Below, piece by piece: positions 1 through 59,407 of a DNA stretch of 59,407 nucleotides. Source of the stretch: an uncultured Clostridia bacterium (GTDB lineage Bacteria; Bacillota; Clostridia; Oscillospirales; Acutalibacteraceae); contig CANPBX010000012.1 in NCBI GenBank assembly GCA_947572385.1, forward strand, positions 1-59,407, in the 5' to 3' direction. A program made the position numbers and the translations under genes. Position 1 is the stretch's first letter. Each line of letters opens with the position of its first letter. The notes below the pieces were generated by a model, which saw nothing but the letters and a program-made list of their open reading frames with translations, was not told where the DNA came from and made no database searches.

Positions 1-65
1 CGTTGTATCGCTGTCTGGGCTGCTATTCGTGCTTAACTCATGTAGACACTATCTAACACAACAAG

Positions 66-103
66 AAAGATAGCAGTCACAATATTTTGCAACTACTATC
101 TTT
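66..103. repeat. Imperfect hairpin in AT-rich gene-free start of window
   Basis: Arms AAAGATAG-c-AGT (66-77) and ACT-a-CTATCTTT (92-103) can pair around a 14-base loop. No T-run follows on either strand, so a terminator role is doubtful. The rest of bases 1-178 is AT-rich, and I see no gene in it. Confidence 0.4.
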
Positions 104-178
104 AAATATATCATTCATTAAGATACTGCTTAGCGAAGTGAAGGGCTGAGCAAAGCTTGAAACCAGACTGAATTATAT

Positions 179-210
179 AAGGCCTGTTCAATTAAAACTG
201 AACAGGCCTT
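179..210. terminator. Intrinsic terminator after the GH4 gene
   Basis: A perfect 12-bp inverted repeat (AAGGCCTGTTCA / TGAACAGGCCTT) with an 8-base loop lies 12 bases past the GH4 stop codon. The flanks are AT-rich but the T-run is short, so it may act in both directions. Confidence 0.7.
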
Positions 211-221
211 TACTTGTATTC

Positions 222-1544
222 TTAGCAGTATTTAGGCAGCCAATCGCCGTGAGTAGCGATCAAATCGTCCACCATCTTGATGATTGTATCGATATCCAGC
301 TCGCTGCCGGTATGCGGGTCCAGCATTGCGGCCTGATAGATATGCTCTTTTTTCTTAGTGACTGCAGCTTCAATAGTCAACAGCTGCACGTTGATGTTCG
401 TCATGTTCATAGCCGCGCACTGCACAGGCAGACGGCCAACCCGGCAGGGGTTTACCCCTCTGCCATCCACGAGGCAGGGCACCTCAACGCAGGCATCATG
501 GGGGAGGTTTTCAATAAGCCCTCCGGTGTTCAGCACGTTGCCGCCTATCTTATAGGGATCGCCGGTCATGATGGACTCCATAATATAGGATGCGTACTCA
601 TGGCTGCGCTTATGGTCCAGCTGATGGCTCTCTCTGAGCTGGTCGCGCTCCTTAGCCCAGCCCTCTATCTGGTTGACGCAGCGGCGGGGGTACTCATCCA
701 GAGGAATATTGTAACGGTCGATAAGCTCGGGGTACTTGGACTTAATATAGAACATATTGTACTCGGAGTTATGCTCGCTGGACTCAGTGCAGTAGTATCC
801 GAACTTATCTATGTACTCGAAACGCACCATATCGTCATGCTTCTCGTTTGCATTCTTTTCTCTGGCACGGCGGCGTATCTCAGGGTACAAATCGTTACCG
901 TCCCTGTCTTGTATCTCGAGCAGCCAGCCCATGTGGTTGATGCCGGCGATAAGCTCCTTGCGCCCCTCCAGCTTGTCCTCCATGTCAAGCTTTTTCAGAA
1001 GCCCTTCAGAGCAGACCTGCACGCTGTGGCACAGTCCCACGGTTTTCACACCGGTATAGCGCTGCATATAGCCGGAGAGCATTGCCATGGGGTTGGTATA
1101 GTTGAGGAACCATGCGTCCGGACAGACCTCCTCCATGTCCTTGGCAAAGTCATCCATTACCGGGATGGTGCGCAGGGCACGCATAATGCCCCCGATCCCC
1201 AAGGTATCGCCGATCGTCTGACGAAGGCCATACTTCTTGGGTACCTCGAAGTCGATGATGGTGCAGGGGTCGTATAGGCCCACCTGGATGGCATTCACCA
1301 CGAAGGAAGCTCCCCTAAGGGCGTCCTTGCGTTTTTCAACGCCCAGGAAGGTGGTGATCTTGCTGTGGCCCCCTAAGGTCTCGTTCATGGCGCCCAATAT
1401 CTCAGCACTCTCCTGAAGACGCTGCCCATCAATGTCGTACAAGGCGAACTCGGCCTCCCTTAAAGTGGCGCTGCACATGCAGTCACCGATGACGTTCCGG
1501 GCGAAGACGGTGCTGCCTGCGCCCATAAATGTGATTTTTAGCAT
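222..1544 (-). CDS. melA: GH4 family alpha-galactosidase (MelA-like)
   Basis: A 440-residue cytoplasmic glycosidase of family GH4. These enzymes need NAD+ and a divalent metal and cleave by an oxidation-elimination route. The N-terminus has the dinucleotide-binding turn FMGAGSTVFA (residues 6-15). The asparagine-rich NYTNPMAM motif lies near 148. CHSVQ near 172 and NHMGW near 203 supply the cysteine and histidine metal ligands typical of the family. Length is normal. ATG is preceded by AAAGGA. The gene stands alone with its own promoter and terminator. Substrate is inferred from similarity to MelA; alpha-glucosidase or alpha-galacturonidase activity in GH4 cannot be excluded. Confidence 0.88.
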   Translation of the reverse strand: MLKITFMGAGSTVFARNVIGDCMCSATLREAEFALYDIDGQRLQESAEILGAMNETLGGHSKITTFLGVEKRKDALRGASFVVNAIQVGLYDPCTIIDFEVPKKYGLRQTIGDTLGIGGIMRALRTIPVMDDFAKDMEEVCPDAWFLNYTNPMAMLSGYMQRYTGVKTVGLCHSVQVCSEGLLKKLDMEDKLEGRKELIAGINHMGWLLEIQDRDGNDLYPEIRRRAREKNANEKHDDMVRFEYIDKFGYYCTESSEHNSEYNMFYIKSKYPELIDRYNIPLDEYPRRCVNQIEGWAKERDQLRESHQLDHKRSHEYASYIMESIMTGDPYKIGGNVLNTGGLIENLPHDACVEVPCLVDGRGVNPCRVGRLPVQCAAMNMTNINVQLLTIEAAVTKKKEHIYQAAMLDPHTGSELDIDTIIKMVDDLIATHGDWLPKYC

Positions 1545-1575
1545 AGCTCTTGTTTCCTTTCATTGGGTTTTCTCA

Positions 1576-1604
1576 AGGATAGCACAGCCGCCGGAAAATA
1601 GCAA
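1576..1604 (-). promoter_or_regulatory. Sigma-A promoter for the GH4 gene
   Basis: On the minus strand TTGCTA (1604-1599), a 17-bp spacer and TATCCT (1581-1576) precede the ATG at 1544. Confidence 0.6.
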
Positions 1605-1719
1605 GGGGTTATTTTTATGTTTTATGTGGTTATTGTATTAATTTCCTGTAGCACATCAACCAGTATTGGATCAACAGTTTTCCAAAATAGAACAAAGCCA
1701 TAGCTCATAGGCACGGTCC

Positions 1720-1754
1720 TTGAAAAATACCACCGCATATGATATCATTGGTGG
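1720..1754 (+). promoter_or_regulatory. Promoter with overlapping palindrome for the LytTR/kinase operon
   Basis: TTGAAA (1720-1725), a 17-bp spacer and TATCAT (1743-1748) form a sigma-A promoter. A palindrome, CCACC (1730-1734) to GGTGG (1750-1754) with a perfect ATGATATCAT core, covers the -10. This is a plausible operator. Bases 1545-1719 hold only the divergent GH4 promoter. Confidence 0.55.
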
Positions 1755-1779
1755 AGAAAATAATGAGAGGAAGTATCTC

Positions 1780-2496
1780 ATGCGCAGGATAGCAATATGC
1801 GACGATGAGCCTGCCCAGGCTGAATTGCTTCGGGGCTTTGTCCAGGACTGGGCACGGGACCGGCGTGAGCCCTCTGAGGTAAGGCTTTTTCCCAGTGGTG
1901 ACGCCTTCTGGTTTGTCTGGGAGAATGAGAAGGACTGGGATGTGCTTTTACTTGACATACAGATGACCGGCACAGACGGACTGAAGCTCTGCAGGATGCT
2001 CCGCGACTCAGGCTCCCGCCTGCCGGTGGTCTTTGTAACAGGGCTTGCGGGCCATATGGCCGAGGGGTTTGAGCTGGACGCCGTGCACTACCTGGTAAAG
2101 CCGGTGAGCCGGGACAAAATACTCCTCTGCCTTGATAGGGCAATACAGCGCGGGGCTAGGGAGCCCTTCATACTGCTTGAGTGCGCCGACGGCCAGACTG
2201 CCCGGGTCCTGCTGTCTGACATAGCATTATTGGAGTCCAGCGGACACCGCACAGTGGTGACTCTGGGAAGAGGGGAGACCCTGGAGTCAAGGGCCGGGTT
2301 CCGGGAGCTGTGCGGGCGGCTGCCAGAGGGGGACTTTATCCAGTGCCACCGCTGCTGTCTTGTGGGTCTGCGGTATGTGTATAGGGTACAGCGGGACAGC
2401 CTCATCTTAGACGGCGGCAAGTCGGTGCCCGTCAGCCGCGGGCGATTTCAGCAGGTGAACAGCGCCTTTGTCAGCTTTTACCGTCAGGAGGGATAG
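1780..2496 (+). CDS. LytTR-family response regulator
   Basis: A 238-residue transcription factor. The receiver domain (about 1-120) has the acidic CDDE pocket at 7-10, phospho-acceptor Asp59 in LLLDIQ, Thr in VFVTG and Lys in LVKPV. A LytTR DNA-binding domain occupies about 140-235. The ATG at 1780 is chosen over an upstream start because GAGAGG lies 9 bases before it and MRRIAICDDE begins the receiver fold. The kinase gene follows 6 bases later. Its likely target is the pair of direct repeats before the downstream exporter genes. Confidence 0.9.
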   Translation: MRRIAICDDEPAQAELLRGFVQDWARDRREPSEVRLFPSGDAFWFVWENEKDWDVLLLDIQMTGTDGLKLCRMLRDSGSRLPVVFVTGLAGHMAEGFELDAVHYLVKPVSRDKILLCLDRAIQRGAREPFILLECADGQTARVLLSDIALLESSGHRTVVTLGRGETLESRAGFRELCGRLPEGDFIQCHRCCLVGLRYVYRVQRDSLILDGGKSVPVSRGRFQQVNSAFVSFYRQEG

Positions 2497-2502
2497 GAGA
2501 AT

Positions 2503-3249
2503 ATGCCAGGCTGGTCAATAGCAACCATAACGATTATTACTGTGCTCATATTTGCCGGTGCGCTTATACTGTGCAGAAAGCTGACGCTGGGCAGAGCCAT
2601 GCAGAGCACGGAACTCTTTCAGTCGGACCTGCTAAAGCGGCAGGTGCAGGAGGTGGAGAACCTCTACCGGCAGATAAGGGGTATGCGCCATGACCTTAGA
2701 AATCATGCCCAGACCATGCAGGCATATCTTCAGCTTGGACAGACGGACATGCTGGAGGACTACCTCTCAGAGCTCTCAAGCTCCTTCGAGCAGGTGGACG
2801 ACGTGCTGCGAACAGGAAATGTGATGGCTGACGCCATACTCAACAGCAAGCTGTCCCTGGCCCGCTCCAATGGGATAACCGTAAGTGCAAAAGCTGATGT
2901 GCCCACAGCCTCTGGCATACCTGACGTGAGACTCTGCACTATTCTTGGAAACCTGCTGGACAATGCTATGGAGGCCTGCCTGAGGGGCGCGGACCTGGAG
3001 GGGCGCTTTATGAGGGTGTATATAGCTCCAATGAAAGGACAGCTCTATGTAAATGTTACCAATTCATCTCCGGGCAAGAGCCAGATGGAGAATGGCAGGT
3101 ACGTCTCCTCAAAATCCGGGCGGGACCGTTTCGCCCGCCACGGCTTTGGACTCTCCCAGATAGACCGGGCGGCAAAGCTCTGCGGGGGCTATGTAAACCG
3201 CCAGCAGGAGGATGGAGTCTTTTCCACGGAGATAATGCTGCCTCTGTAA
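2503..3249 (+). CDS. GHKL sensor histidine kinase, short one-TM form
   Basis: 248 residues. One transmembrane helix (about 5-25) and then a coiled region lead to the phospho-acceptor box MRHDLRNH (His63). The GHKL ATPase domain (about 115-245) has the N box LGNLLDNAMEA and the G box RHGFGLSQI. AgrC-type kinases usually have six helices, so this one is stripped down: it may read a membrane or partner signal, perhaps from the exporters downstream, rather than bind a peptide with a large sensor. It forms an operon with the LytTR regulator. Confidence 0.88.
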   Translation: MPGWSIATITIITVLIFAGALILCRKLTLGRAMQSTELFQSDLLKRQVQEVENLYRQIRGMRHDLRNHAQTMQAYLQLGQTDMLEDYLSELSSSFEQVDDVLRTGNVMADAILNSKLSLARSNGITVSAKADVPTASGIPDVRLCTILGNLLDNAMEACLRGADLEGRFMRVYIAPMKGQLYVNVTNSSPGKSQMENGRYVSSKSGRDRFARHGFGLSQIDRAAKLCGGYVNRQQEDGVFSTEIMLPL

Positions 3250-3264
3250 ATAGTCAGAAAAATT

Positions 3265-3332
3265 ACCGTTCATGCGCGGTGGGATACCGTTCGTGCACGG
3301 TTTTACTTTTTTCAGGGCAGATATGCTATAGT
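3265..3332 (+). promoter_or_regulatory. LytTR direct repeats and extended -10 promoter of the ABC operon
   Basis: ACCGTTCATG (3265-3274) and ACCGTTCGTG (3286-3295) are direct repeats with starts 21 bp apart, two helical turns. This is the arrangement bound by LytTR dimers. Downstream is an extended -10, TGC-TATAGT (3324-3332), with a poor -35, as expected for an activated promoter. ABC transporter translation starts at 3358. Confidence 0.78.
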
Positions 3333-3357
3333 TTTAGGCGAAAGGAGCGAGGTCTGA

Positions 3358-5211
3358 ATGAAGAAAAAAGATAAAAAGAAGCTCAAGTATTCAATGCTCA
3401 GCGATATGAGGTTCATGCTGAAAGCAGCCTGGAGGTCCGGACCGGTCTACTTTCCCATGGCGGCTATAATTATTGTTACCCTGACGCTTATCCCCGCAAT
3501 CGCTATGGTGCTGCCAAGCCGGGTCATAGCCCTTCTGGAGCAGGGCGCCAGTTTTGAGCGCATTGCCTTGGAGATAGGACTTATGTCATTAGGCCTACTG
3601 CTCTGCGCCGCAGCAGGCCAGGGGCTTTACAGCTATACGGATTTTCGGTATCTAACCAGTCCGCGCTTACGGCTTGGATGCGACGCGGTCCTAAAGATAG
3701 TCGCAACCGACTACCCTCACGGTGAGCAGCAGGACTTTCTCAATGCGTCGGAAAAACGACTGGAGGTCATGAACGACAATAACTCCGCATTAGAGGAGTC
3801 ATTCCGTATGATGCAAAGGCTTTCTACAGCATTCATCGGTCTTGTGATATATGCGGCGGTCTTGTGGAGCATGAGTCCCTGGGTGCTGCTGATGGTGGCG
3901 GCGCTCACAAGCGTGGGATTTATAGCAAGGCTTCGGGCCAACAGCTGGGCGTTCAAAAACAGGGACAACTGGACACCCTTTGACCGGAAGCTGCAATACA
4001 TCATGACCGAATCAGGTAACTATAAGTTTGCAAAGGATGTGCGGCTATTCGGCATGTCGGAGTGGCTCTGTGATCTGTACGACAGCTGCTCCAGGGCCAG
4101 GAAGGACTGGGGGAAAAGGCAGGGCTGGGTAGAGTTCTTTGCCGACGCCGTTGGCTGCCTTATCACCTTTCTAAGGGAGGGCGCGGCCTACGCATGGCTT
4201 ATATACGATGCCGTTACCGGAAGCGTTGACCCGGCGGCATTCGTGCTGTACTTTAGTGCAGTGGGCAACTTTTCAGAGCAGCTGATGAGCTGTCTAAAGG
4301 AGTTCTCGGATCTGCACAGGGCCCATCTAAAGATAGCCGTTTTCCGTGAGCTGCTGGACTGGCCCGATGAATTCAGGCATGAGGGCGGCAGGCCGGTACC
4401 CGCCGACGGCGGCTGGGAGCTTACCCTTGAACACGTGAGCTACTGCTACCCTGGAGCTGAAAAGGATACGATACACGATATGTGCCTGACACTGCGCTCA
4501 GGGGAGAAAGCGGCCTTGGTGGGCCTTAACGGAGCGGGTAAGTCCACGTTGGTGAAGCTTCTCTGCGGGCTGTATGACCCCACTGAAGGGAGAGTGCTGC
4601 TAAACGGCATACCTGTCACTGAATTTAACCGGGAGGAGTATTACGACCTGTTCTCGGCGGTGTTCCAGGAATCCGCGGTGCGGCCCTATTCTCTTGCAAA
4701 AAACGTGGCCATGACGGACGATATGGACCGGGCGAAGGTGGAAAAATGCCTTGAGCTTGCCGGGCTATCCGAGCGGGTCGGGGAGCTGCCAAAGGGGATG
4801 GACACAAGGCTTATGAAGTATATCTGGCATGACGGGGTGGATTTGTCCGGCGGCGAAGCACAGAAGCTGATGCTGGCCCGGGCGATTTATAAGGACGGAC
4901 CAATAGTTATACTGGACGAGCCCACAGCAGCTCTTGACCCCATTGCCGAGGCGGAGCTCTATGAGAAATACAGCAGCCTGACTGCCGGGAAGACCTCTCT
5001 CTATATATCCCACCGGCTTTCAAGCACGCGGTTCTGTGACAGGGTGCTGTTTCTGGAGCGGGGCGATATAATTGAGGAGGGTACCCATGAGGAGCTTTTG
5101 GACCTAAGAGGGAAATACTACGAGCTCTACGAGATGCAGAGCTCATACTATCGCCGCGGCGTAAACGAGGAAGGAGGGCTCACAGATGAAGCAGAGATGG
5201 AGCCGGTTTAA
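3358..5211 (+). CDS. ABC exporter, fused membrane and ATPase domains (first of pair)
   Basis: 617 residues. Membrane helices occupy about 30-320. The ATPase domain has Walker A GLNGAGKST (about 388), signature LSGGEAQK (about 495), Walker B IVILDEP (about 516) and switch His in YISHRLSS. Topology is that of type IV exporters, likely a heterodimer with the next gene, which overlaps it by 26 bases. AAAGGAG precedes the ATG. Substrate is unknown. Control by LytTR repeats suggests a peptide or envelope-active compound. Confidence 0.88.
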   Translation: MKKKDKKKLKYSMLSDMRFMLKAAWRSGPVYFPMAAIIIVTLTLIPAIAMVLPSRVIALLEQGASFERIALEIGLMSLGLLLCAAAGQGLYSYTDFRYLTSPRLRLGCDAVLKIVATDYPHGEQQDFLNASEKRLEVMNDNNSALEESFRMMQRLSTAFIGLVIYAAVLWSMSPWVLLMVAALTSVGFIARLRANSWAFKNRDNWTPFDRKLQYIMTESGNYKFAKDVRLFGMSEWLCDLYDSCSRARKDWGKRQGWVEFFADAVGCLITFLREGAAYAWLIYDAVTGSVDPAAFVLYFSAVGNFSEQLMSCLKEFSDLHRAHLKIAVFRELLDWPDEFRHEGGRPVPADGGWELTLEHVSYCYPGAEKDTIHDMCLTLRSGEKAALVGLNGAGKSTLVKLLCGLYDPTEGRVLLNGIPVTEFNREEYYDLFSAVFQESAVRPYSLAKNVAMTDDMDRAKVEKCLELAGLSERVGELPKGMDTRLMKYIWHDGVDLSGGEAQKLMLARAIYKDGPIVILDEPTAALDPIAEAELYEKYSSLTAGKTSLYISHRLSSTRFCDRVLFLERGDIIEEGTHEELLDLRGKYYELYEMQSSYYRRGVNEEGGLTDEAEMEPV

Positions 5212-7078
5212 GGAGGAGATGGCCCTTATAGTCCGGGGATATAAATATCTTGTAGAAATAGGCGGAGGGCAGACGCTTGCCTGCTATGTGTGCGAGGCAG
5301 CCATTTCAGCGGTGACCCCACTTATCATCCTGTATTTCTCCGGACAGCTGATAGACGAGCTGGCTGGGGCCCGGAACGTGGAGCGGCTGGTGTTATTGGC
5401 GGGGCTTGCCGTGGGCATAGGCCTTGTGCTGCTCCTGGCCCAAAGCTTCTGCGGCAGGCGCAAGGAGGCTCTTTACACCACCATGTGGCAGGATATGTAC
5501 ATGCTCTACTCCCGCAAGCTGCTTAAAATGGACTATCAAGACGTGGAGGATGTGCGGGTGCAGGAAAAGCTGGACAAGATCAAGCAGCTTCAAAACTGGG
5601 GGCGGGGGCTTGTTATCCTGCACTGGGCCGTGAGCGACCTTGTGGAGGGCATAGTGGGCGTACTGAGCTCATTGGTGCTGGCCCTTGGGCTATTCTTCGC
5701 CCCGACGCCGTATGTGCCGGGTATGGCGGGGATATTTGCCTCGGGCTGGGGCACGATTATAATAATAGCGGTCCTGCTTATATCTTTTATAGCTTTCAAG
5801 GCTGTCTCTGAGAAAAATACTAAGGCCTGGGACTCTATGGGCGACGAGATGACCCTTGTAAACCGGCTGTTTATGTATTTTAACTGGATTCTCCCCAACG
5901 ACCACAAGCAGGGCAAGGATATGCGGCTATATAATGAGATAGATATTATGCAGGAAGAGCTAGATCACTTTATTAATATCTCTAAGGATGTAAAGGAAAA
6001 GCCTTCTTATACCATAGGATGGGCAAGCGCTGTTACCGCAGTATTTCCCTATCTGCTCAGCGGAGCTGTGTATCTGGTTGTGACAGCCAAGGCCTGGTGC
6101 GGGGCGATAGGGATTGGGGGCATAGTGCAGTATGTGGGCGCCATGAGCCGCTTTGCCGGGAGCTTACAGAAATTTGTAAAAAAGCTTACTGAGGTCATTA
6201 GTAATAATGAGTTTCTCCGGGAGACATTTGAGTTTCTGGACAAGGAGAACACTAAGTACCAGGGGACTATTCCCACAGAGAAGCGCCTTGACAACGAGTT
6301 CCTTATCGAGTTTAAGGATGTATCGTTCAAGTACCCCGGCACGGATGCCTGGGCACTCAGGCACCTGAACTTAACGCTGCGTATAGGTGAGAGGCTGGCT
6401 GTGGTGGGTAGAAACGGCAGCGGAAAGACCACCATGATAAAGCTGCTGTGCAGGCTCTACGACCCTACAGAGGGGGCGATCACACTTAACGGTATAGATA
6501 TCAGGAAATATAACTATGACGAGTACATGGCCCTGTTCTCGGTGGTATTCCAGGACTATCACCTGTTCTCCTTCCAACTGGGCCAGAGCGTGGCGGCAAG
6601 TGTGAAGTATGACAAGGAGCGTGTGCTCTACGACCTGAGGGAGGCAGGGCTCGGGGAGCTTCTGGAGAAAATGCCCCGGGGCCTCGACACCTATCTCAAC
6701 AAGGATTTTGACGAGAACGGCATGGAGTTTTCCGGCGGCGAGGCCCAGAAGATTGCTATGGCCCGGGCGCTGTACAAGGATGCCCCCTTCCTGGTGCTGG
6801 ACGAGCCTACGGCGGCGCTGGACCCATTAGCCGAGTCTGAAGTGTACAGGCGCTTTGACGAGATAGCGGGAAAGAAAACTGCGGTTTGTATCTCCCACAG
6901 GCTGTCTTCATGTAGGTTTTGCGACAGGATAGCGGTATTCCGTAAGGGACGGATGGTGCAGCTGGGAACTCATGACAGACTGCTTGAGGATGAGCAGGGA
7001 GCCTACCGGCTGCTATGGGATGCCCAGGCCAGGTATTACGCTGAGGAAAATATAGATATGGGGGACATATTAAATTAG
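5186..7078 (+). CDS. ABC exporter, fused membrane and ATPase domains (second of pair)
   Basis: 630 residues. A membrane domain of about 330 residues is followed by an ATPase with Walker A GRNGSGKTT (about 408), signature FSGGEAQK (about 514), Walker B FLVLDEP (about 534) and ISHRLSS. Both partners keep the catalytic Glu after Walker B, so neither site looks degenerate. GGAGGG precedes the ATG inside the end of the first gene, which suggests translational coupling. It is the last gene of the operon before the shared terminator. Confidence 0.88.
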   Translation: MKQRWSRFKEEMALIVRGYKYLVEIGGGQTLACYVCEAAISAVTPLIILYFSGQLIDELAGARNVERLVLLAGLAVGIGLVLLLAQSFCGRRKEALYTTMWQDMYMLYSRKLLKMDYQDVEDVRVQEKLDKIKQLQNWGRGLVILHWAVSDLVEGIVGVLSSLVLALGLFFAPTPYVPGMAGIFASGWGTIIIIAVLLISFIAFKAVSEKNTKAWDSMGDEMTLVNRLFMYFNWILPNDHKQGKDMRLYNEIDIMQEELDHFINISKDVKEKPSYTIGWASAVTAVFPYLLSGAVYLVVTAKAWCGAIGIGGIVQYVGAMSRFAGSLQKFVKKLTEVISNNEFLRETFEFLDKENTKYQGTIPTEKRLDNEFLIEFKDVSFKYPGTDAWALRHLNLTLRIGERLAVVGRNGSGKTTMIKLLCRLYDPTEGAITLNGIDIRKYNYDEYMALFSVVFQDYHLFSFQLGQSVAASVKYDKERVLYDLREAGLGELLEKMPRGLDTYLNKDFDENGMEFSGGEAQKIAMARALYKDAPFLVLDEPTAALDPLAESEVYRRFDEIAGKKTAVCISHRLSSCRFCDRIAVFRKGRMVQLGTHDRLLEDEQGAYRLLWDAQARYYAEENIDMGDILN

Positions 7079-7094
7079 GATATATATCGGCACA

Positions 7095-7130
7095 GAGAAA
7101 AGCCCCCTGCACCTGCAGGGGGCTTTTCTC
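7095..7130. terminator. Bidirectional terminator between ABC and fatty-acid operons
   Basis: A perfect 17-bp inverted repeat (arms 7095-7111 and 7114-7130, core GCCCCCTGCA/TGCAGGGGGC) with A- and T-flanks lies between converging operons. Confidence 0.92.
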
Positions 7131-7173
7131 ATATCTATACCAAAAAGAGTTTTTGGCATATTTAGCTAACCTG

Positions 7174-7947
7174 TCAGAACTGCCTGAAGCGCCTGTAGCG
7201 CGCTCTTAAAAGCTCATCGGAGGGGAGCTTCATGAGCTTTGGCAGCTCCTCTGCCAGCAGGGACTTTATCTGTTCATAGGTGGCGCTGATGTCCTCTTCT
7301 GGTATCACCTGTTCCACCACTCCAAGCTCCTGCATATCCTGGGCGGTCAGCCGCAGGCAGTCTGCAGCGTCTCGGACACGCTTTGCGTCTTTCCAGAGGA
7401 TACTGGCACAGCCTTCTGGTGAAATCACGGAATACATGGCGTTCTCAAGTATCCAGACCTGGTCTGCCAGAGCCAGGGCCAATGCCCCACCGCTGCCGCC
7501 TTCGCCAATCAGAATGGATATGACAGGAGTACGCAGCGCGGAGAGCTCTGTCAGATTTTCAGCAATAGCTTGTCCCTGACCGCGCTCCTCTGCGCCCAGG
7601 CCGCAGTAGGCCCCGGAGGTATCCACAAGGCATATGACCGGCCTGTGAAATTTTTCAGCCTGCTTCATCAGCCTGAGCGTCTTGCGGTAGCCCTCTGGGT
7701 TTGTCATGCCGAAATTCCTGCGAATGCGCTCTTTGGTGTCAGAGCCCTTCTCAATGGCGACGACTGTAACAGGCATGCCGCCCAGTGTGGCAAGCCCGCC
7801 GATAACAGCGGGGTCATCCGCGAAGCGCCGGTCTCCGTGCAGCTCTATAAAATCTTCAAAAATATTCTCTATAAAGGAGATGCCAGTGGGGCGGCCCTTT
7901 GACCGGGCAAGCATTACCTTATCATAAGCATTTCCCGTGCCGCTCAT
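7174..7947 (-). CDS. accA: Acetyl-CoA carboxylase carboxyltransferase alpha subunit
   Basis: 257 residues. With AccD it moves the carboxyl group from biotin-AccB to acetyl-CoA to give malonyl-CoA. Family motifs include [14 protein letters not shown] near the start, [17 protein letters not shown] (about 108-124) and the oxyanion-hole segment [11 protein letters not shown] (about 146). It is shorter than E. coli AccA (319), lacking the N-terminal helical extension, as is common in Firmicutes. The start overlaps accD by 4 bases. Last gene of the operon. Confidence 0.95.
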
Positions 7948-8825
7948 TCCAGCCCACCTGCCCTTTCATACTGTGATATCATGCTGCCAGGCTGGTGCAG
8001 CCTTAGCAGCCCGGCTATTGTCTCCTTCTGCTCAAGCCTTGGAGCTATCAGGTCCACAAACCCATGGTCCAGGAGAAACTCCGCAGTCTGGAAGCCCTGT
8101 GGAAGCTTCTTTCTGATGGTCTGCTCTATGACTCTGGGACCGGCAAAGCCGATAGTCGCTCCGGGCTCTGCCATTATGACGTCGCCGTCCATTGCAAAGC
8201 TGGCCGTGACCCCGCCTAAGGTTGGGTCGGTGAGCACAGTCAGATAGAAAAGTCCGCTGTCGCTGTGCCTGCGCACTGCCGCGCTGGTTTTCGCCATCTG
8301 CATAAGGGAGAGTATCCCCTCCTGCATCCTGGCACCGCCGGAGACAGTGAAGCCTACTACCGGCAGGCCGGCCTCCAGAGCTGACTCGAACAGGCGGGTT
8401 ATCTTTTCGCCTACGATCGTGCCCATGCTGCCCATCATGAAATTCGGGTCCATAACAAATAGGGCACAGTGGTAGCCGCCGATAGCGGCTGTGCCACAGA
8501 CAACAGCATCCTTTTCCCGGGAGGACAGTCGGGCGTTTCTAAGCTTCTGGTCGTAGCCAGGAAAATCCAGCAGGTCCCGGCTCATAAGCTCTCCGTCCAG
8601 CTCCCTAAAGCTGCCCTCATCAGTGATATAGGCGATACGTTCCCGGGGGGTTATCCTGAAATGGTAGCCGCAGGCGGTGCAGACGTTCATATTCTCCTGC
8701 AGGTCGCTCAAAGGCAACTGTACTCCGCAGCGGGGGCAGCTGCTGCGGATGCCCGCGTCCTCGGCTTCCTTGCCGCCCTTCTCCAGCTCGTTCTGGGGCG
8801 AGCGGAACAGTCCCATCAAATTCAT
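7944..8825 (-). CDS. accD: Acetyl-CoA carboxylase carboxyltransferase beta subunit
   Basis: 293 residues. A four-cysteine zinc ribbon (CPRC and CTAC, about 30-52) comes before the crotonase-fold carboxyltransferase domain with [12 protein letters not shown] and GGVTASFAM. It pairs with AccA. The start MNLMGLF gives the normal length, and the stop overlaps the accA start by 4 bases, typical of coupled subunits made in equal amounts. Confidence 0.95.
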
Positions 8826-8852
8826 AAGCCGTGACCTCTCCTTAACCTAAGG

Positions 8853-10178
8853 TTATACTTTATCCTTGGGATTGAAATACTTGATAAAATCAGTGTAGTA
8901 ATCCCCGGCCCTAAAACGCCGGTCCCGCACTATATCTATCTGCTCCTCAATATTGTTTTCAACGCCGTCGATCAAGAGCTCGCACAGGGCCGACTGCATT
9001 TTACGTATGGCCTCCCCGCGCGTGGAGGAATACACTATAAGCTTGCCCAACATAGAGTCATAATATGGCGAGATATCGCAGCCCTGATATAAAAAGGTGT
9101 CAAACCGCACCCAGGGGCCGCCCGGTGGGTGGAAAAACTCTACCCTGCTGGATTTGGTGGCGTTTATCCTGCACTCTATCGCAGCGCCCTGGAGCTGGAT
9201 ATCCTTCTGAGTGAAATCCAACGGAACGCCTGCGGCAATGCGTATCTGCCACTTTACAATGTCCACGCCGGTGACAAGTTCCGTGACCGGGTGCTCCACC
9301 TGCAGGCGGGTGTTCATCTCCATGAAGTAGAATTTTCCCGACTGGTCCATCAAAAACTCAACAGTGCCCGCGTTCACGTACCCGGCGGCCCGGGCTGCGC
9401 TTGTGGCAGCCTGTACCAGCTTCTCCCTTGTCTCCGGATTTACGCCGGGAGATGGCGACTCCTCTACAAGTTTCTGGTGGTTTTTCTGTATGGAGCATTC
9501 GCGTTCCCCCAGGCAGACAATATTGCCGTCATGGTCTGCCAGAAGCTGTACCTCTATATGCTTTACTGGGGCAAGATATTTCTCCATATACAGCCGTCCG
9601 TCCCCGAAAGCCTTTTCAGCCTCGGCGGAAGCGGTGCGGAAGGAGCGCTCCAGGTCCTCAGGGCGCTCAACAAGCCGGATACCTTTGCCGCCGCCTCCGG
9701 AGCTGGCCTTTATCATAACGGGATAGCCGATGGATCTCGCAGCCTTCAAAGCTTCCCCGGGACTTTCCAGCACATCAGTGCCCGGGGTGACCGGCACACC
9801 GTTTTCGCGCATGAGCTTTCTTGCGGCCTCTTTATCCCCCATTTTGGAAATGATCTCAGCGCTCGGGCCAATGAAGGTCAGTCCGTACTGTCTGCACAGC
9901 TGGGCGAACTCCGCGTTCTCAGAGAGGAAGCCGTAGCCCGGATGGATGGCCTGGGCCCCAGTGGCAAGAGCCGCGCTGACTATTCTTTTGCCGTCCAGGT
10001 AGCTGTCGTCGGCCCTTGCCCCGCCTACGCACACTGCCTGGTCCGCGAGAGCAGTATGCAGGGACTCCTTGTCGGCCTGGGAGTAGACTGCTACTGTGGA
10101 GATGCCCATTTCCTTGCAGGCGCGTATTATGCGTATGGCTATTTCGCCCCGGTTTGCAATCAGTATTTTTGTGAACAC
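8853..10178 (-). CDS. accC: Biotin carboxylase subunit of acetyl-CoA carboxylase
   Basis: 441 residues. ATP-dependent carboxylation of biotin on AccB. The protein begins at the classic FTKILIANRGEIA, has the glycine loop SSGGGGKGIR (about 160-170) and the catalytic MNTRLQVEHPVTE (about 285-297). GTG at 10178 is chosen because AAAGGGG lies 7 bases upstream and it leaves a 16-base gap to fabZ. The longer ATG reading would add 21 residues foreign to the family and overlap fabZ. Confidence 0.95.
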   Translation of the reverse strand: MFTKILIANRGEIAIRIIRACKEMGISTVAVYSQADKESLHTALADQAVCVGGARADDSYLDGKRIVSAALATGAQAIHPGYGFLSENAEFAQLCRQYGLTFIGPSAEIISKMGDKEAARKLMRENGVPVTPGTDVLESPGEALKAARSIGYPVMIKASSGGGGKGIRLVERPEDLERSFRTASAEAEKAFGDGRLYMEKYLAPVKHIEVQLLADHDGNIVCLGERECSIQKNHQKLVEESPSPGVNPETREKLVQAATSAARAAGYVNAGTVEFLMDQSGKFYFMEMNTRLQVEHPVTELVTGVDIVKWQIRIAAGVPLDFTQKDIQLQGAAIECRINATKSSRVEFFHPPGGPWVRFDTFLYQGCDISPYYDSMLGKLIVYSSTRGEAIRKMQSALCELLIDGVENNIEEQIDIVRDRRFRAGDYYTDFIKYFNPKDKV

Positions 10179-10194
10179 AAGCCTGCCCCTTTCT

Positions 10195-10614
10195 TTAAGC
10201 CCCAGTCTTAACGAGCGCGAAGGAAAATTCCGCAGAAACACATATTTTGCCGTTTACACTGCCGGTGCCCTTGGCAAAGTAAAAATTCCCCCGGCTGCGG
10301 GTGAGCTCGCACTGGGTCTCGAAAATGTCTCCGGGCTTCACCTGTCCACGGAATTTCACACTATTGAGCCCTGTGTATAGAGGCGTCATGCCCTCAGCCT
10401 TCCCAAGCAGCAGCACGCACGCGGACTGGGCCAGCATTTCGCATTGTATCACCCCGGGCACTACCGGATCCCCCGGGAAATGACCCTGCAGGAAGAACTC
10501 GTCCCCCCGGACATGATACTTGCCGTGGGAAATGCCGTCTATAAGCTCCACCTCGTCCACCAGCAGCATGGGCTCCCTATGGGGCAGGATATTCTTTATC
10601 TCTTCACGGTTCAT
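10195..10614 (-). CDS. fabZ: 3-hydroxyacyl-ACP dehydratase
   Basis: 139 residues, normal for FabZ. Hot-dog fold with the start motif ILPHREPMLLVDEV and the catalytic segment GHFPGDPVVPGV, where His and then Glu in IQCEMLAQ act. It removes water from 3-hydroxyacyl-ACP in each elongation round. The ATG at 10614 follows GGGAGG; a longer reading would add 22 unrelated residues. It lies between accB and accC. Confidence 0.95.
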   Translation of the reverse strand: MNREEIKNILPHREPMLLVDEVELIDGISHGKYHVRGDEFFLQGHFPGDPVVPGVIQCEMLAQSACVLLLGKAEGMTPLYTGLNSVKFRGQVKPGDIFETQCELTRSRGNFYFAKGTGSVNGKICVSAEFSFALVKTGA

Positions 10615-10630
10615 AGCAGCCTCCCTATTA

Positions 10631-11059
10631 TTACGGCGCGATACGGAACAGTGGCTGGTTATATTCGACCACCTGTCCATTGCCCACGCAGACCTCCACC
10701 ACGGTGCCGTCCACCTCGGAGGGGATTTCGTTCATCAGCTTCATTGCCTCTATAATGCACAGGGTATCCCCCCTATGCACCTTTGAGCCTACCTCCACAA
10801 AGGGCTGGCTCTCCGGTGAGGGCGCCGCATAGAATACGCCCACAGTGGGGGAGAGCACCAGGGAGCCCTTTTTAGGCGTGGGCTCCGGTTCTACAGGCGC
10901 GGTTACGAATGGTGATGGGCTGTATTGCCCAGCCGGAATGGGCATAGGCTCCGCCCCACGCTCCAGCTTCAGGCTTATACCCTCCTGAGACAGCTCTAAG
11001 GAGGTAAGCCCATTCTCTTTCATAAGCTTTGCCAGGTTCTCTATTGACTTTACGTCCAT
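10631..11059 (-). CDS. accB: Biotin carboxyl carrier protein
   Basis: 142 residues. An N-terminal helical part is followed by a Pro/Ala/Glu linker (about 60-80) and a C-terminal biotinyl domain with IIEAMKLMNEI, whose lysine carries biotin. ATG at 11059 follows GGGAGG and gives the standard MDVKSIENLAKLM start; the longer reading adds 20 residues overlapping the fabF end. It carries carboxybiotin from AccC to AccAD. Confidence 0.95.
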   Translation of the reverse strand: MDVKSIENLAKLMKENGLTSLELSQEGISLKLERGAEPMPIPAGQYSPSPFVTAPVEPEPTPKKGSLVLSPTVGVFYAAPSPESQPFVEVGSKVHRGDTLCIIEAMKLMNEIPSEVDGTVVEVCVGNGQVVEYNQPLFRIAP

Positions 11060-11078
11060 TATACAAAACCTCCCGGTA

Positions 11079-12314
11079 TTATATTCTGCGGAAAGCAAGG
11101 TAGGCGTTATGCCCGCCAAAGCCTAGGGAAGCGGACAGCGCCAGCTGGATATCAGCCCTGCGGGCCGAATTGGGCACATAGTCCAGGTCACAGGCGGGGT
11201 CGGGCTCCTGATAGCCTATGGTGGGCGGCACAAGCCCTTCTTTGAGCGCAAGCACGCAGGCAATGGCCTCTACTGCCCCTGCCGCACCAAGCATATGCCC
11301 GGTCATGGACTTTGTAGAGCTTATCATGCAGGCTCTGGCTGCGTTCTCACCAAGACCCTTCTTAATAGCCATGGTCTCGCAGGCGTCATTAAGTGGGGTG
11401 CTGGTTCCGTGGGCGTTGATGTAGAGTTTATGGGGGTCTTCGCAGCCGCCGGCTTCGCTGTAGGCCAGCTTCAGGGCCCTTGCGCCCCCATTGCCCTCGG
11501 GGTCAGGGGCGGTGATATGGTGGGCGTCGCAGGTTACGCCATAACCGCATATCTCTCCGTAAATAGTAGCCCCCCTGGATTTAGCGTGCTCATACTCCTC
11601 CAGCATTAAGGCTCCGGCGCCCTCGCCCATAACAAAGCCGTTGCGCCTCGCGTCAAAGGGTACACAGGCATATGAGGGGTCATCTGTAGTAGACAGGGCT
11701 TTCATATTGGAAAAGCCCGCCAATCCCAGCGGTACGATAGCTGCCTCTGCGCCGCCAGCCAGTGCTGCCGACAGGTAGCCGTGCTTTATGGACCTATAGG
11801 CCTCGCCAATGGCGTTATTGCCGGTGGCGCAGGCCGTAACTGAGGATACCGCCGCGCCTTGGAAGTGGTGCTTGATGGCAATAAGCCCTCCGGCCATATT
11901 TATGATAAGCGCTGGAATAAAGAAGGGGGATACCCTTCTGGGCCCCTTCTCCAGCATCAGCTTCTGCTGCTCTTCAAAGGTGCCGATACCGCCTATGCCA
12001 GAGCCGAAGTATACGCCGATGTCCTCGCCGGGCAATGTGCCCTGTATGCCGCTGGACTCCACGGCCTGAGCCGCAGCCGCTAGAGCGTACTGGCAGAAAA
12101 CATCGTACTTTCTAAGATCCCCCTTGTCCATATACTTTGAGGGGTCAAAATCCTTTACCTCCGCAGCTACGCTGACCTTGAACTCGGAGGCGTCGAACTT
12201 GGTGATTGGGCCCACACCGCATTTGCCTGAGACCAGCCCCTGCCAAAAGCTCTCCACATCGTTGCCGATGGGAGTGACAGCGCCCATTCCGGTTATCACG
12301 ACCCGGTTCAACAA
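11079..12314 (-). CDS. fabF: Beta-ketoacyl-ACP synthase II, probable TTG start
   Basis: About 411 residues. Condensing enzyme that extends acyl-ACP with malonyl-ACP. It has RVVITGMGAVTPIG at the start, the nucleophile Cys in SVTACATGNNA, and the two active-site histidines in NAHGTSTPLND and KSMTGHMLGAAG. An ATG at 12320 touches the AGAGAGG ribosome site with no spacing, so one of two TTG codons (12314 or 12311) is the more likely start. Internal gene of the operon. Confidence 0.93.
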   Translation of the reverse strand: MLNRVVITGMGAVTPIGNDVESFWQGLVSGKCGVGPITKFDASEFKVSVAAEVKDFDPSKYMDKGDLRKYDVFCQYALAAAAQAVESSGIQGTLPGEDIGVYFGSGIGGIGTFEEQQKLMLEKGPRRVSPFFIPALIINMAGGLIAIKHHFQGAAVSSVTACATGNNAIGEAYRSIKHGYLSAALAGGAEAAIVPLGLAGFSNMKALSTTDDPSYACVPFDARRNGFVMGEGAGALMLEEYEHAKSRGATIYGEICGYGVTCDAHHITAPDPEGNGGARALKLAYSEAGGCEDPHKLYINAHGTSTPLNDACETMAIKKGLGENAARACMISSTKSMTGHMLGAAGAVEAIACVLALKEGLVPPTIGYQEPDPACDLDYVPNSARRADIQLALSASLGFGGHNAYLAFRRI

Positions 12315-12397
12315 AATCATCCTCTCTTATTTTACCGCATCTCAAAGGAGATTGCAATACTAATTCATCTGGTTTTTAAAATTATATGAAAGTTTTC

Positions 12398-13135
12398 TCA
12401 GGTAGCCAGCCCGCCGTCTACCCTGATGGTCTCCCCGGTGATATAGTCGGACTCGGGCGAGGCCAAAAACAGCGCCACATTCGCCACATCCTCCGGCGAA
12501 CCCATGCGCTTCATGGGTACCTGGACCAGGAGGGGGTTATCCTCCTTGATATCCTTGGTCATGTCGGTCTTGATAAAGCCCGGGGCTATGCAGTTGCAGC
12601 ATACCCCTCTGCTGCCCAGTTCCTTGGCGACAGACTTGGACATGCCTATGAGTCCGGCTTTAGACGCCGCATAGTTTACCTGTCCGGCGTTGCCGACCAG
12701 GCCCGCAATAGAGCTGATATTGATTATCTTCCCCGAGCGCTTGCGCATAAAGTCCCTATAGCAGGCGCGAATCATGTGGAAAGCTCCCTTGAGGTTGATG
12801 TCCAGCACCATATCGTAGTCCTCGTCCTTCATGCCCACCATCAGGGTGTCCCGAGTAACTCCGGCGTTGTTCACAAGTATATCTATCTGCCCCAGATCCT
12901 TCTTGACCGCTGCCACAGTCTCGTTCACAGCATTCTCGTCCCGCACGTCACACACATAGAGCCGCGCCCTGCGCCCCATGGCTTCTATCTCCTTGAGAGT
13001 ATCTTCCGCGGGCTCGCTGGGCCCAACATATGCAATGGCGATATCCGCTCCGTTCTCAGCCAGCTTCATGGCGATGGCTTTTCCCAGTCCCTGGGAGCCG
13101 CCGGTGACAAGCGCTGTTTTTCCTTCAAGCTTCAT
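12398..13135 (-). CDS. fabG: 3-oxoacyl-ACP reductase
   Basis: 245-residue short-chain dehydrogenase. NADPH-binding TGGSQGLGKAIA (about 11-22), NNAGVTRD near 88, Ser of NISSIAG near 139, catalytic YAASK near 152 and the C-terminal YITGETIRVDGG are all present. It reduces 3-oxoacyl-ACP. ATG with AGGAGA upstream. The roughly 80-base gap before fabF is the largest in the operon; no clear terminator or promoter was seen in it. Confidence 0.94.
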   Translation of the reverse strand: MKLEGKTALVTGGSQGLGKAIAMKLAENGADIAIAYVGPSEPAEDTLKEIEAMGRRARLYVCDVRDENAVNETVAAVKKDLGQIDILVNNAGVTRDTLMVGMKDEDYDMVLDINLKGAFHMIRACYRDFMRKRSGKIINISSIAGLVGNAGQVNYAASKAGLIGMSKSVAKELGSRGVCCNCIAPGFIKTDMTKDIKEDNPLLVQVPMKRMGSPEDVANVALFLASPESDYITGETIRVDGGLAT

Positions 13136-13148
13136 GGCGATCTCTCCT

Positions 13149-14060
13149 TTATATGATCTCGCTCAGAGCGGCATTCAGTGTTTCCGCATCCTGCACTTGA
13201 AAAACTCTGGCGGTTTTAACAGTCTTCTTTATGAGCCCGCACAGGGTCTTGCCCGGGCCGCACTCAAGGAAGGTGTCAACGCCCTGCGCAGCCAGGGCCT
13301 CAACGGTCTCCTGCCAGCGCACCGGGCTCTTGACCTGGCGCACCAACAGTTCCTTGGCATTATCACTATAGGGCTTTGCGGTAAAGTTTGCATACACCGG
13401 AAGACGGGGCTTGCCCAGCTCAATATTTTCAAGCACACCCTCAAGCTCACTGGCGGCGCTCTCCATAAAGGGAGAGTGGAACCCGCCGCTCACGGCTAGC
13501 GGCGCCGCGCGGCCTCCCTCTGCCTTAACAAGCTCCTGGAATTTCTTCAGCTGGCCGGACTCCCCGGCCACCACAAGCTGTCCCGGGCAGTTATAGTTCA
13601 CAGGCCAGACCTTTGTGAATTTACCGCAGAGCTCCTCGACCTTCTCATTTGTAAGCTTCAGTACCGCCGCCATGCTGCCGGGGTTCTCCTCGGCGGCCTT
13701 CTGCATGGCTTCGGCCCGCCTGCAGACAAACTCAAAGCCCGATTTATCGGTGAAGATACCCGTGAAAGCCGCAGCCGCAGCCTCGCCTAACGAAAATCCG
13801 GCGGCATAGTCCGCGCGGACTCCCTTCTCCTCCAGTGCTTTAGCTGCAGCAAGGTCCACGCAGTAGAGGCAGGGCTGGGTATTCTTTGTGACCGAGAGCT
13901 CCTCCACCGTTCCTGAAAAGCACTGACTTGAGGTGCCGGGACGCAGGCTGTCAGCAAGCTCAAAGATGACTTTTGCTGCGGGGCTTGCCGCACATAGGGA
14001 CTGGCCCATCCCCGGATACTGGGCCCCCTGGCCTGAGAAAACGAATGCTATTTTACCCAT
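13149..14060 (-). CDS. fabD: Malonyl-CoA:ACP transacylase
   Basis: 303 residues. It loads malonyl groups onto ACP. FSGQGAQYPGMG (8-19) and the nucleophile motif GFSLGEAAA (about 87) match the family, as do the PVNYNCPGQLVVAG segment and a GPGKTLCGL tail. The start overlaps the end of a small membrane-protein ORF by 8 bases. Normal length. Confidence 0.95.
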   Translation of the reverse strand: MGKIAFVFSGQGAQYPGMGQSLCAASPAAKVIFELADSLRPGTSSQCFSGTVEELSVTKNTQPCLYCVDLAAAKALEEKGVRADYAAGFSLGEAAAAAFTGIFTDKSGFEFVCRRAEAMQKAAEENPGSMAAVLKLTNEKVEELCGKFTKVWPVNYNCPGQLVVAGESGQLKKFQELVKAEGGRAAPLAVSGGFHSPFMESAASELEGVLENIELGKPRLPVYANFTAKPYSDNAKELLVRQVKSPVRWQETVEALAAQGVDTFLECGPGKTLCGLIKKTVKTARVFQVQDAETLNAALSEII

Positions 14061-14262
14061 TTTTTACTCTCCGTTTCAGCTTTGGATTTAGAGCTTCTAT
14101 TACGACATTCTTAACGGCGTTACGCATACTGACCTCAATGTTCCATAAGGTATCCCTGATCCCTTGGGTCACGGCTGCTTTAACTAAAAAATATAAAATC
14201 GCGCAGGATGTCGACAGGAATATGAGAAACAGTAGTATAATTGCAAGTATAGTAGGTCCCAA
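14053..14262 (-). CDS. Small one-helix membrane protein inside the fab operon
   Basis: 69 residues from a TTG codon preceded by GGGGGG. One hydrophobic helix (about 3-28) is followed by a basic, amphipathic tail rich in Lys and Arg. It overlaps the fabD start by 8 bases and begins 24 bases after fabK ends, so it is placed as a real operon member. I do not recognise a family. It might tether or modulate the pathway at the membrane, but nothing in the sequence shows this. Confidence 0.6.
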   Translation of the reverse strand: MGPTILAIILLFLIFLSTSCAILYFLVKAAVTQGIRDTLWNIEVSMRNAVKNVVIEALNPKLKRRVKNG

Positions 14263-14286
14263 AAGAAGTTTTCCCCCCAGTCGGGC

Positions 14287-15231
14287 TCAAACCAGCCACT
14301 TTCCGGCACCGCTCAGCACTTTCTCAGCTTCCGAGAACATTTCCACAATTATTTCGGCGGCGGGCTGCTCTTTATTCACCATCCCGGCTATCTGACCGGC
14401 AAGAAAATCTCCCGTCTTTTCGTCGCCCTCTATAGCGGCCCGGTACAGGGCTCCACGCCCAAGCTCCTCCAGCTCCTCGTCGGATATCTGTCTGTACTCG
14501 GCTTTAAAGAGATCCTTAGCAAACTGGTTTTTTATCTGCCTTACAGGATGTCCCAGCCGCTTGCCGGTCACCATGGTAGCTATATCATTTGCTTTTAGCA
14601 CCTTTTTCTTATAATTGGGGTGTACTCCACATTCATTTGCCACTAGGAATCTTGTGCCGACCTGCACGCCCACCGCGCCCAGCTGGAAGGCGGCGGCTAT
14701 GCCTCTGCCGTCAGCAATGCCTCCGGCGGCTAACACCGGCAAGTCTGTGGCGTCACAGACCTGTGGGACCAGCACCATAGTGGTGAGGTCGCCAACATGC
14801 CCGCCGGACTCGCCGCCCTCAGCTATTATAGCGGAGGCCCCGGCCTTTGTCACCAGCTTTGCCATAGCTACGGAGGCCACCACAGGCACGACCCTCACTC
14901 CGGCCTCAAGCCACATTGGCATATATTTTGACGGATTTCCCGCGCCGGTGGTGACAACAGCCACCCGCTCTTTTGCCGCCAGCTCCGCTACCTCAGCGGC
15001 GAAGGGGGACATGAGCATAATGTTCACGCCAAAGGGCTTGTCTGTAAGAGAGCGGCAGAGGTCTATCTGCTCCTTGAGGTATTGGGCATTTGCATTCATG
15101 GCTGAGATAATTCCCAGACCGCCGCCGTTTGAGACGGCTGCAGCCAGCTTTCCGTCGGATATCCAGGCCATGCCTCCCTGGAAGATGGGGTACTTTATCC
15201 CCAAAAGCTCACATAGTGGAGTCCTTATCAT
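14287..15231 (-). CDS. fabK: Enoyl-ACP reductase II (FMN-dependent)
   Basis: 314 residues. TIM-barrel flavoenzyme of the nitronate-monooxygenase/FabK type, which does the last reduction of each elongation round and replaces FabI. Motifs seen are PIFQGGMAWIS (about 15-25), GGGLGIISAMNA, AEGGESGGHVGD (about 136) and AAGGIADGRGIAAA (about 165). Its place between fabH and fabD supports FabK over nitronate monooxygenase. FabK enzymes are known to be insensitive to triclosan. Confidence 0.93.
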   Translation of the reverse strand: MIRTPLCELLGIKYPIFQGGMAWISDGKLAAAVSNGGGLGIISAMNANAQYLKEQIDLCRSLTDKPFGVNIMLMSPFAAEVAELAAKERVAVVTTGAGNPSKYMPMWLEAGVRVVPVVASVAMAKLVTKAGASAIIAEGGESGGHVGDLTTMVLVPQVCDATDLPVLAAGGIADGRGIAAAFQLGAVGVQVGTRFLVANECGVHPNYKKKVLKANDIATMVTGKRLGHPVRQIKNQFAKDLFKAEYRQISDEELEELGRGALYRAAIEGDEKTGDFLAGQIAGMVNKEQPAAEIIVEMFSEAEKVLSGAGKWLV

Positions 15232-15255
15232 AACTATATTCCCCCTAAATTTTCT

Positions 15256-16212
15256 TTACCATCTGATAACGCAGGCTGCGCTGGAGAGACCGCCGCCGAA
15301 AGCAGCCATAACAACGTAGTCTCCGCGTTTTATCTGTCCTGAACGCACGGCCTTGTCCAGCAGTATGGGTTCGCTTGCCGAAGAGGTATTGCCCACCTCC
15401 TGGATGTTTGCCAGGAATTTTTCCTGTGCTATTTCCGGCAGCCTTCTTGAGGCCTCGCTTATAATACGCAGGTTTGCCTGGTGAGGTATCACCACAGAGA
15501 CCTGATCCCCGGAGATACCCGCCTGCTCCATGACGGAGCGGATATCGTTTACCATGGAGGTCACTGCAAATTTGTAAGTGTCCTGGCCCTTCATAAATAC
15601 ACAGCTCTTTTTCTGCTCCACCTGATAGAATGGGGAGTTGTTCCAGCCGGTGGGTATGTCTATAATATCGTCGCCGCCCTGGGTGTGCAGCTCCGAAGCA
15701 AGATAGCTGTCGCCGCCGCCCAGTACCACGGCCCCGGCGCCGTCTCCGAAGATACAGCAGGTGGAGCGGTCCGTCCAGTCGATAAGCCCGCTCATGCGCT
15801 CACTGCTGACCACAAGAGCCTTTTTTACCGTGCCCCTGGAAAAGAAGCCGGAGACTATTTCAAGCCCGAACAAGAAGCCCGGGCAGGCGGCGTTTATATC
15901 AAAGGCTGGGCATCTTGCCCCCAAACGCTTCTGTACCATGCTGGCAAGGCCCGGAGAGATACTGTCGGCACTCACAGATGTGCCGATAATAAGGTCCAGC
16001 TCCGGGGCGGCGACACCTGCCGACTCCAGAGCCCGGGCAGCTGCCTCAGCTGCCATGTCCGTATTGCTCTCGGTGGTACACACATGGCGCTCCTTCACGC
16101 CCACGCGTTTGGTTATCCACTCGTCTGAGGTGTCCACCATTTTGGACAGCTCCTCGTTAGTTATAACCTTTTCCGGCAGAAAGCTGCCCGTGCCAAGTAT
16201 CTGAAAGCTCAT
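15256..16212 (-). CDS. fabH: Beta-ketoacyl-ACP synthase III
   Basis: 318 residues. It starts fatty-acid synthesis by condensing acyl-CoA with malonyl-ACP. The catalytic triad is visible as Cys in INAACPGFLFG (about 110), His in VIPHQANLRI (about 244) and Asn in VGNTSSAS (about 274). The N-terminal WITKRVGVKERH is typical. First gene of the fatty-acid operon, 58 bases after the -10. Confidence 0.95.
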   Translation of the reverse strand: MSFQILGTGSFLPEKVITNEELSKMVDTSDEWITKRVGVKERHVCTTESNTDMAAEAAARALESAGVAAPELDLIIGTSVSADSISPGLASMVQKRLGARCPAFDINAACPGFLFGLEIVSGFFSRGTVKKALVVSSERMSGLIDWTDRSTCCIFGDGAGAVVLGGGDSYLASELHTQGGDDIIDIPTGWNNSPFYQVEQKKSCVFMKGQDTYKFAVTSMVNDIRSVMEQAGISGDQVSVVIPHQANLRIISEASRRLPEIAQEKFLANIQEVGNTSSASEPILLDKAVRSGQIKRGDYVVMAAFGGGLSSAACVIRW

Positions 16213-16269
16213 AATCTGTTAGCTCCTCTCTCTGAAAGCCGGGGAAATATCAGGCTCACAACTTTCTTA

Positions 16270-16298
16270 ATTATAAAGTATTTTCCAGGGTTTGTCAA
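16270..16298 (-). promoter_or_regulatory. Consensus sigma-A promoter of the fatty-acid operon
   Basis: Perfect TTGACA (16298-16293), 17-bp spacer and perfect TATAAT (16275-16270). The -35 overlaps the stop codon of the upstream membrane-protein gene. Short arms ACTTT/AAAGT (16261-16279) flank the -10 and might be an operator, but they match no known FapR or FabT site that I can recall. Confidence 0.85.
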
Positions 16299-16840
16299 TG
16301 AGGGCGGGCCTCTCGGCGGAAAGCTATTTTGGCTATTTTAATGCGGTTATACCGCTGTATGGCCGCAAATGACAGGTCAAGGGCCGCCCCGCACAGCGAG
16401 GTCACAAGAAAGACCCAGAAGGCCCCGAACCAGACGTGGGCAATAAGCGGCACGAAGCTCAATGCCGAGATAACCTCGTGCACCCGCTCGGCACAGCACA
16501 TATTAACGGCGATATCCTCCCAGCTGTGCAGCTTTGGGGAGAAGTCCTCCGGGCTGTAGGTGGGCATTTTATTTTTCCAGCGCTTTACCCTTAGAAGCTT
16601 GTATACCCTATGCTCCCAGGGCCGCGCTTTGTACCAGCCCTTGGTATAGTCAGGGCGTATGAAGGACGGACTGTCCAGCGCCGTGCCTATTATCAGCCGC
16701 ATAAGGAGATGATATGATATGGTGCCAAAAGTTATGGCAAAGGTAAGAAGCATACTAAGGGGGAAGATACTGTACAGCGCGGCGGCGAGGACGGCGGCTA
16801 TAAGGCTCAGCGCTGCCGTGAACTTCAATATCTTAGACAT
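16295..16840 (-). CDS. Integral membrane protein, CrtO-like acyltransferase family (tentative)
   Basis: 181 residues. Four hydrophobic segments (about 7-25, 28-50, 122-142, 145-165) surround a central conserved stretch, PWEHRVYKLLRVKRWKNKMP, which resembles the core of the glycosyl-diaponeurosporenoate acyltransferase (CrtO) family. No carotenoid genes are nearby, so the substrate is open. It overlaps the GNAT gene by 8 bases and ends on the fab promoter. Family call is tentative; membrane location is clear. Confidence 0.6.
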   Translation of the reverse strand: MSKILKFTAALSLIAAVLAAALYSIFPLSMLLTFAITFGTISYHLLMRLIIGTALDSPSFIRPDYTKGWYKARPWEHRVYKLLRVKRWKNKMPTYSPEDFSPKLHSWEDIAVNMCCAERVHEVISALSFVPLIAHVWFGAFWVFLVTSLCGAALDLSFAAIQRYNRIKIAKIAFRREARPH

Positions 16841-17270
16841 GGAACCACTTTACCATCTGCACAAAGTTTCTGGTGTTCTTATACCCTTCCTTGCCGTAGA
16901 AATGGGCGTGCATACCGTCGTTTACAGCGCTCAGCTCTATCCCCGCGGCCCCAAGCTCCCGCACCCGGCGCTCGGTCTCCCGAAGAAGGGCCGTTCCCAG
17001 GCCCCTGCCCTGGCTGGAGAGGCCTATGACGATCTCTTCCAGTATGAAGGACACAAGGTCGTCGTACTGCTTAAAATAGCCCATCACAAAACCTATGGGG
17101 TTGTTCCCGTCTTCCATGAGGAGTCCGTACCCGCCGTCCATGCCCAGCACCTGGCGTATGCGCCGCCCGGCAGTCTCTTCCGTCCATTTGCTCTCCTCAC
17201 AGGTATTATAGTAGTCAATATAGAGTGGCAGGACGCTCCGGGCGTCGCTTATAGTCATCTCTCTGTACAT
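16833..17270 (-). CDS. GNAT family N-acetyltransferase
   Basis: 145 residues. The acetyl-CoA-binding pattern GLSSQGRGLGTALL (about 85-98) and the NDGMHAHFYGKEGYK ending (about 120-135) are typical. Substrate is unknown. ATG at 17270 (MYREMTISDA) is preferred because AGAGGA lies 6 bases before it. It lies in a small operon with a phosphodiesterase and a membrane protein. Confidence 0.8.
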   Translation of the reverse strand: MYREMTISDARSVLPLYIDYYNTCEESKWTEETAGRRIRQVLGMDGGYGLLMEDGNNPIGFVMGYFKQYDDLVSFILEEIVIGLSSQGRGLGTALLRETERRVRELGAAGIELSAVNDGMHAHFYGKEGYKNTRNFVQMVKWFHV

Positions 17271-17281
17271 GATCTTTCCTC

Positions 17282-17749
17282 TCACGGCAGTTTCATCACA
17301 TTGAGCACTATCCCCTGCTCCGTGACGTCAATAATCCCATAGGTGGGCTCCCAACCGCTGAGCCGTCCGGGATTCATGATATACAGTCCGTCCGCATAGT
17401 CCTCCCGGGGCCTATGCGTGTGCCCAAAGAGCACAATATCCGCTTTCCTGGAGCGGGCCTCGGTGATCATGGTATAGTCGCCGGATTTCACGCCGTACAT
17501 ATGCCCGTGGGTAAAAAAGAGCTTTCTGCCCCCCGCTATATACTCACCAGTCTCAGGCACGGAGCTGCCCCAGTCGCAGTTACCCCTCACCTGCAGGAAG
17601 GTCTTGTTGGGAAAGGAGAATCTAACCTTATCAACGTCCTCGCCGCCATCGCCCAGATGTATGACGATGTCGGCGTTGGGCTGGGCAAGTATCGCGCGGC
17701 GAAGGCTCCCGGAGTCTCCGTGGGTGTCTGACGTCACCAAAATACGCAT
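17282..17749 (-). CDS. YfcE/MJ0936-type metallophosphodiesterase
   Basis: 155 residues. Calcineurin-like fold with all five metal motifs: SDTHGD (7-12), HLGDGGED (about 31), RGNCDW (about 54), THGHMYG (about 80) and GHTHRP (about 108). These two-metal enzymes cleave phosphodiesters in vitro; the physiological substrate is generally unknown. First gene of a minus-strand trio. Confidence 0.85.
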   Translation of the reverse strand: MRILVTSDTHGDSGSLRRAILAQPNADIVIHLGDGGEDVDKVRFSFPNKTFLQVRGNCDWGSSVPETGEYIAGGRKLFFTHGHMYGVKSGDYTMITEARSRKADIVLFGHTHRPREDYADGLYIMNPGRLSGWEPTYGIIDVTEQGIVLNVMKLP

Positions 17750-17839
17750 TAAAATACCTCACATTCAAAAAATTATGAATCAAGCTTGCGACCCATGCAT
17801 AATATGGACAGAAGCCATATGAGAGGGAGGGTCCCAAAA

Positions 17840-18091
17840 ATGAACGGGAACAATATGGACAACAGCAAGCTGGAATCTCTGCTGAAGATAACCGCCCAGC
17901 GCCTGGGCTCGACACCTGAGGCGCTGAAGAAAGCCGCCCAGGACGGCACGCTCTCCCAGATGCTGGGCAATGCCAGCCCGGGCGACAGCGCCGCCATGCA
18001 GAAGGTGCTTTCAGACCCGGACGCGGCTAAAAAGCTTTTAGCAACGCCCCAGGCACAGAAGCTCCTTCAAATGCTACAGGGCGGTAAATAA
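17840..18091 (+). CDS. Unknown small helical protein, first of three
   Basis: 83 residues, not recognised. Charged and helix-prone with no membrane segment or signal; it ends LLQMLQGGK and has the repeat-like phrase DPDAAKKLLATPQAQKLLQ. ATG at 17840 is chosen because GAGGGAGG lies 9 bases upstream; a longer reading lacks a ribosome site. The next two genes follow closely with good ribosome sites, so the three likely form one operon. Confidence 0.72.
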   Translation: MNGNNMDNSKLESLLKITAQRLGSTPEALKKAAQDGTLSQMLGNASPGDSAAMQKVLSDPDAAKKLLATPQAQKLLQMLQGGK

Positions 18092-18138
18092 CCACATCCG
18101 ATAAACACCAAACACCAGAGAAAAAGGGGGCGAGGCAT

Positions 18139-18600
18139 ATGGACGGCCTGGAACAACAGCTCAGCCAGTTTTTATCCGACCCAAACAGCATAAAGCAGCT
18201 GCAGGGCATGATAAGCTCGCTGGGGCTGAATGGTCAGCAAAGCGGCGGGAGCGGCAGCCAGCAGCCCGCCCTAGACCCTGCTCAGGGGATGCCGGATATG
18301 TCGGCTCTTGCCGGTATGCTCGGGGCGTTGGGCGGCGGGCAGACGGCGGCTTCGCCTCAGGCTCAGGGCCCTGATGGGCCGGATACCATGGCGATGGTGG
18401 CAAAGCTTGCCCCGGTGCTCAGCCAGTTGAACCGGGAGGACGACTCCACACGCCTGCTGACGGCCCTTAGGCCGCTTCTGGGTCCGGAACGGCGCAGGAA
18501 GATAGACGAGGCAGTGAAGATACTGCAGATGATGCGCCTGCTGCCAATGCTACGGGACATGGGAGGCCTGGCGGGGCTAATGCCCGGGCTGGGGCTGTAA
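18139..18600 (+). CDS. Unknown Gln/Gly-rich protein, second of three
   Basis: 153 residues, not recognised. The N-terminus LSQFLSDPNSIKQLQGM resembles the DPxxxxxL phrase of the preceding protein, which suggests a common origin. A Gly/Gln/Pro-rich linker (about 35-80) is followed by a helical C-terminus ending in a run of methionines, leucines and glycines. No enzyme motif was seen. Start MDGLEQQL has GGGGGCGAGG upstream. Confidence 0.72.
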   Translation: MDGLEQQLSQFLSDPNSIKQLQGMISSLGLNGQQSGGSGSQQPALDPAQGMPDMSALAGMLGALGGGQTAASPQAQGPDGPDTMAMVAKLAPVLSQLNREDDSTRLLTALRPLLGPERRRKIDEAVKILQMMRLLPMLRDMGGLAGLMPGLGL

Positions 18601-18612
18601 GGAGGTTGGCAT

Positions 18613-18957
18613 ATGCCCGAGATGGATATGCGGCGAATGCAGGAGGAGGCGGCGCGCAGGGCCAGGGAGATGCAGTCTCGGGCAAGGCAGGGAAGGCCCC
18701 GGCCTGCGAACGTCCCTGAGCCTGAGCCCCCCGCCGCCGAACATAAGCCGCCCGAGCCTCCGGCTCCGGCGGAGCAGCCAATGGCGCCGGCAGAGATCCC
18801 TGCGGCTTCGGCCCCAACAGGAGAGCCGCCTAAAAGCCTGTTAGAGGAGCTCTTCAGGGACCGGGAGCGCACCATGCTGCTGGCGTTATTACTTATACTG
18901 GGGGGCGAGGAGGGGAACACTGAGCTAATGTTTGCACTCCTGTTTCTGTTGATGTAG
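18613..18957 (+). CDS. Unknown Pro-rich protein with hydrophobic C-terminus, third of three
   Basis: 114 residues, not recognised. A basic N-terminus (about 1-35) and a Pro/Glu/Ala-rich middle (about 38-75) come before a C-terminus with two short hydrophobic stretches around the acidic turn GGEEGNTE. The tail may insert in or lie on the membrane. Last gene of the trio; a terminator follows. Confidence 0.7.
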   Translation: MPEMDMRRMQEEAARRAREMQSRARQGRPRPANVPEPEPPAAEHKPPEPPAPAEQPMAPAEIPAASAPTGEPPKSLLEELFRDRERTMLLALLLILGGEEGNTELMFALLFLLM

Positions 18958-18969
18958 ACAGTACGGAAG

Positions 18970-18993
18970 GCGCTGCCAAAGGCGGCGCTTTTT
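18970..18993 (+). terminator. Intrinsic terminator after the three-gene unknown cluster
   Basis: GCGCTGCC-AAA-GGCGGCGC stem (one G-T pair) followed by TTTTT. The minus-strand mnmA gene converges on it. Confidence 0.85.
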
Positions 18994-18997
18994 ACTG

Positions 18998-20089
18998 TCA
19001 GCAGATAGTCCCGCCGCCTATAACCGTATCGCCGTCATACATCACTACGGCCTGCCCGCGGGTTATGGCGCGCTGGGGTCGGTCAAAGCGCAGCGTGAGC
19101 TCGTCCGGCCCGGTCTGCACTGCCGTTGCCGGCTGTTCCTTATGCCTGTAGCGTATCTTGGCTGTAACCCGAAGGGGTTCCTTTATACTTTCGACGGCTA
19201 TAAAGTTTAAATCTCTGGCTATGAGCCTGTCTGAAAACAGCTCGTTATTTTCCCCGAGAATGACCTGATTTTTCAGAGGGTCTATGCCGCACACGTACAT
19301 GGGCTGGGGAAAGCTTAGGCCAAGCCCCTTGCGCTGGCCTATGGTGTAGCGGATTATGCCCCGATGCCGCCCGTATGTCTGTCCGGAGGTCCCCACAAAA
19401 TCTCCGGGTTCAGGAGAAGCGCCGGTGTACTGCTCTATAAACCCTGCGTAATCCCCATCTGGCACAAAGCAGATATCCTGGCTCTCCTGCCGGCGGGAGT
19501 TGATAAACCCGGACTCTTCGGCAAGCTGCCGCACCTGAGGCTTGGTGAGCCCGCCTAATGGCAGCAGCAGATGTGAAAGCTGGTCCTGGCTGAGGTTATA
19601 GAGAAAATAGCTCTGGTCCTTGTCCTCGTCTATCCCTTTTTTCAGGAGCCACCGCCCACTGCCGGAGTCATGCTCTGCCCTGGCATAGTGCCCTGTAGCG
19701 ACATACTCGCAGCCAATCTCAGCCGCCCGGAGAAAGAGCCTTCCAAGCTTCACATACCTGTTGCAGCTGATACAAGGGTTTGGGGTCCCGCCGCTTTTAT
19801 AGGTCTCAACAAAGCGGTCCATGACCTCCCGCCGGAAGTCTCCGGAAAAGTTGAACACATAGAAGGGCATATGGAGCCTGTTTGCCACGCTCCTTGCCGC
19901 CTCGACGCTCTCAAGTGAGCAGCAGGCCTTTTCTCCCCGGAAATCCTCAGTACTGTCTTCGCCGGAGAACAGCTTCAGGGTCACGCCGATATTGTCATAG
20001 CCCTCCTGTTTTAAAAGCAGCGCTGCCACTGAGGAATCCACTCCGCCGCTCATGGCTGTGAGCACCCGGACCCTCTTCTCCCCATTCAT
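18998..20089 (-). CDS. mnmA: tRNA 2-thiouridylase MnmA
   Basis: 363 residues. It adds sulphur at U34 of Glu, Gln and Lys tRNAs. The PP-loop AMSGGVDSSVAA (about 12-23) binds ATP. The catalytic cysteines are in NPCISCNRYVK (about 105) and SQDICFVPDGDY (about 203), and GHYAR and the C-terminal beta-barrel are intact. The start overlaps the phosphohexomutase end by 4 bases. Confidence 0.95.
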   Translation of the reverse strand: MNGEKRVRVLTAMSGGVDSSVAALLLKQEGYDNIGVTLKLFSGEDSTEDFRGEKACCSLESVEAARSVANRLHMPFYVFNFSGDFRREVMDRFVETYKSGGTPNPCISCNRYVKLGRLFLRAAEIGCEYVATGHYARAEHDSGSGRWLLKKGIDEDKDQSYFLYNLSQDQLSHLLLPLGGLTKPQVRQLAEESGFINSRRQESQDICFVPDGDYAGFIEQYTGASPEPGDFVGTSGQTYGRHRGIIRYTIGQRKGLGLSFPQPMYVCGIDPLKNQVILGENNELFSDRLIARDLNFIAVESIKEPLRVTAKIRYRHKEQPATAVQTGPDELTLRFDRPQRAITRGQAVVMYDGDTVIGGGTIC

Positions 20090-21588
20090 AGGGCGGAAAT
20101 ATCAAGGCCCCGGCTCTCGCTGATAAAGAAGTCCCGGAGCTTTCCGCGAATTACATCCGCACCCCCAGGAACATCGCTCTCGATGTTCACCGGCAGTATG
20201 GGGTCGTGGACAGAGAGCCTCACCAAGAACCAGCCCTCACCCTCCCCGGCGGGGAAGGACACCCTAATGCCCTCCCGGTTGTCCGGGGCTGTCTGCCAGC
20301 CCTTCTCCTGAGAGTAGGCATCAAGGCTTTCTATAACTTCGTTGCCCCGGGAACGGAAGTCCTGCTCAAGTATAGGTATGCGTACCTCAAGGGCCTCGGC
20401 GGGCTCCCGGAGCTCGCTGAGCATGTCTTCAAGCTCTCGCCCTTCCCGGCGCAACTCCGCCAGCTTTATGATTATCTTCGTTACAAGATACGCGCCGTCG
20501 TCCAGGAAGTAGTTTTCCCTAAGGGCCGCGTGCCCGCTTGTCTCTATGGCAAGAGGACAGTTTACTCCTTCGCCATTGAGTCTTAAAGCCTCATTTATCA
20601 CGTTCTTATATCCCCTCTGGAACCGGTGGTGCCCGCCCATGAGGGTGCCCTCTATATACTCACGAAGGCCGTCAGATGTGATTGAGTCGGTGACTATGGT
20701 GCCGCCCGGGGCCCCCTCCAAAGCTATAGCTGAGGCCAAGGCTACAAGCCTGTTGCGGTTTATCTCTTTGCCGTGGCGGTCAACTACGCCTGCCCGGTCC
20801 ACGTCTGTATCGAAGATTATACCTAGATCTGCGCCGGACTCTATGACTGCTCTGGAGGCAAAGCCCATGGCTTCCTTATCCTCCGGATTTGGGATATGAT
20901 TGGGGAAGCGGCCATCTGGCTCCAGAAACTGACTGCCGCTGATATCTGCGCCCAGTGGGGCCAGTACGTTCTCTGCATAGAAACCGCCCGCGCCGTTGCC
21001 AGCGTCCACGGTTATGTGGAAGCCCTCAAGGGGCCGGTGATAATTGGGGGCGTTTATCCCCTTCTCTATAAGCTCCCGCAAATGAGCGGCGTACTGCTCC
21101 ATATGGTTGGACTCCTGCCAGCTTCCTCCATCAAACTTATGTGGACATGCCCCCTCTCCGGCCAGGGTCAGTATCTCTGCAAGGTCCGGGCTGTCTAAGC
21201 CGCCGTTTTTTGTGAAGAACTTAAGGCCGTTTCTGTAAAAGGGATGGTGGCTGGCAGTTATCTGCACGGCACAGTCGCACGGGATGTCTATAGTAGCCAT
21301 GAACATGGACGGCGTTGAGGCCAGCCTGCAGTCGAAACAGGTGACGCCATAGGGGACAAGGGCCTCCCTAAGGGCGCAGGCTATCCTTGGCCCGGAGAGC
21401 CTTGAGTCCCGGCCAACTGCCAGCTTCAGTTTATTCGCAGGTATATCCAAGTGCTTTTCACACCAGACTAGGAATGCCCGGGCAATATCAATAACGGCTT
21501 CATCGGTCAGAGTTACCGGCCCGCCTTCCGCTGTCTCTATGGCTACTCCGCGCACATCCGTACCGCTTTTCAGGCGCATATGATCCAA
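20086..21588 (-). CDS. Phosphomannomutase/phosphoglucomutase family protein
   Basis: About 500 residues. Alpha-D-phosphohexomutase fold with phosphoserine loop TASHHPFYRNG (about 115), where His replaces the usual Asn of TASHNP; metal loop DTDVDRAG (about 265); and sugar-binding ETSGHAA (about 355). It interconverts hexose 1- and 6-phosphates. AAAGGAG sits nine bases before a TTG at 21588, the likely start; ATG at 21579 is further away. The window also holds a separate PgcA-type phosphoglucomutase. Confidence 0.87.
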   Translation of the reverse strand: MDHMRLKSGTDVRGVAIETAEGGPVTLTDEAVIDIARAFLVWCEKHLDIPANKLKLAVGRDSRLSGPRIACALREALVPYGVTCFDCRLASTPSMFMATIDIPCDCAVQITASHHPFYRNGLKFFTKNGGLDSPDLAEILTLAGEGACPHKFDGGSWQESNHMEQYAAHLRELIEKGINAPNYHRPLEGFHITVDAGNGAGGFYAENVLAPLGADISGSQFLEPDGRFPNHIPNPEDKEAMGFASRAVIESGADLGIIFDTDVDRAGVVDRHGKEINRNRLVALASAIALEGAPGGTIVTDSITSDGLREYIEGTLMGGHHRFQRGYKNVINEALRLNGEGVNCPLAIETSGHAALRENYFLDDGAYLVTKIIIKLAELRREGRELEDMLSELREPAEALEVRIPILEQDFRSRGNEVIESLDAYSQEKGWQTAPDNREGIRVSFPAGEGEGWFLVRLSVHDPILPVNIESDVPGGADVIRGKLRDFFISESRGLDISAL

Positions 21589-21621
21589 TACGACCAACTC
21601 CTTTATTTTTTAACTAAGAGT

Positions 21622-21650
21622 ATTGTAGCAGAAGAGTGGGGGATAATCAA
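21622..21650 (-). promoter_or_regulatory. Promoter of the phosphohexomutase-mnmA operon
   Basis: TTGATT (21650-21645), 17-bp spacer, TACAAT (21627-21622) on the minus strand. Confidence 0.7.
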
Positions 21651-21683
21651 TCTTTTTCTGCCGTTGCCCATATAGGGGCGGAC

Positions 21684-21713
21684 TTGACCGCCACGGTGCG
21701 CTTATGGTATAAT
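21684..21713 (+). promoter_or_regulatory. Promoter of the yihY-to-pgsA operon
   Basis: TTGACC (21684-21689), 18-bp spacer and extended -10 TGG-TATAAT (21705-21713). Divergent from the phosphohexomutase promoter. Confidence 0.8.
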
Positions 21714-21771
21714 ACTCTGTACATTATTACGCTAAATATCGGAAGCTTCGGGTAGGGAGGTGCATGACACT

Positions 21772-22665
21772 ATGTTGGCCTTTATCAAAAAGCAGGTGCT
21801 CTGGTTTATGGGCCGCATAACCGAGGACCGCATAGATTCTTCTGCGGCACACAGCGCCTTTTTTCTGATCACTTCATTTCTGCCATTTTTAGCGTTCCTG
21901 CTGACACTCATGCAGCGCATACACTTCTCCTCAGGGGTCACGATGATAGAGGCCGCGCTGAACCTGCTGCCCGACGCCTTTTCCGCGGCTTTGGGAGAGA
22001 TAATCCCCAGCCCCATTGAGGCCTCCGGAGTGCTGCCAGTGGCGGTGATAGCGGCGGTATGGTCCTCCTCCATGGGCATGGTCGCGATAATCAAGGGGCT
22101 GGACCATATCTACGAGGCGGAGCAGCCCCGCAATTATATCCTTCTCAGGGTAATGGCAGTGATATACGTGGTTATGCTGGCAGTGGTGCTCATAGCGGCG
22201 GCGGTCCTATTGGTCTTCGGCTCCACCATCTATCGGGCTATCCAGGACCGCTGGCCTATTGTAGCCGCCCTGCTCATAAACTTTAAATCACTGGTGAGCT
22301 TTGTAATGCTCTTTATCTTCTTTACTCTGCTCTATACCTTTGTGCCCCGCCGCCGGGCGAAATTCCGGAACAACCTTTTGGGAGCGGTATTCGGAGCGGC
22401 GGGATGGGTGCTGTTTTCGTACTTTTTCTCGCTGTTTGTTGAAAATTATTCCAATTTCTCCATTTACGGCAGCCTGGCTACCCTGGTGATAATGATGTTC
22501 TGGCTGTTCTTCTGCATGTACATCCTATTCCTTGGAGGCGAGGTGAGTATGTGGCTGGAGCGGAGCGGTGTGGGCGGGGACTTGAAAAAGCTGCTGGCTG
22601 GAAGAGAGAAGCCTCAGGCCGGGACCGTCCAGACGGCAGGAGGGAAGCAGGAGGAGGAAGAATGA
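21772..22665 (+). CDS. YihY/BrkB family membrane protein
   Basis: 297 residues with about six transmembrane helices, including the family region that starts HSAFFLITSFLPFLAFL and a later WVLFSYFFSLFVENYSNFS stretch. Formerly mis-annotated as ribonuclease BN; the true role is unknown, possibly transport. GGGAGG lies 11 bases before the ATG at 21772; a GTG at 21760 touches the ribosome site and is less likely. Its stop overlaps the next start as ATGA. Confidence 0.88.
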   Translation: MLAFIKKQVLWFMGRITEDRIDSSAAHSAFFLITSFLPFLAFLLTLMQRIHFSSGVTMIEAALNLLPDAFSAALGEIIPSPIEASGVLPVAVIAAVWSSSMGMVAIIKGLDHIYEAEQPRNYILLRVMAVIYVVMLAVVLIAAAVLLVFGSTIYRAIQDRWPIVAALLINFKSLVSFVMLFIFFTLLYTFVPRRRAKFRNNLLGAVFGAAGWVLFSYFFSLFVENYSNFSIYGSLATLVIMMFWLFFCMYILFLGGEVSMWLERSGVGGDLKKLLAGREKPQAGTVQTAGGKQEEEE

Positions 22666-23078
22666 GAGAGAAAAGGATAGTGGTGATAGACGGTCAGGGC
22701 GGGCGCATGGGCTCAGCTATAGTTGCAGGGCTGAAGGCGGTGGATGTGCCCGGGGAAATAATAGCCGTGGGCACGAACTCAGCCGCCACTGCCGCCATGC
22801 TCAAGGCAGGAGCTGACGCGGGGGCCACAGGGGAGAACCCTGTAGCAGTCTGCTGCCGGGACGCGGACATAATAATGGGCCCCACAGGGATAATCACCGC
22901 CAACGCTCTTCTAGGGGAAATAACCCCTGCTATGGCGGCAGCGGTCTCCGAGAGCCGCGCCCAGAAGCTGCTGATACCAGTGAGCCGCTGTTCGGTAACG
23001 GTGGTGGGCGTGCGTGAGCTGCCGCTGGGTGAATACGTGAGGCTTGCGGTACAGGGGGCCAGGGAGCTTTTGGCCTAA
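22662..23078 (+). CDS. DUF3842 family protein
   Basis: 138 residues. Rossmann-like start IVVIDGQGGRMG and the family phrases VGTNSAATAAMLKAGADAG and MGPTGIITANALLGEITP match DUF3842, a conserved clostridial family of unknown function. The N-terminal glycine motif suggests nucleotide binding. Translation is coupled to yihY by the ATGA overlap, with GGAGGAAG upstream. Frequent in anaerobic spore-formers, but no role is established. Confidence 0.85.
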   Translation: MREKRIVVIDGQGGRMGSAIVAGLKAVDVPGEIIAVGTNSAATAAMLKAGADAGATGENPVAVCCRDADIIMGPTGIITANALLGEITPAMAAAVSESRAQKLLIPVSRCSVTVVGVRELPLGEYVRLAVQGARELLA

Positions 23079-23091
23079 CAGGGAGGTACAT

Positions 23092-23592
23092 ATGGAGCTT
23101 TGGGACATATATGATGAAAACGGAGAGCTTACTGGACGGACCTTAGAACGGGGCGGCGTGCAGGCCCCCGGGGACTACCATCTGGCGGTGACTGTCACAG
23201 TGGGGAACAGCCGGGGAGAGGTGCTCTGCACCCTTAGGAGCATGGAGAAAAGCGTTTATCCCGGAGTATGGGAGAACCCTGGAGGCGGGGTGCTTTCAGG
23301 GGAGACAAGCCTTAGCGCCGCAGTGAGGGAGCTTTTAGAGGAGACAGGCATAAGAACCCTGCCGGATGAGCTGGTATTTCTCAGCCGCCGGAAGGCCGAG
23401 GGCTTCTTCATGGACGTGTACGGCCTCGTAAGGGATATCCCTGCAGAGGAGCTGATGCTACAGCCCCATGAGGTAGACGGCGCAAAATGGGTGTCCATAG
23501 ATGAATGGGAACAGAAGGCGAAGACCCGCGAGATACTTGCAGGGGACTATACCGATGAGTTTTTCGCGGCAGTGCGCAGAATGGTAAAATAG
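23092..23592 (+). CDS. Nudix hydrolase
   Basis: 166 residues. The Nudix box is complete: GGGVLSGETSLSAAVRELLE then ETGI (about 60-85), with the metal-binding REL-LEE core. The N-terminus WDIYDENGELTGRT resembles the isopentenyl-diphosphate-isomerase-like Nudix subgroup (YfcD type), which act on nucleotide or prenyl diphosphates. GGGAGG precedes the ATG at 23092. Part of the yihY operon. Confidence 0.88.
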   Translation: MELWDIYDENGELTGRTLERGGVQAPGDYHLAVTVTVGNSRGEVLCTLRSMEKSVYPGVWENPGGGVLSGETSLSAAVRELLEETGIRTLPDELVFLSRRKAEGFFMDVYGLVRDIPAEELMLQPHEVDGAKWVSIDEWEQKAKTREILAGDYTDEFFAAVRRMVK

Positions 23593-23608
23593 AGGGAGGA
23601 TAAAGAAG

Positions 23609-24946
23609 ATGGCAGTAAAAGTAGGTATGATAAGCCTGGGGTGCGCAAAAAATCAGGTGGACGGCGAGCTGCTTATGGCAAAGCTGAAAGCGGCGAGCTA
23701 TGAGCTGGTGGACGATGTTGCCATGGCTGATGTGGCTATTGTGAACACCTGCGGCTTTATTGAGAGCGCCCAGAAGGAATCTATCGACGAGATATTGGAG
23801 CTGGGTTTGCTTAAAAAGGAGGGCCGCATTAAAAAGCTTGTGGCAACAGGCTGCCTTGCGGAACGTTTTCAGGGGGAGATGAGGAAGGAACTGCCGGAGC
23901 TGGACGGAGTCCTGGGCATAGGGGCCAACGAGGACCCTGCCAAGTACCTGAGGGATATGCTGGAGTCCGGCCCGATAGAGGCCTTCCCCGAAAAGGAAAA
24001 GCTGCCTCTTAGCGGTGACAGGGAGCTCACCACCCCAAGCTGGTCGGCCTATCTGAAAATAGCCGAGGGCTGCGACAACCGCTGCTCCTACTGCGCAATA
24101 CCATATATCCGCGGAGGCTACCGCAGCAGGACAATGGAGGACATTGAGCAGGAGGCCAGGGCCCTGGCCCAGAACGGAGCGAAGGAGCTGGTGTTAATCG
24201 CCCAGGATACCACCCGCTATGGCATTGACCTCTATGGCGAATACTCTCTTGCAAAGCTCTTAAAGCGCTTATCCGGGATAGAGGGCATAAAGTGGCTGAG
24301 AGTGCTGTATTGCTATCCCGATGCCATAACCGATGAGCTTTTAGAGGTGATGGCAGGTGAAGAAAAGATACTGCCATACATAGACCTTCCACTTCAGCAC
24401 TGCTCCGGCAAGGTGCTAAGTGCCATGAACCGCCGTGGGGACAGGGAGTCTCTGGAGGAGCTTATTGAGAAAATACGCTCAAAAGTCCCCGGCGTGATAC
24501 TGCGCACCACACTCATAACCGGTTTCCCCGGGGAGACAGAGGAGGATTTCACCCAGCTTTCAGAATTTGTGAAGACAGTAAAGTTTGACCGCTTGGGCTG
24601 CTTTACCTACTCCCGGGAGGAGGGCACCCCCGCCGCCTCCCTTCCGGACCAGCTGGACCAGGAGGAAAAGGAGAGGAGAGCGGGGATAATCGCGGAGCAG
24701 CAGATGGACATAACCGGGGAGAAGGGGGAGGCCCTTATCGGCAAGACCGTGGAGGTGCTGGTGGAGGGCTTTGACCGCTACGCCGAGTGCTGGTTTGGAC
24801 GCTCTTATATGGACGCGCCGGATGTGGACGGCAAGATATTCTTCACAGCCTCAGAGAAGCGCCCAACGCTTGGAAGCTTTGTGCAGGTGAAGATAGAGGA
24901 CTGCATGGAGGGCGATTTGACAGGCTCTCTGGAACTGAATGTCTGA
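23609..24946 (+). CDS. rimO: Ribosomal protein S12 methylthiotransferase RimO
   Basis: 445 residues. Radical-SAM enzyme that methylthiolates an aspartate of S12. The N-terminal cluster domain has SLGCAKNQVDGE (Cys13), NTCGFI (about 48) and ATGCLAERF (about 82). The SAM cluster is CDNRCSYC (about 154). A C-terminal TRAM domain is present. ISLGCAKNxVD separates RimO from MiaB. Normal length. Confidence 0.95.
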   Translation: MAVKVGMISLGCAKNQVDGELLMAKLKAASYELVDDVAMADVAIVNTCGFIESAQKESIDEILELGLLKKEGRIKKLVATGCLAERFQGEMRKELPELDGVLGIGANEDPAKYLRDMLESGPIEAFPEKEKLPLSGDRELTTPSWSAYLKIAEGCDNRCSYCAIPYIRGGYRSRTMEDIEQEARALAQNGAKELVLIAQDTTRYGIDLYGEYSLAKLLKRLSGIEGIKWLRVLYCYPDAITDELLEVMAGEEKILPYIDLPLQHCSGKVLSAMNRRGDRESLEELIEKIRSKVPGVILRTTLITGFPGETEEDFTQLSEFVKTVKFDRLGCFTYSREEGTPAASLPDQLDQEEKERRAGIIAEQQMDITGEKGEALIGKTVEVLVEGFDRYAECWFGRSYMDAPDVDGKIFFTASEKRPTLGSFVQVKIEDCMEGDLTGSLELNV

Positions 24947-24968
24947 AACTAAAAGGAGCTGGCCTCAT

Positions 24969-25541
24969 ATGAAAATGAATCTACCCAATAAGCTTACACT
25001 TCTGCGGTGCGCGCTGGTGCCCTTCTTCATGGTGTTCGCGGCTATGACGAAGTTCGGCACACAGGAGTTCGATAAAATATCCGGCCTCACTGCCGGGATG
25101 ATCTTCGCCCTGGCCTCCATAACCGACCTGCTGGACGGCAAGATAGCCAGGAAATACCATCTGGAGACGGACTTCGGACGCTTTGCCGACCCTTTGGCGG
25201 ACAAAATGCTTACAACAGCCGCGCTTATCTACATGGTGGTAGACGGTGTGTGCAGCCCCATAGTGCTGGCCCTGACCCTATTTCGGGAGTTCGCCGTGGC
25301 GGGCATACGCATGGTCGCCGCCTCCAAAAGCAAGGTAATAGCGGCGAATATGTGGGGCAAGGTGAAGACCGTACTGCAGATGTCTACGATACTGCTGTAT
25401 TACGGCCTGACTGCCATTGCCAGCGGCTCCGACGCCATGGCGGTCTCCTTAATAATCCAGGCGCTCTGCTGGGCGGTGGCTGTGGTGACGGTGGTGTCCG
25501 GGGTAATTTATGTTAAGGATAATATTGATGTCATAAAATGA
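24969..25541 (+). CDS. pgsA: CDP-diacylglycerol--glycerol-3-phosphate 3-phosphatidyltransferase
   Basis: 190 residues. First step of phosphatidylglycerol synthesis in the membrane. It begins MNLPNKLTLLR and carries the CDP-alcohol phosphatidyltransferase motif, D-G-x2-A-R-x8-G-x3-D-x3-D, seen as DGKIAR...GRFADPLAD (about 57-80). Four to six helices follow. ATG at 24969 follows AAGGAG; the reading overlapping rimO by 8 bases has no such site. Confidence 0.93.
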   Translation: MKMNLPNKLTLLRCALVPFFMVFAAMTKFGTQEFDKISGLTAGMIFALASITDLLDGKIARKYHLETDFGRFADPLADKMLTTAALIYMVVDGVCSPIVLALTLFREFAVAGIRMVAASKSKVIAANMWGKVKTVLQMSTILLYYGLTAIASGSDAMAVSLIIQALCWAVAVVTVVSGVIYVKDNIDVIK

Positions 25542-25596
25542 AAACCTCGGAAGGAATAGACTTCGATAGATCAACAGTATAGCGGGAGGTGCGTTT

Positions 25597-26631
25597 ATGA
25601 AGATAATTGTATTAGCGGGCGGGCTAAGCCCTGAAAGGGATGTCTCCCTTTCATCAGGCTCATTAATAGCCAACGCCCTTATGGAAAACGGACATGACGT
25701 CATGCTGCTGGACCTGTTCTACGGCAGGGATAACAGGGAGATCTTGCCTGAATACAGAAATAAAAGCTCAGGGTACAGGTTTAATTATACTGTCCCGGAG
25801 CATGAGCCGGATATAGAGGCTATCAAGGCTTCTGCAACTTCCGGCGGCAGCCTTATCGGGAACGGCGTGATCGATTTGTGCCGGGCTACAGATATGGTTT
25901 TTATGGCGCTTCATGGCTCTGCCGGCGAAAATGGGCAGCTCCAGGCAGTTTTTGATATGTACGGTATCAATTACACCGGTACCGGATATATCGGAAGCCT
26001 TCTGGCGATGGATAAGGATATTTCAAAGAAACTCATGCGTGAAAACGGCATTTTGACTGCTGACTGGCAATATATAAAATTAAACGATAATTATGATTTC
26101 GGCGGTATAAAATATCCTTGTGTTGTAAAACCTTGTAGCTGCGGTTCAAGCGTAGGCATCACCATAGTGGAAAATAGGGAGCAGCTTGACTGCGCTGTTG
26201 CTTATGCGAAAAAATATGAGGAATATATAATCATTGAAGACAAGATAGCGGGAAGGGAATTTTCCGTGGGTATATTGAACGGCAGAGCTCTTCCAGCTAT
26301 AGAGATAAGGCCCTTATGCGGATTTTACGACTATAAGAACAAATATCAGAAAGGCCTGACGAAGGAGATATGCCCGGCGGATATTTCTAACGATATTAGC
26401 GGGCGTCTCCAAAGCTGCGCTTTGGCGGTACACAGAGTATTGCGGCTTGGATTCTACTCGAGGGTGGACTTTATTTTGGACAATAATAATAACGTCTATT
26501 GTTTAGAAGCAAATACCCTGCCGGGAATGACTCCCACAAGCCTCCTTCCGCAGGAGGCCCTAGCCGCAGGGATCTCATACAATGAGCTCTGCGATATCAT
26601 TGTAAGAGGCGGCAAAATAGGGTGCTGGTGA
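25597..26631 (+). CDS. ddl: D-alanine--D-alanine ligase family protein
   Basis: 344 residues. ATP-grasp enzyme. Family motifs are SPERDVSLSSG (about 11), LHGSAGENGQLQ (about 108), CSCGSSVGI (about 183), FYDYKNKY (about 245) and the ligand-binding LEANTLPGMTPTSL (about 306). Tyr in NKY fits a D-Ala or D-Ser acceptor rather than D-lactate. The DNA is visibly richer in A and T than its neighbours, a hint of transfer or a second, accessory ligase; no van genes are next to it. GGGAGG precedes the ATG. Confidence 0.85.
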   Translation: MKIIVLAGGLSPERDVSLSSGSLIANALMENGHDVMLLDLFYGRDNREILPEYRNKSSGYRFNYTVPEHEPDIEAIKASATSGGSLIGNGVIDLCRATDMVFMALHGSAGENGQLQAVFDMYGINYTGTGYIGSLLAMDKDISKKLMRENGILTADWQYIKLNDNYDFGGIKYPCVVKPCSCGSSVGITIVENREQLDCAVAYAKKYEEYIIIEDKIAGREFSVGILNGRALPAIEIRPLCGFYDYKNKYQKGLTKEICPADISNDISGRLQSCALAVHRVLRLGFYSRVDFILDNNNNVYCLEANTLPGMTPTSLLPQEALAAGISYNELCDIIVRGGKIGCW

Positions 26632-26654
26632 TGGAAAAGTAAAAAGCTTCGCGC

Positions 26655-26688
26655 AAAAGGGGCTCTCCATATAGGGAGAGCCCCTTTG
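26655..26688. terminator. Bidirectional terminator between ddl and the ribbon-helix-helix gene
   Basis: GGGGCTCTCC (26659-26668) and GGAGAGCCCC (26675-26684), six-base loop, flanked by AAAA and TTT. Confidence 0.9.
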
Positions 26689-26689
26689 T

Positions 26690-26755
26690 TTATTCATCCC
26701 GCTTATACGTATGGACGTCCATAAGCAGGCAGACCTTTAAAATGTCTTCCGGCAC
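26690..26755 (-). CDS. Possible 21-codon ORF after the ribbon-helix-helix gene
   Basis: GTG at 26755 follows GGAGG with 7-base spacing. The ORF reads VPEDILKVCLLMDVHTYKRDE and ends at TAA directly before the terminator. It begins 3 bases after the upstream gene stops. The spacing looks purposeful, but at 21 residues chance cannot be excluded. Confidence 0.3.
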   Translation of the reverse strand: MPEDILKVCLLMDVHTYKRDE

Positions 26756-26757
26756 AT

Positions 26758-26952
26758 CTATTCCTCCACCTTAACAATATCCAGCGCCGACTCCAGCAGC
26801 ATATTGATAAGCTCGTTGCGGGAGCGGTTGGTCTTTTCAGCCAGGACGTCCAGACGTTCAATGGTCTCGTCCTTCATGCGTACTGATACTATTTTATGGC
26901 CGTCGTCCCCCCGACGGGGACGCTTTTTTGTTATCCTTATCTCTTCCGGCAT
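26758..26952 (-). CDS. Ribbon-helix-helix (CopG/Arc-type) DNA-binding protein
   Basis: 64 residues. A basic N-terminal arm (KKRPRRG) is followed by the ribbon KIVSVRMKDETIERLDVLAE and the helix pair NRSRNELINMLLESAL. Such proteins are small repressors or antitoxins; no toxin gene is visible next to it. ATG at 26952 is chosen from GAGGTG upstream. Its promoter region faces that of the cwlJ/gerQ-like operon. Confidence 0.82.
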   Translation of the reverse strand: MPEEIRITKKRPRRGDDGHKIVSVRMKDETIERLDVLAEKTNRSRNELINMLLESALDIVKVEE

Positions 26953-26979
26953 ATGCCTCACCTCAATAGGTATTTTACC

Positions 26980-27009
26980 TTGACAGGCAGGTTTTAGCTA
27001 TGGTATACT
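26980..27009 (+). promoter_or_regulatory. Strong promoter before the small membrane peptide
   Basis: TTGACA (26980-26985), 18-bp spacer and extended -10 TGG-TATACT (27001-27009). Confidence 0.75.
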
Positions 27010-27069
27010 TATATAGTTTTAATACACTATATATTTGTAGTTATAACCTGTCTGGAGATGAGCTCTCAA

Positions 27070-27174
27070 ATGCAAACCGTAAAACGCCTGCTTCCTATCC
27101 TGATAATGCTGCTTATACTGATAGCCCTTGTCCTTTATGGGTACCCGGAGGTCCCCGAGCCGCTTATACTGTAA
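27070..27174 (+). CDS. Tiny single-helix membrane peptide
   Basis: 34 residues, MQTVKRLLPILIMLL... ending in YPEVPEPLIL. One hydrophobic helix (about 7-23) with a short basic start and an acidic, Pro-rich tail. GGAG lies 12 bases before this ATG; an in-frame ATG at 27058 touches it. It is the first ORF after the promoter at 26980 and lies before the cwlJ-like gene. Not recognised. Confidence 0.5.
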   Translation: MQTVKRLLPILIMLLILIALVLYGYPEVPEPLIL

Positions 27175-27191
27175 TAACACGCCGCTCTAAG

Positions 27192-27220
27192 TCATATCCC
27201 TATACCGTCCCTCATATAAA
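27192..27220 (+). promoter_or_regulatory. Sigma-E-like sporulation promoter before the cwlJ-like gene
   Basis: TCATATC (27192-27198) matches 6 of 7 positions of the mother-cell sigma-E -35 (KMATATT). After a 14-bp gap, CATATAAA (27213-27220) matches 6 of 8 of the -10 (CATACAHT). The start codon is 27 bases on. In Bacillus cwlJ is sigma-E dependent, which fits. Confidence 0.55.
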
Positions 27221-27247
27221 TAACCACAAACATAAGGAGGAAGGGAC

Positions 27248-27682
27248 GTGGCGTTTTCTGACAGAGAGCTGCTGGCACGGATAATAGAATGCGAGGCGGG
27301 CGGCGAGGGGGATACCGGGATGCAGGCCGTGGCCTGTGTGGTGATGAATCGGGTACAGGTGACCTACGGCGAATACGGCAGACTCCTTACCGTGCGGCAG
27401 GTCATCTATCAGCCCAGGCAGTTCACCTGCGTGATGGAGACTGTTGGCGGGCAGTACAACATACAGAATATCTATAATATGCGGCCCACTGATGTGCACT
27501 ACAGCATTGCAGACTGGGCTATGGCAGGAAACCGGCTGACAAACCTGGGCTTTGCCCTTTGGTATTTCAACCCCTATAAGCCCACCTGCAGGGAGAACTT
27601 CCCCTCGCAGGTGGGGAGGTTCGTGATACGCCTGGGGGACCACTGCTTTTATAACCCCACGGAGAGCTACGCGGACACCTGA
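27248..27682 (+). CDS. cwlJ: CwlJ/SleB-type spore cortex hydrolase
   Basis: 144 residues. Hydrolase_2 domain over nearly the whole length: LLARIIECEAGGEG (catalytic Glu about 15), VVMNRV (about 31), IYQPRQF (about 55) and the ending HCFYNPT. There is no signal peptide, as in Bacillus CwlJ, which is made in the mother cell and placed in the coat. GTG start with AGGAGG upstream. The GerQ-like gene follows, the same gene pair as in Bacillus. Confidence 0.82.
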   Translation: MAFSDRELLARIIECEAGGEGDTGMQAVACVVMNRVQVTYGEYGRLLTVRQVIYQPRQFTCVMETVGGQYNIQNIYNMRPTDVHYSIADWAMAGNRLTNLGFALWYFNPYKPTCRENFPSQVGRFVIRLGDHCFYNPTESYADT

Positions 27683-27714
27683 CAATATTCTTTACACTGA
27701 AAGGGAGGCAGCTT

Positions 27715-28137
27715 ATGACAGGGAATCAGAGACGTGAGTGCGGAAGGAACTCAGCCGCAATGCGGAGGCTAATGAGCCGGGCAGACTATATGGCAGAGGC
27801 CGACGGCGCTGCGGCGATGGACAATTTTGAGCACCCGGTGCAGGAGGATTTCGACTCCGAGGAGATGCGCGGGTCCATGCAGATGATCCTGGCCCAGAAC
27901 ATAGGGAACTTTGTTGTTATAGAGTTCCTCGTTGGTACCGGGATAATCACCCGCAAGCAGGGGATGCTCTACTTTGTGGGCCGGAGCTTTGTGACCCTAT
28001 ATGACGAGGCGGCAAATAATTTCATTATCTGCGACATATTCTCAATAAAGTTCGTCTATTTCTACATGCCAAACGACCGCCCGCGGCAGAACTACAACCT
28101 GCTGCCGGGGAATAATAACAGCAATATGCATAGGTGA
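27715..28137 (+). CDS. GerQ-like spore coat protein
   Basis: 140 residues. The C-terminal half (about 55-122) reads MILAQNIGNFVVIEFLVGTG then GMLYFVGRSFVTLYD and IFSIKFVYF. Its spacing of hydrophobic strands and its Gly-Arg turn resemble the GerQ domain, which in Bacillus holds CwlJ in the coat. The N-terminus is charged and low in complexity. Call rests on this resemblance and on adjacency to the cwlJ-like gene; direct family membership is not certain. Confidence 0.6.
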   Translation: MTGNQRRECGRNSAAMRRLMSRADYMAEADGAAAMDNFEHPVQEDFDSEEMRGSMQMILAQNIGNFVVIEFLVGTGIITRKQGMLYFVGRSFVTLYDEAANNFIICDIFSIKFVYFYMPNDRPRQNYNLLPGNNNSNMHR

Positions 28138-28143
28138 TAACAT

Positions 28144-28181
28144 AGGGGAGAGGCTTCATAAGGAAGCTGTCTCCCCTTGCT
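28144..28181 (+). terminator. Terminator after the GerQ-like gene
   Basis: AGGGGAGA (28144-28151) pairs with TCTCCCCT (28170-28177), with an inner GCTTC/GGAAGC stem, followed by TGCTTTT. Confidence 0.75.
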
Positions 28182-28205
28182 TTTAAAGTTTTGAGGCTTT
28201 ATAAT
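28177..28205 (+). promoter_or_regulatory. Promoter of the DNA-glycosylase-like gene
   Basis: TTGCTT (28177-28182), 17-bp spacer, TATAAT (28200-28205). It abuts the preceding terminator. Confidence 0.65.
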
Positions 28206-28227
28206 AGAGCTGAATGGGGGTGGATAC

Positions 28228-28863
28228 ATGGAGTGTTCAACACATCCTTATAGGGAGTATATTCCTAAAGATGCCTCGAAACTGATTATAGGCACGATAC
28301 CGCCCTTTAGATTCTGTGTTTCGGGGGAAAAACGGCTGTATCCCCGGGATGTCGACTTTTACTACGGCTCCAGGGATAACGGCTTCTGGAGCCTAATATC
28401 TGAGGTCACTCAAGTTAAGCTGTGCTATGAAAATACAAAGAAAGCAGTTGACCAGCGTAAGCGGCTGCTCAGAAAGCTTGATGCCGGGATAACAGATATC
28501 GTAGAAAAATGTATTCACAAAGACGGCAGATCAGATGACGCGTCCCTTGAAATAATTGAGCTAAAAGCCCTCAGAAAACTCCTGATGGACTATCCAAATA
28601 TAGAGGAGCTGATCTATACAAGTATATTTGTAGCAAGGCAGGTGAGCAAAATTGCCGATAAAAAACGCCACGCCTGGAGTCATGAGGACCCCAAGCGTGG
28701 GCATGTGGTTATAAATCAGGTGAAATATCCTGTAACTGTCCTGTACTCGCCCTCGCCAAACGCGCTTAGGGGAGTAAGTAAGGAGAAGCGCCTGGCGCAG
28801 TATAGGGAGGTTTTTGGAATAGACCAGATTTTCACATATCAAGAAATTCCTGGGCAGCTGTAG
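28228..28863 (+). CDS. Uracil-DNA glycosylase superfamily protein
   Basis: 211 residues. The start LIIGTIPPFRF and FYYGSRDNGFWSL (about 45-58) match the first catalytic region of the superfamily, and VLYSPSPNAL (about 170) the second. The best match is the MUG/hypoxanthine-DNA-glycosylase-like branch that removes deaminated bases. A helical insert (about 70-115) is present. The gene converges on trxB, with 32 bases of overlap at the 3' ends. Confidence 0.78.
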   Translation: MECSTHPYREYIPKDASKLIIGTIPPFRFCVSGEKRLYPRDVDFYYGSRDNGFWSLISEVTQVKLCYENTKKAVDQRKRLLRKLDAGITDIVEKCIHKDGRSDDASLEIIELKALRKLLMDYPNIEELIYTSIFVARQVSKIADKKRHAWSHEDPKRGHVVINQVKYPVTVLYSPSPNALRGVSKEKRLAQYREVFGIDQIFTYQEIPGQL

Positions 28864-29749
28864 CGGCAACGGCCCCGTCCGAGGCGGCGGTGACTATTTG
28901 CCGGAGGGGTTTTGCCCGAAGGTCCCCCGCGGCAAAAACCCCGGGGATACTTGTGCGGCAGTCCTCTCCGGCCACTACATAGCCGGAACTGTCCAGCTCC
29001 ACCTGGTCCTTAAAGAGCTCGGTTTCAGGCACCTGCCCTACCGCGATGAACACACCGGCGCATTCCAGCTCCCGGAGCCCGCCGGTCTCCTTATGCCCTG
29101 CTGTCAGTCCGGTGAGGCGCTGCTCAAAGCGCAGCTCCTTTACCACACTGTTCCATATAAACTCTACGTTCCCTGCCTTCTCAAGGTTTTGCTGCTGTAC
29201 CTGAGGGGCGCGCAGCTTATCCCGGCGGTGTATGAGGTAAACCTTCTCGCATATCCTGGAGAGGTACAGAGCGTCTGCCACGGCGGTATTGCCTCCACCG
29301 ACCACGGCAACAGTCTTGCCTCTGTAGAACATGCCGTCGCAGGTTGCGCAGTATGAAACTCCCCGGCCCCGCAGCTCACGCTCATTGGGCAGGCCCAGCT
29401 CCCTGGGCTGGGCGCCGGTAGCAAGTATAACTGTCCGGGCATTATAGTCCTCCTTGGGCGTGCGCAGGGTCTTGACATCTCCCGAGAGCTCCAGGCCGGT
29501 GACCTGCGCGGAGATAGTCCTTGCCCCGAAGCGCTCCGCCCCGGCCTTCATATTCATGGCGAGCTCGAAGCCGTTTATGCCGTCGGGAAAGCCGGGGTAG
29601 TTGTCTACCATATCTGTCGTGCCCATCTGCCCGCCGGGGGCAAGCTTTTCTATGAGCCCGACGGTGAGCCCGGCCCGGGCGCCGTACAAGGCGGCGGTAT
29701 ACCCGGCGGGGCCGCCGCCGATTATCATCAGGTCAAAGATATCTTCCAC
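28832..29749 (-). CDS. trxB: Thioredoxin reductase
   Basis: 305 residues. FAD motif IGGGPAGYTAA (about 9-19), redox-active CATC (about 132-135) and NAD(P)H motif VGGGNTAVADA (about 150). It reduces thioredoxin, encoded 3 bases upstream. Normal length. Its last codons overlap the opposite-strand glycosylase gene. Confidence 0.95.
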   Translation of the reverse strand: MEDIFDLMIIGGGPAGYTAALYGARAGLTVGLIEKLAPGGQMGTTDMVDNYPGFPDGINGFELAMNMKAGAERFGARTISAQVTGLELSGDVKTLRTPKEDYNARTVILATGAQPRELGLPNERELRGRGVSYCATCDGMFYRGKTVAVVGGGNTAVADALYLSRICEKVYLIHRRDKLRAPQVQQQNLEKAGNVEFIWNSVVKELRFEQRLTGLTAGHKETGGLRELECAGVFIAVGQVPETELFKDQVELDSSGYVVAGEDCRTSIPGVFAAGDLRAKPLRQIVTAASDGAVAATAAQEFLDM

Positions 29750-29752
29750 GGC

Positions 29753-30061
29753 TCAAATAAGCTCCTCCAAAGCAGACTTGGACTGCAGGCCCACCAATGT
29801 GGCGGCTATCTCACCGCCCTTAAACAGTATGGCTGTGGGAATACTCATAACGCCGTACTGTCCCGCGAGCTCAGGCTGCTCGTCCACGTTCACCTTGCCT
29901 ACCTTAACCTTGCCCTCGTTTTCCTCTGCAAACTCGTCAACAATTGGGGAGAACATCCGGCAGGGGCCGCACCAATCCGCCCAGAAATCCACCAGAACGG
30001 GGATGTCGGACTTCAGAGCCTCTGTCTCGAAATTTTCCTTTGTAAGTGTTAGAACTGCCAT
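29753..30061 (-). CDS. trxA: Thioredoxin
   Basis: 102 residues. Active site WADWCGPC (about 28-35), cis-Pro at MSIPTAILF (about 75) and the GLQSKSALEELI ending are typical. TAGGAGG precedes the ATG. Forms an operon with trxB. TATAAT occurs in the 55-base gap before it but with no good -35, so it may also be read from the genes upstream. Confidence 0.96.
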   Translation of the reverse strand: MAVLTLTKENFETEALKSDIPVLVDFWADWCGPCRMFSPIVDEFAEENEGKVKVGKVNVDEQPELAGQYGVMSIPTAILFKGGEIAATLVGLQSKSALEELI

Positions 30062-30116
30062 TTTAGTTACCTCCTAAGTGTGTTTAATAATTATATTATT
30101 TAAGCGCGGCCCGGGT

Positions 30117-30836
30117 TTATTCCAGTCCGGCAAATTTCATGAATCCGGCAAAGCTGCCGTGGGGTATGGAACTTAAGTTGTCATTACCGGCATTCTCCAG
30201 GCAGTCGGTGATAAGGTAGGCGCTGAGCCCGGCTTCTATGGCTGCAAAGGCGTCCTCTCTTACGTCGTTGCCTATCATCAGGCACTCTGAAGGGGCCTTG
30301 CCGGCCCAATTTAGCAGCTGGGTATAGTACATGGGGCTGGGCTTGCAGTAGGAACAGTTTTCATAGCTGGTAACACAGGCGAAATCCTCCGGTGAAAGCC
30401 CCAGCCAGCCGAGCCGTGTCGCCACGCCCACGGCAGGAAACAATGGGTTCGTCGCCAGTATCACCGTGTATCCGGCGGCTTTAGCCCCCTCGACCGCCTT
30501 CCTGGCAAGGGGATTCTCCCTGGTGGCTGTTTTAGCTCCGTTGAACTCCCCGGCATAGAACTTATCGAATACCGGGCGCAGCTCCAGTATCTTATCACCA
30601 AGTTCCCCGGCGAATACCTCCCAGAAGCGCTGCTCATTGGGCCGGGAGCCGTCGTTTTGTATCATGGCCTTGGTGCCCTTCCAGACTGCCGCCACAAGTG
30701 CCTTTGGCTCATAGCCATATGGAGCGGCCTTAGCCGCCAGGAGCTTAAAATAGGCGTCGGTAAAGCTTTTAAGCTCCATAGGCAGCAGGGTGCCGTCCAG
30801 GTCAAAGAGGAGGGTGGTTATAGCTTTATCAAGCAC
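30117..30836 (-). CDS. HAD-superfamily phosphatase
   Basis: 239 residues. Motif I FDLDGTLL (about 11-18), motif II LATNP (about 128), Lys in YCKPSP (about 164) and motif IV IGNDVREDA (about 186) are all present. Substrate unknown. GTG start overlaps the stop codon of the DUF1667 gene (TAGTG), so it is read with the glycerol-phosphate oxidoreductase module. Confidence 0.85.
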   Translation of the reverse strand: MLDKAITTLLFDLDGTLLPMELKSFTDAYFKLLAAKAAPYGYEPKALVAAVWKGTKAMIQNDGSRPNEQRFWEVFAGELGDKILELRPVFDKFYAGEFNGAKTATRENPLARKAVEGAKAAGYTVILATNPLFPAVGVATRLGWLGLSPEDFACVTSYENCSYCKPSPMYYTQLLNWAGKAPSECLMIGNDVREDAFAAIEAGLSAYLITDCLENAGNDNLSSIPHGSFAGFMKFAGLE

Positions 30837-31204
30837 TATACCGCCTCCCTTTCAGCTGTGGCTATCAGGTCCACGCCGGTACCGGCTATGTCGGGTATCA
30901 CCACATCGCCTATGTGCACTGGAGCCGCTACAGAGGCTGAGCGTATCGCGGCCATCACGTCAAATATCTTCCCCTTGGGTATATCCTCTCTGGTGCGCAC
31001 GGATACCACAGGGGAGCCGCCTCCAGTCAGCCGGACTGTGGAGGTCACAGTACGGGTGGGGGCTGTGACCTCCTTTCTGCCGTACTCCTCGCCTCTCCTG
31101 CAGGTGTTGCCGGTGACGGAGAGCACGCGGCCTTCATCATCCGTTTCCACTCTCAAAGGGCAGCCCAGTGGACAGCTTATGCAGGTAAGCTCAACAAAGG
31201 CCAT
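30836..31204 (-). CDS. DUF1667 protein of the GlpA redox module
   Basis: 122 residues. N-terminal cysteines in LTCISCPLGCPL and NTCRRGEEYG (about 7-40) suggest a metal or iron-sulphur site. DUF1667 genes regularly follow a GlpA-type dehydrogenase and an FAD oxidoreductase, as here. It probably acts as an electron-transfer subunit, though its role is not established. Confidence 0.85.
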   Translation of the reverse strand: MAFVELTCISCPLGCPLRVETDDEGRVLSVTGNTCRRGEEYGRKEVTAPTRTVTSTVRLTGGGSPVVSVRTREDIPKGKIFDVMAAIRSASVAAPVHIGDVVIPDIAGTGVDLIATAEREAV

Positions 31205-31206
31205 GA

Positions 31207-32472
31207 CTATTCCTCCTCCCGGGCTTCCAGCGTAAGGGATCCCTCACTGCCGGTAAGCCAGTCTCTCTTAATTATCAGCTGTTCCATCTCCCCTGGGGCC
31301 ATCACCGGGCGCTTTTTCCGAAGGAGCTCTTTATCCCCAGCCTTAAGGGTGACAACAGCCCTTCTCATGTTCCGGCCAACCCTAAAGCGGACTACGGCCT
31401 CGCTGTCCATCCTGGCAGGGTCCACCGTGCAGGGCACCGTGTACCGCACGGCTCCAGCCGGGACAAGGGGTATCCCAGCCCCGCCGGAGGCCCGCCTGCC
31501 CAGGACATACCCTGCGGCATTCCTGCCGGCCTGGGCCGCTTCCTGAGACACATAGTCCACCAGGTCATGGACATGGAGCACGTTCCCGCAGGCGAAAACT
31601 CCGGGTATATTTGTCTCCAGGCTCTCGTTGACTATGGGCCCGCCGGTCACAGGAGCCAGGTCTACCCCAACGGCACGGGACAGCTCGTTTTCAGGAAGGA
31701 GCCCCACAGAAAGCAGCAGGGTGTCACATTCAAATTCCTCTTCTGTGCCGGGGATGGGCTTCAGGTCCTGCCCTACTTTGGCAATAGTCACGCCGGAGAC
31801 CCGCTCCTTGCCCCGGATATCGACCACCGTATGGCTGAGCTTCAGAGGAATGCCGTAGTCATCAAGACACTGGACGATGTTGCGCTTGAGCCCGCCGGAG
31901 TAGGGCTGCAGCTCCGCCACACAGAGGACCTTAGCACCCTCTAAGGTCATGCGCCTCGCCATTATAAGCCCGATATCCCCGCTGCCCAGGATAACCACAC
32001 GTCTGCCGGGCATATAGCCCTCCAGGTTTACAAGCCTTTGGGCCGTGCCCGCTGAGAATATACCCGCGGGCCTGGTGCCGGGGATGTTCAGGGCACCTCT
32101 GGGCCGCTCCCGGCAGCCCATTGCCAGGATAACGGCCTTGGTACGGGTCTGCAGGAGACCGTCCTGGCGGCTGACGGAGGTGACGGTCACCCCGCCGCCC
32201 TCCCGCTGCAGGTCAACGACTGTGGTGCTCAGCAGACAGGGTATTTTTAGCTCCCTTGCTTTTTCAATATATCTGGCGGCGTATTCAGGGCCGGTCAGCT
32301 CCTCTTTAAAGGTGTGCAGGCCGAAGCCGTTGTGTATGCACTGGTTGAGTATCCCCCCCAGCTCCTTCTCCCTTTCAAGTATGAGGACGTCATCAGCCCC
32401 AGCTTCTTTAGCCGCTATTGCCGCGGCTAACCCAGCGGGGCCGCCACCGATTATGACAATGTCATGCTCCAT
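31207..32472 (-). CDS. FAD/NAD(P)-dependent oxidoreductase of the GlpA module
   Basis: 421 residues. FAD motif IVIIGGGPAGLAAAIAA (about 5-21), GCRERPRGALNIPGTRPAG (about 125) and NAD motif ILGSGDIGLIMARR (about 160). It likely passes electrons between the GlpA-like subunit and NAD(P)H. ATG at 32472 has GGAGGT 8 bases before it and overlaps the glpA stop by 11 bases; a longer reading would add 26 unrelated residues. Confidence 0.88.
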   Translation of the reverse strand: MEHDIVIIGGGPAGLAAAIAAKEAGADDVLILEREKELGGILNQCIHNGFGLHTFKEELTGPEYAARYIEKARELKIPCLLSTTVVDLQREGGGVTVTSVSRQDGLLQTRTKAVILAMGCRERPRGALNIPGTRPAGIFSAGTAQRLVNLEGYMPGRRVVILGSGDIGLIMARRMTLEGAKVLCVAELQPYSGGLKRNIVQCLDDYGIPLKLSHTVVDIRGKERVSGVTIAKVGQDLKPIPGTEEEFECDTLLLSVGLLPENELSRAVGVDLAPVTGGPIVNESLETNIPGVFACGNVLHVHDLVDYVSQEAAQAGRNAAGYVLGRRASGGAGIPLVPAGAVRYTVPCTVDPARMDSEAVVRFRVGRNMRRAVVTLKAGDKELLRKKRPVMAPGEMEQLIIKRDWLTGSEGSLTLEAREEE

Positions 32473-33913
32473 TAGGGCCCACCTCCTTCCGGGTTTTCTC
32501 CAGTACGATCTGGGAGTCCTTACCGGATTTGCGTATTTCTGTGAGGTCAAGGGACAGTTCCCTTGAGAGTATCTCCATGACCCTGGGGGAGCAGAAGCCT
32601 GCCTGGCAGCGGCCCATCCCCGCCCTGGTGCGGCGCTTTACGCCGTCAAGAGTCTTTGCCCCCAGCACGCCCTTTACAGCGTCCAGTATCTCCCCTTCGG
32701 AGACTTCCTCACAGCGGCAGATTATATTGCCGTACCGGGGGTCCTTCTCAATGAGCGCCGCCCGTTCAGCTATGGGCATTTCCGCAACCTTTGGTACGCC
32801 ACTTCTTATAGGCTCAAAGCTCCTGTTAGGCTTAAGCCCCAGTTTTTCTGCTATAAGCTTTGCTATATGCTCTCCGATAGCAGGGGCGCTGGTGAGGCCT
32901 GGCGACTCTATCCCTGCCGCGTCGAAGAAGCCTTCAACAGACTCGCCCAGGATGAAATCGTCCTTACCCTCATGGGCACGCAGGCCCATAAAGGAGGTTA
33001 TCACCTGGCGCATGGGCACGTTTTTCACTGCCCAGCCGGACTTCTCAGCCACTTCCTTAAGGCCGCCGGCGGTAGTGGCGGCGGTCTCTGGGTCGTCCAC
33101 GTCCATGGCGGTGGGGCCTACAAGCAGGTTGCCATGGACAGTAGGGCTCACAAGCACTCCCTTGCCAAGCTTCCCCGGAAGCTGGAAAACCGTATGGGAG
33201 ACATGTCCTCCTGCGGTTTTGTCCAGCAGGCAATACTCTCCCTTGCGGGGGGTGATGTGCAGCTTATCCCCGCATACCATATTATGCAGTTCCCCGGCGT
33301 ACACGCCTGCGGCGTTCACCACCGTTTTAGCCAGGATATCCCCGCGGCCGGTTTCAACGGCCCAGAGTTCGCCGTCCCTCCTAAGGCCTGATACCTTGGT
33401 ATCAAAGAGGAACTCCACGCCGTTTATGGCGGCGCTCTCCCCCAGGCCAAGGGTCAGCTCGAAGGGGCAGACAACGCCTGAGCTCTTGGCTAATAGGACC
33501 CCGCAGACCTCGTCGGTAAGGTTGGGCTCTATGGCCCTTGCCTCATCTCCTGAGAGCAGTGAGAGTCCGGGTACGCCGTTTTCTATCCCGCGGTCATATA
33601 GATCCCGGAGCTTTGGGAGCTCCTCCTCCCTAAGGCAGACCACTAAGGCGCCTATGCGCTTAAAGGGGATGTCAAGCTCCTTTGAGAGCCTGTCCATCAT
33701 CAGGTTGCCCCGGACGTTCATCTCAGCCTTCAGGGTCCCGGGCTCGGCATCAAAGCCCGCGTGGATTATGGCGGAGTTGGCCTTGCTGGTGCCCTCGCAC
33801 ACGTCCGGAGCCCGCTCTGCCACAAGAAAGCGACCCTCGTGACGGGAGAGCTCCCTTGCCACAGCACAGCCGGTGACCCCGGCGCCTATGACTACGGCGT
33901 CGTATATTTTCAT
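32462..33913 (-). CDS. glpA: FAD-dependent glycerol-3-phosphate dehydrogenase, GlpA type
   Basis: 483 residues. FAD motif VVIGAGVTGCAVARELS (about 7-23), DAO fold, and a C-terminal [2Fe-2S]-binding BFD-like domain with ICRCEEV (about 400) and GRCQAGFC (about 435). It oxidises glycerol 3-phosphate to dihydroxyacetone phosphate. A related L-2-hydroxyglutarate-oxidase-like activity cannot be ruled out from sequence alone. First gene of a minus-strand operon. Confidence 0.88.
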   Translation of the reverse strand: MKIYDAVVIGAGVTGCAVARELSRHEGRFLVAERAPDVCEGTSKANSAIIHAGFDAEPGTLKAEMNVRGNLMMDRLSKELDIPFKRIGALVVCLREEELPKLRDLYDRGIENGVPGLSLLSGDEARAIEPNLTDEVCGVLLAKSSGVVCPFELTLGLGESAAINGVEFLFDTKVSGLRRDGELWAVETGRGDILAKTVVNAAGVYAGELHNMVCGDKLHITPRKGEYCLLDKTAGGHVSHTVFQLPGKLGKGVLVSPTVHGNLLVGPTAMDVDDPETAATTAGGLKEVAEKSGWAVKNVPMRQVITSFMGLRAHEGKDDFILGESVEGFFDAAGIESPGLTSAPAIGEHIAKLIAEKLGLKPNRSFEPIRSGVPKVAEMPIAERAALIEKDPRYGNIICRCEEVSEGEILDAVKGVLGAKTLDGVKRRTRAGMGRCQAGFCSPRVMEILSRELSLDLTEIRKSGKDSQIVLEKTRKEVGPNGA

Positions 33914-33946
33914 GCTCTTTGCTCCTTCCTTAAAGCCTTATATATA

Positions 33947-33975
33947 AATATACCACAAACATTATTTTTGCGCAA
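33947..33975 (-). promoter_or_regulatory. Promoter of the glpA operon
   Basis: TTGCGC (33975-33970), 17-bp spacer ending TGG, TATATT (33952-33947) on the minus strand. Confidence 0.65.
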
Positions 33976-33989
33976 GCCTAAACTGGCCC

Positions 33990-34021
33990 TTGACATCCCG
34001 CCAAAAATGATACATTATATT
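33990..34021 (+). promoter_or_regulatory. Probable promoter of xylB
   Basis: Perfect TTGACA (33990-33995). The -10 is ambiguous: CATTAT after 17 bp or TATATT after 20 bp. Confidence 0.5.
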
Positions 34022-34062
34022 GGTTGGATACATAGTGCAGTAACAGCAAAGGAGATGTAAAT

Positions 34063-35592
34063 ATGGAATATATCATAGGCGTGGACCTTGGCACCAGCGG
34101 TACAAAGACTGTGCTTTTCGACAGGGAGGGGCATATCGAAGCCAGCGCCACAGTTGAGTACCCCCTATATCAGCCGGAAAACGGCTGGGCTGAGCAGGAC
34201 CCGGAGGACTGGTGGGGGGCGGCGGCCACTACTATCGGACAGGTGATAGCTGAGTCGAGGGTTGACCCCGGGGACATAAAGGGCGTGGGCCTCTCCGGAC
34301 AGATGCACGGCCTTGTTATGTTGGACAGGGAGGGGAGGGTCCTCAGGCGCTCTATAATCTGGTGCGACCAGCGAAGCGGCAGGCAGTGCGAGGAGATAAC
34401 CGGGCGCGTTGGAAGGGAGAGGCTTATAGAGATAACCGCTAACCCGGCCCTTACCGGTTTCACCGCCGCAAAGCTGCTCTGGGTGAGGGAGAATGAGCCG
34501 GAAATCTTCAGCCGGTGTGCCCATATCCTGCTTCCTAAGGATTATGTGCGCTATATGCTCACCGGGACCTTTGCCACAGAGGTCTCCGACGCCTCAGGTA
34601 TGCAGCTTTTAGATGTGCCGAAGCGCCGCTGGAGCGAGGAGGTACTAACGAAGCTGGACATAGACCCGGCGCTTCTCGCTAAAGTCTACGAGTCCCCGGA
34701 GGTAACTGGAGAGGTAACCGCAGAGGCGGCTAAGCTTACGGGATTACGCCCGGGTACACCTGTGGCGGGCGGCGCTGGAGACAATGCGGCTGCTGCTGTA
34801 GGCACAGGGGTGGTACGGGACGGCAAGGCCTTCACGACCCTGGGGACCTCAGGGGTGGTCTTCGCCCATACGGACAAAATATCCATAGACCCCAAGGGGC
34901 GTGTACACACCTTCTGCTGCGCAGTGCCTGGAGCATGGCATGTTATGGGCGTGACCCAGGGAGCGGGGCTCTCTCTCAAGTGGTTTAGAGACAACTTCTG
35001 CTATTCAGAGATAGTATCTGCCCAGGGGCTGTCAATTGACCCCTATGTGCTTTTAGACAGGCAGGCGGAGCTCTCCCCGGTGGGCTGCAACAAGCTTTTC
35101 TACCTGCCCTATCTTATGGGCGAGCGCACTCCCCACCTTGACCCGGACTGCCGTGGGGTATTCTTCGGGCTCTCAGCCATGCATGTGCGCAGCGACCTGC
35201 TGCGGGCCGTGATGGAGGGCGTGGCTTTCTCCCAACGGGACAGCCTGGAGGTACTGAGGGAGATGGGGGTTGCCACAAGCCGGATGCTGGCCTGCGGAGG
35301 CGGCGGTACATCCCCACTCTGGCGGCAGATGCTCTCGGATGTGTACAACTGCCCGGTGCAGACGGTGAAGTCAAAGGAGGGTCCCGCCCTTGGCGCGGCT
35401 ATCCTTGCCGGTGTGGGCGCGGGGCTATACCCGTCGGTACAGGAGGCCTGTGATATGCTTATAGATGTAAATCCGCCGCAGGAGCCCATAGCCGGGAACG
35501 TGGAGAAGTATGAGAAGCTCTATAGAATATACACCGGGCTGTATCCGGCGCTGAAGGCGAATTATAGACAGCTGGCAGAGCTTGAGCTTTAA
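34063..35592 (+). CDS. xylB: Xylulokinase
   Basis: 509 residues. FGGY carbohydrate kinase. IGVDLGTSGTKTVLFD (about 4-19) binds phosphate, SGQMHGLVMLD (about 79) is the xylulokinase signature, and the FGGY C-terminal motif appears as ACGGGGTSPLWRQM (about 411). It phosphorylates D-xylulose for the pentose-phosphate pathway. AAGGAG precedes the ATG. It probably serves pentoses freed by the arabinan and xylan enzymes elsewhere. Confidence 0.93.
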   Translation: MEYIIGVDLGTSGTKTVLFDREGHIEASATVEYPLYQPENGWAEQDPEDWWGAAATTIGQVIAESRVDPGDIKGVGLSGQMHGLVMLDREGRVLRRSIIWCDQRSGRQCEEITGRVGRERLIEITANPALTGFTAAKLLWVRENEPEIFSRCAHILLPKDYVRYMLTGTFATEVSDASGMQLLDVPKRRWSEEVLTKLDIDPALLAKVYESPEVTGEVTAEAAKLTGLRPGTPVAGGAGDNAAAAVGTGVVRDGKAFTTLGTSGVVFAHTDKISIDPKGRVHTFCCAVPGAWHVMGVTQGAGLSLKWFRDNFCYSEIVSAQGLSIDPYVLLDRQAELSPVGCNKLFYLPYLMGERTPHLDPDCRGVFFGLSAMHVRSDLLRAVMEGVAFSQRDSLEVLREMGVATSRMLACGGGGTSPLWRQMLSDVYNCPVQTVKSKEGPALGAAILAGVGAGLYPSVQEACDMLIDVNPPQEPIAGNVEKYEKLYRIYTGLYPALKANYRQLAELEL

Positions 35593-35605
35593 GAGGAGAC
35601 TATTA

Positions 35606-36481
35606 ATGGCGGGTAAGATCATTTTAAGCGCCGACAGCACCTGTGATATGGGTGAGGAGCTGAAGGCCAGGTATAATGTGAGCTACTATCCATTCCATAT
35701 TATCCTGGACGAAAAGGACTACCAGGACAACGTGGATATCACCGTCAAGGAGATATTCGCAGCATATTACGACCGCAAAGCCCTGCCCAGAACGGCGGCT
35801 ATAAATATCGGAGAGTATGTGGACTACTTCAGAGACTGGGTGGATGAGGGGTACGAGGTGATACACCTTAACCTGGGCGGGGCCATATCCAGCGCCCATA
35901 AGAACTGTGTTTTAGCAGCACAGGAGCTCAGGGATTCCGGGGCCCCTGGAAGGGTCTACCCGATCGACAGCTTCAACCTGTCCACAGCCATAGCCCTGCA
36001 GGTGATAGACGCAGGGGACATGATAGCGGCCGGGCTGCCTGCCGCTGAGATAGCAGAGAGGCTCCAGGCAAACCGTGGGAACGTCCACGCCAGCTTTATT
36101 CTGGATACCCTGGATTTTATGAGAGCCGGGGGGCGCTGCTCAACAGTGGCAGCGGTGAGCGCAAACATCCTGAGCCTAAAACCCTGCATAGAGGTAGACA
36201 ATACCGACGGCAGTATGCACGTGGGGAAAAAGTACAGGGGAAACCTCAAAAAGGTGCTCGTGAGCTATGTGAAGGATAAGCTTGCACAGTATCCGAACAT
36301 AAAGCGGGACCATATCTTCATCACATATTCCAGCATAGAGCCGGAGCTGGAGGACCTGGTGCGGGAGACCATACGCTCCTCAATGGACTTTAAGGAGATA
36401 CACTCCACAAAAGCCAGCTGCACCATCGCCAGCCACTGTGGTCCGGGGACCCTGGGAATACTCTTTGAGACGGAGGGCTGA
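35606..36481 (+). CDS. DegV family fatty-acid-binding protein
   Basis: 291 residues. ILSADSTCDM (about 5-14), YPFHIILDEKDYQDN and the central LNLGGAISSAHKN with DTLDFMRAGGRCS (about 170) match DegV proteins, which bind one fatty acid and in some species present it to fatty-acid kinase. ATG at 35606 follows GAGGAG. It lies 13 bases after xylB and 4 bases before a membrane protein. Confidence 0.9.
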   Translation: MAGKIILSADSTCDMGEELKARYNVSYYPFHIILDEKDYQDNVDITVKEIFAAYYDRKALPRTAAINIGEYVDYFRDWVDEGYEVIHLNLGGAISSAHKNCVLAAQELRDSGAPGRVYPIDSFNLSTAIALQVIDAGDMIAAGLPAAEIAERLQANRGNVHASFILDTLDFMRAGGRCSTVAAVSANILSLKPCIEVDNTDGSMHVGKKYRGNLKKVLVSYVKDKLAQYPNIKRDHIFITYSSIEPELEDLVRETIRSSMDFKEIHSTKASCTIASHCGPGTLGILFETEG

Positions 36482-36485
36482 GCCG

Positions 36486-37139
36486 ATGGAAAAATTATTT
36501 GAGCGCTTTCGGGGACAGCAGATGGTAAAACGCACCGCGATCATGCTGATAGCCGTTATGATCATGGGCATGGGAGTGGGCTTCTTCATGCACGCGGCCA
36601 TGGGCTCGGACCCCTTCTCTACCCTGAACCTGGGTGTCAGCTCAAAGCTAAATCTGAGCTTCGGGGTCTGGCAGGCAATATTCAACGCCATACTGCTGAT
36701 AATGATAGTTTTTGTGGACCGCTCCAAGCTTGGCATAGGCACCATAGGCAATATGCTGCTGGTGGGCTTCTCGGCGGACATTATGAGCGGGCTGCTTGCA
36801 AATATCCTGCCCCCTGCCTCTGAGCTGGGGATAATCTCCCGGGTGCTGCTAACGGTTCTGGGGGTGCTCATGCAGCTTGTGGGCTGCTCCTTCTACGTGA
36901 CCTGCGACCTGGGCATGGCCCCCTACGACTGCATAAGCTATATTGTGCCCGAGCGCACCAAGATACCCTTCCGCTGGTGGCGCATACTGATAGATGTGAT
37001 ATGTGTTGGCACCGGCTTTGCCTGCGGGGCCGCAATAGGTATCGGCACGCTGATGATGGCCTTCGGTACAGGGCCGCTGCTGCCAATATTCAACAAGTAT
37101 CTGGCGTCGCCGGTGGTGGGCCGGAAGATGGAGAAATGA
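36486..37139 (+). CDS. YczE/YitT-like integral membrane protein
   Basis: 217 residues with five predicted helices. The phrase MGSDPFSTLNLGVS and later LGMAPYDCISYIVPER are the two half-repeat signatures of the YczE family. Function is unknown; possibly transport or envelope sensing. ATG at 36486 has GGAGGG upstream. Last gene of the xylB operon. Confidence 0.85.
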   Translation: MEKLFERFRGQQMVKRTAIMLIAVMIMGMGVGFFMHAAMGSDPFSTLNLGVSSKLNLSFGVWQAIFNAILLIMIVFVDRSKLGIGTIGNMLLVGFSADIMSGLLANILPPASELGIISRVLLTVLGVLMQLVGCSFYVTCDLGMAPYDCISYIVPERTKIPFRWWRILIDVICVGTGFACGAAIGIGTLMMAFGTGPLLPIFNKYLASPVVGRKMEK

Positions 37140-37163
37140 GCCGTGATTTGTGCAGTTTTACCA

Positions 37164-37193
37164 TTGACTTTTCACGTATAATGGTGGTATAAT
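37164..37193 (+). promoter_or_regulatory. Promoter of the small membrane-protein run
   Basis: TTGACT (37164-37169), 18-bp spacer, extended -10 TGG-TATAAT (37185-37193). Its upstream text TTGACTTTTCAC is identical to that of the pgcA promoter. Confidence 0.8.
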
Positions 37194-37222
37194 ATACATG
37201 CAGATGAAGGGAGGGCTCAAAA

Positions 37223-37351
37223 ATGGGCCGAACAGACAGCCAGTTTAAGGCGTTCATCCGGCTTGCCCCGGATGCTATGAGGGAGCACAGAGATGAGCCC
37301 GTCAAGGCCAGGAAGGCCGCGAAACTGGATAGGATAATCGAGAACCTATAG
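37223..37351 (+). CDS. Small charged protein, 42 residues
   Basis: MGRTDSQFKAFIRLAPDAMR... is basic and helix-prone, ending KAAKLDRIIENL. GGGAGG precedes the ATG, and the gene lies just after a strong promoter. No membrane segment. Not recognised, but the ribosome site, length and codon use support a real gene. Confidence 0.65.
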   Translation: MGRTDSQFKAFIRLAPDAMREHRDEPVKARKAAKLDRIIENL

Positions 37352-37398
37352 AAAACATTGAAGGACTGAACCTATGACACTCAAAGGAGGTCAGGGAT

Positions 37399-37602
37399 AT
37401 GCTAGGGTTAGAAGACATTTTAAACATCATTTTTCATGTGATTATAGCTGTAGTACCTTTCATAGTGGGCGGGCTGCTTATACACCTGGCATTTGGCGGG
37501 AAGAAGGAGAACAAAAAGAAAAACGAGAAACTTTTTGAGACAACGGCCTTTTTGCACACCCTTGACGCCGCCAGGAATGCCCAGCCTCGGAAATTCCGCT
37601 AA
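37399..37602 (+). CDS. Small one-helix membrane protein A
   Basis: 67 residues. One hydrophobic helix (about 8-32), a lysine-rich cluster (KKENKKKNEK) and a tail with ETTAFLHTLDAAR and RKFR. AAAGGAGG upstream. It shares its plan, an N-terminal helix, then a basic patch, then a TT-containing tail ending in Arg, with the next two ORFs, so the three may be diverged copies. Confidence 0.7.
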   Translation: MLGLEDILNIIFHVIIAVVPFIVGGLLIHLAFGGKKENKKKNEKLFETTAFLHTLDAARNAQPRKFR

Positions 37603-37629
37603 AACGAGTAATTAAAGGAGGTCGGGAAC

Positions 37630-37821
37630 ATGACAGGGCTATTATCATTCATTTTCGGAGCGCTGATACTCACCGCTATTATAGCGGCGGGCGCAGTAGT
37701 ACTCTGGCTGGTATACGGCCGTAAAAGGAGAGGCGAGGACAAGGCCATAGGCGGCCTTGAGCAGATGGCTCATTTCAAGGCCACCACCTCCGTGGACGGC
37801 ATGTCCAGGCGCATACGTTGA
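37630..37821 (+). CDS. Small one-helix membrane protein B
   Basis: 63 residues. A helix (about 4-28) ends in YGRKRRGEDK; the tail HFKATTSVDGMSRRIR resembles its neighbours. AAAGGAGG upstream. Second of three similar small proteins; function unknown. Confidence 0.7.
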   Translation: MTGLLSFIFGALILTAIIAAGAVVLWLVYGRKRRGEDKAIGGLEQMAHFKATTSVDGMSRRIR

Positions 37822-37833
37822 GAAGAGGCATAT

Positions 37834-38031
37834 ATGGGCCCCAACACTAATGTGCTCTACAATATCCTGTTCATCGTAGCTGTAGTGGCTGTGGCGCTCG
37901 TATGCTGATATATATTCTACGGCGTAAAGCGGCGCAGAAAGAAGAAGGAGCTGGACGACAAGCTCATGCTCCAGGGCCGTTTTACCACCGGCAATGCACA
38001 TCAGTTCAACAGCCTGGACCGTCGGAGATAG
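37834..38031 (+). pseudogene. Small one-helix membrane protein C, interrupted by in-frame TGA
   Basis: The ORF MGPNTNVLYNILFIVAVVA...C meets TGA at 37906-37908 (codon 25), inside the membrane helix. The same frame then continues YIFYGVKRRRKKKE and ends with RFTTGNAHQFNSLDRRR and TAG. The continuation matches the plan of proteins A and B, so the TGA interrupts a once intact gene, or is read through. TGG (Trp) to TGA is the simplest change. Confidence 0.7.
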
Positions 38032-38052
38032 ATTGTGCACCACAAAAAATCA

Positions 38053-38082
38053 AGGGCAGACCACGGCGGTCTGCCCTATACT
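38053..38082 (+). terminator. Terminator of the small membrane-protein run
   Basis: AGGGCAGACC (38053-38062), 5-base loop, GGTCTGCCCT (38068-38077), then ATACTTTTTAC. Confidence 0.85.
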
Positions 38083-38121
38083 TTTTACTGTGCTATTTTC
38101 AGGGAACCATACTTATAGTAA

Positions 38122-38157
38122 ACGCCCGCCGAAAAGCGTCTGCTTCTCAGCGGGCGT
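38122..38157 (-). terminator. Probable terminator of pgcA
   Basis: ACGCCCGC (38122-38129) and GCGGGCGT (38150-38157) pair. On the minus strand the stem lies about 10 bases after the pgcA stop and is followed by TTTAC. Confidence 0.6.
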
Positions 38158-38167
38158 AAGATTCATT

Positions 38168-39865
38168 TTAGATACCAAGAAGGGCGGGTACAGCGTCCTT
38201 CATCTTCTGTATAACTGCTTCGCTGTCCCCACGGGTGGCGCCCTTGCCGGAGAGGTATATCTTGATCTTCGGCTCGGTTCCGGAGGGACGCACTATCAGC
38301 TTGCAGCCATCCTCCAAACGGTACTCCAGCACGTTGGACTTAGGCAGGTCTATAGCGCCCTCCTTGTCTCCGTAGGACCGGGACTCCTTATAGTCGCTGC
38401 GGCCCGCGACCTTCACACCGGCTATCTCAGCGGGCGGGTCGTTGCGGAGCTTATCCATAATGCCGTTCATGGTCTTCATACCGTCTTCGCCCTCAAAGGC
38501 GAAGTTCATCAGGTCGTTTTTATAGTAGCCGTACTTCTCATAAAGGGCGTTCATAGCGTCCACAAGGGTCATACCCTTGCCCTTATAGTAGGCAGCCATC
38601 TGGCAGATCAACATACTGCCGTCAACGGCGTCCTTATCACGCACATAGCCGCCGGAGAGATATCCGTAGCTCTCCTCAAAGCCCAGCAGATAGCTATCGG
38701 CATTGCCCTCCTTCTCCTCAAGCTCGGCAATAATGTCGCCGATATATTTAAACCCGGTGAGGCATCGCCTGAGCTCCACGCCGTGATCTCTGGCAATGGG
38801 GTCCACCATGTCGGTGCTCACAATGGTGGTGACGGCTACAGGATGGGCGGGAAGCTTGCCCTGCTCCTTCTTCACCCGGGCAATGAAATCCAAGAGCATG
38901 ATGCCGACCTCGTTGCCGGTCATAAGCACGTACTCACCATTTTGATCGACAGCGATACCAACGCGGTCACAGTCGGGGTCGGTGGCTAAGAGCAGGTCGG
39001 GCTGGACCTTTTCGCAGAGCTCCAGGCCCTTCTGCAGCGCCTCGCGTATCTCGGGATTGGGATAGGGGCAGGTGGGGAAGTTGCCGTCAGGCTGCTCCTG
39101 CTCAGGGACGACAGATACGTCTTTTACGCCGATCTTGTCTAAGATGCGCTTGACGCACATAAGGCCGGAGCCGTTAAGAGGCGTATACACCAGCTTCAGG
39201 TTGGAGGCGTCCACTGAGAGGTTTTCAGCGTATACGCTGTCGATAAACGCGTCCACGGTCTCTCCGCCGATATACTCAATAAGCCCTTTCTCTATGCCCT
39301 CCTGGAAATCCATCTTCTTAACGCCGGTGAATATGTCCAGGGAATTTATCTCGTTCATAATGCCGTCGGCCATATCTGCCGTGACCTGGCAGCCGTCGGA
39401 GCCGTAGGCCTTATAGCCGTTGTACTTTGCGGGGTTATGGCTGGCAGTAACGCAGATACCCGCGTCGCACTTCAGGTGCCGCACGGCAAAGCTCAGGGCC
39501 GGGGTAGGCATAAGCTGTGGGTACAGGTACGCCTTTATGCCGTTGGCGGCAAGCACGGCGGCTGACTGCTGGGCAAAGGCAACTCCCTTTATCCGGCTGT
39601 CGTGGGCAATGGCTACGGACTGGGGCTTGCCGCCGGCATGCTCCAAAAGATAGTTTGCCATGCCCTGGGTGGCCTTGCGCACGGTATAGACATTCATACG
39701 GTTGGTGCCGGCACCGATTACGCCTCTAAGCCCGCCGGTGCCGAACTCCAGGTCCCTGTAAAAACGGTCGTTTATCTCCTCGGGCTTATCCTTCACGGAC
39801 TCCAGCTCGGCGGTGAGGTCCTTGTCGTCAAGGTCCATACCGAGCCATCTCTCAAACTCTGTCAT
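38168..39865 (-). CDS. pgcA: Phosphoglucomutase, PgcA type
   Basis: 565 residues. It interconverts glucose 1- and 6-phosphate. Phosphoserine loop VTASHNPAKYNGYK (about 140), metal loop ATDPDCDRVG (about 300), sugar loop GFEESYGYLSG (about 402) and a phosphate-binding RPSGTEPKIK near the end. ATG at 39865 (MTEFERWL) is preferred over an upstream start lacking a ribosome site. Confidence 0.93.
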   Translation of the reverse strand: MTEFERWLGMDLDDKDLTAELESVKDKPEEINDRFYRDLEFGTGGLRGVIGAGTNRMNVYTVRKATQGMANYLLEHAGGKPQSVAIAHDSRIKGVAFAQQSAAVLAANGIKAYLYPQLMPTPALSFAVRHLKCDAGICVTASHNPAKYNGYKAYGSDGCQVTADMADGIMNEINSLDIFTGVKKMDFQEGIEKGLIEYIGGETVDAFIDSVYAENLSVDASNLKLVYTPLNGSGLMCVKRILDKIGVKDVSVVPEQEQPDGNFPTCPYPNPEIREALQKGLELCEKVQPDLLLATDPDCDRVGIAVDQNGEYVLMTGNEVGIMLLDFIARVKKEQGKLPAHPVAVTTIVSTDMVDPIARDHGVELRRCLTGFKYIGDIIAELEEKEGNADSYLLGFEESYGYLSGGYVRDKDAVDGSMLICQMAAYYKGKGMTLVDAMNALYEKYGYYKNDLMNFAFEGEDGMKTMNGIMDKLRNDPPAEIAGVKVAGRSDYKESRSYGDKEGAIDLPKSNVLEYRLEDGCKLIVRPSGTEPKIKIYLSGKGATRGDSEAVIQKMKDAVPALLGI

Positions 39866-39928
39866 GCTGAATCGTCCCTTTCTCCCCGGCAGGCGCATAC
39901 AAAGGCTTTTCGCCGGTTATTTACTATA

Positions 39929-39957
39929 AGATTACCATTTTTTTGGTGAAAAGTCAA
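39929..39957 (-). promoter_or_regulatory. Promoter of pgcA
   Basis: TTGACT (39957-39952), 17-bp spacer ending TGG, TAATCT (39934-39929) on the minus strand. Bases 39958-40020 are AT-rich with no gene seen. Confidence 0.7.
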
Positions 39958-40020
39958 CAGCGAAGTGTAAACAATATGCCAATATATATACATGTTAGTG
40001 TATACAAAAATAATATATTC

Positions 40021-40749
40021 CTACATTACAAATCCGCCGTTTACCCCCAGCACCTGTCCCGTGACAAACTCAGCCCCGGCAAGGTACACTGCAGCTCTGG
40101 CTACATCCTCAGGGGAGCCTATGCGCATAAGTGGGGTCTCCTCCCTTAGAGCCTCAATGTCTCTGTCTGATAGGTGAGAGTTCATAGGCGTGTCTATCAC
40201 CCCGGGGGATATGCAGTTGACCCTGATGCCGGAGGGGCCCTCCTCCATAGCCAGCGCCTGGGTGAGCCCTATTACAGCGGCCTTTGAAGCCGAGTATGCC
40301 GCCTCGCAGGCAGCGCCCTGCTGGCCCCATATTGAACTGATGTTTATTATGCACCCGGATTTATCCTTTATCATAGGCGGCAGAGCTCTCCGGCAGCATA
40401 AAAACATGCTGGTGAGATTTACGTCCATAACCTGCTGCCACCGTGAAAGGGTCATATCCGTGAAAAGCCCCTGCCAGGACATCCCGGCGTTGTTCACCAG
40501 CACGGACACCTTACCGAGCGAGCTTTCACACTCTCTAAACAGCCTCTCCACCTGGGCCTCATCAGTGAGGTCCGCCCCAAAAGCCTCTGCTGTGCCGCCC
40601 TGTTTGACTATGAGCTTAGCCGTCTTTATAGCAGGCTCACTGTGTGCGTTATAGTGCAGGGCGACCCGGCAGCCGGCCTGCCCGAAGGCAAGGGCAATAG
40701 CCCTGCCGATGCCCCCGGAGGCCCCGGTCACAAGGACAGTACCGCTCAT
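40021..40749 (-). CDS. Short-chain dehydrogenase, YmfI-like
   Basis: 242 residues. NAD(P)-binding TGASGGIGRAIA (about 8-19), NNAGMSWQG (about 89), Ser in NISSIWG and catalytic YSASK (about 155). The NISSIWGQQGAACE phrase is typical of YmfI, the EF-P 5-aminopentanone reductase, more than of FabG, whose gene is already in the fab operon. It overlaps rsmE by 4 bases. Role is inferred. Confidence 0.8.
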   Translation of the reverse strand: MSGTVLVTGASGGIGRAIALAFGQAGCRVALHYNAHSEPAIKTAKLIVKQGGTAEAFGADLTDEAQVERLFRECESSLGKVSVLVNNAGMSWQGLFTDMTLSRWQQVMDVNLTSMFLCCRRALPPMIKDKSGCIINISSIWGQQGAACEAAYSASKAAVIGLTQALAMEEGPSGIRVNCISPGVIDTPMNSHLSDRDIEALREETPLMRIGSPEDVARAAVYLAGAEFVTGQVLGVNGGFVM

Positions 40750-41474
40750 AACTCCATGTCCCCTTTCTCGTAGAATATGGCGGCAAGGGCCGCAATGGGA
40801 GCTGTCTCCGTGCGAAGTATCCTGGGGCCGAGGCTGGCGATCCTGGCCCCCAAGTTTTCAGCAAGGGCAGCTTCCTCCTCGGAGAAACCGCCCTCTGGCC
40901 CTACGAACAGGAACAGCCTGTCCCCGGTATTTTCAAGACACCCGCGCAGACCGTTGGCAGCCCGCTCATAGAGGAACAGCACGTCCCCCTCTGCCCTCGC
41001 CCTTTCCAGCGCAGGCCCTAACCCCGCAGGCTCCAGCACCTTAGGGACTATCCCCCTGCCGCTCTGCATGGCGGCTTCAAGCGCTATCTTCTGCAGGCGG
41101 GCAAGCTTTTTCTCCCGGGATTTTTGTTCCCACTTTGCCACACAGTACCGGCTCTCAACAGGCCAGAGCTCATAGGCCCCCAGCTCCACGGCCTTCTGAA
41201 CTACTGTCTCTAGCTTGTCACCCTTAGGCAGGCACTGGCAGACGGTTATTTTAACCCGGGGCTCCCCCCGGCTTATGACAGCTTTGCCCACATCCAAAAG
41301 AAGACTTTCACCGGTATTCTCCAGGACGGTGCAGATATAATCAGACCCCCTTCCGTCGCAGAGGGTGACTTTCTCCCCGGGCCTAAGGCGCAGGGCCTTG
41401 GCCCCATGACGTCCGGGCTCTCCTGATAGCAGGTATTCTCCTGATGGGGCGTCCTGTATAAAAAACCTTGGCAT
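40746..41474 (-). CDS. rsmE: 16S rRNA m3U1498 methyltransferase RsmE
   Basis: 242 residues. N-terminal PUA-like domain and C-terminal SPOUT knot. Signatures are EKVTLCDGRG (about 34), KGDKLETVVQKAVELG (about 84) and FVGPEGGFSEEE with SLGPRILRTETA (about 195-225), which bind S-adenosylmethionine. Normal length. It sits 4 bases after pyrE. Confidence 0.94.
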   Translation of the reverse strand: MPRFFIQDAPSGEYLLSGEPGRHGAKALRLRPGEKVTLCDGRGSDYICTVLENTGESLLLDVGKAVISRGEPRVKITVCQCLPKGDKLETVVQKAVELGAYELWPVESRYCVAKWEQKSREKKLARLQKIALEAAMQSGRGIVPKVLEPAGLGPALERARAEGDVLFLYERAANGLRGCLENTGDRLFLFVGPEGGFSEEEAALAENLGARIASLGPRILRTETAPIAALAAIFYEKGDMEL

Positions 41475-41478
41475 ATAT

Positions 41479-42141
41479 TTATCTCAATATGCAGTAACGG
41501 TCCATATAGCCCTCCATTGCCTTGCAGAGGGCAGGGTCGCCGTTCTCCTTAAGATAGTCGTATACGTCCAGAACGGTGACGATGGGATGCACCTTTGCGC
41601 CAAACTCTTCCTCGACCTCCATTATGGCGGTCTTGCCAGGTGTCTGGCCTACCTCGCAGCGGTCCACGCTGATGAAAATATCCGGCACGGTAATGTCCCC
41701 GCAGGCCTTCAGTATGGACATGCTCTCCCTAACAGCTGTTCCGGCGGTGATAACGTCCTCGATGATTATGACCCTGTCGCCGCTCTTAGGCTTATAGCCT
41801 ACGGTGCTGCCACCCTCGCCGTGGTCTTTTGCCTCCTTGCGGTTGAAAAAGTAGGGCTTATCAATGCCGTGCTCCAGCCAGAGGGAAGATGCACAGGCCG
41901 CCGCCAAAGGTATTCCCTTATAAGCAGGGCCAAACATGGCGTCGAACTCCCCACCCACAGTGTCTGCCACCATGGCAGCATAATACTCCCCGAGCCGCGA
42001 TAACTGGGCCCCGGTGCGATACATACCGGTATTGACAAAATACTGGGTATTCCTCCCGGACTTTGTGACAAACTCCCCGAAGCGCAATACGTCGGCAGAG
42101 AGCATGAACTGGATGAATTCTCTTTTCTTTTCAGTTAGCAT
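41479..42141 (-). CDS. pyrE: Orotate phosphoribosyltransferase
   Basis: 220 residues. Makes orotidine monophosphate from orotate and PRPP. The PRPP-binding loop VIIIEDVITAGTAVRES (about 122-138) and FGPAYKGIPLA (about 77) are diagnostic. ATG at 42141 follows AAAGGAG with 10-base spacing; a longer TTG reading would place the ribosome site inside the gene. Confidence 0.95.
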   Translation of the reverse strand: MLTEKKREFIQFMLSADVLRFGEFVTKSGRNTQYFVNTGMYRTGAQLSRLGEYYAAMVADTVGGEFDAMFGPAYKGIPLAAACASSLWLEHGIDKPYFFNRKEAKDHGEGGSTVGYKPKSGDRVIIIEDVITAGTAVRESMSILKACGDITVPDIFISVDRCEVGQTPGKTAIMEVEEEFGAKVHPIVTVLDVYDYLKENGDPALCKAMEGYMDRYCILR

Positions 42142-42248
42142 TTGAGTTTGGCTCCTTTGCAAAAATATGATAGAAAATGTCGAACGGACTGTTGTATAAT
42201 AGTAATGGTTACCCCCTATACATACTAAGCAGGGGAGGTGGACCCCTT

Positions 42249-42335
42249 ACGACACTCTGCGACTTCATATTGAGCATATTGGCTGGGACTCTTGCGTACT
42301 ATATATGCCAGTGGCTCAACGCCTATAAAGGGTAA
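42249..42335 (+). CDS. Tiny hydrophobic peptide ORF with ACG where a start is expected
   Basis: A frame of 28 residues reads TLCDFILSILAGTLAYYICQ then WLNAYKG. It resembles small single-helix, type-I-toxin-like peptides common in Clostridia. A TATAAT (42195-42200) and AGGGGAGG (42231-42238) precede it and a strong terminator follows, so the unit looks like a gene. The codon 10 bases after the ribosome site is ACG, not ATG. It may be decayed, use a rare start, or begin at TTG 42270. Confidence 0.4.
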   Translation, partial: TTLCDFILSILAGTLAYYICQWLNAYKG

Positions 42336-42348
42336 GTGACCTAAGAAC

Positions 42349-42382
42349 AAAGGCCAGGGAAGATACCGCTTCCCTGGCCTTT
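42349..42382 (+). terminator. Strong terminator after the tiny hydrophobic ORF
   Basis: Perfect 14-bp stem AAAGGCCAGGGAAG / CTTCCCTGGCCTTT with a 6-base loop, then TGTGTTTTGG. The methyltransferase gene begins to converge at 42471; nothing else was seen in 42383-42470. Confidence 0.88.
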
Positions 42383-42470
42383 GTGTTTTGGTGAGCACTT
42401 ATGGCCCTCTGTGTTTGGTCAATGCAATTATACCACATATATCGGGAAAATGCAAGGTACATTTCGCCGC

Positions 42471-43253
42471 TTACTGCGGCCTTCTAGCCAGCTCCAGGTC
42501 CACGGTATAGTATACTGTCATTATACCGCCATGGCGCAGTATCGCGTCATATATCCCGCTGAAAAGCCCTTGGCGGTCATTGGGGTCCAGGGCCATGTGG
42601 TCGGGATAGGTGCGTAAAAGGCCCATATAGTCCTCTGCCGTGAAGTCTTTTCTGAACTCGTATAGGTGAAACTCCGTGTCTATAAAGCCATACCTTTTTG
42701 GGACTGCCAGCAGCCTTCCGCCATCTGACTCAGTCAGCGGGCGGTACTCCCCCTTGCCGCCGTGCATATACCGGCGGTAGAGCTCATAGACCTCCCCGGT
42801 GAGCTCAAGGCGAGCCCTGTCCGGCCCGGCGTGGTATGCGAAGCGGGCGAAGGCGCCGCCTGGACGCAAAAGCTCATATACCCGCCTATAGCCGTACTCC
42901 TCCGGGAGCCAGTGAAAGGCTGTGGCGGCATATATAAGCTCGAAGGTATCCCCTGGGCAGTCAAGATCCTGAAGGGTCAGTTCACGGAGAGTGAGGTTAT
43001 CATAGCGCACCAGCCGCTTTCTTGCAAGAGACGCAAGGTTTTTTCCAGGCTCAAGGCCCACTAGATCACAGCAGGTCTCAAGTATGGGGCCGGAGGCCTT
43101 TCCGGTGCCAAGACCTATCTCCAAGACCCGGCTGCCCCTGCCCACGGCATGATAGGAAAAAATATCCATATAGAGCTCCGGGGGGTACTCCGGACGGGCC
43201 GAGTCGTAGTCCCTGGCCTCCCTGTCAAAGTTTCTCTCAAATTCTGTTGCCAT
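42471..43253 (-). CDS. Class I SAM-dependent methyltransferase
   Basis: 260 residues. The start FDREARDYDSARPEYP and motif I VLEIGLGTGKAS (about 45-56), with Asp/Glu motif II in LVGLEPG and AATAFHWL (about 108), match the UbiE/Tam-like group. Substrate is unknown. ATG at 43253 lies 4 bases after the upstream gene stop, with GGAAGGGA before it. Confidence 0.85.
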   Translation of the reverse strand: MATEFERNFDREARDYDSARPEYPPELYMDIFSYHAVGRGSRVLEIGLGTGKASGPILETCCDLVGLEPGKNLASLARKRLVRYDNLTLRELTLQDLDCPGDTFELIYAATAFHWLPEEYGYRRVYELLRPGGAFARFAYHAGPDRARLELTGEVYELYRRYMHGGKGEYRPLTESDGGRLLAVPKRYGFIDTEFHLYEFRKDFTAEDYMGLLRTYPDHMALDPNDRQGLFSGIYDAILRHGGIMTVYYTVDLELARRPQ

Positions 43254-43257
43254 TATA

Positions 43258-44220
43258 TCAGTCGTCCCTTCCATGTACAGGATCCAGGCCGGTGGTGAAG
43301 GTTATCCTGTCCCCCGTGCTCTCGGCAAGTATTGTGCCGTCCTTATCAGTGCGGTAGGTAATTATTCCTTCCCTGTCCAGTTTCTCTAAGGTCTCCCGGT
43401 GGGGGTGACCGTAGCGGTTTCCTGTCTCACAGCTTATAACGGTGTAGATGGGGTCCACGGCCTTCAAAAATTCATCGGAGGTAGAGGAACTGGAGCCGTG
43501 GTGTCCGCATTTGAGCACGTCTGAGCTGAGCATATAGCCGTCCTCCAAAATAATCTCCTCGCTCTCCTCCTCGGCGTCCCCGGTAAACAGGAAGGAGCTC
43601 TCGCCGTAGACCAGGCGCATCACCGCCGAGTAGTTGTTTGCCCCATCCCAGTCTGCGTCGATCCTTGGGGACATTACCTGGAACTGTGAGCCAGGGGGTG
43701 ACTCAATGATGGCGTCCTCATGCAGCTGGTTTATGGTTAGCCCTTTGTCCAGGACCGCGTCCAGAAGCTTCTCATAGGCGGCGGTGGTGGGGGCCTTGTC
43801 CTCAGGCATCAGGGGCATATATATGGCCCCGATGTCAAAGCGCTGGATCATCCGTGCCATGCAGCCCATATGGTCTGTATGAGGGTGAGAGCAGACCAAC
43901 GCGTCTATGCGCTCAACACCCAGGTCCTTCAAATATTCGGTGAGGCCGTCAGCATACTCATATTCGCCGGTGTCTATCAGCATATTGAAATAGCCGGTTT
44001 CCCCGGGTATCCGTATGAGCTCGCTGTCTCCCTGACCCACGTCCAGAAAGTAGACCTGCAAGGGCTGGCCTGCTGAGCTGTCCGGCAGGGGCACCGAATT
44101 TATCCCCTCCGGGGCGCCGCCGTCCGAAAGGTTTATCCGGCTTGAGAGCAGGAACAGAATTATCAAAACTACGAGCCCCGCCACAGGGCCCAGGCTGTAT
44201 TTCGTCCTTTTCTTGTTCAT
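43258..44220 (-). CDS. ComEC/Rec2-type metallo-beta-lactamase-fold hydrolase, membrane-anchored
   Basis: 320 residues. One N-terminal helix (about 12-30) is an anchor or signal. The hydrolase domain has FLDVGQGDSELI (about 58), the metal motif SHPHTDHMG (about 110), FTGDAEEE (about 213) and GHHGSSSST (about 240). Stand-alone ComEC-like domains occur widely in Firmicutes; an extracellular nuclease or phosphodiesterase role is inferred. Confidence 0.83.
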   Translation of the reverse strand: MNKKRTKYSLGPVAGLVVLIILFLLSSRINLSDGGAPEGINSVPLPDSSAGQPLQVYFLDVGQGDSELIRIPGETGYFNMLIDTGEYEYADGLTEYLKDLGVERIDALVCSHPHTDHMGCMARMIQRFDIGAIYMPLMPEDKAPTTAAYEKLLDAVLDKGLTINQLHEDAIIESPPGSQFQVMSPRIDADWDGANNYSAVMRLVYGESSFLFTGDAEEESEEIILEDGYMLSSDVLKCGHHGSSSSTSDEFLKAVDPIYTVISCETGNRYGHPHRETLEKLDREGIITYRTDKDGTILAESTGDRITFTTGLDPVHGRDD

Positions 44221-44320
44221 GGTATGTCCTCCGATCTTTTCCTCACTATGGGAGCATTATAACACGAAGGAGCCCCTTTGAACAGCCCCAAAATTTTTTC
44301 GCAGAGATCTGCCGCAGATA

Positions 44321-44350
44321 TTGACTTTGGTCTGAGCAAAATGTTAGTAT
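44321..44350 (+). promoter_or_regulatory. Promoter of the broken aac(3)-family gene
   Basis: TTGACT (44321-44326), 18-bp spacer, extended -10 TGT-TAGTAT (44342-44350). Confidence 0.6.
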
Positions 44351-44381
44351 TTTACCACAATAAAAGAAAGGAGCTATACGC

Positions 44382-45125
44382 ATGACAGAGAGGGAACAGC
44401 TTATACAGGATCTGCAGATGCTGGGCGTCAAAGAAGGGGACGCTGTGCTAGTACACTCGTCCATGAAAGCCCTGGGGACCAGGCTCACCCCGGAGGAGGT
44501 GATAGCCGCCTTGCAGGAGTCGGTAGGGGGATCCGGTACGCTGCTCATGCCTGCCCTGACCTATGAAAACGTAAGTGGTGAGCATAGGGTGTTCAACAGC
44601 GGTACTACCCCGCCCTGCATAGGTCTCTTACCCAGCGTGTTCTGGAAGTAGCCTGGTGTTGAACGGAGCATAAACCCGACCCACTCGGTCTGTGCCAGGG
44701 GGGCGCTGGCCCACAGGCTCACCGTAGGGCATGGAATGGACGATACCGCTGTAGGGCCCCACTCGCCTTTTATGCAGCTGGCCGTAGTGGGAGGAAAGCT
44801 GTTGTTTATCGGGGATATACTGGAGGCCTGCACTTTTATGCACGGCGTAGAGGAGATAGTGCGTCCGCCATGGATAAGGTATGGCTTTACCAATACCTAC
44901 ATAGTCAACGGCGTGGAGCGGCGGTACCAGGGAACTGACGACTTCGGCTGGGGACAGGAATTCCAGAGGATAGGGGATATTTTAGAGGAGCCGGATATTA
45001 TCAGGGGAAAGCTTCTGAATGCAAATGCATATCTTATAGACTCCCGGGCCCTGCTTGCCGTGGGGCTGATGGATATGCGCATAAATCCATATGCTTTTGT
45101 AACGGATATCTCAAAGTGGATATAG
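44382..45125 (+). pseudogene. Aminoglycoside N(3)-acetyltransferase family gene with in-frame TAG
   Basis: The frame starts MTEREQLIQDLQMLGVKEGD, has VHSSMKALG and LMPALTYEN, then meets TAG at 44649-44651 (codon 90). It continues in the same frame as PGVERSINPTHSVCARG, CTFMHGVEE and a full C-terminus to 45123, so the rest is intact at about 247 codons. A single change such as CAG or AAG to TAG would do this. AAC(3) enzymes inactivate aminoglycosides; many gut homologues have no proven activity. Its promoter and ribosome site are intact. Confidence 0.85.
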
Positions 45126-45147
45126 ACCTATTCTGACCAAAGCAAAA

Positions 45148-45174
45148 AGCGCCTGGAGATATTCTCCGGGCGCT
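45148..45174. terminator. Terminator between the aac(3)-like gene and araD
   Basis: AGCGCC-t-GGAGA / TCTCC-g-GGCGCT stem. On the minus strand it is followed by TTTTT, so it mainly ends araD transcription. Confidence 0.8.
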
Positions 45175-45195
45175 CCCTTTATACATTTCCAGCAG

Positions 45196-45894
45196 TCAGC
45201 CCTGCCCATAGTAGGCATTGGCCCCATGCTTGCGAAGGTAGTGCTTATCAAGAAGCTCCTGCTGCATTCGGACAGATCCAGGCTCAAGCATCATAGCGTG
45301 CCAGTCCATAAAGGCGACCTCCTCCATCACCACGGCGTTGTGTACGGCATTTTTTGGGTCACTGCCCCAGGCGAACGGGCCGTGGCTGTGGACAAGCGCC
45401 CCGGGGATGTTCATGGGGTCGGCGCCGCACTTATGGAACGTCTCGATTATCACATTGCCGGTCTCCAGCTCATAGCTGCCGCCGATCTCCTCCGGGGACA
45501 TCCTTCTTGTGCAGGGGATATCCCCATAGAAGTAGTCGCCGTGAGTGGTGCCCATAGCCGGAATGGACCTTCCGGCCTGGGCGAAGGTGGTGGCCCAGCG
45601 GCTGTGGGTGTGGACTATACCCCCGAGCTTTGGGAAAGCGCGGTATAGGGCCAGGTGAGTGTCCGTGTCGCTTGAGGGCTTCCACCTGCCGTCAATGCGC
45701 TCGCCGCTCTCCAAGTCCACTACGACCATATCCCCGGCTGTCATACCGTCATACTCCACCCCTGAGGGCTTTATCACCATCAGGCCACGCTCCCGGTCTA
45801 TACCGGACACATTGCCCCAGGTGAAGGTAACAAGGCCGTGCTTTGGCAGCAGCAAATTTGCCTCGCAGACCTCCTGCTTCAGTTTCTCTAACAT
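45196..45894 (-). CDS. araD: L-ribulose-5-phosphate 4-epimerase
   Basis: 232 residues. It converts L-ribulose 5-phosphate to D-xylulose 5-phosphate. Class II aldolase fold with TWGNVSGID (about 25), [10 protein letters not shown] (about 42), zinc ligands in VHTHSRWAT (about 94) and SHGPFAWG (about 168). It links arabinose from the next gene's substrates to the pentose-phosphate pathway. Last gene of the arabinoside block. Confidence 0.95.
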
Positions 45895-45908
45895 AGCATA
45901 CTCCTAAC

Positions 45909-47942
45909 TTATACCCGCACCCAAACGCTCATTTCCCCCTCGCCCCGGTTGGCCCAGGCGTAATAGGGGATGAACTTCAGTTTGGCGGGAGATTTCTTTG
46001 GCGGGGCATAGTCAGCGTAAAGGGGGGAGCCCTTGCCCGGCAGCTCCAGACGGTAACCGTCAAGCTCCAGTGTACACATTTTCTGCCCGCAAATCTCTAT
46101 ATCGCGCGCGATAGCCTTGTCTATAGCACCCGGGTCCAACGTCAACAGGTGTAAAGCCTCTCCGTTATCGACCTGTTCAAGGCAGTAGCAGACAGGCCCC
46201 CTGGTGACAGCTGCGCGGCCCAGGTCCTCACGGACCCTGGGGTCTGCTGAGTTCAGGCGGACATCCATGGGAAAACAGAGCTCTACCTGGTCGCCGTCAT
46301 GCCATATGCCGGTAAAGTATATATAGCCGTCCTTCTCAGAGCGTTCCATACTCTCAGGGCCGGTGACTGCAGGCTTCCTGCACCAGCCCGGGAGCCGGAA
46401 GGCCAGGGTACACCTGGCGGGCGTATCGGTATGTACAGTCATAGCGGCGCGGCCCTCCCAAGGGATACTGCTCTCTAGGGTCAGCCGGAGTTCGGCGTCA
46501 CCAGCTTTCTTGGCTATCTCACTGCCCATATACAGGTGTGTAAAGACCGTGTCCTCCCTCTCTGTGAAGGCATATGCCGCGGCAGAGGCGACTATCCGCG
46601 CGATATTGGGCGGGCAGCAGGCGCAGCCAAACCACTTCTGGCGCACCGGCTCCACGTGCTCAAGGCGGGTATCAGCTTTACAGGCTGCTGGGTCCACTTC
46701 CAGCGGGTTTACATAGAAGAAGCTCTTACCGTCCAGGGCCATACCGCTGAGCACGGTGTTGTACATAGCCAGCTCCATGACATCGGCATACTGGGAGACT
46801 GGGCTTATCTCCAGCATACGCCTTGCGAAAAAGGCCAGGGAGATCGCAGCGCAGCTCTCGGAATAGGCCGTGTCGTTGGGCAGGTCGTAGGGGTAGGAAA
46901 ATGCCTCGCCCACTGCCGTGCCGCCGATCCCACCGGTAATATAGAGCTTTTTCTTCACAATATTGTCCCAGAGCCTGTTACATGCCGCAAGCATGGGATC
47001 GTCCCCGGTGAGCCTTGCCCCGTCTGCCATGCCCGAGTAGAGATACCCTGCCCTTACCGCGTGCCCAACAGCCTCCTCCTGCTCCCGCACAGGCTTATGG
47101 GCCTGGTAGTAGGCATAGGGAGCCGTGTCCCCTTTTGGCTCGTGCCGGCCCTCGCGGCGCCTCTCCTCCTCCAGGAAGTAGTTGGGCTCTGTGCCCCGCT
47201 GGTCCAGGAAAAATTTGCCAAGGGCAAGATACTTCTCCTCGCCGGTGACCTCATAAAGCCGGAAAAGGGCCATCTCCGCTATCTCATGTCCGGGATATCC
47301 CTTCCGCTTGCCTTCCTCAGGTCCGAAGCACTCCCCCACATAGTCAGCGTACCTCTTTGCCGCCCCAAGCAGCCTGTCCTTGCCGGTAGCCATATAATAA
47401 GCTACCGCGCTTTCCACAAGGTGGCCCAAGCAGTAGAGCTCGTGATGGTCTTTAAGGTTTGTAAAGGAGCCGTCCATGCCGTTTAGTATATAGTAAGTGT
47501 CCAGATACCCGCTGTAGTGCTGGGCTGAACATATTATGTCGATAGCGCCGTCCACGGTGGCCTCCAGCTCCGGGTCCGGGTGGTTACACAGAGAATAGGC
47601 CGCGGCCTCCACCCATTTGTAAAGATCCGAGTCCTGGAACACAAAGCCGTAGAATTTATCAGGGTCCGGATCGTTCTTGTCCTCGGGAAGGGTCTGGAAG
47701 CCCCGGAAGGTATAGGAGGGTTCGGTAAAGCCCGGCTGGGATCTGCGTTCCATAAGCCTTGCCGCCGCGCGGAAGTTGTGCATACAGAAGCTGGGCTCAG
47801 CGCCCGGGATCCGGTCGTTAAGGGCCTCCCACTGGTAGGGTATCACCTCTCGGCGCACGGTCTCCTGGGCGGTGTGCCAGAAGGGGTCTGTGACCTTTAC
47901 CCTACCGATATCTATAGGTTTGCTGAATTTACTTTTGTCCAT
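45909..47942 (-). CDS. GH127 beta-L-arabinofuranosidase
   Basis: 677 residues. The fold begins IGRVKVTDPFW, with an alpha/alpha barrel. The zinc-cysteine active site is visible: Glu and Cys in AYSESCAA (about 363) and the CACCPPNIAR cluster (about 438), where one cysteine is the nucleophile in characterised members. No signal peptide, so it acts on imported arabino-oligosaccharides. Lies 14 bases before araD. Confidence 0.92.
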   Translation of the reverse strand: MDKSKFSKPIDIGRVKVTDPFWHTAQETVRREVIPYQWEALNDRIPGAEPSFCMHNFRAAARLMERRSQPGFTEPSYTFRGFQTLPEDKNDPDPDKFYGFVFQDSDLYKWVEAAAYSLCNHPDPELEATVDGAIDIICSAQHYSGYLDTYYILNGMDGSFTNLKDHHELYCLGHLVESAVAYYMATGKDRLLGAAKRYADYVGECFGPEEGKRKGYPGHEIAEMALFRLYEVTGEEKYLALGKFFLDQRGTEPNYFLEEERRREGRHEPKGDTAPYAYYQAHKPVREQEEAVGHAVRAGYLYSGMADGARLTGDDPMLAACNRLWDNIVKKKLYITGGIGGTAVGEAFSYPYDLPNDTAYSESCAAISLAFFARRMLEISPVSQYADVMELAMYNTVLSGMALDGKSFFYVNPLEVDPAACKADTRLEHVEPVRQKWFGCACCPPNIARIVASAAAYAFTEREDTVFTHLYMGSEIAKKAGDAELRLTLESSIPWEGRAAMTVHTDTPARCTLAFRLPGWCRKPAVTGPESMERSEKDGYIYFTGIWHDGDQVELCFPMDVRLNSADPRVREDLGRAAVTRGPVCYCLEQVDNGEALHLLTLDPGAIDKAIARDIEICGQKMCTLELDGYRLELPGKGSPLYADYAPPKKSPAKLKFIPYYAWANRGEGEMSVWVRV

Positions 47943-47966
47943 AATAAGCCTCGCTTATTGCTAGTA

Positions 47967-48224
47967 TTATATCTCACGCTCCCAACGCCCCATGGGACAG
48001 GCCATATGCCGCTTAGCCGCCCGGACCTCTGCGAAACACCCGCACTGGGAGCACATGCCGTTTTTCAGCTCCGGGCACTTCCGGCAGACGCCGAGCCTGC
48101 GGGAGTATGTCTCCGGGCTGGCCTTTAGCTCCTGGGGCAGGCTGTCTATATATTTGTATACAGACTTAAAATACTCACCGTCCAGCTCGTTTAGCAGGCA
48201 GCGCCTACAGTGGGGCGCTGTCAT
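47967..48224 (-). CDS. DUF6171 Cys-rich protein
   Basis: 85 residues. Cysteines occur as CRRC (6-9), CRKC (about 48), CSQCGCF (about 58) and CPMGRW (about 76), which suggests bound zinc. The [16 protein letters not shown] and [12 protein letters not shown] phrases match DUF6171, a clostridial family of unknown function. It overlaps the GH51 gene by 4 bases. Its presence inside a sugar operon is unexplained. Confidence 0.78.
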
Positions 48225-49696
48225 TTAAGTGTGAACGCCGCAACCGAACAGGCGGGCAGGGTGGCCTTAAAGCCATCTCCGGTGAGTTCGGCAGTTAAAG
48301 CGGCGGGTTTCACATTATCAGCGCTGCCAAAGTCGTTATAATCGCCTATGGCCCCGGACAGCACGCGCCCGGAAACGTCGCAGAGCTTCCCAAGGCCTGT
48401 AACGGCGCAGTCCAGCTCCGCAGGGCTGTTATCGTTCAGGTTTGCCACAGTCACAAGCACAGTGCCGTCGTCCCGCTGGCTGGCGGAAATGTGAAGGTCA
48501 GGAACTTGGCTGCCGCCTATCACAGCTGTCTCAACATAGCTCTCAAGCTGCCTCGAGTCCTGATGGCCCTTATACATCTCGAATACATGGTAGGTAGGGG
48601 TCAGCACCAGTTTGCTCCCTTCGGTGAGCACCACAGCCTGGAGCACGTTCACAGTCTGGGCAATATTAGACATTACGACCGTATCACAGTGGTTATTAAA
48701 GATATTCAGGTTTATGGCGGCTACAAGGGCGTCCCTCATTGTGTTCTGCTGATACAGGAAACCGGGGTTTGTGCCGGGCTCCACGTCAAACCAAGTACCC
48801 CATTCGTCCACACAGAGCCCGATCTGCCTGTCTCCCTGATACTGCTTAATAATGCGGGAGTGGTTTTCCACCAGCTCCTCCATGTAGAGGGTATTGTATA
48901 GCGTGGAATAATACTCCTCCCTGGGGAAGCCGGTAGCAGGCCCTTTGTCCTCCCAGCGCTTGGTGCGGGGCCGGGTGTAGTAGTGCAGGCTTACGGCGTC
49001 GATGAAACGCCCCGCCCGCTCCATAACTGTCCTTGTCCAGCCATAGTCACCCTCGCTGGCGCCGGAAGCTATCTTATATATAGGATGTTCGGGGTCATAA
49101 TTGCGGAGATAGGTGGAGTATTGGCGGCAGAGGTCGCCGTAGAATTCCGGGCGCATATTTCCTCCGCAGCCCCAGGCCTCGTTGCCGATACCCCAGTATT
49201 TCACGTTCCAGGGAGCGTCCTGCCCGTTAGACCGGCGCTCCCCAGCCATTGGGGACTGGCCGCCCATGTTACAGTATTCAACCCAGTCGGAGAACTCCTG
49301 CACTGTGCCCGAGCCAACGTTGCCGGAGATGTACGGCTCGCAGTTTAGCTGGCGGCAGAGCTCCATAAACTCATGGGTGCCGAAGGAATTGTCCTCGGTG
49401 ACCCCGCCCCAGTTGGTGTTCACTATCTTCTTGCGGCTGTCCTTTGGGCCGATGCCGTCCCGCCAGTGGTAGGTGTCCGCAAAGCACCCTCCGGGCCAGC
49501 GGAGCACCGGGATGCCCATGGTTTTAAGGGCATTTACAATATCTGTGCGCATGCCGTTCACATTGGGGATATCCGAATTTTCCCCCACATAAATGCCGTT
49601 GTAGATGCACCTGCCAAGGTGCTCGGCGAAATGTCCGTAGATATTCCTGCTGATGCGCCCCTTGGAGCGGTTTCCGTTGACTATTGCTTTTGACAT
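48221..49696 (-). CDS. abfA: GH51 alpha-L-arabinofuranosidase
   Basis: 491 residues. [15 protein letters not shown] (about 18-32), acid/base Glu in [11 protein letters not shown] (about 170) and nucleophile Glu in [11 protein letters not shown] (about 290). It removes arabinofuranosyl side groups from arabinan and arabinoxylan oligosaccharides. No signal peptide, so it is cytoplasmic. GGAGGT precedes the ATG. Confidence 0.95.
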
Positions 49697-49739
49697 CTTT
49701 TATGTACCTCCATTTCCGATCGGCTTTATATCCTGTATC

Positions 49740-49928
49740 TCACAATAGTGGGACACTGATCGCGGCGCCATGGAAAAAGCCTAGGGCAGCTGCCAAGGCG
49801 AGAAGGGCCTCGGCAAGGCCTACCAGCACCATAAGCACCAGCAGTATCGTGCGTAAAACGCCCAGCCCAGGCGGTGGCGGCTGGGGCGTAAAGACCGGGG
49901 CCTCCCGAAGTTCAGTTTCTGGATTCAT
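49740..49928 (-). CDS. Small one-helix membrane protein between GH51 and GH35 genes
   Basis: 62 residues. A Pro-rich N-terminus (QPPPPGLG) comes before one long hydrophobic helix (about 24-50). AGAGG lies 11 bases before the ATG. It sits in the gap of a tight operon, which supports it, but no family is recognised. Confidence 0.5.
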   Translation of the reverse strand: MNPETELREAPVFTPQPPPPGLGVLRTILLVLMVLVGLAEALLALAAALGFFHGAAISVPLL

Positions 49929-49967
49929 ACTGGCATATTCCTCTTATTCACGTAGTATTGCGGGACT

Positions 49968-51710
49968 TTAGCCTATATCCGGAGTCCCTCTAAGGGCGAT
50001 GGAATCGCCGGCTTTGCCCTCGGTCTCGAAAAGTATGATCTCATTAGTGCCGGCCTTCAGCAGAGGTCCGGGGATATACAGCCGCTTCTGAGGGCCTATC
50101 TCCCAGAACCTGCCCAGGTTTACGCCGTTCACAAAGGCCACGCCCTTGCCCCAGCCCTCAAAGTCAAGGAAGGTGTCGCCCGTTTCCTCAATATCAAAGG
50201 TGAAGCGGTAGAAGGCGGGCAGGCCCTCCTGATACCCTTTTGTAAAGTCCAGCTTAGAGAGGTCGTCCAAAGGCAGGGGGTACTGCTTCCAGCCGTTATG
50301 CCAGTGCCCATTAAGCCAGACGCCACCCTCAATGCCCTTGCGCTGCTCCTCAAGCTTAACGGCGAAGTTTACACGCCCAAGGTCCTCAACCAGGATGTCC
50401 ATGTCGGCGCCGCGTTCAAAGCTCACGTCCAGCTCGTGCTCATCTAAAAGCTCCTTGTCCATGAGGGTGATGACAGGCTTCTTGTTCACGAACACCTGGG
50501 CACGGTCGTTTGCCCTGTGCAGGCGCAGGCGGCGAAGCTGTTCCTCGGTGCGCAGGTCTGTGTGGTATAGTATGTAGCCGTAGCTCTGGCCCAGCTTCTC
50601 CATGGGCTGGGGGAAGGTGTTCTCTATAGGGGAGCTCAGGCTGTCCAAAACGGAGAACAGGCCGGCCTTGCCGCTTAGAGGTATAACTCCGTAGTCCTTG
50701 CGCTTTATCTCGGTGGTAAGCTCCACCTCGGGGATGTTCCGGTATTTCCCGATGACCTCCCTGAAGCGCCGGTACTTCTCAGTCATCTGCCCATCCTCAG
50801 TTAGTATGGCGTCGTAGTCGTAGGAGGTGGTGTCGGGTGTGAGGTGGTCGTAGTAATTGGCGCCGTTCATGAAGCCAAAGTTTGTGCCGCCCTCAAACAT
50901 GTAAAAGTTTACATTGCCAAGCTCCAAAAGCTTATCCAGGTCCTTTGAGGCCCCCTCCAGGTCCCCCTTCATATGTCCGCCGTTGCCCCAGGCGTCAAAC
51001 CAGCCTATCCAGAACTCCATGCACATCAAAGGGGTGTTTGGGCGGAACTTTGCGAGATAGCCAAAGGCTTCCTCGGCCCGGGAGCCAAAGTTGGCTGTGG
51101 CCAGGACGCCGTCCACTGTGCCGCCGTGCAGCATGTCATAGGTAGGGCCGTCGGAGGTGCACAGGGGCACAGTCACTCCCAGCTCTCTCATCAGGTCCCT
51201 AAGCCACTCTATGTACTGCTTGTCGTTGGCATAGGAGCCGTACTCGTTCTCTACCTGCATCATTATGACCGGCCCGCCATTATCTATCTGCAGAGGCACG
51301 AGCTTCTTCATAAGGGCCTCATAGTAATCCCGCACGTGCTTCAGGTACGGCGGGTAGTACACCCGAAAGCGCATACCGTCTTCACTGAGCAGCCAGGGGG
51401 GCAGCCCGCCCAGCTCCCACTCGGCACAGATATACGGCGACGGACGCAGTATCACATAGAGCCCAAGCTCCTGGGCCAGCTTTACAAAGCGCTCCACGTC
51501 GAGCATTCCGTCAAAGCGGAATTTACCCTTTTGGGGCTCGTGCATGTTCCAGGGTATGTAGGTCTCAACGGTATTGCAGCCCAGCGCCTTCAGCTTTTCA
51601 AGCCTGTCGCGCCAGTATTCGGGTACCACACGGAAATAGTGTATGGATCCGGAAATTATCCTAAATGGTTCGCCGTCCATATAAAAACGGTCTCTCACTT
51701 CAAAGCTCAT
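49968..51710 (-). CDS. GH35 beta-galactosidase
   Basis: 580 residues. FRIISGSIHYFRV (about 16-28), IPWNMHEP, acid/base Glu in MQVENEYGSY (about 155) and nucleophile Glu in MCMEFWIGWFDAWG (about 235). C-terminal jelly-roll domains follow. It cleaves beta-galactosides such as galactan or arabinogalactan fragments. No signal peptide. First gene of the block, from a consensus promoter. Confidence 0.94.
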   Translation of the reverse strand: MSFEVRDRFYMDGEPFRIISGSIHYFRVVPEYWRDRLEKLKALGCNTVETYIPWNMHEPQKGKFRFDGMLDVERFVKLAQELGLYVILRPSPYICAEWELGGLPPWLLSEDGMRFRVYYPPYLKHVRDYYEALMKKLVPLQIDNGGPVIMMQVENEYGSYANDKQYIEWLRDLMRELGVTVPLCTSDGPTYDMLHGGTVDGVLATANFGSRAEEAFGYLAKFRPNTPLMCMEFWIGWFDAWGNGGHMKGDLEGASKDLDKLLELGNVNFYMFEGGTNFGFMNGANYYDHLTPDTTSYDYDAILTEDGQMTEKYRRFREVIGKYRNIPEVELTTEIKRKDYGVIPLSGKAGLFSVLDSLSSPIENTFPQPMEKLGQSYGYILYHTDLRTEEQLRRLRLHRANDRAQVFVNKKPVITLMDKELLDEHELDVSFERGADMDILVEDLGRVNFAVKLEEQRKGIEGGVWLNGHWHNGWKQYPLPLDDLSKLDFTKGYQEGLPAFYRFTFDIEETGDTFLDFEGWGKGVAFVNGVNLGRFWEIGPQKRLYIPGPLLKAGTNEIILFETEGKAGDSIALRGTPDIG

Positions 51711-51739
51711 AGCTGTCCTCCCTTGGGGTTGATAAAACC

Positions 51740-51768
51740 ATTATAGCGCCCCGCGAACAAGGTGTCAA
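51740..51768 (-). promoter_or_regulatory. Consensus promoter of the arabinoside/galactoside operon
   Basis: Perfect TTGACA (51768-51763), 17-bp spacer and perfect TATAAT (51745-51740) on the minus strand. No catabolite-repression site was recognised. Confidence 0.85.
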
Positions 51769-51808
51769 TTACCAAATAATAAAACCCCTATACAAATGAA
51801 AGGCGCGC

Positions 51809-51840
51809 AAAAAAGGTCCTGCCCCCAGGGGCCGGACCTT
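51809..51840 (-). terminator. Terminator of the spoIIID 3' segment
   Basis: AAGGTCC (51813-51819) and GGACCTT (51834-51840) with an inner GC-rich stem. On the minus strand TTTTTT follows. It lies 5 bases after the spoIIID stop codon. Confidence 0.85.
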
Positions 51841-51844
51841 CCGC

Positions 51845-51985
51845 TCATTTTAGCGACTCGTATTTTTTCTTGGTGGCAAGCCCGCCGCGTATATGCCGTT
51901 GGGCCTTGTTCACGGCCAGGATATTTTTCACGTCCCGATAGAGGCCCCGGTCGATATACTTCAGACGCTGGGAGACGTCCTTATG
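51845..51985 (-). CDS. spoIIID: spoIIID, 3' segment (separated from its 5' part)
   Basis: From the core CATA (51985-51982) the frame reads KDVSQRLKYIDRGLYRDV then KNILAVNKAQRHIRGGLATK and KKYESLK, 45 codons and TGA. This is the C-terminal half of SpoIIID, the mother-cell sporulation regulator; HIRGGxAT is its signature. No start codon or ribosome site serves it. The matching first 39 codons are at 59,248-59,364 on the same strand. Joined at CATA they give 84 residues, close to the usual SpoIIID length. It is unlikely to make functional protein unless the element is excised. Confidence 0.93.
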   Translation of the reverse strand, partial: HKDVSQRLKYIDRGLYRDVKNILAVNKAQRHIRGGLATKKKYESLK

Positions 51986-53516
51986 TATGGTTGTCTGCAA
52001 TCACTACGGTTTCTTCCAGACCTAAATCGCCCAGAAGCCGCAGGTAGATGTCCACGTTACCATCCTTGTCCACTTCTATCTTCTGGATGACGCGCTTGAG
52101 CTGGGCGTTAGTGAGCTGGCGCACATCGGTGATGTCCTCGAGGGTCTTGAAGGTGTTTTGCAGGATGCCCTCCAGCTGGTCGCCTTTGGTGATATTATAT
52201 CCCACAATTTTTAACTCATTTTCCAACCGCTGGATTTCTTTCCTGGAACCGCCTATCTTTTCGTTGAGTTCCTCTCGGCTGATAAGGTCGTCGGTGTACA
52301 TATCCATGTACTTCTGGCGGGCCTTTTGGAGCTTCTGGAGCTGGGCGGTCAATTCTTTTTCATATTCCTGGTTATCATCCTTGGCGCGGTAGACCCGCTG
52401 GAACTCCTTCACAACACAGGAGATGACATTATTCTTTTGCTTTAATATCCCAGCGAAATATTCTTGCAAGGCGTCGATCAATTCGTCCTCGTCCACGGTG
52501 ACGGCGTTGGGGCAGCTATCCGCGCCCCGCCCGGTGTGGCCGGAGCAGACCCAGCGCACATAGGTGTTTTTGTAGGTGCGCACGGTCCGGTAGAAGGACC
52601 AGCCGCACTCCTTGCACTTGATGAGGGTGGAGAACAGGTGCTTGTTGCTCTGGCGCTGGTGGTCGGTGCGGAAAGTCTTGTGGCGGGAATCCAAAATCTC
52701 CTGGGCCTGCCGGAAAGTTTTGGGAGAGATGATCTGCAGCTCTGGACGATCCACCACGATCCAGTCATCCTCAGGCTTGTCCGCTCGCTGGCCGGTGAGG
52801 AAGTCGGAGACCTCCTGCTTGCCGTTGATGATTTTGCCGGTATACAGTTCGTTGGTGATGATGCGGCAGATGGCGTTCTGGCTCCAGGAGCAGTTGCGCT
52901 TGGTACGCAGGCCGCGCTCGTTGAGGGTGTTGGCTATCTTAGCTGCGCCCGCCCCTTCCTCGGTGTACATATGGAATATTTGCCGGATGACTTCGGCTTC
53001 CTCCGGGTTGATGGTCAGGTTGAAGTAGTCGCCAATAGTCTTGTCGTAGCCATAGACAATGTTGGGAACCCGGCCTTTTTCGGCATTCATCTTCTTGCCG
53101 AACTTTACCCGCTTGGAGGTGTTGGCGCTCTCCTCCTGGGCGATAGCCCCGAACATCGTCAACACTAATTCGCTGTTTCCCATGTTTGTCATGTTAGCGG
53201 TAAGGAATTGGGTTTCAATACCCAGTGACCTTAGCTTGCGTACACTTTGCAGCAGATCCACGGTGTTCCGGGCAAAGCGGCTGATGTCTTTGACGACCAC
53301 GATGTCGAACAGATGATGCTCAGCGTCAGCCATCATGCGCAGGAACTCCTTGCGATTTTTTGTCTTCGTGCCAGAAATGCCCTCGTCAGCGTACAAGCGC
53401 ACAAGCACGTCGCCGGTGCGCTTGGTGTATTCTGAGAAGAATTCTTTCTGGGCTTCCAGGCTGTTAAGCTGGTCCTCCTTGTCGGTGGAGACGCGGCAGT
53501 AGGCAGCGATGTTCAT
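51981..53516 (-). CDS. Large serine recombinase next to the left junction (candidate excisionase)
   Basis: 511 residues. Resolvase domain (about 1-150) with catalytic Ser in AAYCRVSTD (Ser10) and the arginine-bearing DISRFAR. A recombinase domain (about 160-270) comes next, then a zinc ribbon with CKECGW and CSGHTGRGADSC (about 300-340), and a coiled coil (about 375-440). ATG at 53516 follows GAGGTG. The stop codon lies on the attachment core, so in an excised circle the protein would gain 14 residues. Size and position match SpoIVCA of the sigK skin element. Confidence 0.93.
   Translation of the reverse strand: MNIAAYCRVSTDKEDQLNSLEAQKEFFSEYTKRTGDVLVRLYADEGISGTKTKNRKEFLRMMADAEHHLFDIVVVKDISRFARNTVDLLQSVRKLRSLGIETQFLTANMTNMGNSELVLTMFGAIAQEESANTSKRVKFGKKMNAEKGRVPNIVYGYDKTIGDYFNLTINPEEAEVIRQIFHMYTEEGAGAAKIANTLNERGLRTKRNCSWSQNAICRIITNELYTGKIINGKQEVSDFLTGQRADKPEDDWIVVDRPELQIISPKTFRQAQEILDSRHKTFRTDHQRQSNKHLFSTLIKCKECGWSFYRTVRTYKNTYVRWVCSGHTGRGADSCPNAVTVDEDELIDALQEYFAGILKQKNNVISCVVKEFQRVYRAKDDNQEYEKELTAQLQKLQKARQKYMDMYTDDLISREELNEKIGGSRKEIQRLENELKIVGYNITKGDQLEGILQNTFKTLEDITDVRQLTNAQLKRVIQKIEVDKDGNVDIYLRLLGDLGLEETVVIADNHT
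51982..51985 (-). other. Left attachment core of the spoIIID element
   Basis: CATA on the minus strand, followed outward by AGGACGTC (spoIIID) and preceded inward by ACAACCATA (element). The recombinase stop codon TAA uses these bases. The same CATA occurs at the right junction (59250-59247). A short shared core is usual for large serine recombinases. Confidence 0.75.
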
Positions 53517-53558
53517 GGGGCACCTCACTAATCAATTTGAAACGTTTTGTTACTACCG

Positions 53559-53587
53559 ATTTTATCACACTTCTTTTAGGAAAGCAA
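53559..53587 (-). promoter_or_regulatory. Promoter of the junction-proximal recombinase
   Basis: TTGCTT (53587-53582), 17-bp spacer, TAAAAT (53564-53559) on the minus strand. This looks like sigma-A; the -10 reads GATAAAAT, 6 of 8 to a sigma-E box, but no sigma-E -35 is in place. A palindrome AAACGTTT lies just downstream. Confidence 0.5.
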
Positions 53588-53600
53588 TAAAAATATTGAC

Positions 53601-53622
53601 GGAGCCGTTTTCTTTCGGCCCC
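53601..53622 (-). terminator. Terminator after the HepT/MntA pair
   Basis: GGAGCCG (53601-53607) and CGGCCCC (53616-53622) form a stem with one mismatch. On the minus strand TCAATATTTTTATT follows. Confidence 0.6.
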
Positions 53623-53629
53623 GCCATAT

Positions 53630-53977
53630 TTAAGAATTTGTTTTGATAATCGATTTTAATTCTTTATGAAGCATGGGAATGTCTACAGATACGGTGTCCC
53701 ACACGATCTGCATATTGACCCCGGAATAGCCATGCACAATCCGGTTGCGCATGCCGTAAATCTGCTGCCAGGGGATGGTTTTAATCTGTGCCTTTGCCTC
53801 GTCGCTCAGAGACTCCTTTGCAAGCTCGCCGATTTGCATCAGGTTGAAGACGGTAGCCTCCAAGCGCATGGTGTCGGATGAAAAATCTTCCAGCGTACGG
53901 CAATCGGCACAGTAGCGCAGAATGCTTTCGATATGCTGAAGGATTTTTCTCAGCACCGCAAGATCCTTACTGCCCAT
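53630..53977 (-). CDS. hepT: HepT-family toxin (RNase, HEPN fold)
   Basis: 115 residues. All-helical HEPN protein with the RX4-6HXY motif as RNRIVHGY (about 82-89), the toxin active site. LEDFSSDTMRLEATVFNLMQ is typical of the family. In characterised systems the partner MntA blocks HepT by adding AMP to the tyrosine of this motif. ATG at 53977 overlaps the end of mntA by 11 bases. Encoded inside the spoIIID element. Confidence 0.88.
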   Translation of the reverse strand: MGSKDLAVLRKILQHIESILRYCADCRTLEDFSSDTMRLEATVFNLMQIGELAKESLSDEAKAQIKTIPWQQIYGMRNRIVHGYSGVNMQIVWDTVSVDIPMLHKELKSIIKTNS

Positions 53978-54266
53978 AAATCGGCACCCCTGTCTGCCGT
54001 ATCTCTGCATCAATTTGAGAGCCCTCCTCGATTTGTGAAACATCGATAAGGTCAACCGGTACGCTCAGTGTGGATGAAACACCTTCCAACAGGCCAAAGA
54101 ACGCCAGCCCGCGCAGGCCGCTGTCAACCAGAATGTCCACGTCACTGCGGGGAGTGGCCTGTCCCTTTGCGTAGGAGCCGAACAGCACCGCTCGCCGCAC
54201 GCCATAGCCAGCGAAAACCGGGTGGAGGATATTTTCGATTTCGTGGATGGAATAAACCTTTTGCAT
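53967..54266 (-). CDS. mntA: MntA-family nucleotidyltransferase antitoxin
   Basis: 99 residues. The minimal nucleotidyltransferase motif GSYAKGQATPRSDVDILVD (about 30-48) has both metal-binding aspartates, and a third acidic position is in PVDLIDV. It is expected to AMPylate and so neutralise HepT. ATG at 54266 (MQKVYSIHEIE) follows GGGGGC; a longer reading adds 47 residues without support. Confidence 0.88.
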   Translation of the reverse strand: MQKVYSIHEIENILHPVFAGYGVRRAVLFGSYAKGQATPRSDVDILVDSGLRGLAFFGLLEGVSSTLSVPVDLIDVSQIEEGSQIDAEIRQTGVPIYGQ

Positions 54267-54324
54267 AAGGCCGCCCCCTTTCAAGACTATTGTACCGCAT
54301 TGGCGGAAAAATAGCAAGAGGAAA

Positions 54325-54510
54325 TCACATTGCCCTGATAATGGTTTCATGTTCCGTTCCTTCCTCTGCCTGAACTTCTTGCGCCGCCTGTTGGACAGCG
54401 TTTTCAACCTTTGGGCGGTTCGATTCGAGGAAAACCTTTAGTATGTAGTTGGCCGTTTGGCTGTCGGGGTTGGGATTATGTAAACGGTAATTCAGCTTTT
54501 TTTTACTCAA
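54325..54510 (-). CDS. Small conserved-looking protein of mobile elements
   Basis: 61 residues from TTG, with AAAGGAGG 13 bases upstream. Helical, with a polar N-terminus (SKKKLNYRLHNPNPDSQTA) and VENAVQQAAQEVQAEEG. I have the impression of similar small proteins in clostridial integrative elements, but I cannot name a family. It is one of few candidates in the element for a small accessory such as a directionality factor; nothing in it shows that. Confidence 0.6.
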   Translation of the reverse strand: MSKKKLNYRLHNPNPDSQTANYILKVFLESNRPKVENAVQQAAQEVQAEEGTEHETIIRAM

Positions 54511-54563
54511 ATTGTTTGCCAGGCCTCCTTTGGATTCAGTTTCTCGATGTGAATATATATGAA

Positions 54564-54593
54564 AAGCGGCCCGGTGATAGCACCGAACCGCTT
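54564..54593 (-). terminator. Terminator after the relaxase remnant
   Basis: AAGCGG-cc-CGGTG / CACCG-aa-CCGCTT hairpin; on the minus strand followed by TTTCATATATATT. Confidence 0.7.
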
Positions 54594-54629
54594 GGGTAAA
54601 TTAATTGGAGTCGGGTATTATTCGGGCTG

Positions 54630-54833
54630 TCAGGCCAATGATTGCTTCCAATAGGCGGTCTTGGTAGTCAAAAATTCAGAAAATGCGTTCTCTCCATCGC
54701 AGGAAATGCCACTGACCATGCGCTGGCCGGTGGCATTGTCCACGACTTTTTTCTCCTGCAAGCAGTGGGAAATCACGCCTTTCATGGCACTAATTGATTG
54801 GCGGCTCTCCTGGATAAATTTTATGGTTGCCAT
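54630..54833 (-). pseudogene. Truncated MobA/MobL-type relaxase, N-terminal remnant
   Basis: 67 codons reading MATIKFIQESRQSISAMKGV then GQRMVSGISCDGENAFSEFL and TTKTAYWKQ before a stop. This is the N-terminal start of the conjugative relaxases common in clostridial integrative elements, normally over 400 residues. The catalytic and histidine motifs are lost. No ribosome site is obvious. It shows that the element derives in part from a conjugative element. Confidence 0.72.
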
Positions 54834-54837
54834 CATC

Positions 54838-55267
54838 GATCTGTCGGACGTGATCTGCTACGTGAATTTTAGCAACATCTTATACCGCAACGCCGCCCAG
54901 AACTGCCATGCTGCTCGCCAGAAGAAAGCTGAGAATATGTTCCAGCCCGAGGGCATCGTGCTGGACATGAAAATCGGGCCGTGCCAGTTGAGCAAGCTGT
55001 ATGCCTACAATGGACTCATGCCCTCTGGCGGAACCCGAATCGATGGTATTGAAAGCGATAACCCCCACCGGATGATTGTAATTGATAACCCCGAAGTGAC
55101 TGTCCATGATGTGCCGGTCATCACCGTCATTGATAAGTTCATGCCCCTGTTTCCAGCTTTGGTGGCGGGGACCGAGTCAAGAAAAAACGAGAACCTTTGA
55201 TGAATTCAAAGCGCTTTTAAAAAAGCATTTTCGCTGGGAATCACAGGCTTTTGAGAGGTATGCATAA
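54838..55267 (+). pseudogene. Remnant of a conjugative-element gene, frame-shifted
   Basis: From 54838 the plus strand reads VICYVNFSNILYRNAAQNC, GIVLDMKIGPCQLSKLYAY, MPSGGTRIDGIESDNPHR and VPVITVIDKF with no own start. Near 55165 sense passes to another frame reading TFDEFKALLKKHFRWESQ to TAA at 55267. It looks like internal and C-terminal pieces of a larger gene of an integrative element. I cannot name the family with confidence. It lies head to head with the relaxase remnant. Confidence 0.5.
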
Positions 55268-55270
55268 ATA

Positions 55271-55309
55271 AAATGAACTGGCATTATATATCAATACGCC
55301 AGTTCATTT
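55271..55309 (-). terminator. Terminator of the second recombinase operon
   Basis: AAATGAACTGGC (55271-55282) and GCCAGTTCATTT (55298-55309) form a perfect stem; on the minus strand TTTTATTTATG follows. Bases 55310-55465 hold nothing I recognise. Confidence 0.75.
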
Positions 55310-55465
55310 CTAATTTACACGTACCGGATAGTAATTGGAGGTATTGTGCTTACAAAGCATTTGCCGCTTGTGAAAACAATATATCACATTATTTAGTGAT
55401 TCCTGACACGCTATACAGGAAGACCATTTCACTTCATAACCCACAACAGAAGTTCTGTTGTGCTA

Positions 55466-55810
55466 TCAGATAGCCTCGGCTTTATCCAAAAAGAAGAACG
55501 CAGAACGGGCGTCTGCCGCGATCCGTCCAGGCACACGGTAGGAACAACCCAGGTCCCAGCCGTGAAGCTCCGCCAGGATCGTACACAGTTTATAGCTGGA
55601 TATTTCCAGCGGCCGCTTGCCATCATATACTTCCCGTTGGATCATATGCGAGGTAAAACCCCTTTTGCCATAAGGCTGGATCAGCAGGATCCGCCCATCC
55701 TTGGAGATAAGAAGGCGAATCCGTTCAGGACTGCCCATGGAGCGAAGGGCTTCCACAAAAATATGGACCCGGTTAGCTTTCAAATAAAAAGAGATGTATA
55801 CGCCATTCAT
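55466..55810 (-). CDS. Accessory protein of the second recombinase, shortest domain copy
   Basis: 114 residues. It reads ERIRLLISKDGRILLIQPYG and later LHGWDLGCSYRVPGRI, which parallels the strand-turn-WD-Y pattern of the two ORFs before it and of the recombinase C-terminus. The start overlaps the previous stop as ATGA, with translational coupling likely. Function unknown; presumed partner of the recombinase. Confidence 0.72.
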   Translation of the reverse strand: MNGVYISFYLKANRVHIFVEALRSMGSPERIRLLISKDGRILLIQPYGKRGFTSHMIQREVYDGKRPLEISSYKLCTILAELHGWDLGCSYRVPGRIAADARSAFFFLDKAEAI

Positions 55811-56268
55811 TTTGCCGTCTTTTTCTCTTTGGCCTTCCACTGCTCAGGGGCGCTGAAATCAAAGAGGAGCATGATCTTGTTCTCCACCGTCACAACGTGT
55901 CCCACGGCCCTGTAGACCCAGCTGGTATCCCAGCCCCATATCTCATAGATTTGTGAGGAGAACCTGACGGATTCCATGCGTCTTGGTGCGTACTCCTTAA
56001 TGTTTTTGCGCCATATTATGCTGTCCTTGTCTTTGACGGTCACCGGGACGGCCAAAAGGCTTTTCTTCTGTGGATGTACCTCCAGGCGGATGCGCTCACA
56101 GCAGTTCAACGCTGTCAGCGCCAGCCTGTTGAAGGTTATCCCTGAACTCCAAATGGTGCAGGACGGCGAAGCACAACTGCTGACACGGGAGAAAAGCTCC
56201 CCGCTGACTACTTGAAACCCCTCGATTGAAATCGGCTCTACTTCGGACTGGAATTGATTCATATTCAT
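55807..56268 (-). CDS. Accessory protein of the second recombinase, middle domain copy
   Basis: 153 residues. ISIEGFQVVSGELFSRV, GITFNRLAL, RIRLEVHPQKKSLLAVP, IIWRKN and IYEIWGWDTSWVYRAVG line up with the same landmarks in the preceding ORF and in the recombinase tail. GGGAG lies just before the ATG, 11 bases after the previous gene stops. No enzyme motif seen. Confidence 0.75.
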   Translation of the reverse strand: MNMNQFQSEVEPISIEGFQVVSGELFSRVSSCASPSCTIWSSGITFNRLALTALNCCERIRLEVHPQKKSLLAVPVTVKDKDSIIWRKNIKEYAPRRMESVRFSSQIYEIWGWDTSWVYRAVGHVVTVENKIMLLFDFSAPEQWKAKEKKTAK

Positions 56269-56279
56269 TTGCTCCCATC

Positions 56280-56876
56280 CTAAACGCGGTCCGTGGTAAT
56301 GTATCCATCCGCAAGGTTGATTTTATAGCTGTCTTCATGCCGTTCTGCCGGGATACCGAAATACTCCCGCCACTCGCCGGGAAGATAGGACTTTCCCCTT
56401 TTTCCTCCCACAAACAGTTCAAAGTCGGTCAGCTTGAATAGAAACAGCACTTCCTTTTGATAGACGGCGGGATTCCCCATGATCTTATACCTGTACTCGC
56501 TGTCCCAGCCCATCAGGTCGAATATTTTGGCGGCGAATATCCTGCAAAGCATATCCCGGTTCACAAGCTCCTTATCCCCGCCGACTTTCGCCCAACGCAG
56601 GGCGTCCGGCGTTTCGGGCGGACAGGGCCGGATGATCAGCCGCTTTTGCTCCGGATGTATCAGCAGCTGTATGTGCGTTACCCCCGGAAACCGTCTGAGA
56701 CAGGACATATTGAAACGGATGCGCGCCGGCCAGATGGTGAGCGCTGGTTCGCGGGTATGGGAGAACAGTTCCGCTTTTGTGACCTGGAACCCCGCCAGGT
56801 CCGGTACGATCTCTTCTTCTTCCCCGTCAGGCATTGTTTTGCAGAATATCTGGTCCAGCTTATCCTGTGCCGGCAT
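56280..56876 (-). CDS. Accessory protein of the second recombinase, first domain copy
   Basis: About 198 residues. PDLAGFQVTKAELFSH, RIRFNMSCLRRF, HIQLLIHPEQKRLIIRP, LRWAKV and IFDLMGWDSEYRYKIMG align with the recombinase C-terminus. The ATG at 56876 lies inside the end of the recombinase gene (17 bases overlap); neighbouring GTG codons could also start it. It has a further C-terminal part ending NLADGYITTDRV. Confidence 0.75.
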   Translation of the reverse strand: MPAQDKLDQIFCKTMPDGEEEEIVPDLAGFQVTKAELFSHTREPALTIWPARIRFNMSCLRRFPGVTHIQLLIHPEQKRLIIRPCPPETPDALRWAKVGGDKELVNRDMLCRIFAAKIFDLMGWDSEYRYKIMGNPAVYQKEVLFLFKLTDFELFVGGKRGKSYLPGEWREYFGIPAERHEDSYKINLADGYITTDRV

Positions 56877-58662
56877 TTCCACCACCATCCTTCTTTTTGA
56901 GTTTGTCCGCCAACGCTTGAAGCTCGCAGTCGGTGGGCGTTCTATATTGCTCGACCCCCGGGGCTGGCACGCTGGGCCTGTCCGCTTGCCACGCTGCGCT
57001 TTGACCCATATAAAAGATGCCGTTCTCGCGGATGTGGTCATAGAACTCATCACCAAAGCTGTATTCCCAGGCTTCCGCGTATAGCTCAGCGCGCCGCAAG
57101 CGGGCTCCGCTGGTTGGAGACACTGGCACGGCAGACACCGCGTCTTCCAAATTATAAACAATGATCTGCTTATGCTCCCGCTGCACCCATGTCCCCCGGA
57201 CCTTATATAAGTAATTCGGGTCCCACTCCATCATGCGAAAGAGAGCCGTGCCAAAATGCTGGCAGCGCAAAACTTTTGCATACAAGGGCATATCCCCATC
57301 AGGGCGCCATTTGATGCAGTGTACAGCCCCTTTGTCACAGGGCCGTATGGCGATCTTCCGCTGGGAAGGATGCAGAAGCAGCTGGATATGGCCCACGTCG
57401 GAAAACCTCCTCACACAGAACAGGTTGAATATGATCTTGTCTATCCCGATCGTTACCGCCGGCCCCTCATATCGTGCCTGCGTAAACTGGCTCCTGACCA
57501 CCTGATAGCCTTTGAGGTCGAACAGGGAAAAAGAACTTTTGAGCAGGCGGATCTCCCTGCGCGGTATGCTTACGCTGTTTGACAAGTCATAATACAGCCC
57601 GGGGTCATCATTGATCCAATGGTGGTTAATGGGAACGAAACCGCGAAAGACGCCGTCGTCTATCACATGGAGGGGAGGCATTCCGCCGCGCATATTGTGC
57701 TTCCTGTTTTCAAGGAGGGCCTGCGCCATCTCGAATTTTTCCCTTGTAATGATTGCTTCGTGTTGATCCCTGTAGTGATACTGATCCACGTCCTGGCGGT
57801 TCTTTTTGCGCTTGTGGTTAAACAGGTCGGAGGTAAAGGTCTTCCAGGTCAGGATATCGCCACAGTAGCGTTCGTTGGAAAGGATGTAGCCCACCGAACT
57901 GCTGCTCCAGCCGGTGTTTCCGGTTTTTGTCCTGCATCCAATATCCGTGAGAAAAGCGGCGATATCTGCCTGGGACCAGCCATACAGATAAGCGTCGAAA
58001 ATAAAGCGGACCACATTTGCCTCGGCCTCGTTGACGACCAGCGGGGCATGCTTGATGTAGTGGCCAGCGGCGTCCCGCTGCCTGTCATAACCAAGCAGAG
58101 GAGGGGCCAGCAGCTGGCAGTCCTTGAACCGTTGGGACAGGGACCAGATCATGGCTTCCCGCTTTTTGACGGATTCCTCCTGGGCGAAGGAGGCAAGAAA
58201 GGTGAGCATAAATTCGGAACTTTCTTCGATGGTATTCAGATTATCCGTTTCAAAAAATACCCCCACCGGTGGATCAAGGTTCTTGAGCCTACGGACCAGA
58301 GAGATACAGTCCACCAGGTTCCTGGCAAAGCGGGAGACGCTTTTTGTTACGATTAGGTCATATTCTCCCTTTTCACAGGCGGCGATCATGTCGTTAAACG
58401 CCGTGCGGTTTTTCAGTGAGACCCCGGAGATCCCCTCATCGGCGTAAATATGCCGCAAACTCCAGTTGGGCCGCTGGTCTGCCAGCTGGCGGTAGTGGGC
58501 CTGCTGAAGCTCAAAGGAAGACAGCTGCGCGTCGTTGTCGGTAGAAACGCGGCAATACGCGCATACACGGAAAAGCTGGTTCCTGAGAGTGGCTTTCGGT
58601 TTGGCGGGAATAAAGCGTTTCTCCCAGGTATCGTGATCCGGGAAACAGATGGGTTCAGGCAT
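56860..58662 (-). CDS. Second large serine recombinase with extra C-terminal domain
   Basis: 600 residues. A leader of about 40 residues precedes the resolvase domain with catalytic Ser in CAYCRVSTDND and VSRFARNLVD. A recombinase domain follows (LLGYDRQRD to KRKKNRQDV). In place of the usual long coiled coil there is a domain (about 380-560) with GYQVVRSQFTQ, HIQLLLHPSQRKIAIRP and MMEWDPNYLYKVRG. That domain recurs in the next three ORFs. ATG at 58662 overlaps the XRE gene end and follows GGAGGGG. Confidence 0.9.
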   Translation of the reverse strand: MPEPICFPDHDTWEKRFIPAKPKATLRNQLFRVCAYCRVSTDNDAQLSSFELQQAHYRQLADQRPNWSLRHIYADEGISGVSLKNRTAFNDMIAACEKGEYDLIVTKSVSRFARNLVDCISLVRRLKNLDPPVGVFFETDNLNTIEESSEFMLTFLASFAQEESVKKREAMIWSLSQRFKDCQLLAPPLLGYDRQRDAAGHYIKHAPLVVNEAEANVVRFIFDAYLYGWSQADIAAFLTDIGCRTKTGNTGWSSSSVGYILSNERYCGDILTWKTFTSDLFNHKRKKNRQDVDQYHYRDQHEAIITREKFEMAQALLENRKHNMRGGMPPLHVIDDGVFRGFVPINHHWINDDPGLYYDLSNSVSIPRREIRLLKSSFSLFDLKGYQVVRSQFTQARYEGPAVTIGIDKIIFNLFCVRRFSDVGHIQLLLHPSQRKIAIRPCDKGAVHCIKWRPDGDMPLYAKVLRCQHFGTALFRMMEWDPNYLYKVRGTWVQREHKQIIVYNLEDAVSAVPVSPTSGARLRRAELYAEAWEYSFGDEFYDHIRENGIFYMGQSAAWQADRPSVPAPGVEQYRTPTDCELQALADKLKKKDGGGNAGTG

Positions 58663-58987
58663 CGGGTATCCCCTCCTCCTGCAGCTGGCGAAGCTGTAGG
58701 TTCTTTTTCGACAGTGCGAAAGCAAGCTTATAGACCAGGGCTTTTTCCTCTCCGTTCAACGCAAGGGAGTCAAACCCGAGGGAATCCGTACGTCCCAAAA
58801 GATAGTCTGTGCTTACGCCAAACACATCTGCAATCCGCGAAAGCGTGTCCAACGAGGGCTGCCGGATGTTACTTTCGTAGGACGAGATGGTACTTCTGTC
58901 TACACCGATCAGGCTGGCCAGCTGGCTTTGGGCTAAATTTTTGGACTGTCGGAGATAACGGAACCGTTCTGGAAAGTCAAAGATCAT
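58655..58987 (-). CDS. XRE-family repressor
   Basis: 110 residues. Helix-turn-helix with RFRYLRQSKNLAQSQLASLI and DRSTISSYESNIRQPS (about 9-45), followed by the SinR-like FGVSTDYLLGRTD. The C-terminal helices may dimerise. It overlaps the recombinase start by 8 bases, so it is likely to control the whole recombinase operon, including itself. Confidence 0.88.
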   Translation of the reverse strand: MIFDFPERFRYLRQSKNLAQSQLASLIGVDRSTISSYESNIRQPSLDTLSRIADVFGVSTDYLLGRTDSLGFDSLALNGEEKALVYKLAFALSKKNLQLRQLQEEGIPDA

Positions 58988-59016
58988 TGCCTACACCACC
59001 TTGCTGATTATAAAGA

Positions 59017-59069
59017 ATTATACCAGCAAACCTGTTACAGTGGGTAGCATCTGTGCGACAGTTTGTAAC
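59017..59069 (-). promoter_or_regulatory. Promoter and candidate operator of the XRE-recombinase operon
   Basis: Extended -10 TGG-TATAAT (59025-59017, minus strand) without a good -35. Upstream GTTACA (59034-59039) and TGTAAC (59064-59069) form a spaced inverted repeat that the XRE protein might bind. Confidence 0.45.
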
Positions 59070-59163
59070 GTTTGGGCTTTTGGGGCTGCTTTTTTGCTGC
59101 TATTTGGTTTTGCGGCAAACCAGTCAAGAAATCAGAAAAGTAAAATCCCTGAATAGAAAAAAG

Positions 59164-59200
59164 CCAGTGTACACTCTTGCATCTGTGTACACTGGCCTTT
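59164..59200 (-). terminator. Strong terminator just inside the right end of the element
   Basis: CCAGTGTACAC and GTGTACACTGG form a perfect 11-bp stem with a 10-base loop; on the minus strand TTTTTT follows. It ends transcripts of the spoIIID 5' segment. In an excised circle it would instead lie just after the junction-proximal recombinase. Confidence 0.88.
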
Positions 59201-59211
59201 CCACTATTTCA

Positions 59212-59364
59212 CTAGCCATAGCAATCGTTCTGTTTTGTTTCTTCTATATGCACCGTACTCTTACTAACCCCAAACTGCTTGGCAGCGCAGCGGACGGTTG
59301 CCTTATTTTCCACGATATACTCCCCTAGCTTGGTAGCGCGGTCGTCGATAACATTGTTTGACAT
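59212..59364 (-). CDS. spoIIID: spoIIID, 5' segment (separated from its 3' part)
   Basis: ATG at 59364 begins MSNNVIDDRATKLGEYIVEN then KATVRCAAKQFGVSKSTVH, the conserved N-terminal half of SpoIIID with its helix-turn-helix (about 23-39). At codon 39 (CAT, 59250-59248) it enters the element and reads IEETKQNDCYG before TAG at 59214. The 50-residue product keeps the recognition helix but lacks the C-terminal part. GAAGGTG lies 6 bases before ATG. The missing 45 codons are at 51,848-51,982. Confidence 0.93.
   Translation of the reverse strand: MSNNVIDDRATKLGEYIVENKATVRCAAKQFGVSKSTVHIEETKQNDCYG
59247..59250 (-). other. Right attachment core of the spoIIID element
   Basis: CATA on the minus strand, preceded by AGTACGGTG (spoIIID) and followed by TAGAAGAAAC (element). 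Pairs with the left core at 51985-51982. Confidence 0.75.
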
Positions 59365-59369
59365 ATAGG

Positions 59370-59398
59370 GCACCTTCTTTCGGTGCTATATATCTATG
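59370..59398 (-). promoter_or_regulatory. Leader of spoIIID: hairpin at the ribosome site and partial sigma-E -10
   Basis: GCACC-GAAAGAA-GGTGC (59386-59370) can fold over the AAGGTG ribosome site. CATAGATA (59398-59391) matches 6 of 8 of the sigma-E -10; its -35 would fall beyond the window. SpoIIID is sigma-E dependent in Bacillus. Confidence 0.45.
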
Positions 59399-59407
59399 CG
59401 TCAGGAA

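Follow-up and report, generated by a model that had tools for sequence, protein, structure and literature searches.

Can a spoIIID gene that is cut in two by more than seven kilobases still be a working gene, and if so, what would put it back together? In the window, that is, the whole stretch of 59,407 nucleotides analysed here, both halves of spoIIID lie on the minus strand, with 7,265 bp between two copies of the sequence CATA. The 5´ half (59248..59364, codons 1-39, MSNNV...SKSTVH) and the 3´ half (51845..51982, codons 40-84, KDVSQRL...ESLK, with 45 codons at 51848-51982 and the stop at 51845-51847) match PF12116 with 51.9 and 68.3 bits, respectively (cut-off 27). The CATA cores, read on the same strand, are located at 59247..59250 on the N-half side, a position that matches other splits, and at 51982..51985 on the C-half side. 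A sequence-only reading of this DNA had proposed this arrangement, and the coordinates and profile scores bear it out. Exact removal of the element leaves a single open reading frame of 39 plus 45 codons, and the 84-residue SpoIIID foreseen by that reading is indeed obtained: all 84 residues, in both halves, are identical to the intact SpoIIID of a genome from the same genus (G018), and the two genes differ by 20 synonymous and no non-synonymous changes. Just upstream of the 5´ half, CATAGATAT (59390..59398, minus strand) resembles a -10 element in sequence and promoter class; the -35 element would fall past the contig end. A second, intact spoIIID in the same genome had been named as the case that would speak against a skin-like element, and a PF12116 profile search found none there at E 0.001. 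The proposed join and the intactness of the halves stand, as does the skin-like logic. The predicted circle junction was not found in the genome's own assembly, and no excision product was seen.

At the border with the 3´ half, the element encodes a large serine integrase of 511 amino acids (51981..53516, minus strand) with Resolvase, Recombinase and Zn_ribbon_recom domains and a PHROG integrase match. Its stop codon TAA (51981-51983) is built from the core and host bases (CATAAG). The attP site lies within the integrase gene, such that integration removes the 14 C-terminal codons and spoIIID bases help to form the new stop. The detached 3´ end, 14 codons and a stop, is found at the other end of the element (59204..59248, minus strand), and an unbroken integrase gene of 525 codons is present in four contigs (L181-L184). 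That the detached tail is mere DNA symmetry is partly true, since the element ends carry inverted arms that align best in one register in 20/20 elements; yet the frame signal and the unbroken genes argue for a former coding sequence. The tail frame is open for at least 14 codons in 26 of 35 N-side sequences, versus 7/35 and 2/35 in the other frames, and it shows a common stop and a codon-position bias. This set was thinned to 35 from 39 sequences left after omission of any that read on as intact spoIIID and of G127c, G307n, G066, G434n, G015a, G135x and the duplicates L101 and L102. A second serine recombinase (56860..58725, minus strand) was recognised by a domain match and has counterparts in close sister elements only. 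Of the serine recombinases noted in the earlier reading, the one at the border (51984-53516) is alone common to the family: a serine recombinase is present in 20/20 elements that lie with both spoIIID halves on one contig, and it forms the sole protein cluster common to these 20 and the element of G026.

Whether related genomes carry the gene split at the same codon had been raised as a check, and the split proved to be recurrent. An order-wide survey of 395 genomes revealed 357 with spoIIID. In 16 of these, a single contig carries both halves, parted at the same His codon, while a further 5 have the gene split over two contigs, resulting in 21 split genes among the 357 spoIIID-bearing genomes of one order. 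Among the 27 genomes picked by half-length matches, three were left unclassified (G066, G307, G434) and three showed one half only (G065, G118, G219). Two surveys combined gave 20 same-contig cases at this codon, which excludes chance. An intact spoIIID is listed for none of these 20 genomes; the search for second copies covered the survey genomes as distinct from those behind the named loci, and extra halves were looked for in genomes with half-length matches as distinct from those with a full-length best match. The spoIIID 3´ half also borders 76 of the best 80 genome matches to the window integrase, and these loci belong to Lachnospiraceae and Oscillospirales, including several cultured strains. 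Cultured carriers with the two halves on a single contig are Agathobaculum butyriciproducens DSM 100391, Flavonifractor sp. An82, Pseudoflavonifractor phocaeensis An507 and Schaedlerella arabinosiphila DSM 106076. A flag for a full SpoIIID at one locus (L109) was discarded: the alignment ran through stops. In three of the best 80 (L103, L105, L119) the element is located outside spoIIID, with the small gene described below still present. G026 has an extra N-half together with an intact spoIIID, and all that matches the integrase there is a stretch of 43 residues. The family at one spoIIID codon and the truncation of the integrase by integration were beyond the view of the sequence-only reading.

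Close to the integrase we found a conserved gene for a protein of about 60 residues that is the likely recombination directionality factor (RDF). The candidate in the window has 61 amino acids (54325..54510, minus strand) and no match to a Pfam, NCBIfam or PHROG family. Such an undescribed protein is encoded in 17/20 same-contig survey elements and, counting co-oriented matches only, at 68/80 named loci; at E 0.01 none was found in the other 3 elements and 12 loci, and some of these loci end near the integrase. Upstream of the window gene lies a predicted promoter of the spoIIID class (sigma-E-like; 54551..54583, minus strand), with its -35 block at 54576-54583 and its -10 block at 54551-54562. 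A promoter matrix derived from the upstream regions of 30 intact spoIIID genes recognises 55 of 60 candidate RDF upstream regions and 5 of 80 from other element ORFs. For this test, 87 RDF upstream regions were thinned to 60, or to 62 for strict promoter patterns, which were dropped in favour of the matrix (28 and 10 of 62). The promoter type is termed sigma-E-dependent in C. difficile, and its use by sigma-E here is plausible. The top match of the matrix in the 59-kb window lies ahead of a Hydrolase_2 (CwlJ/SleB type) gene. Since other matches in the window score like the RDF promoter, one of them within a coding frame (22253), the lone window site would be weak evidence without the family. 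As a second sigma-E control, spoIVA upstream regions were collected from 30 loci, of which 22 yielded a sequence; visual inspection revealed no common motif.

We consider it quite probable (roughly 80%) that this is a skin-like integrative element devoted to spoIIID, which is excised in the mother cell by its integrase and a sigma-E-driven RDF. The large serine integrase would insert the element circle at the one conserved His codon. The candidate RDF, transcribed from the spoIIID-class promoter, would appear in the mother cell once sigma-E is active. Precise removal of the element by integrase and RDF would fuse the halves to one spoIIID, and SpoIIID would be made; in the forespore the element would stay in the chromosome and thereby be inherited. 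This reading draws on the split, the exact repeat, the intact frame, the lack of a second copy in the search, the shared integrase, the conserved small gene, its promoter class, the recurrence at one codon and the horizontal spread. From these it predicts that the small protein acts as RDF, that sigma-E drives its gene, that the element leaves the chromosome in sporulating mother cells and that SpoIIID function is restored.

In the strongest alternative, spoIIID serves as attachment site for an ordinary mobile element, or a prophage, which leaves it at random or under stress, without developmental control. One contig (L181) is a phage contig with the same kind of integrase and an unbroken attP; L182-L184 are near-identical over 21.5 kb and of unsure nature, and L181 alone was counted as phage. 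Among the best 80 IMG/VR matches listed, no other relative exceeded 45% identity, and a SpoIIID half was not detected at E 1e-4. Weaker matches were seen, two in GenBank phages and one in plasmids. The elements also spread horizontally, moving between species, which speaks for this alternative. In G010 and G005 the elements are 97.8% identical and the spoIIID halves 81.7%, so some insertions are young. Furthermore, the integrase upstream regions contain sigma-A-like pairs in 53/78 (shuffles about 10) and a spoIIID-class promoter in just 7/78. However, a constitutive integrase is paired with a sigma-E-controlled RDF in the developmental system of C. difficile, as described in PMC5025042, and here the spoIIID-class promoter precedes the RDF candidate in 55/60. 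We therefore regard the ordinary element as unlikely. Profile searches of the ten ORFs of the window element detected no phage structural or packaging genes (Pfam, NCBIfam, PHROGs) and no relaxase or transfer genes (Pfam, NCBIfam). Its cargo, all on the minus strand, comprises an MNT-type nucleotidyltransferase (MntA-like; 53967..54407; PF01909 and PF18765 above cut-off, NCBIfam MntA below) and a HepT-like protein (53630..54055; PF01934 above cut-off, NCBIfam HepT below). An HTH_3 regulator (58655..58987; RstR-like below cut-off) and three unnamed ORFs without family match in Pfam, NCBIfam and PHROGs (55466-55840, 55807-56268 and 56280-57161) are encoded on the same strand.

It is improbable that spoIIID is dead and that the halves are relics of a gene whose hosts no longer sporulate or are on the way to losing this ability. 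The host is uncultured and the recent date of some insertions would fit such relics; the halves are intact, as the earlier reading stated, but because some insertions are young, intactness by itself is no proof of maintained selection. Against decay, the matches to the half-genes contain no internal stops in the same-contig splits, and between the window genome (G000) and G010, in which flanks and elements both match, 6 changes are synonymous and none is non-synonymous. Other sporulation genes are present in the window genome as well: Spo0A, SpoIVA, SigE and SigG exceed the cut-offs of their models, whereas a SigF-like factor stays below its own. An assembly artefact, which the draft state of this genome (84 contigs) and the end of the window just upstream of spoIIID might suggest, was rejected, since the same split occurs in three single-contig genomes (G022, G035, G056) and in the isolate Agathobaculum butyriciproducens DSM 100391 (G245).

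Returning to the proposed developmental excision, this genome has a split sigK as well, which implies that two DNA gates act one after the other. Together with the spoIIID-class promoter at the conserved small gene, this strengthens the earlier proposal of a DNA-level gate ahead of sigma-K. More tentatively, and with less than even odds, sigma-E-dependent excision that does without SpoIIID may gate SpoIIID, and a second excision sigma-K where sigK is split; the integrase, with 525 amino acids when free and 511 when integrated, may through this truncation be kept latent or excision-ready. If true, two ordered DNA rearrangements would take place in the mother cell where sigK is also split.

The closest parallel is the C. 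difficile skin element, which splits sigK and encodes the integrase CD1231 and the RDF CD1234 (PMC5025042). In both systems a mother-cell regulator gene is split. That paper describes a serine integrase without sigma-E control and a small RDF with a sigma-E promoter, and the integrase and the candidate RDF with its predicted sigma-E-like promoter would correspond to them here. In contrast, the element here interrupts spoIIID, which acts one step before sigK. CD1234 expression is described there as requiring sigma-E and SpoIIID, whereas the RDF here would have to act before SpoIIID exists; the candidate RDF here also has no family in profile searches. In Bacillus cereus ATCC10987, gerE harbours the gin element, similarly described as a non-phage island in the gene of a very small mother-cell transcription factor, with more than one serine recombinase; it resides in another gene and in one strain in that paper (PMC5595907), whereas the members of the spoIIID family share one integrase and come from at least two orders. 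The Bacillus subtilis element SPbeta, inserted in spsM, has an integrase, a sporulation-controlled RDF and an attachment site inside a sporulation gene, but is presented as an active prophage in a polysaccharide gene, not a regulator (PMC6957869). In Clostridium botulinum V73, yabG is interrupted by the yin element, which likewise has a recombinase and a predicted small RDF, but its target is sigma-K-regulated and it is called unique to that strain (PMC10747680). To the sequence-only reading, spoIIID was not a known target of intervening elements, and our literature search likewise found no report.

Integrase, candidate RDF and attachment sites provide a ready set for studying how serine integrases gain direction, and with carriers in culture the question is directly testable. 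Because the split recurs in the survey genomes and its 3´ border occurs in well-known gut genera, scoring genomes for sporulation may mistake a split spoIIID for a lost one. Besides the two halves, G135 contained an additional N-half and G056 a third, weak spoIIID match below the cut-off.

The window's genome carries spoIIID as two halves on the minus strand, which match the SpoIIID family PF12116 at 51854-51994 (model positions 34-80) and 59233-59355 (model positions 2-42). The CATA copies at 51982-51985 and 59247-59250 are separated by 7,265 bp, so that the insert described in the sequence-only reading is confirmed in strand and length. The same reading had predicted that exact rejoining yields an 84-residue SpoIIID, and indeed the joined 39 + 45 codons match the intact protein of a genome of the same genus (G018) residue for residue (84 of 84), the two genes differing by 20 synonymous changes. 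A second, intact spoIIID was looked for in the whole assembly (2.39 Mb, 84 contigs, 95% complete), and PF12116 at E 0.001 gave the two halves and no further match. The element is presumably excised.

The split is real and recurrent. A PF12116 match is present in 67 of 80 relatives searched and in 357 of 395 genomes drawn evenly across the order at a completeness of at least 90%. From these 357 we picked 27 with a best match that looked half-length, and read the places and the DNA. Both halves lie on a single contig, with the break at the same His codon, in 16 genomes (G000, which is the window's own, G001, G010, G056, G062, G109, G120, G135, G166, G185, G245, G276, G323, G336, G358 and G423) and on different contigs in five (G127, G212, G391, G402, G427); one half alone was seen in three (G065, G118, G219), and three are ambiguous (G066, G307, G434). 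The search of relatives for intact and split genes contributes G005, G022, G035 and G040, which brings the same-contig splits at this codon to 20, the elements spanning 3.0 to 34.9 kb; the single-contig genomes among them are G022, G035 and G056. The best explanation for them is a skin-like element family dedicated to spoIIID. An extra spoIIID N-half (L082, on contig C23 of G135) was seen elsewhere in a genome already containing a split gene.

Intervening-element targets named in the available parts of the literature are sigK, spoVFB, spoVR, gerE, spsM and yabG (PMC6957869, PMC10747680). The sequence-only reading did not know spoIIID as a target, and in listings and text passages of open-licence PMC papers we found no report of a split spoIIID; the gene is also absent from the main text of a recombinase survey (PMC10083194). 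In an excerpt on the C. pasteurianum phage phi6013, spoIIID appears as a phage-encoded gene (PMC5027557).

The serine recombinase is the sole blastp cluster common to all 21 elements (the 20 same-contig cases and G026); the second-commonest cluster occurs in 7 of 21, with many small genes overlooked by the ORF caller. The cargo, assigned by reading the sequences, varies and includes polysaccharide-type genes, ABC transport and others. The window element encodes the integrase (51981-53516, minus strand), HepT-like and MNT proteins, a second recombinase, an HTH regulator and unnamed ORFs, and no phage structural families were found among its 10 ORFs. The second serine recombinase and several unnamed ORFs, mutually alike by eye, occupy 55466-58725, perhaps an element nested in the element. 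The 3.0-kb mini-element of G035 (L039) is nearly limited to the integrase, a weak match to the candidate recombination directionality factor (RDF) and a single glycosyltransferase-like gene.

Among the best 80 of 189 relatives of the window integrase in the genome_contigs database, 66 have a SpoIIID 3' half at most 80 bp away and ten more have it somewhat further off, with longer integrase tails; one stops at a contig end, and three (L103, L105, L119) have no SpoIIID 3' half. In these last three, close integrase and RDF relatives sit outside spoIIID and the integrase frame continues beyond the core. Both halves fall within the stretch examined in 15 of the 80 loci; elsewhere the 5' half lies beyond it or was not seen. 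These 80 include records from Blautia glucerasea, B. schinkii, B. massiliensis, [Ruminococcus] torques ATCC 27756, Extibacter muris, Schaedlerella arabinosiphila, Flavonifractor sp. An82, Pseudoflavonifractor phocaeensis An507 and An569, Agathobaculum butyriciproducens and Angelakisella massiliensis. Over its entire length the G010 element shares 97.8% identity with that of G005; the spoIIID halves of the two genomes share 81.7%, and no alignment is obtained for the 2 kb downstream. In a hand-picked comparison of 9 Lachnospiraceae with 8 Oscillospirales loci, integrase proteins share 76-90% identity and spoIIID 3' halves 48-68%. The element thus moves horizontally, inserting afresh at one codon. 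For G000 and G010 the values are 96% for the downstream flank (over 835 bp), 97.5% for spoIIID and 94.4% for the element.

At the border with the 3' half, the integrase stop TAA is made up partly of core and partly of host bases (ACA TAA from CATAAG); this composite stop was found at 18 of 26 readable survey borders and in 64 of the best 80 of 189 loci. The far border keeps the integrase frame, open for at least 14 codons in 26 of 35 non-redundant sequences (consensus YGSNKIERFIWVIK); codon 15 is a stop in 60%, and the information content of the three codon positions is, in order, 0.67, 0.94 and 0.55 bits. Inverted arms at the element ends, which share a single best-aligning register in all 20 elements (without shuffle control), account for part of this conservation. 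Four IMG/VR loci (L181-L184) have an unbroken integrase gene of 525 codons ending in AYSSNNLERFIWLIS or TYRSNKIERLIWRIK, and L181 has polymerase, ligase, tail and endolysin families. Because the frame runs on at the far border and the gene is unbroken in these loci, attP lies inside the integrase gene, and integration leaves the protein 14 residues shorter.

Upstream of the integrase lies the gene of a small protein, the candidate RDF (54325-54510, minus strand; consensus KKRKLNYRFHNPN..TADYILKILIEAN..KVE.AI), present in 68 of the best 80 of 189 loci and, at E 0.01, in 17 of the 20 survey elements, and assigned to no Pfam or PHROG family. It also adjoins the integrase in L103, L105, L119 and L181-L184 and thus travels with the integrase, not with spoIIID. 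CD1234, the 72-residue RDF of the C. difficile sigK skin element, depends on sigma-E and SpoIIID, and the integrase there has a sigma-A promoter (PMC5025042). The candidate RDF, in contrast, would need SpoIIID-independent expression, since there is no SpoIIID before excision.

The motif GT.ATAA-N13-GCATATATAT is common to the regions upstream of 30 intact spoIIID genes, and a matrix built from these regions finds 29 of 30 in leave-one-out; the C. difficile spoIIID promoter reportedly fits the sigma-E consensus (a figure legend in PMC5025042). Under this matrix, non-redundant RDF upstreams scored above 95% of dinucleotide shuffles of the same sequence (40 per sequence) in 55 of 60 cases, with a mean of 14.5 versus 2.4 bits; upstreams of other ORFs in the elements did so in 5 of 80 sampled cases. 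Integrase upstreams passed in 7 of 78 cases (mononucleotide shuffles), and 53 of 78 have sigma-A-like pairs versus about 10 in shuffles.

The sequence-only reading took the intact halves to fit maintained selection. Few non-synonymous changes (6 synonymous and 0 non-synonymous between G000 and G010; 23.5 and 1.5 between G000 and G022) favour this, as supporting evidence only because some insertions are young. Spo0A, SpoIVA, SigE and SigG of the window's genome score above model cut-offs and a SigF-like factor below. On contig C5 of G026 (L038), a 156-bp duplicate of the spoIIID N-half region and a broken integrase, cut down to a 43-residue match, are found with an intact spoIIID 7.5 kb further, which looks like escape from a broken element.

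A second gene, sigK (TIGR02846), is likewise divided in 7 of 23 hand-chosen genomes (G000, G010, G020, G022, G109, G120, G336), a count that covers splits with both halves on one contig; all except G020 also have a split spoIIID (6 of 7). In the window's genome the halves lie at C26:24371-24709 and C26:14376-14726 (L083, L100), and the element of about 9.65 kb has another serine recombinase, which stops 11 bp ahead of the sigK 3' half. In G109, 78 kb separate the halves (C1:194044-272815), far more than in the other sigK splits.

Within the window, the RDF promoter (16.0 bits) is the highest of six minus-strand matches above 13.5 bits; a plus-strand match at 22253 scores the same and sits within a coding frame. 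The top match (22.1 bits) is at 27191, ahead of a Hydrolase_2 (CwlJ/SleB type) gene. Beside that gene, within 27191-28137, a small gene also lies behind this strongest spoIIID-class promoter; it has no Pfam match and is reminiscent of GerQ.
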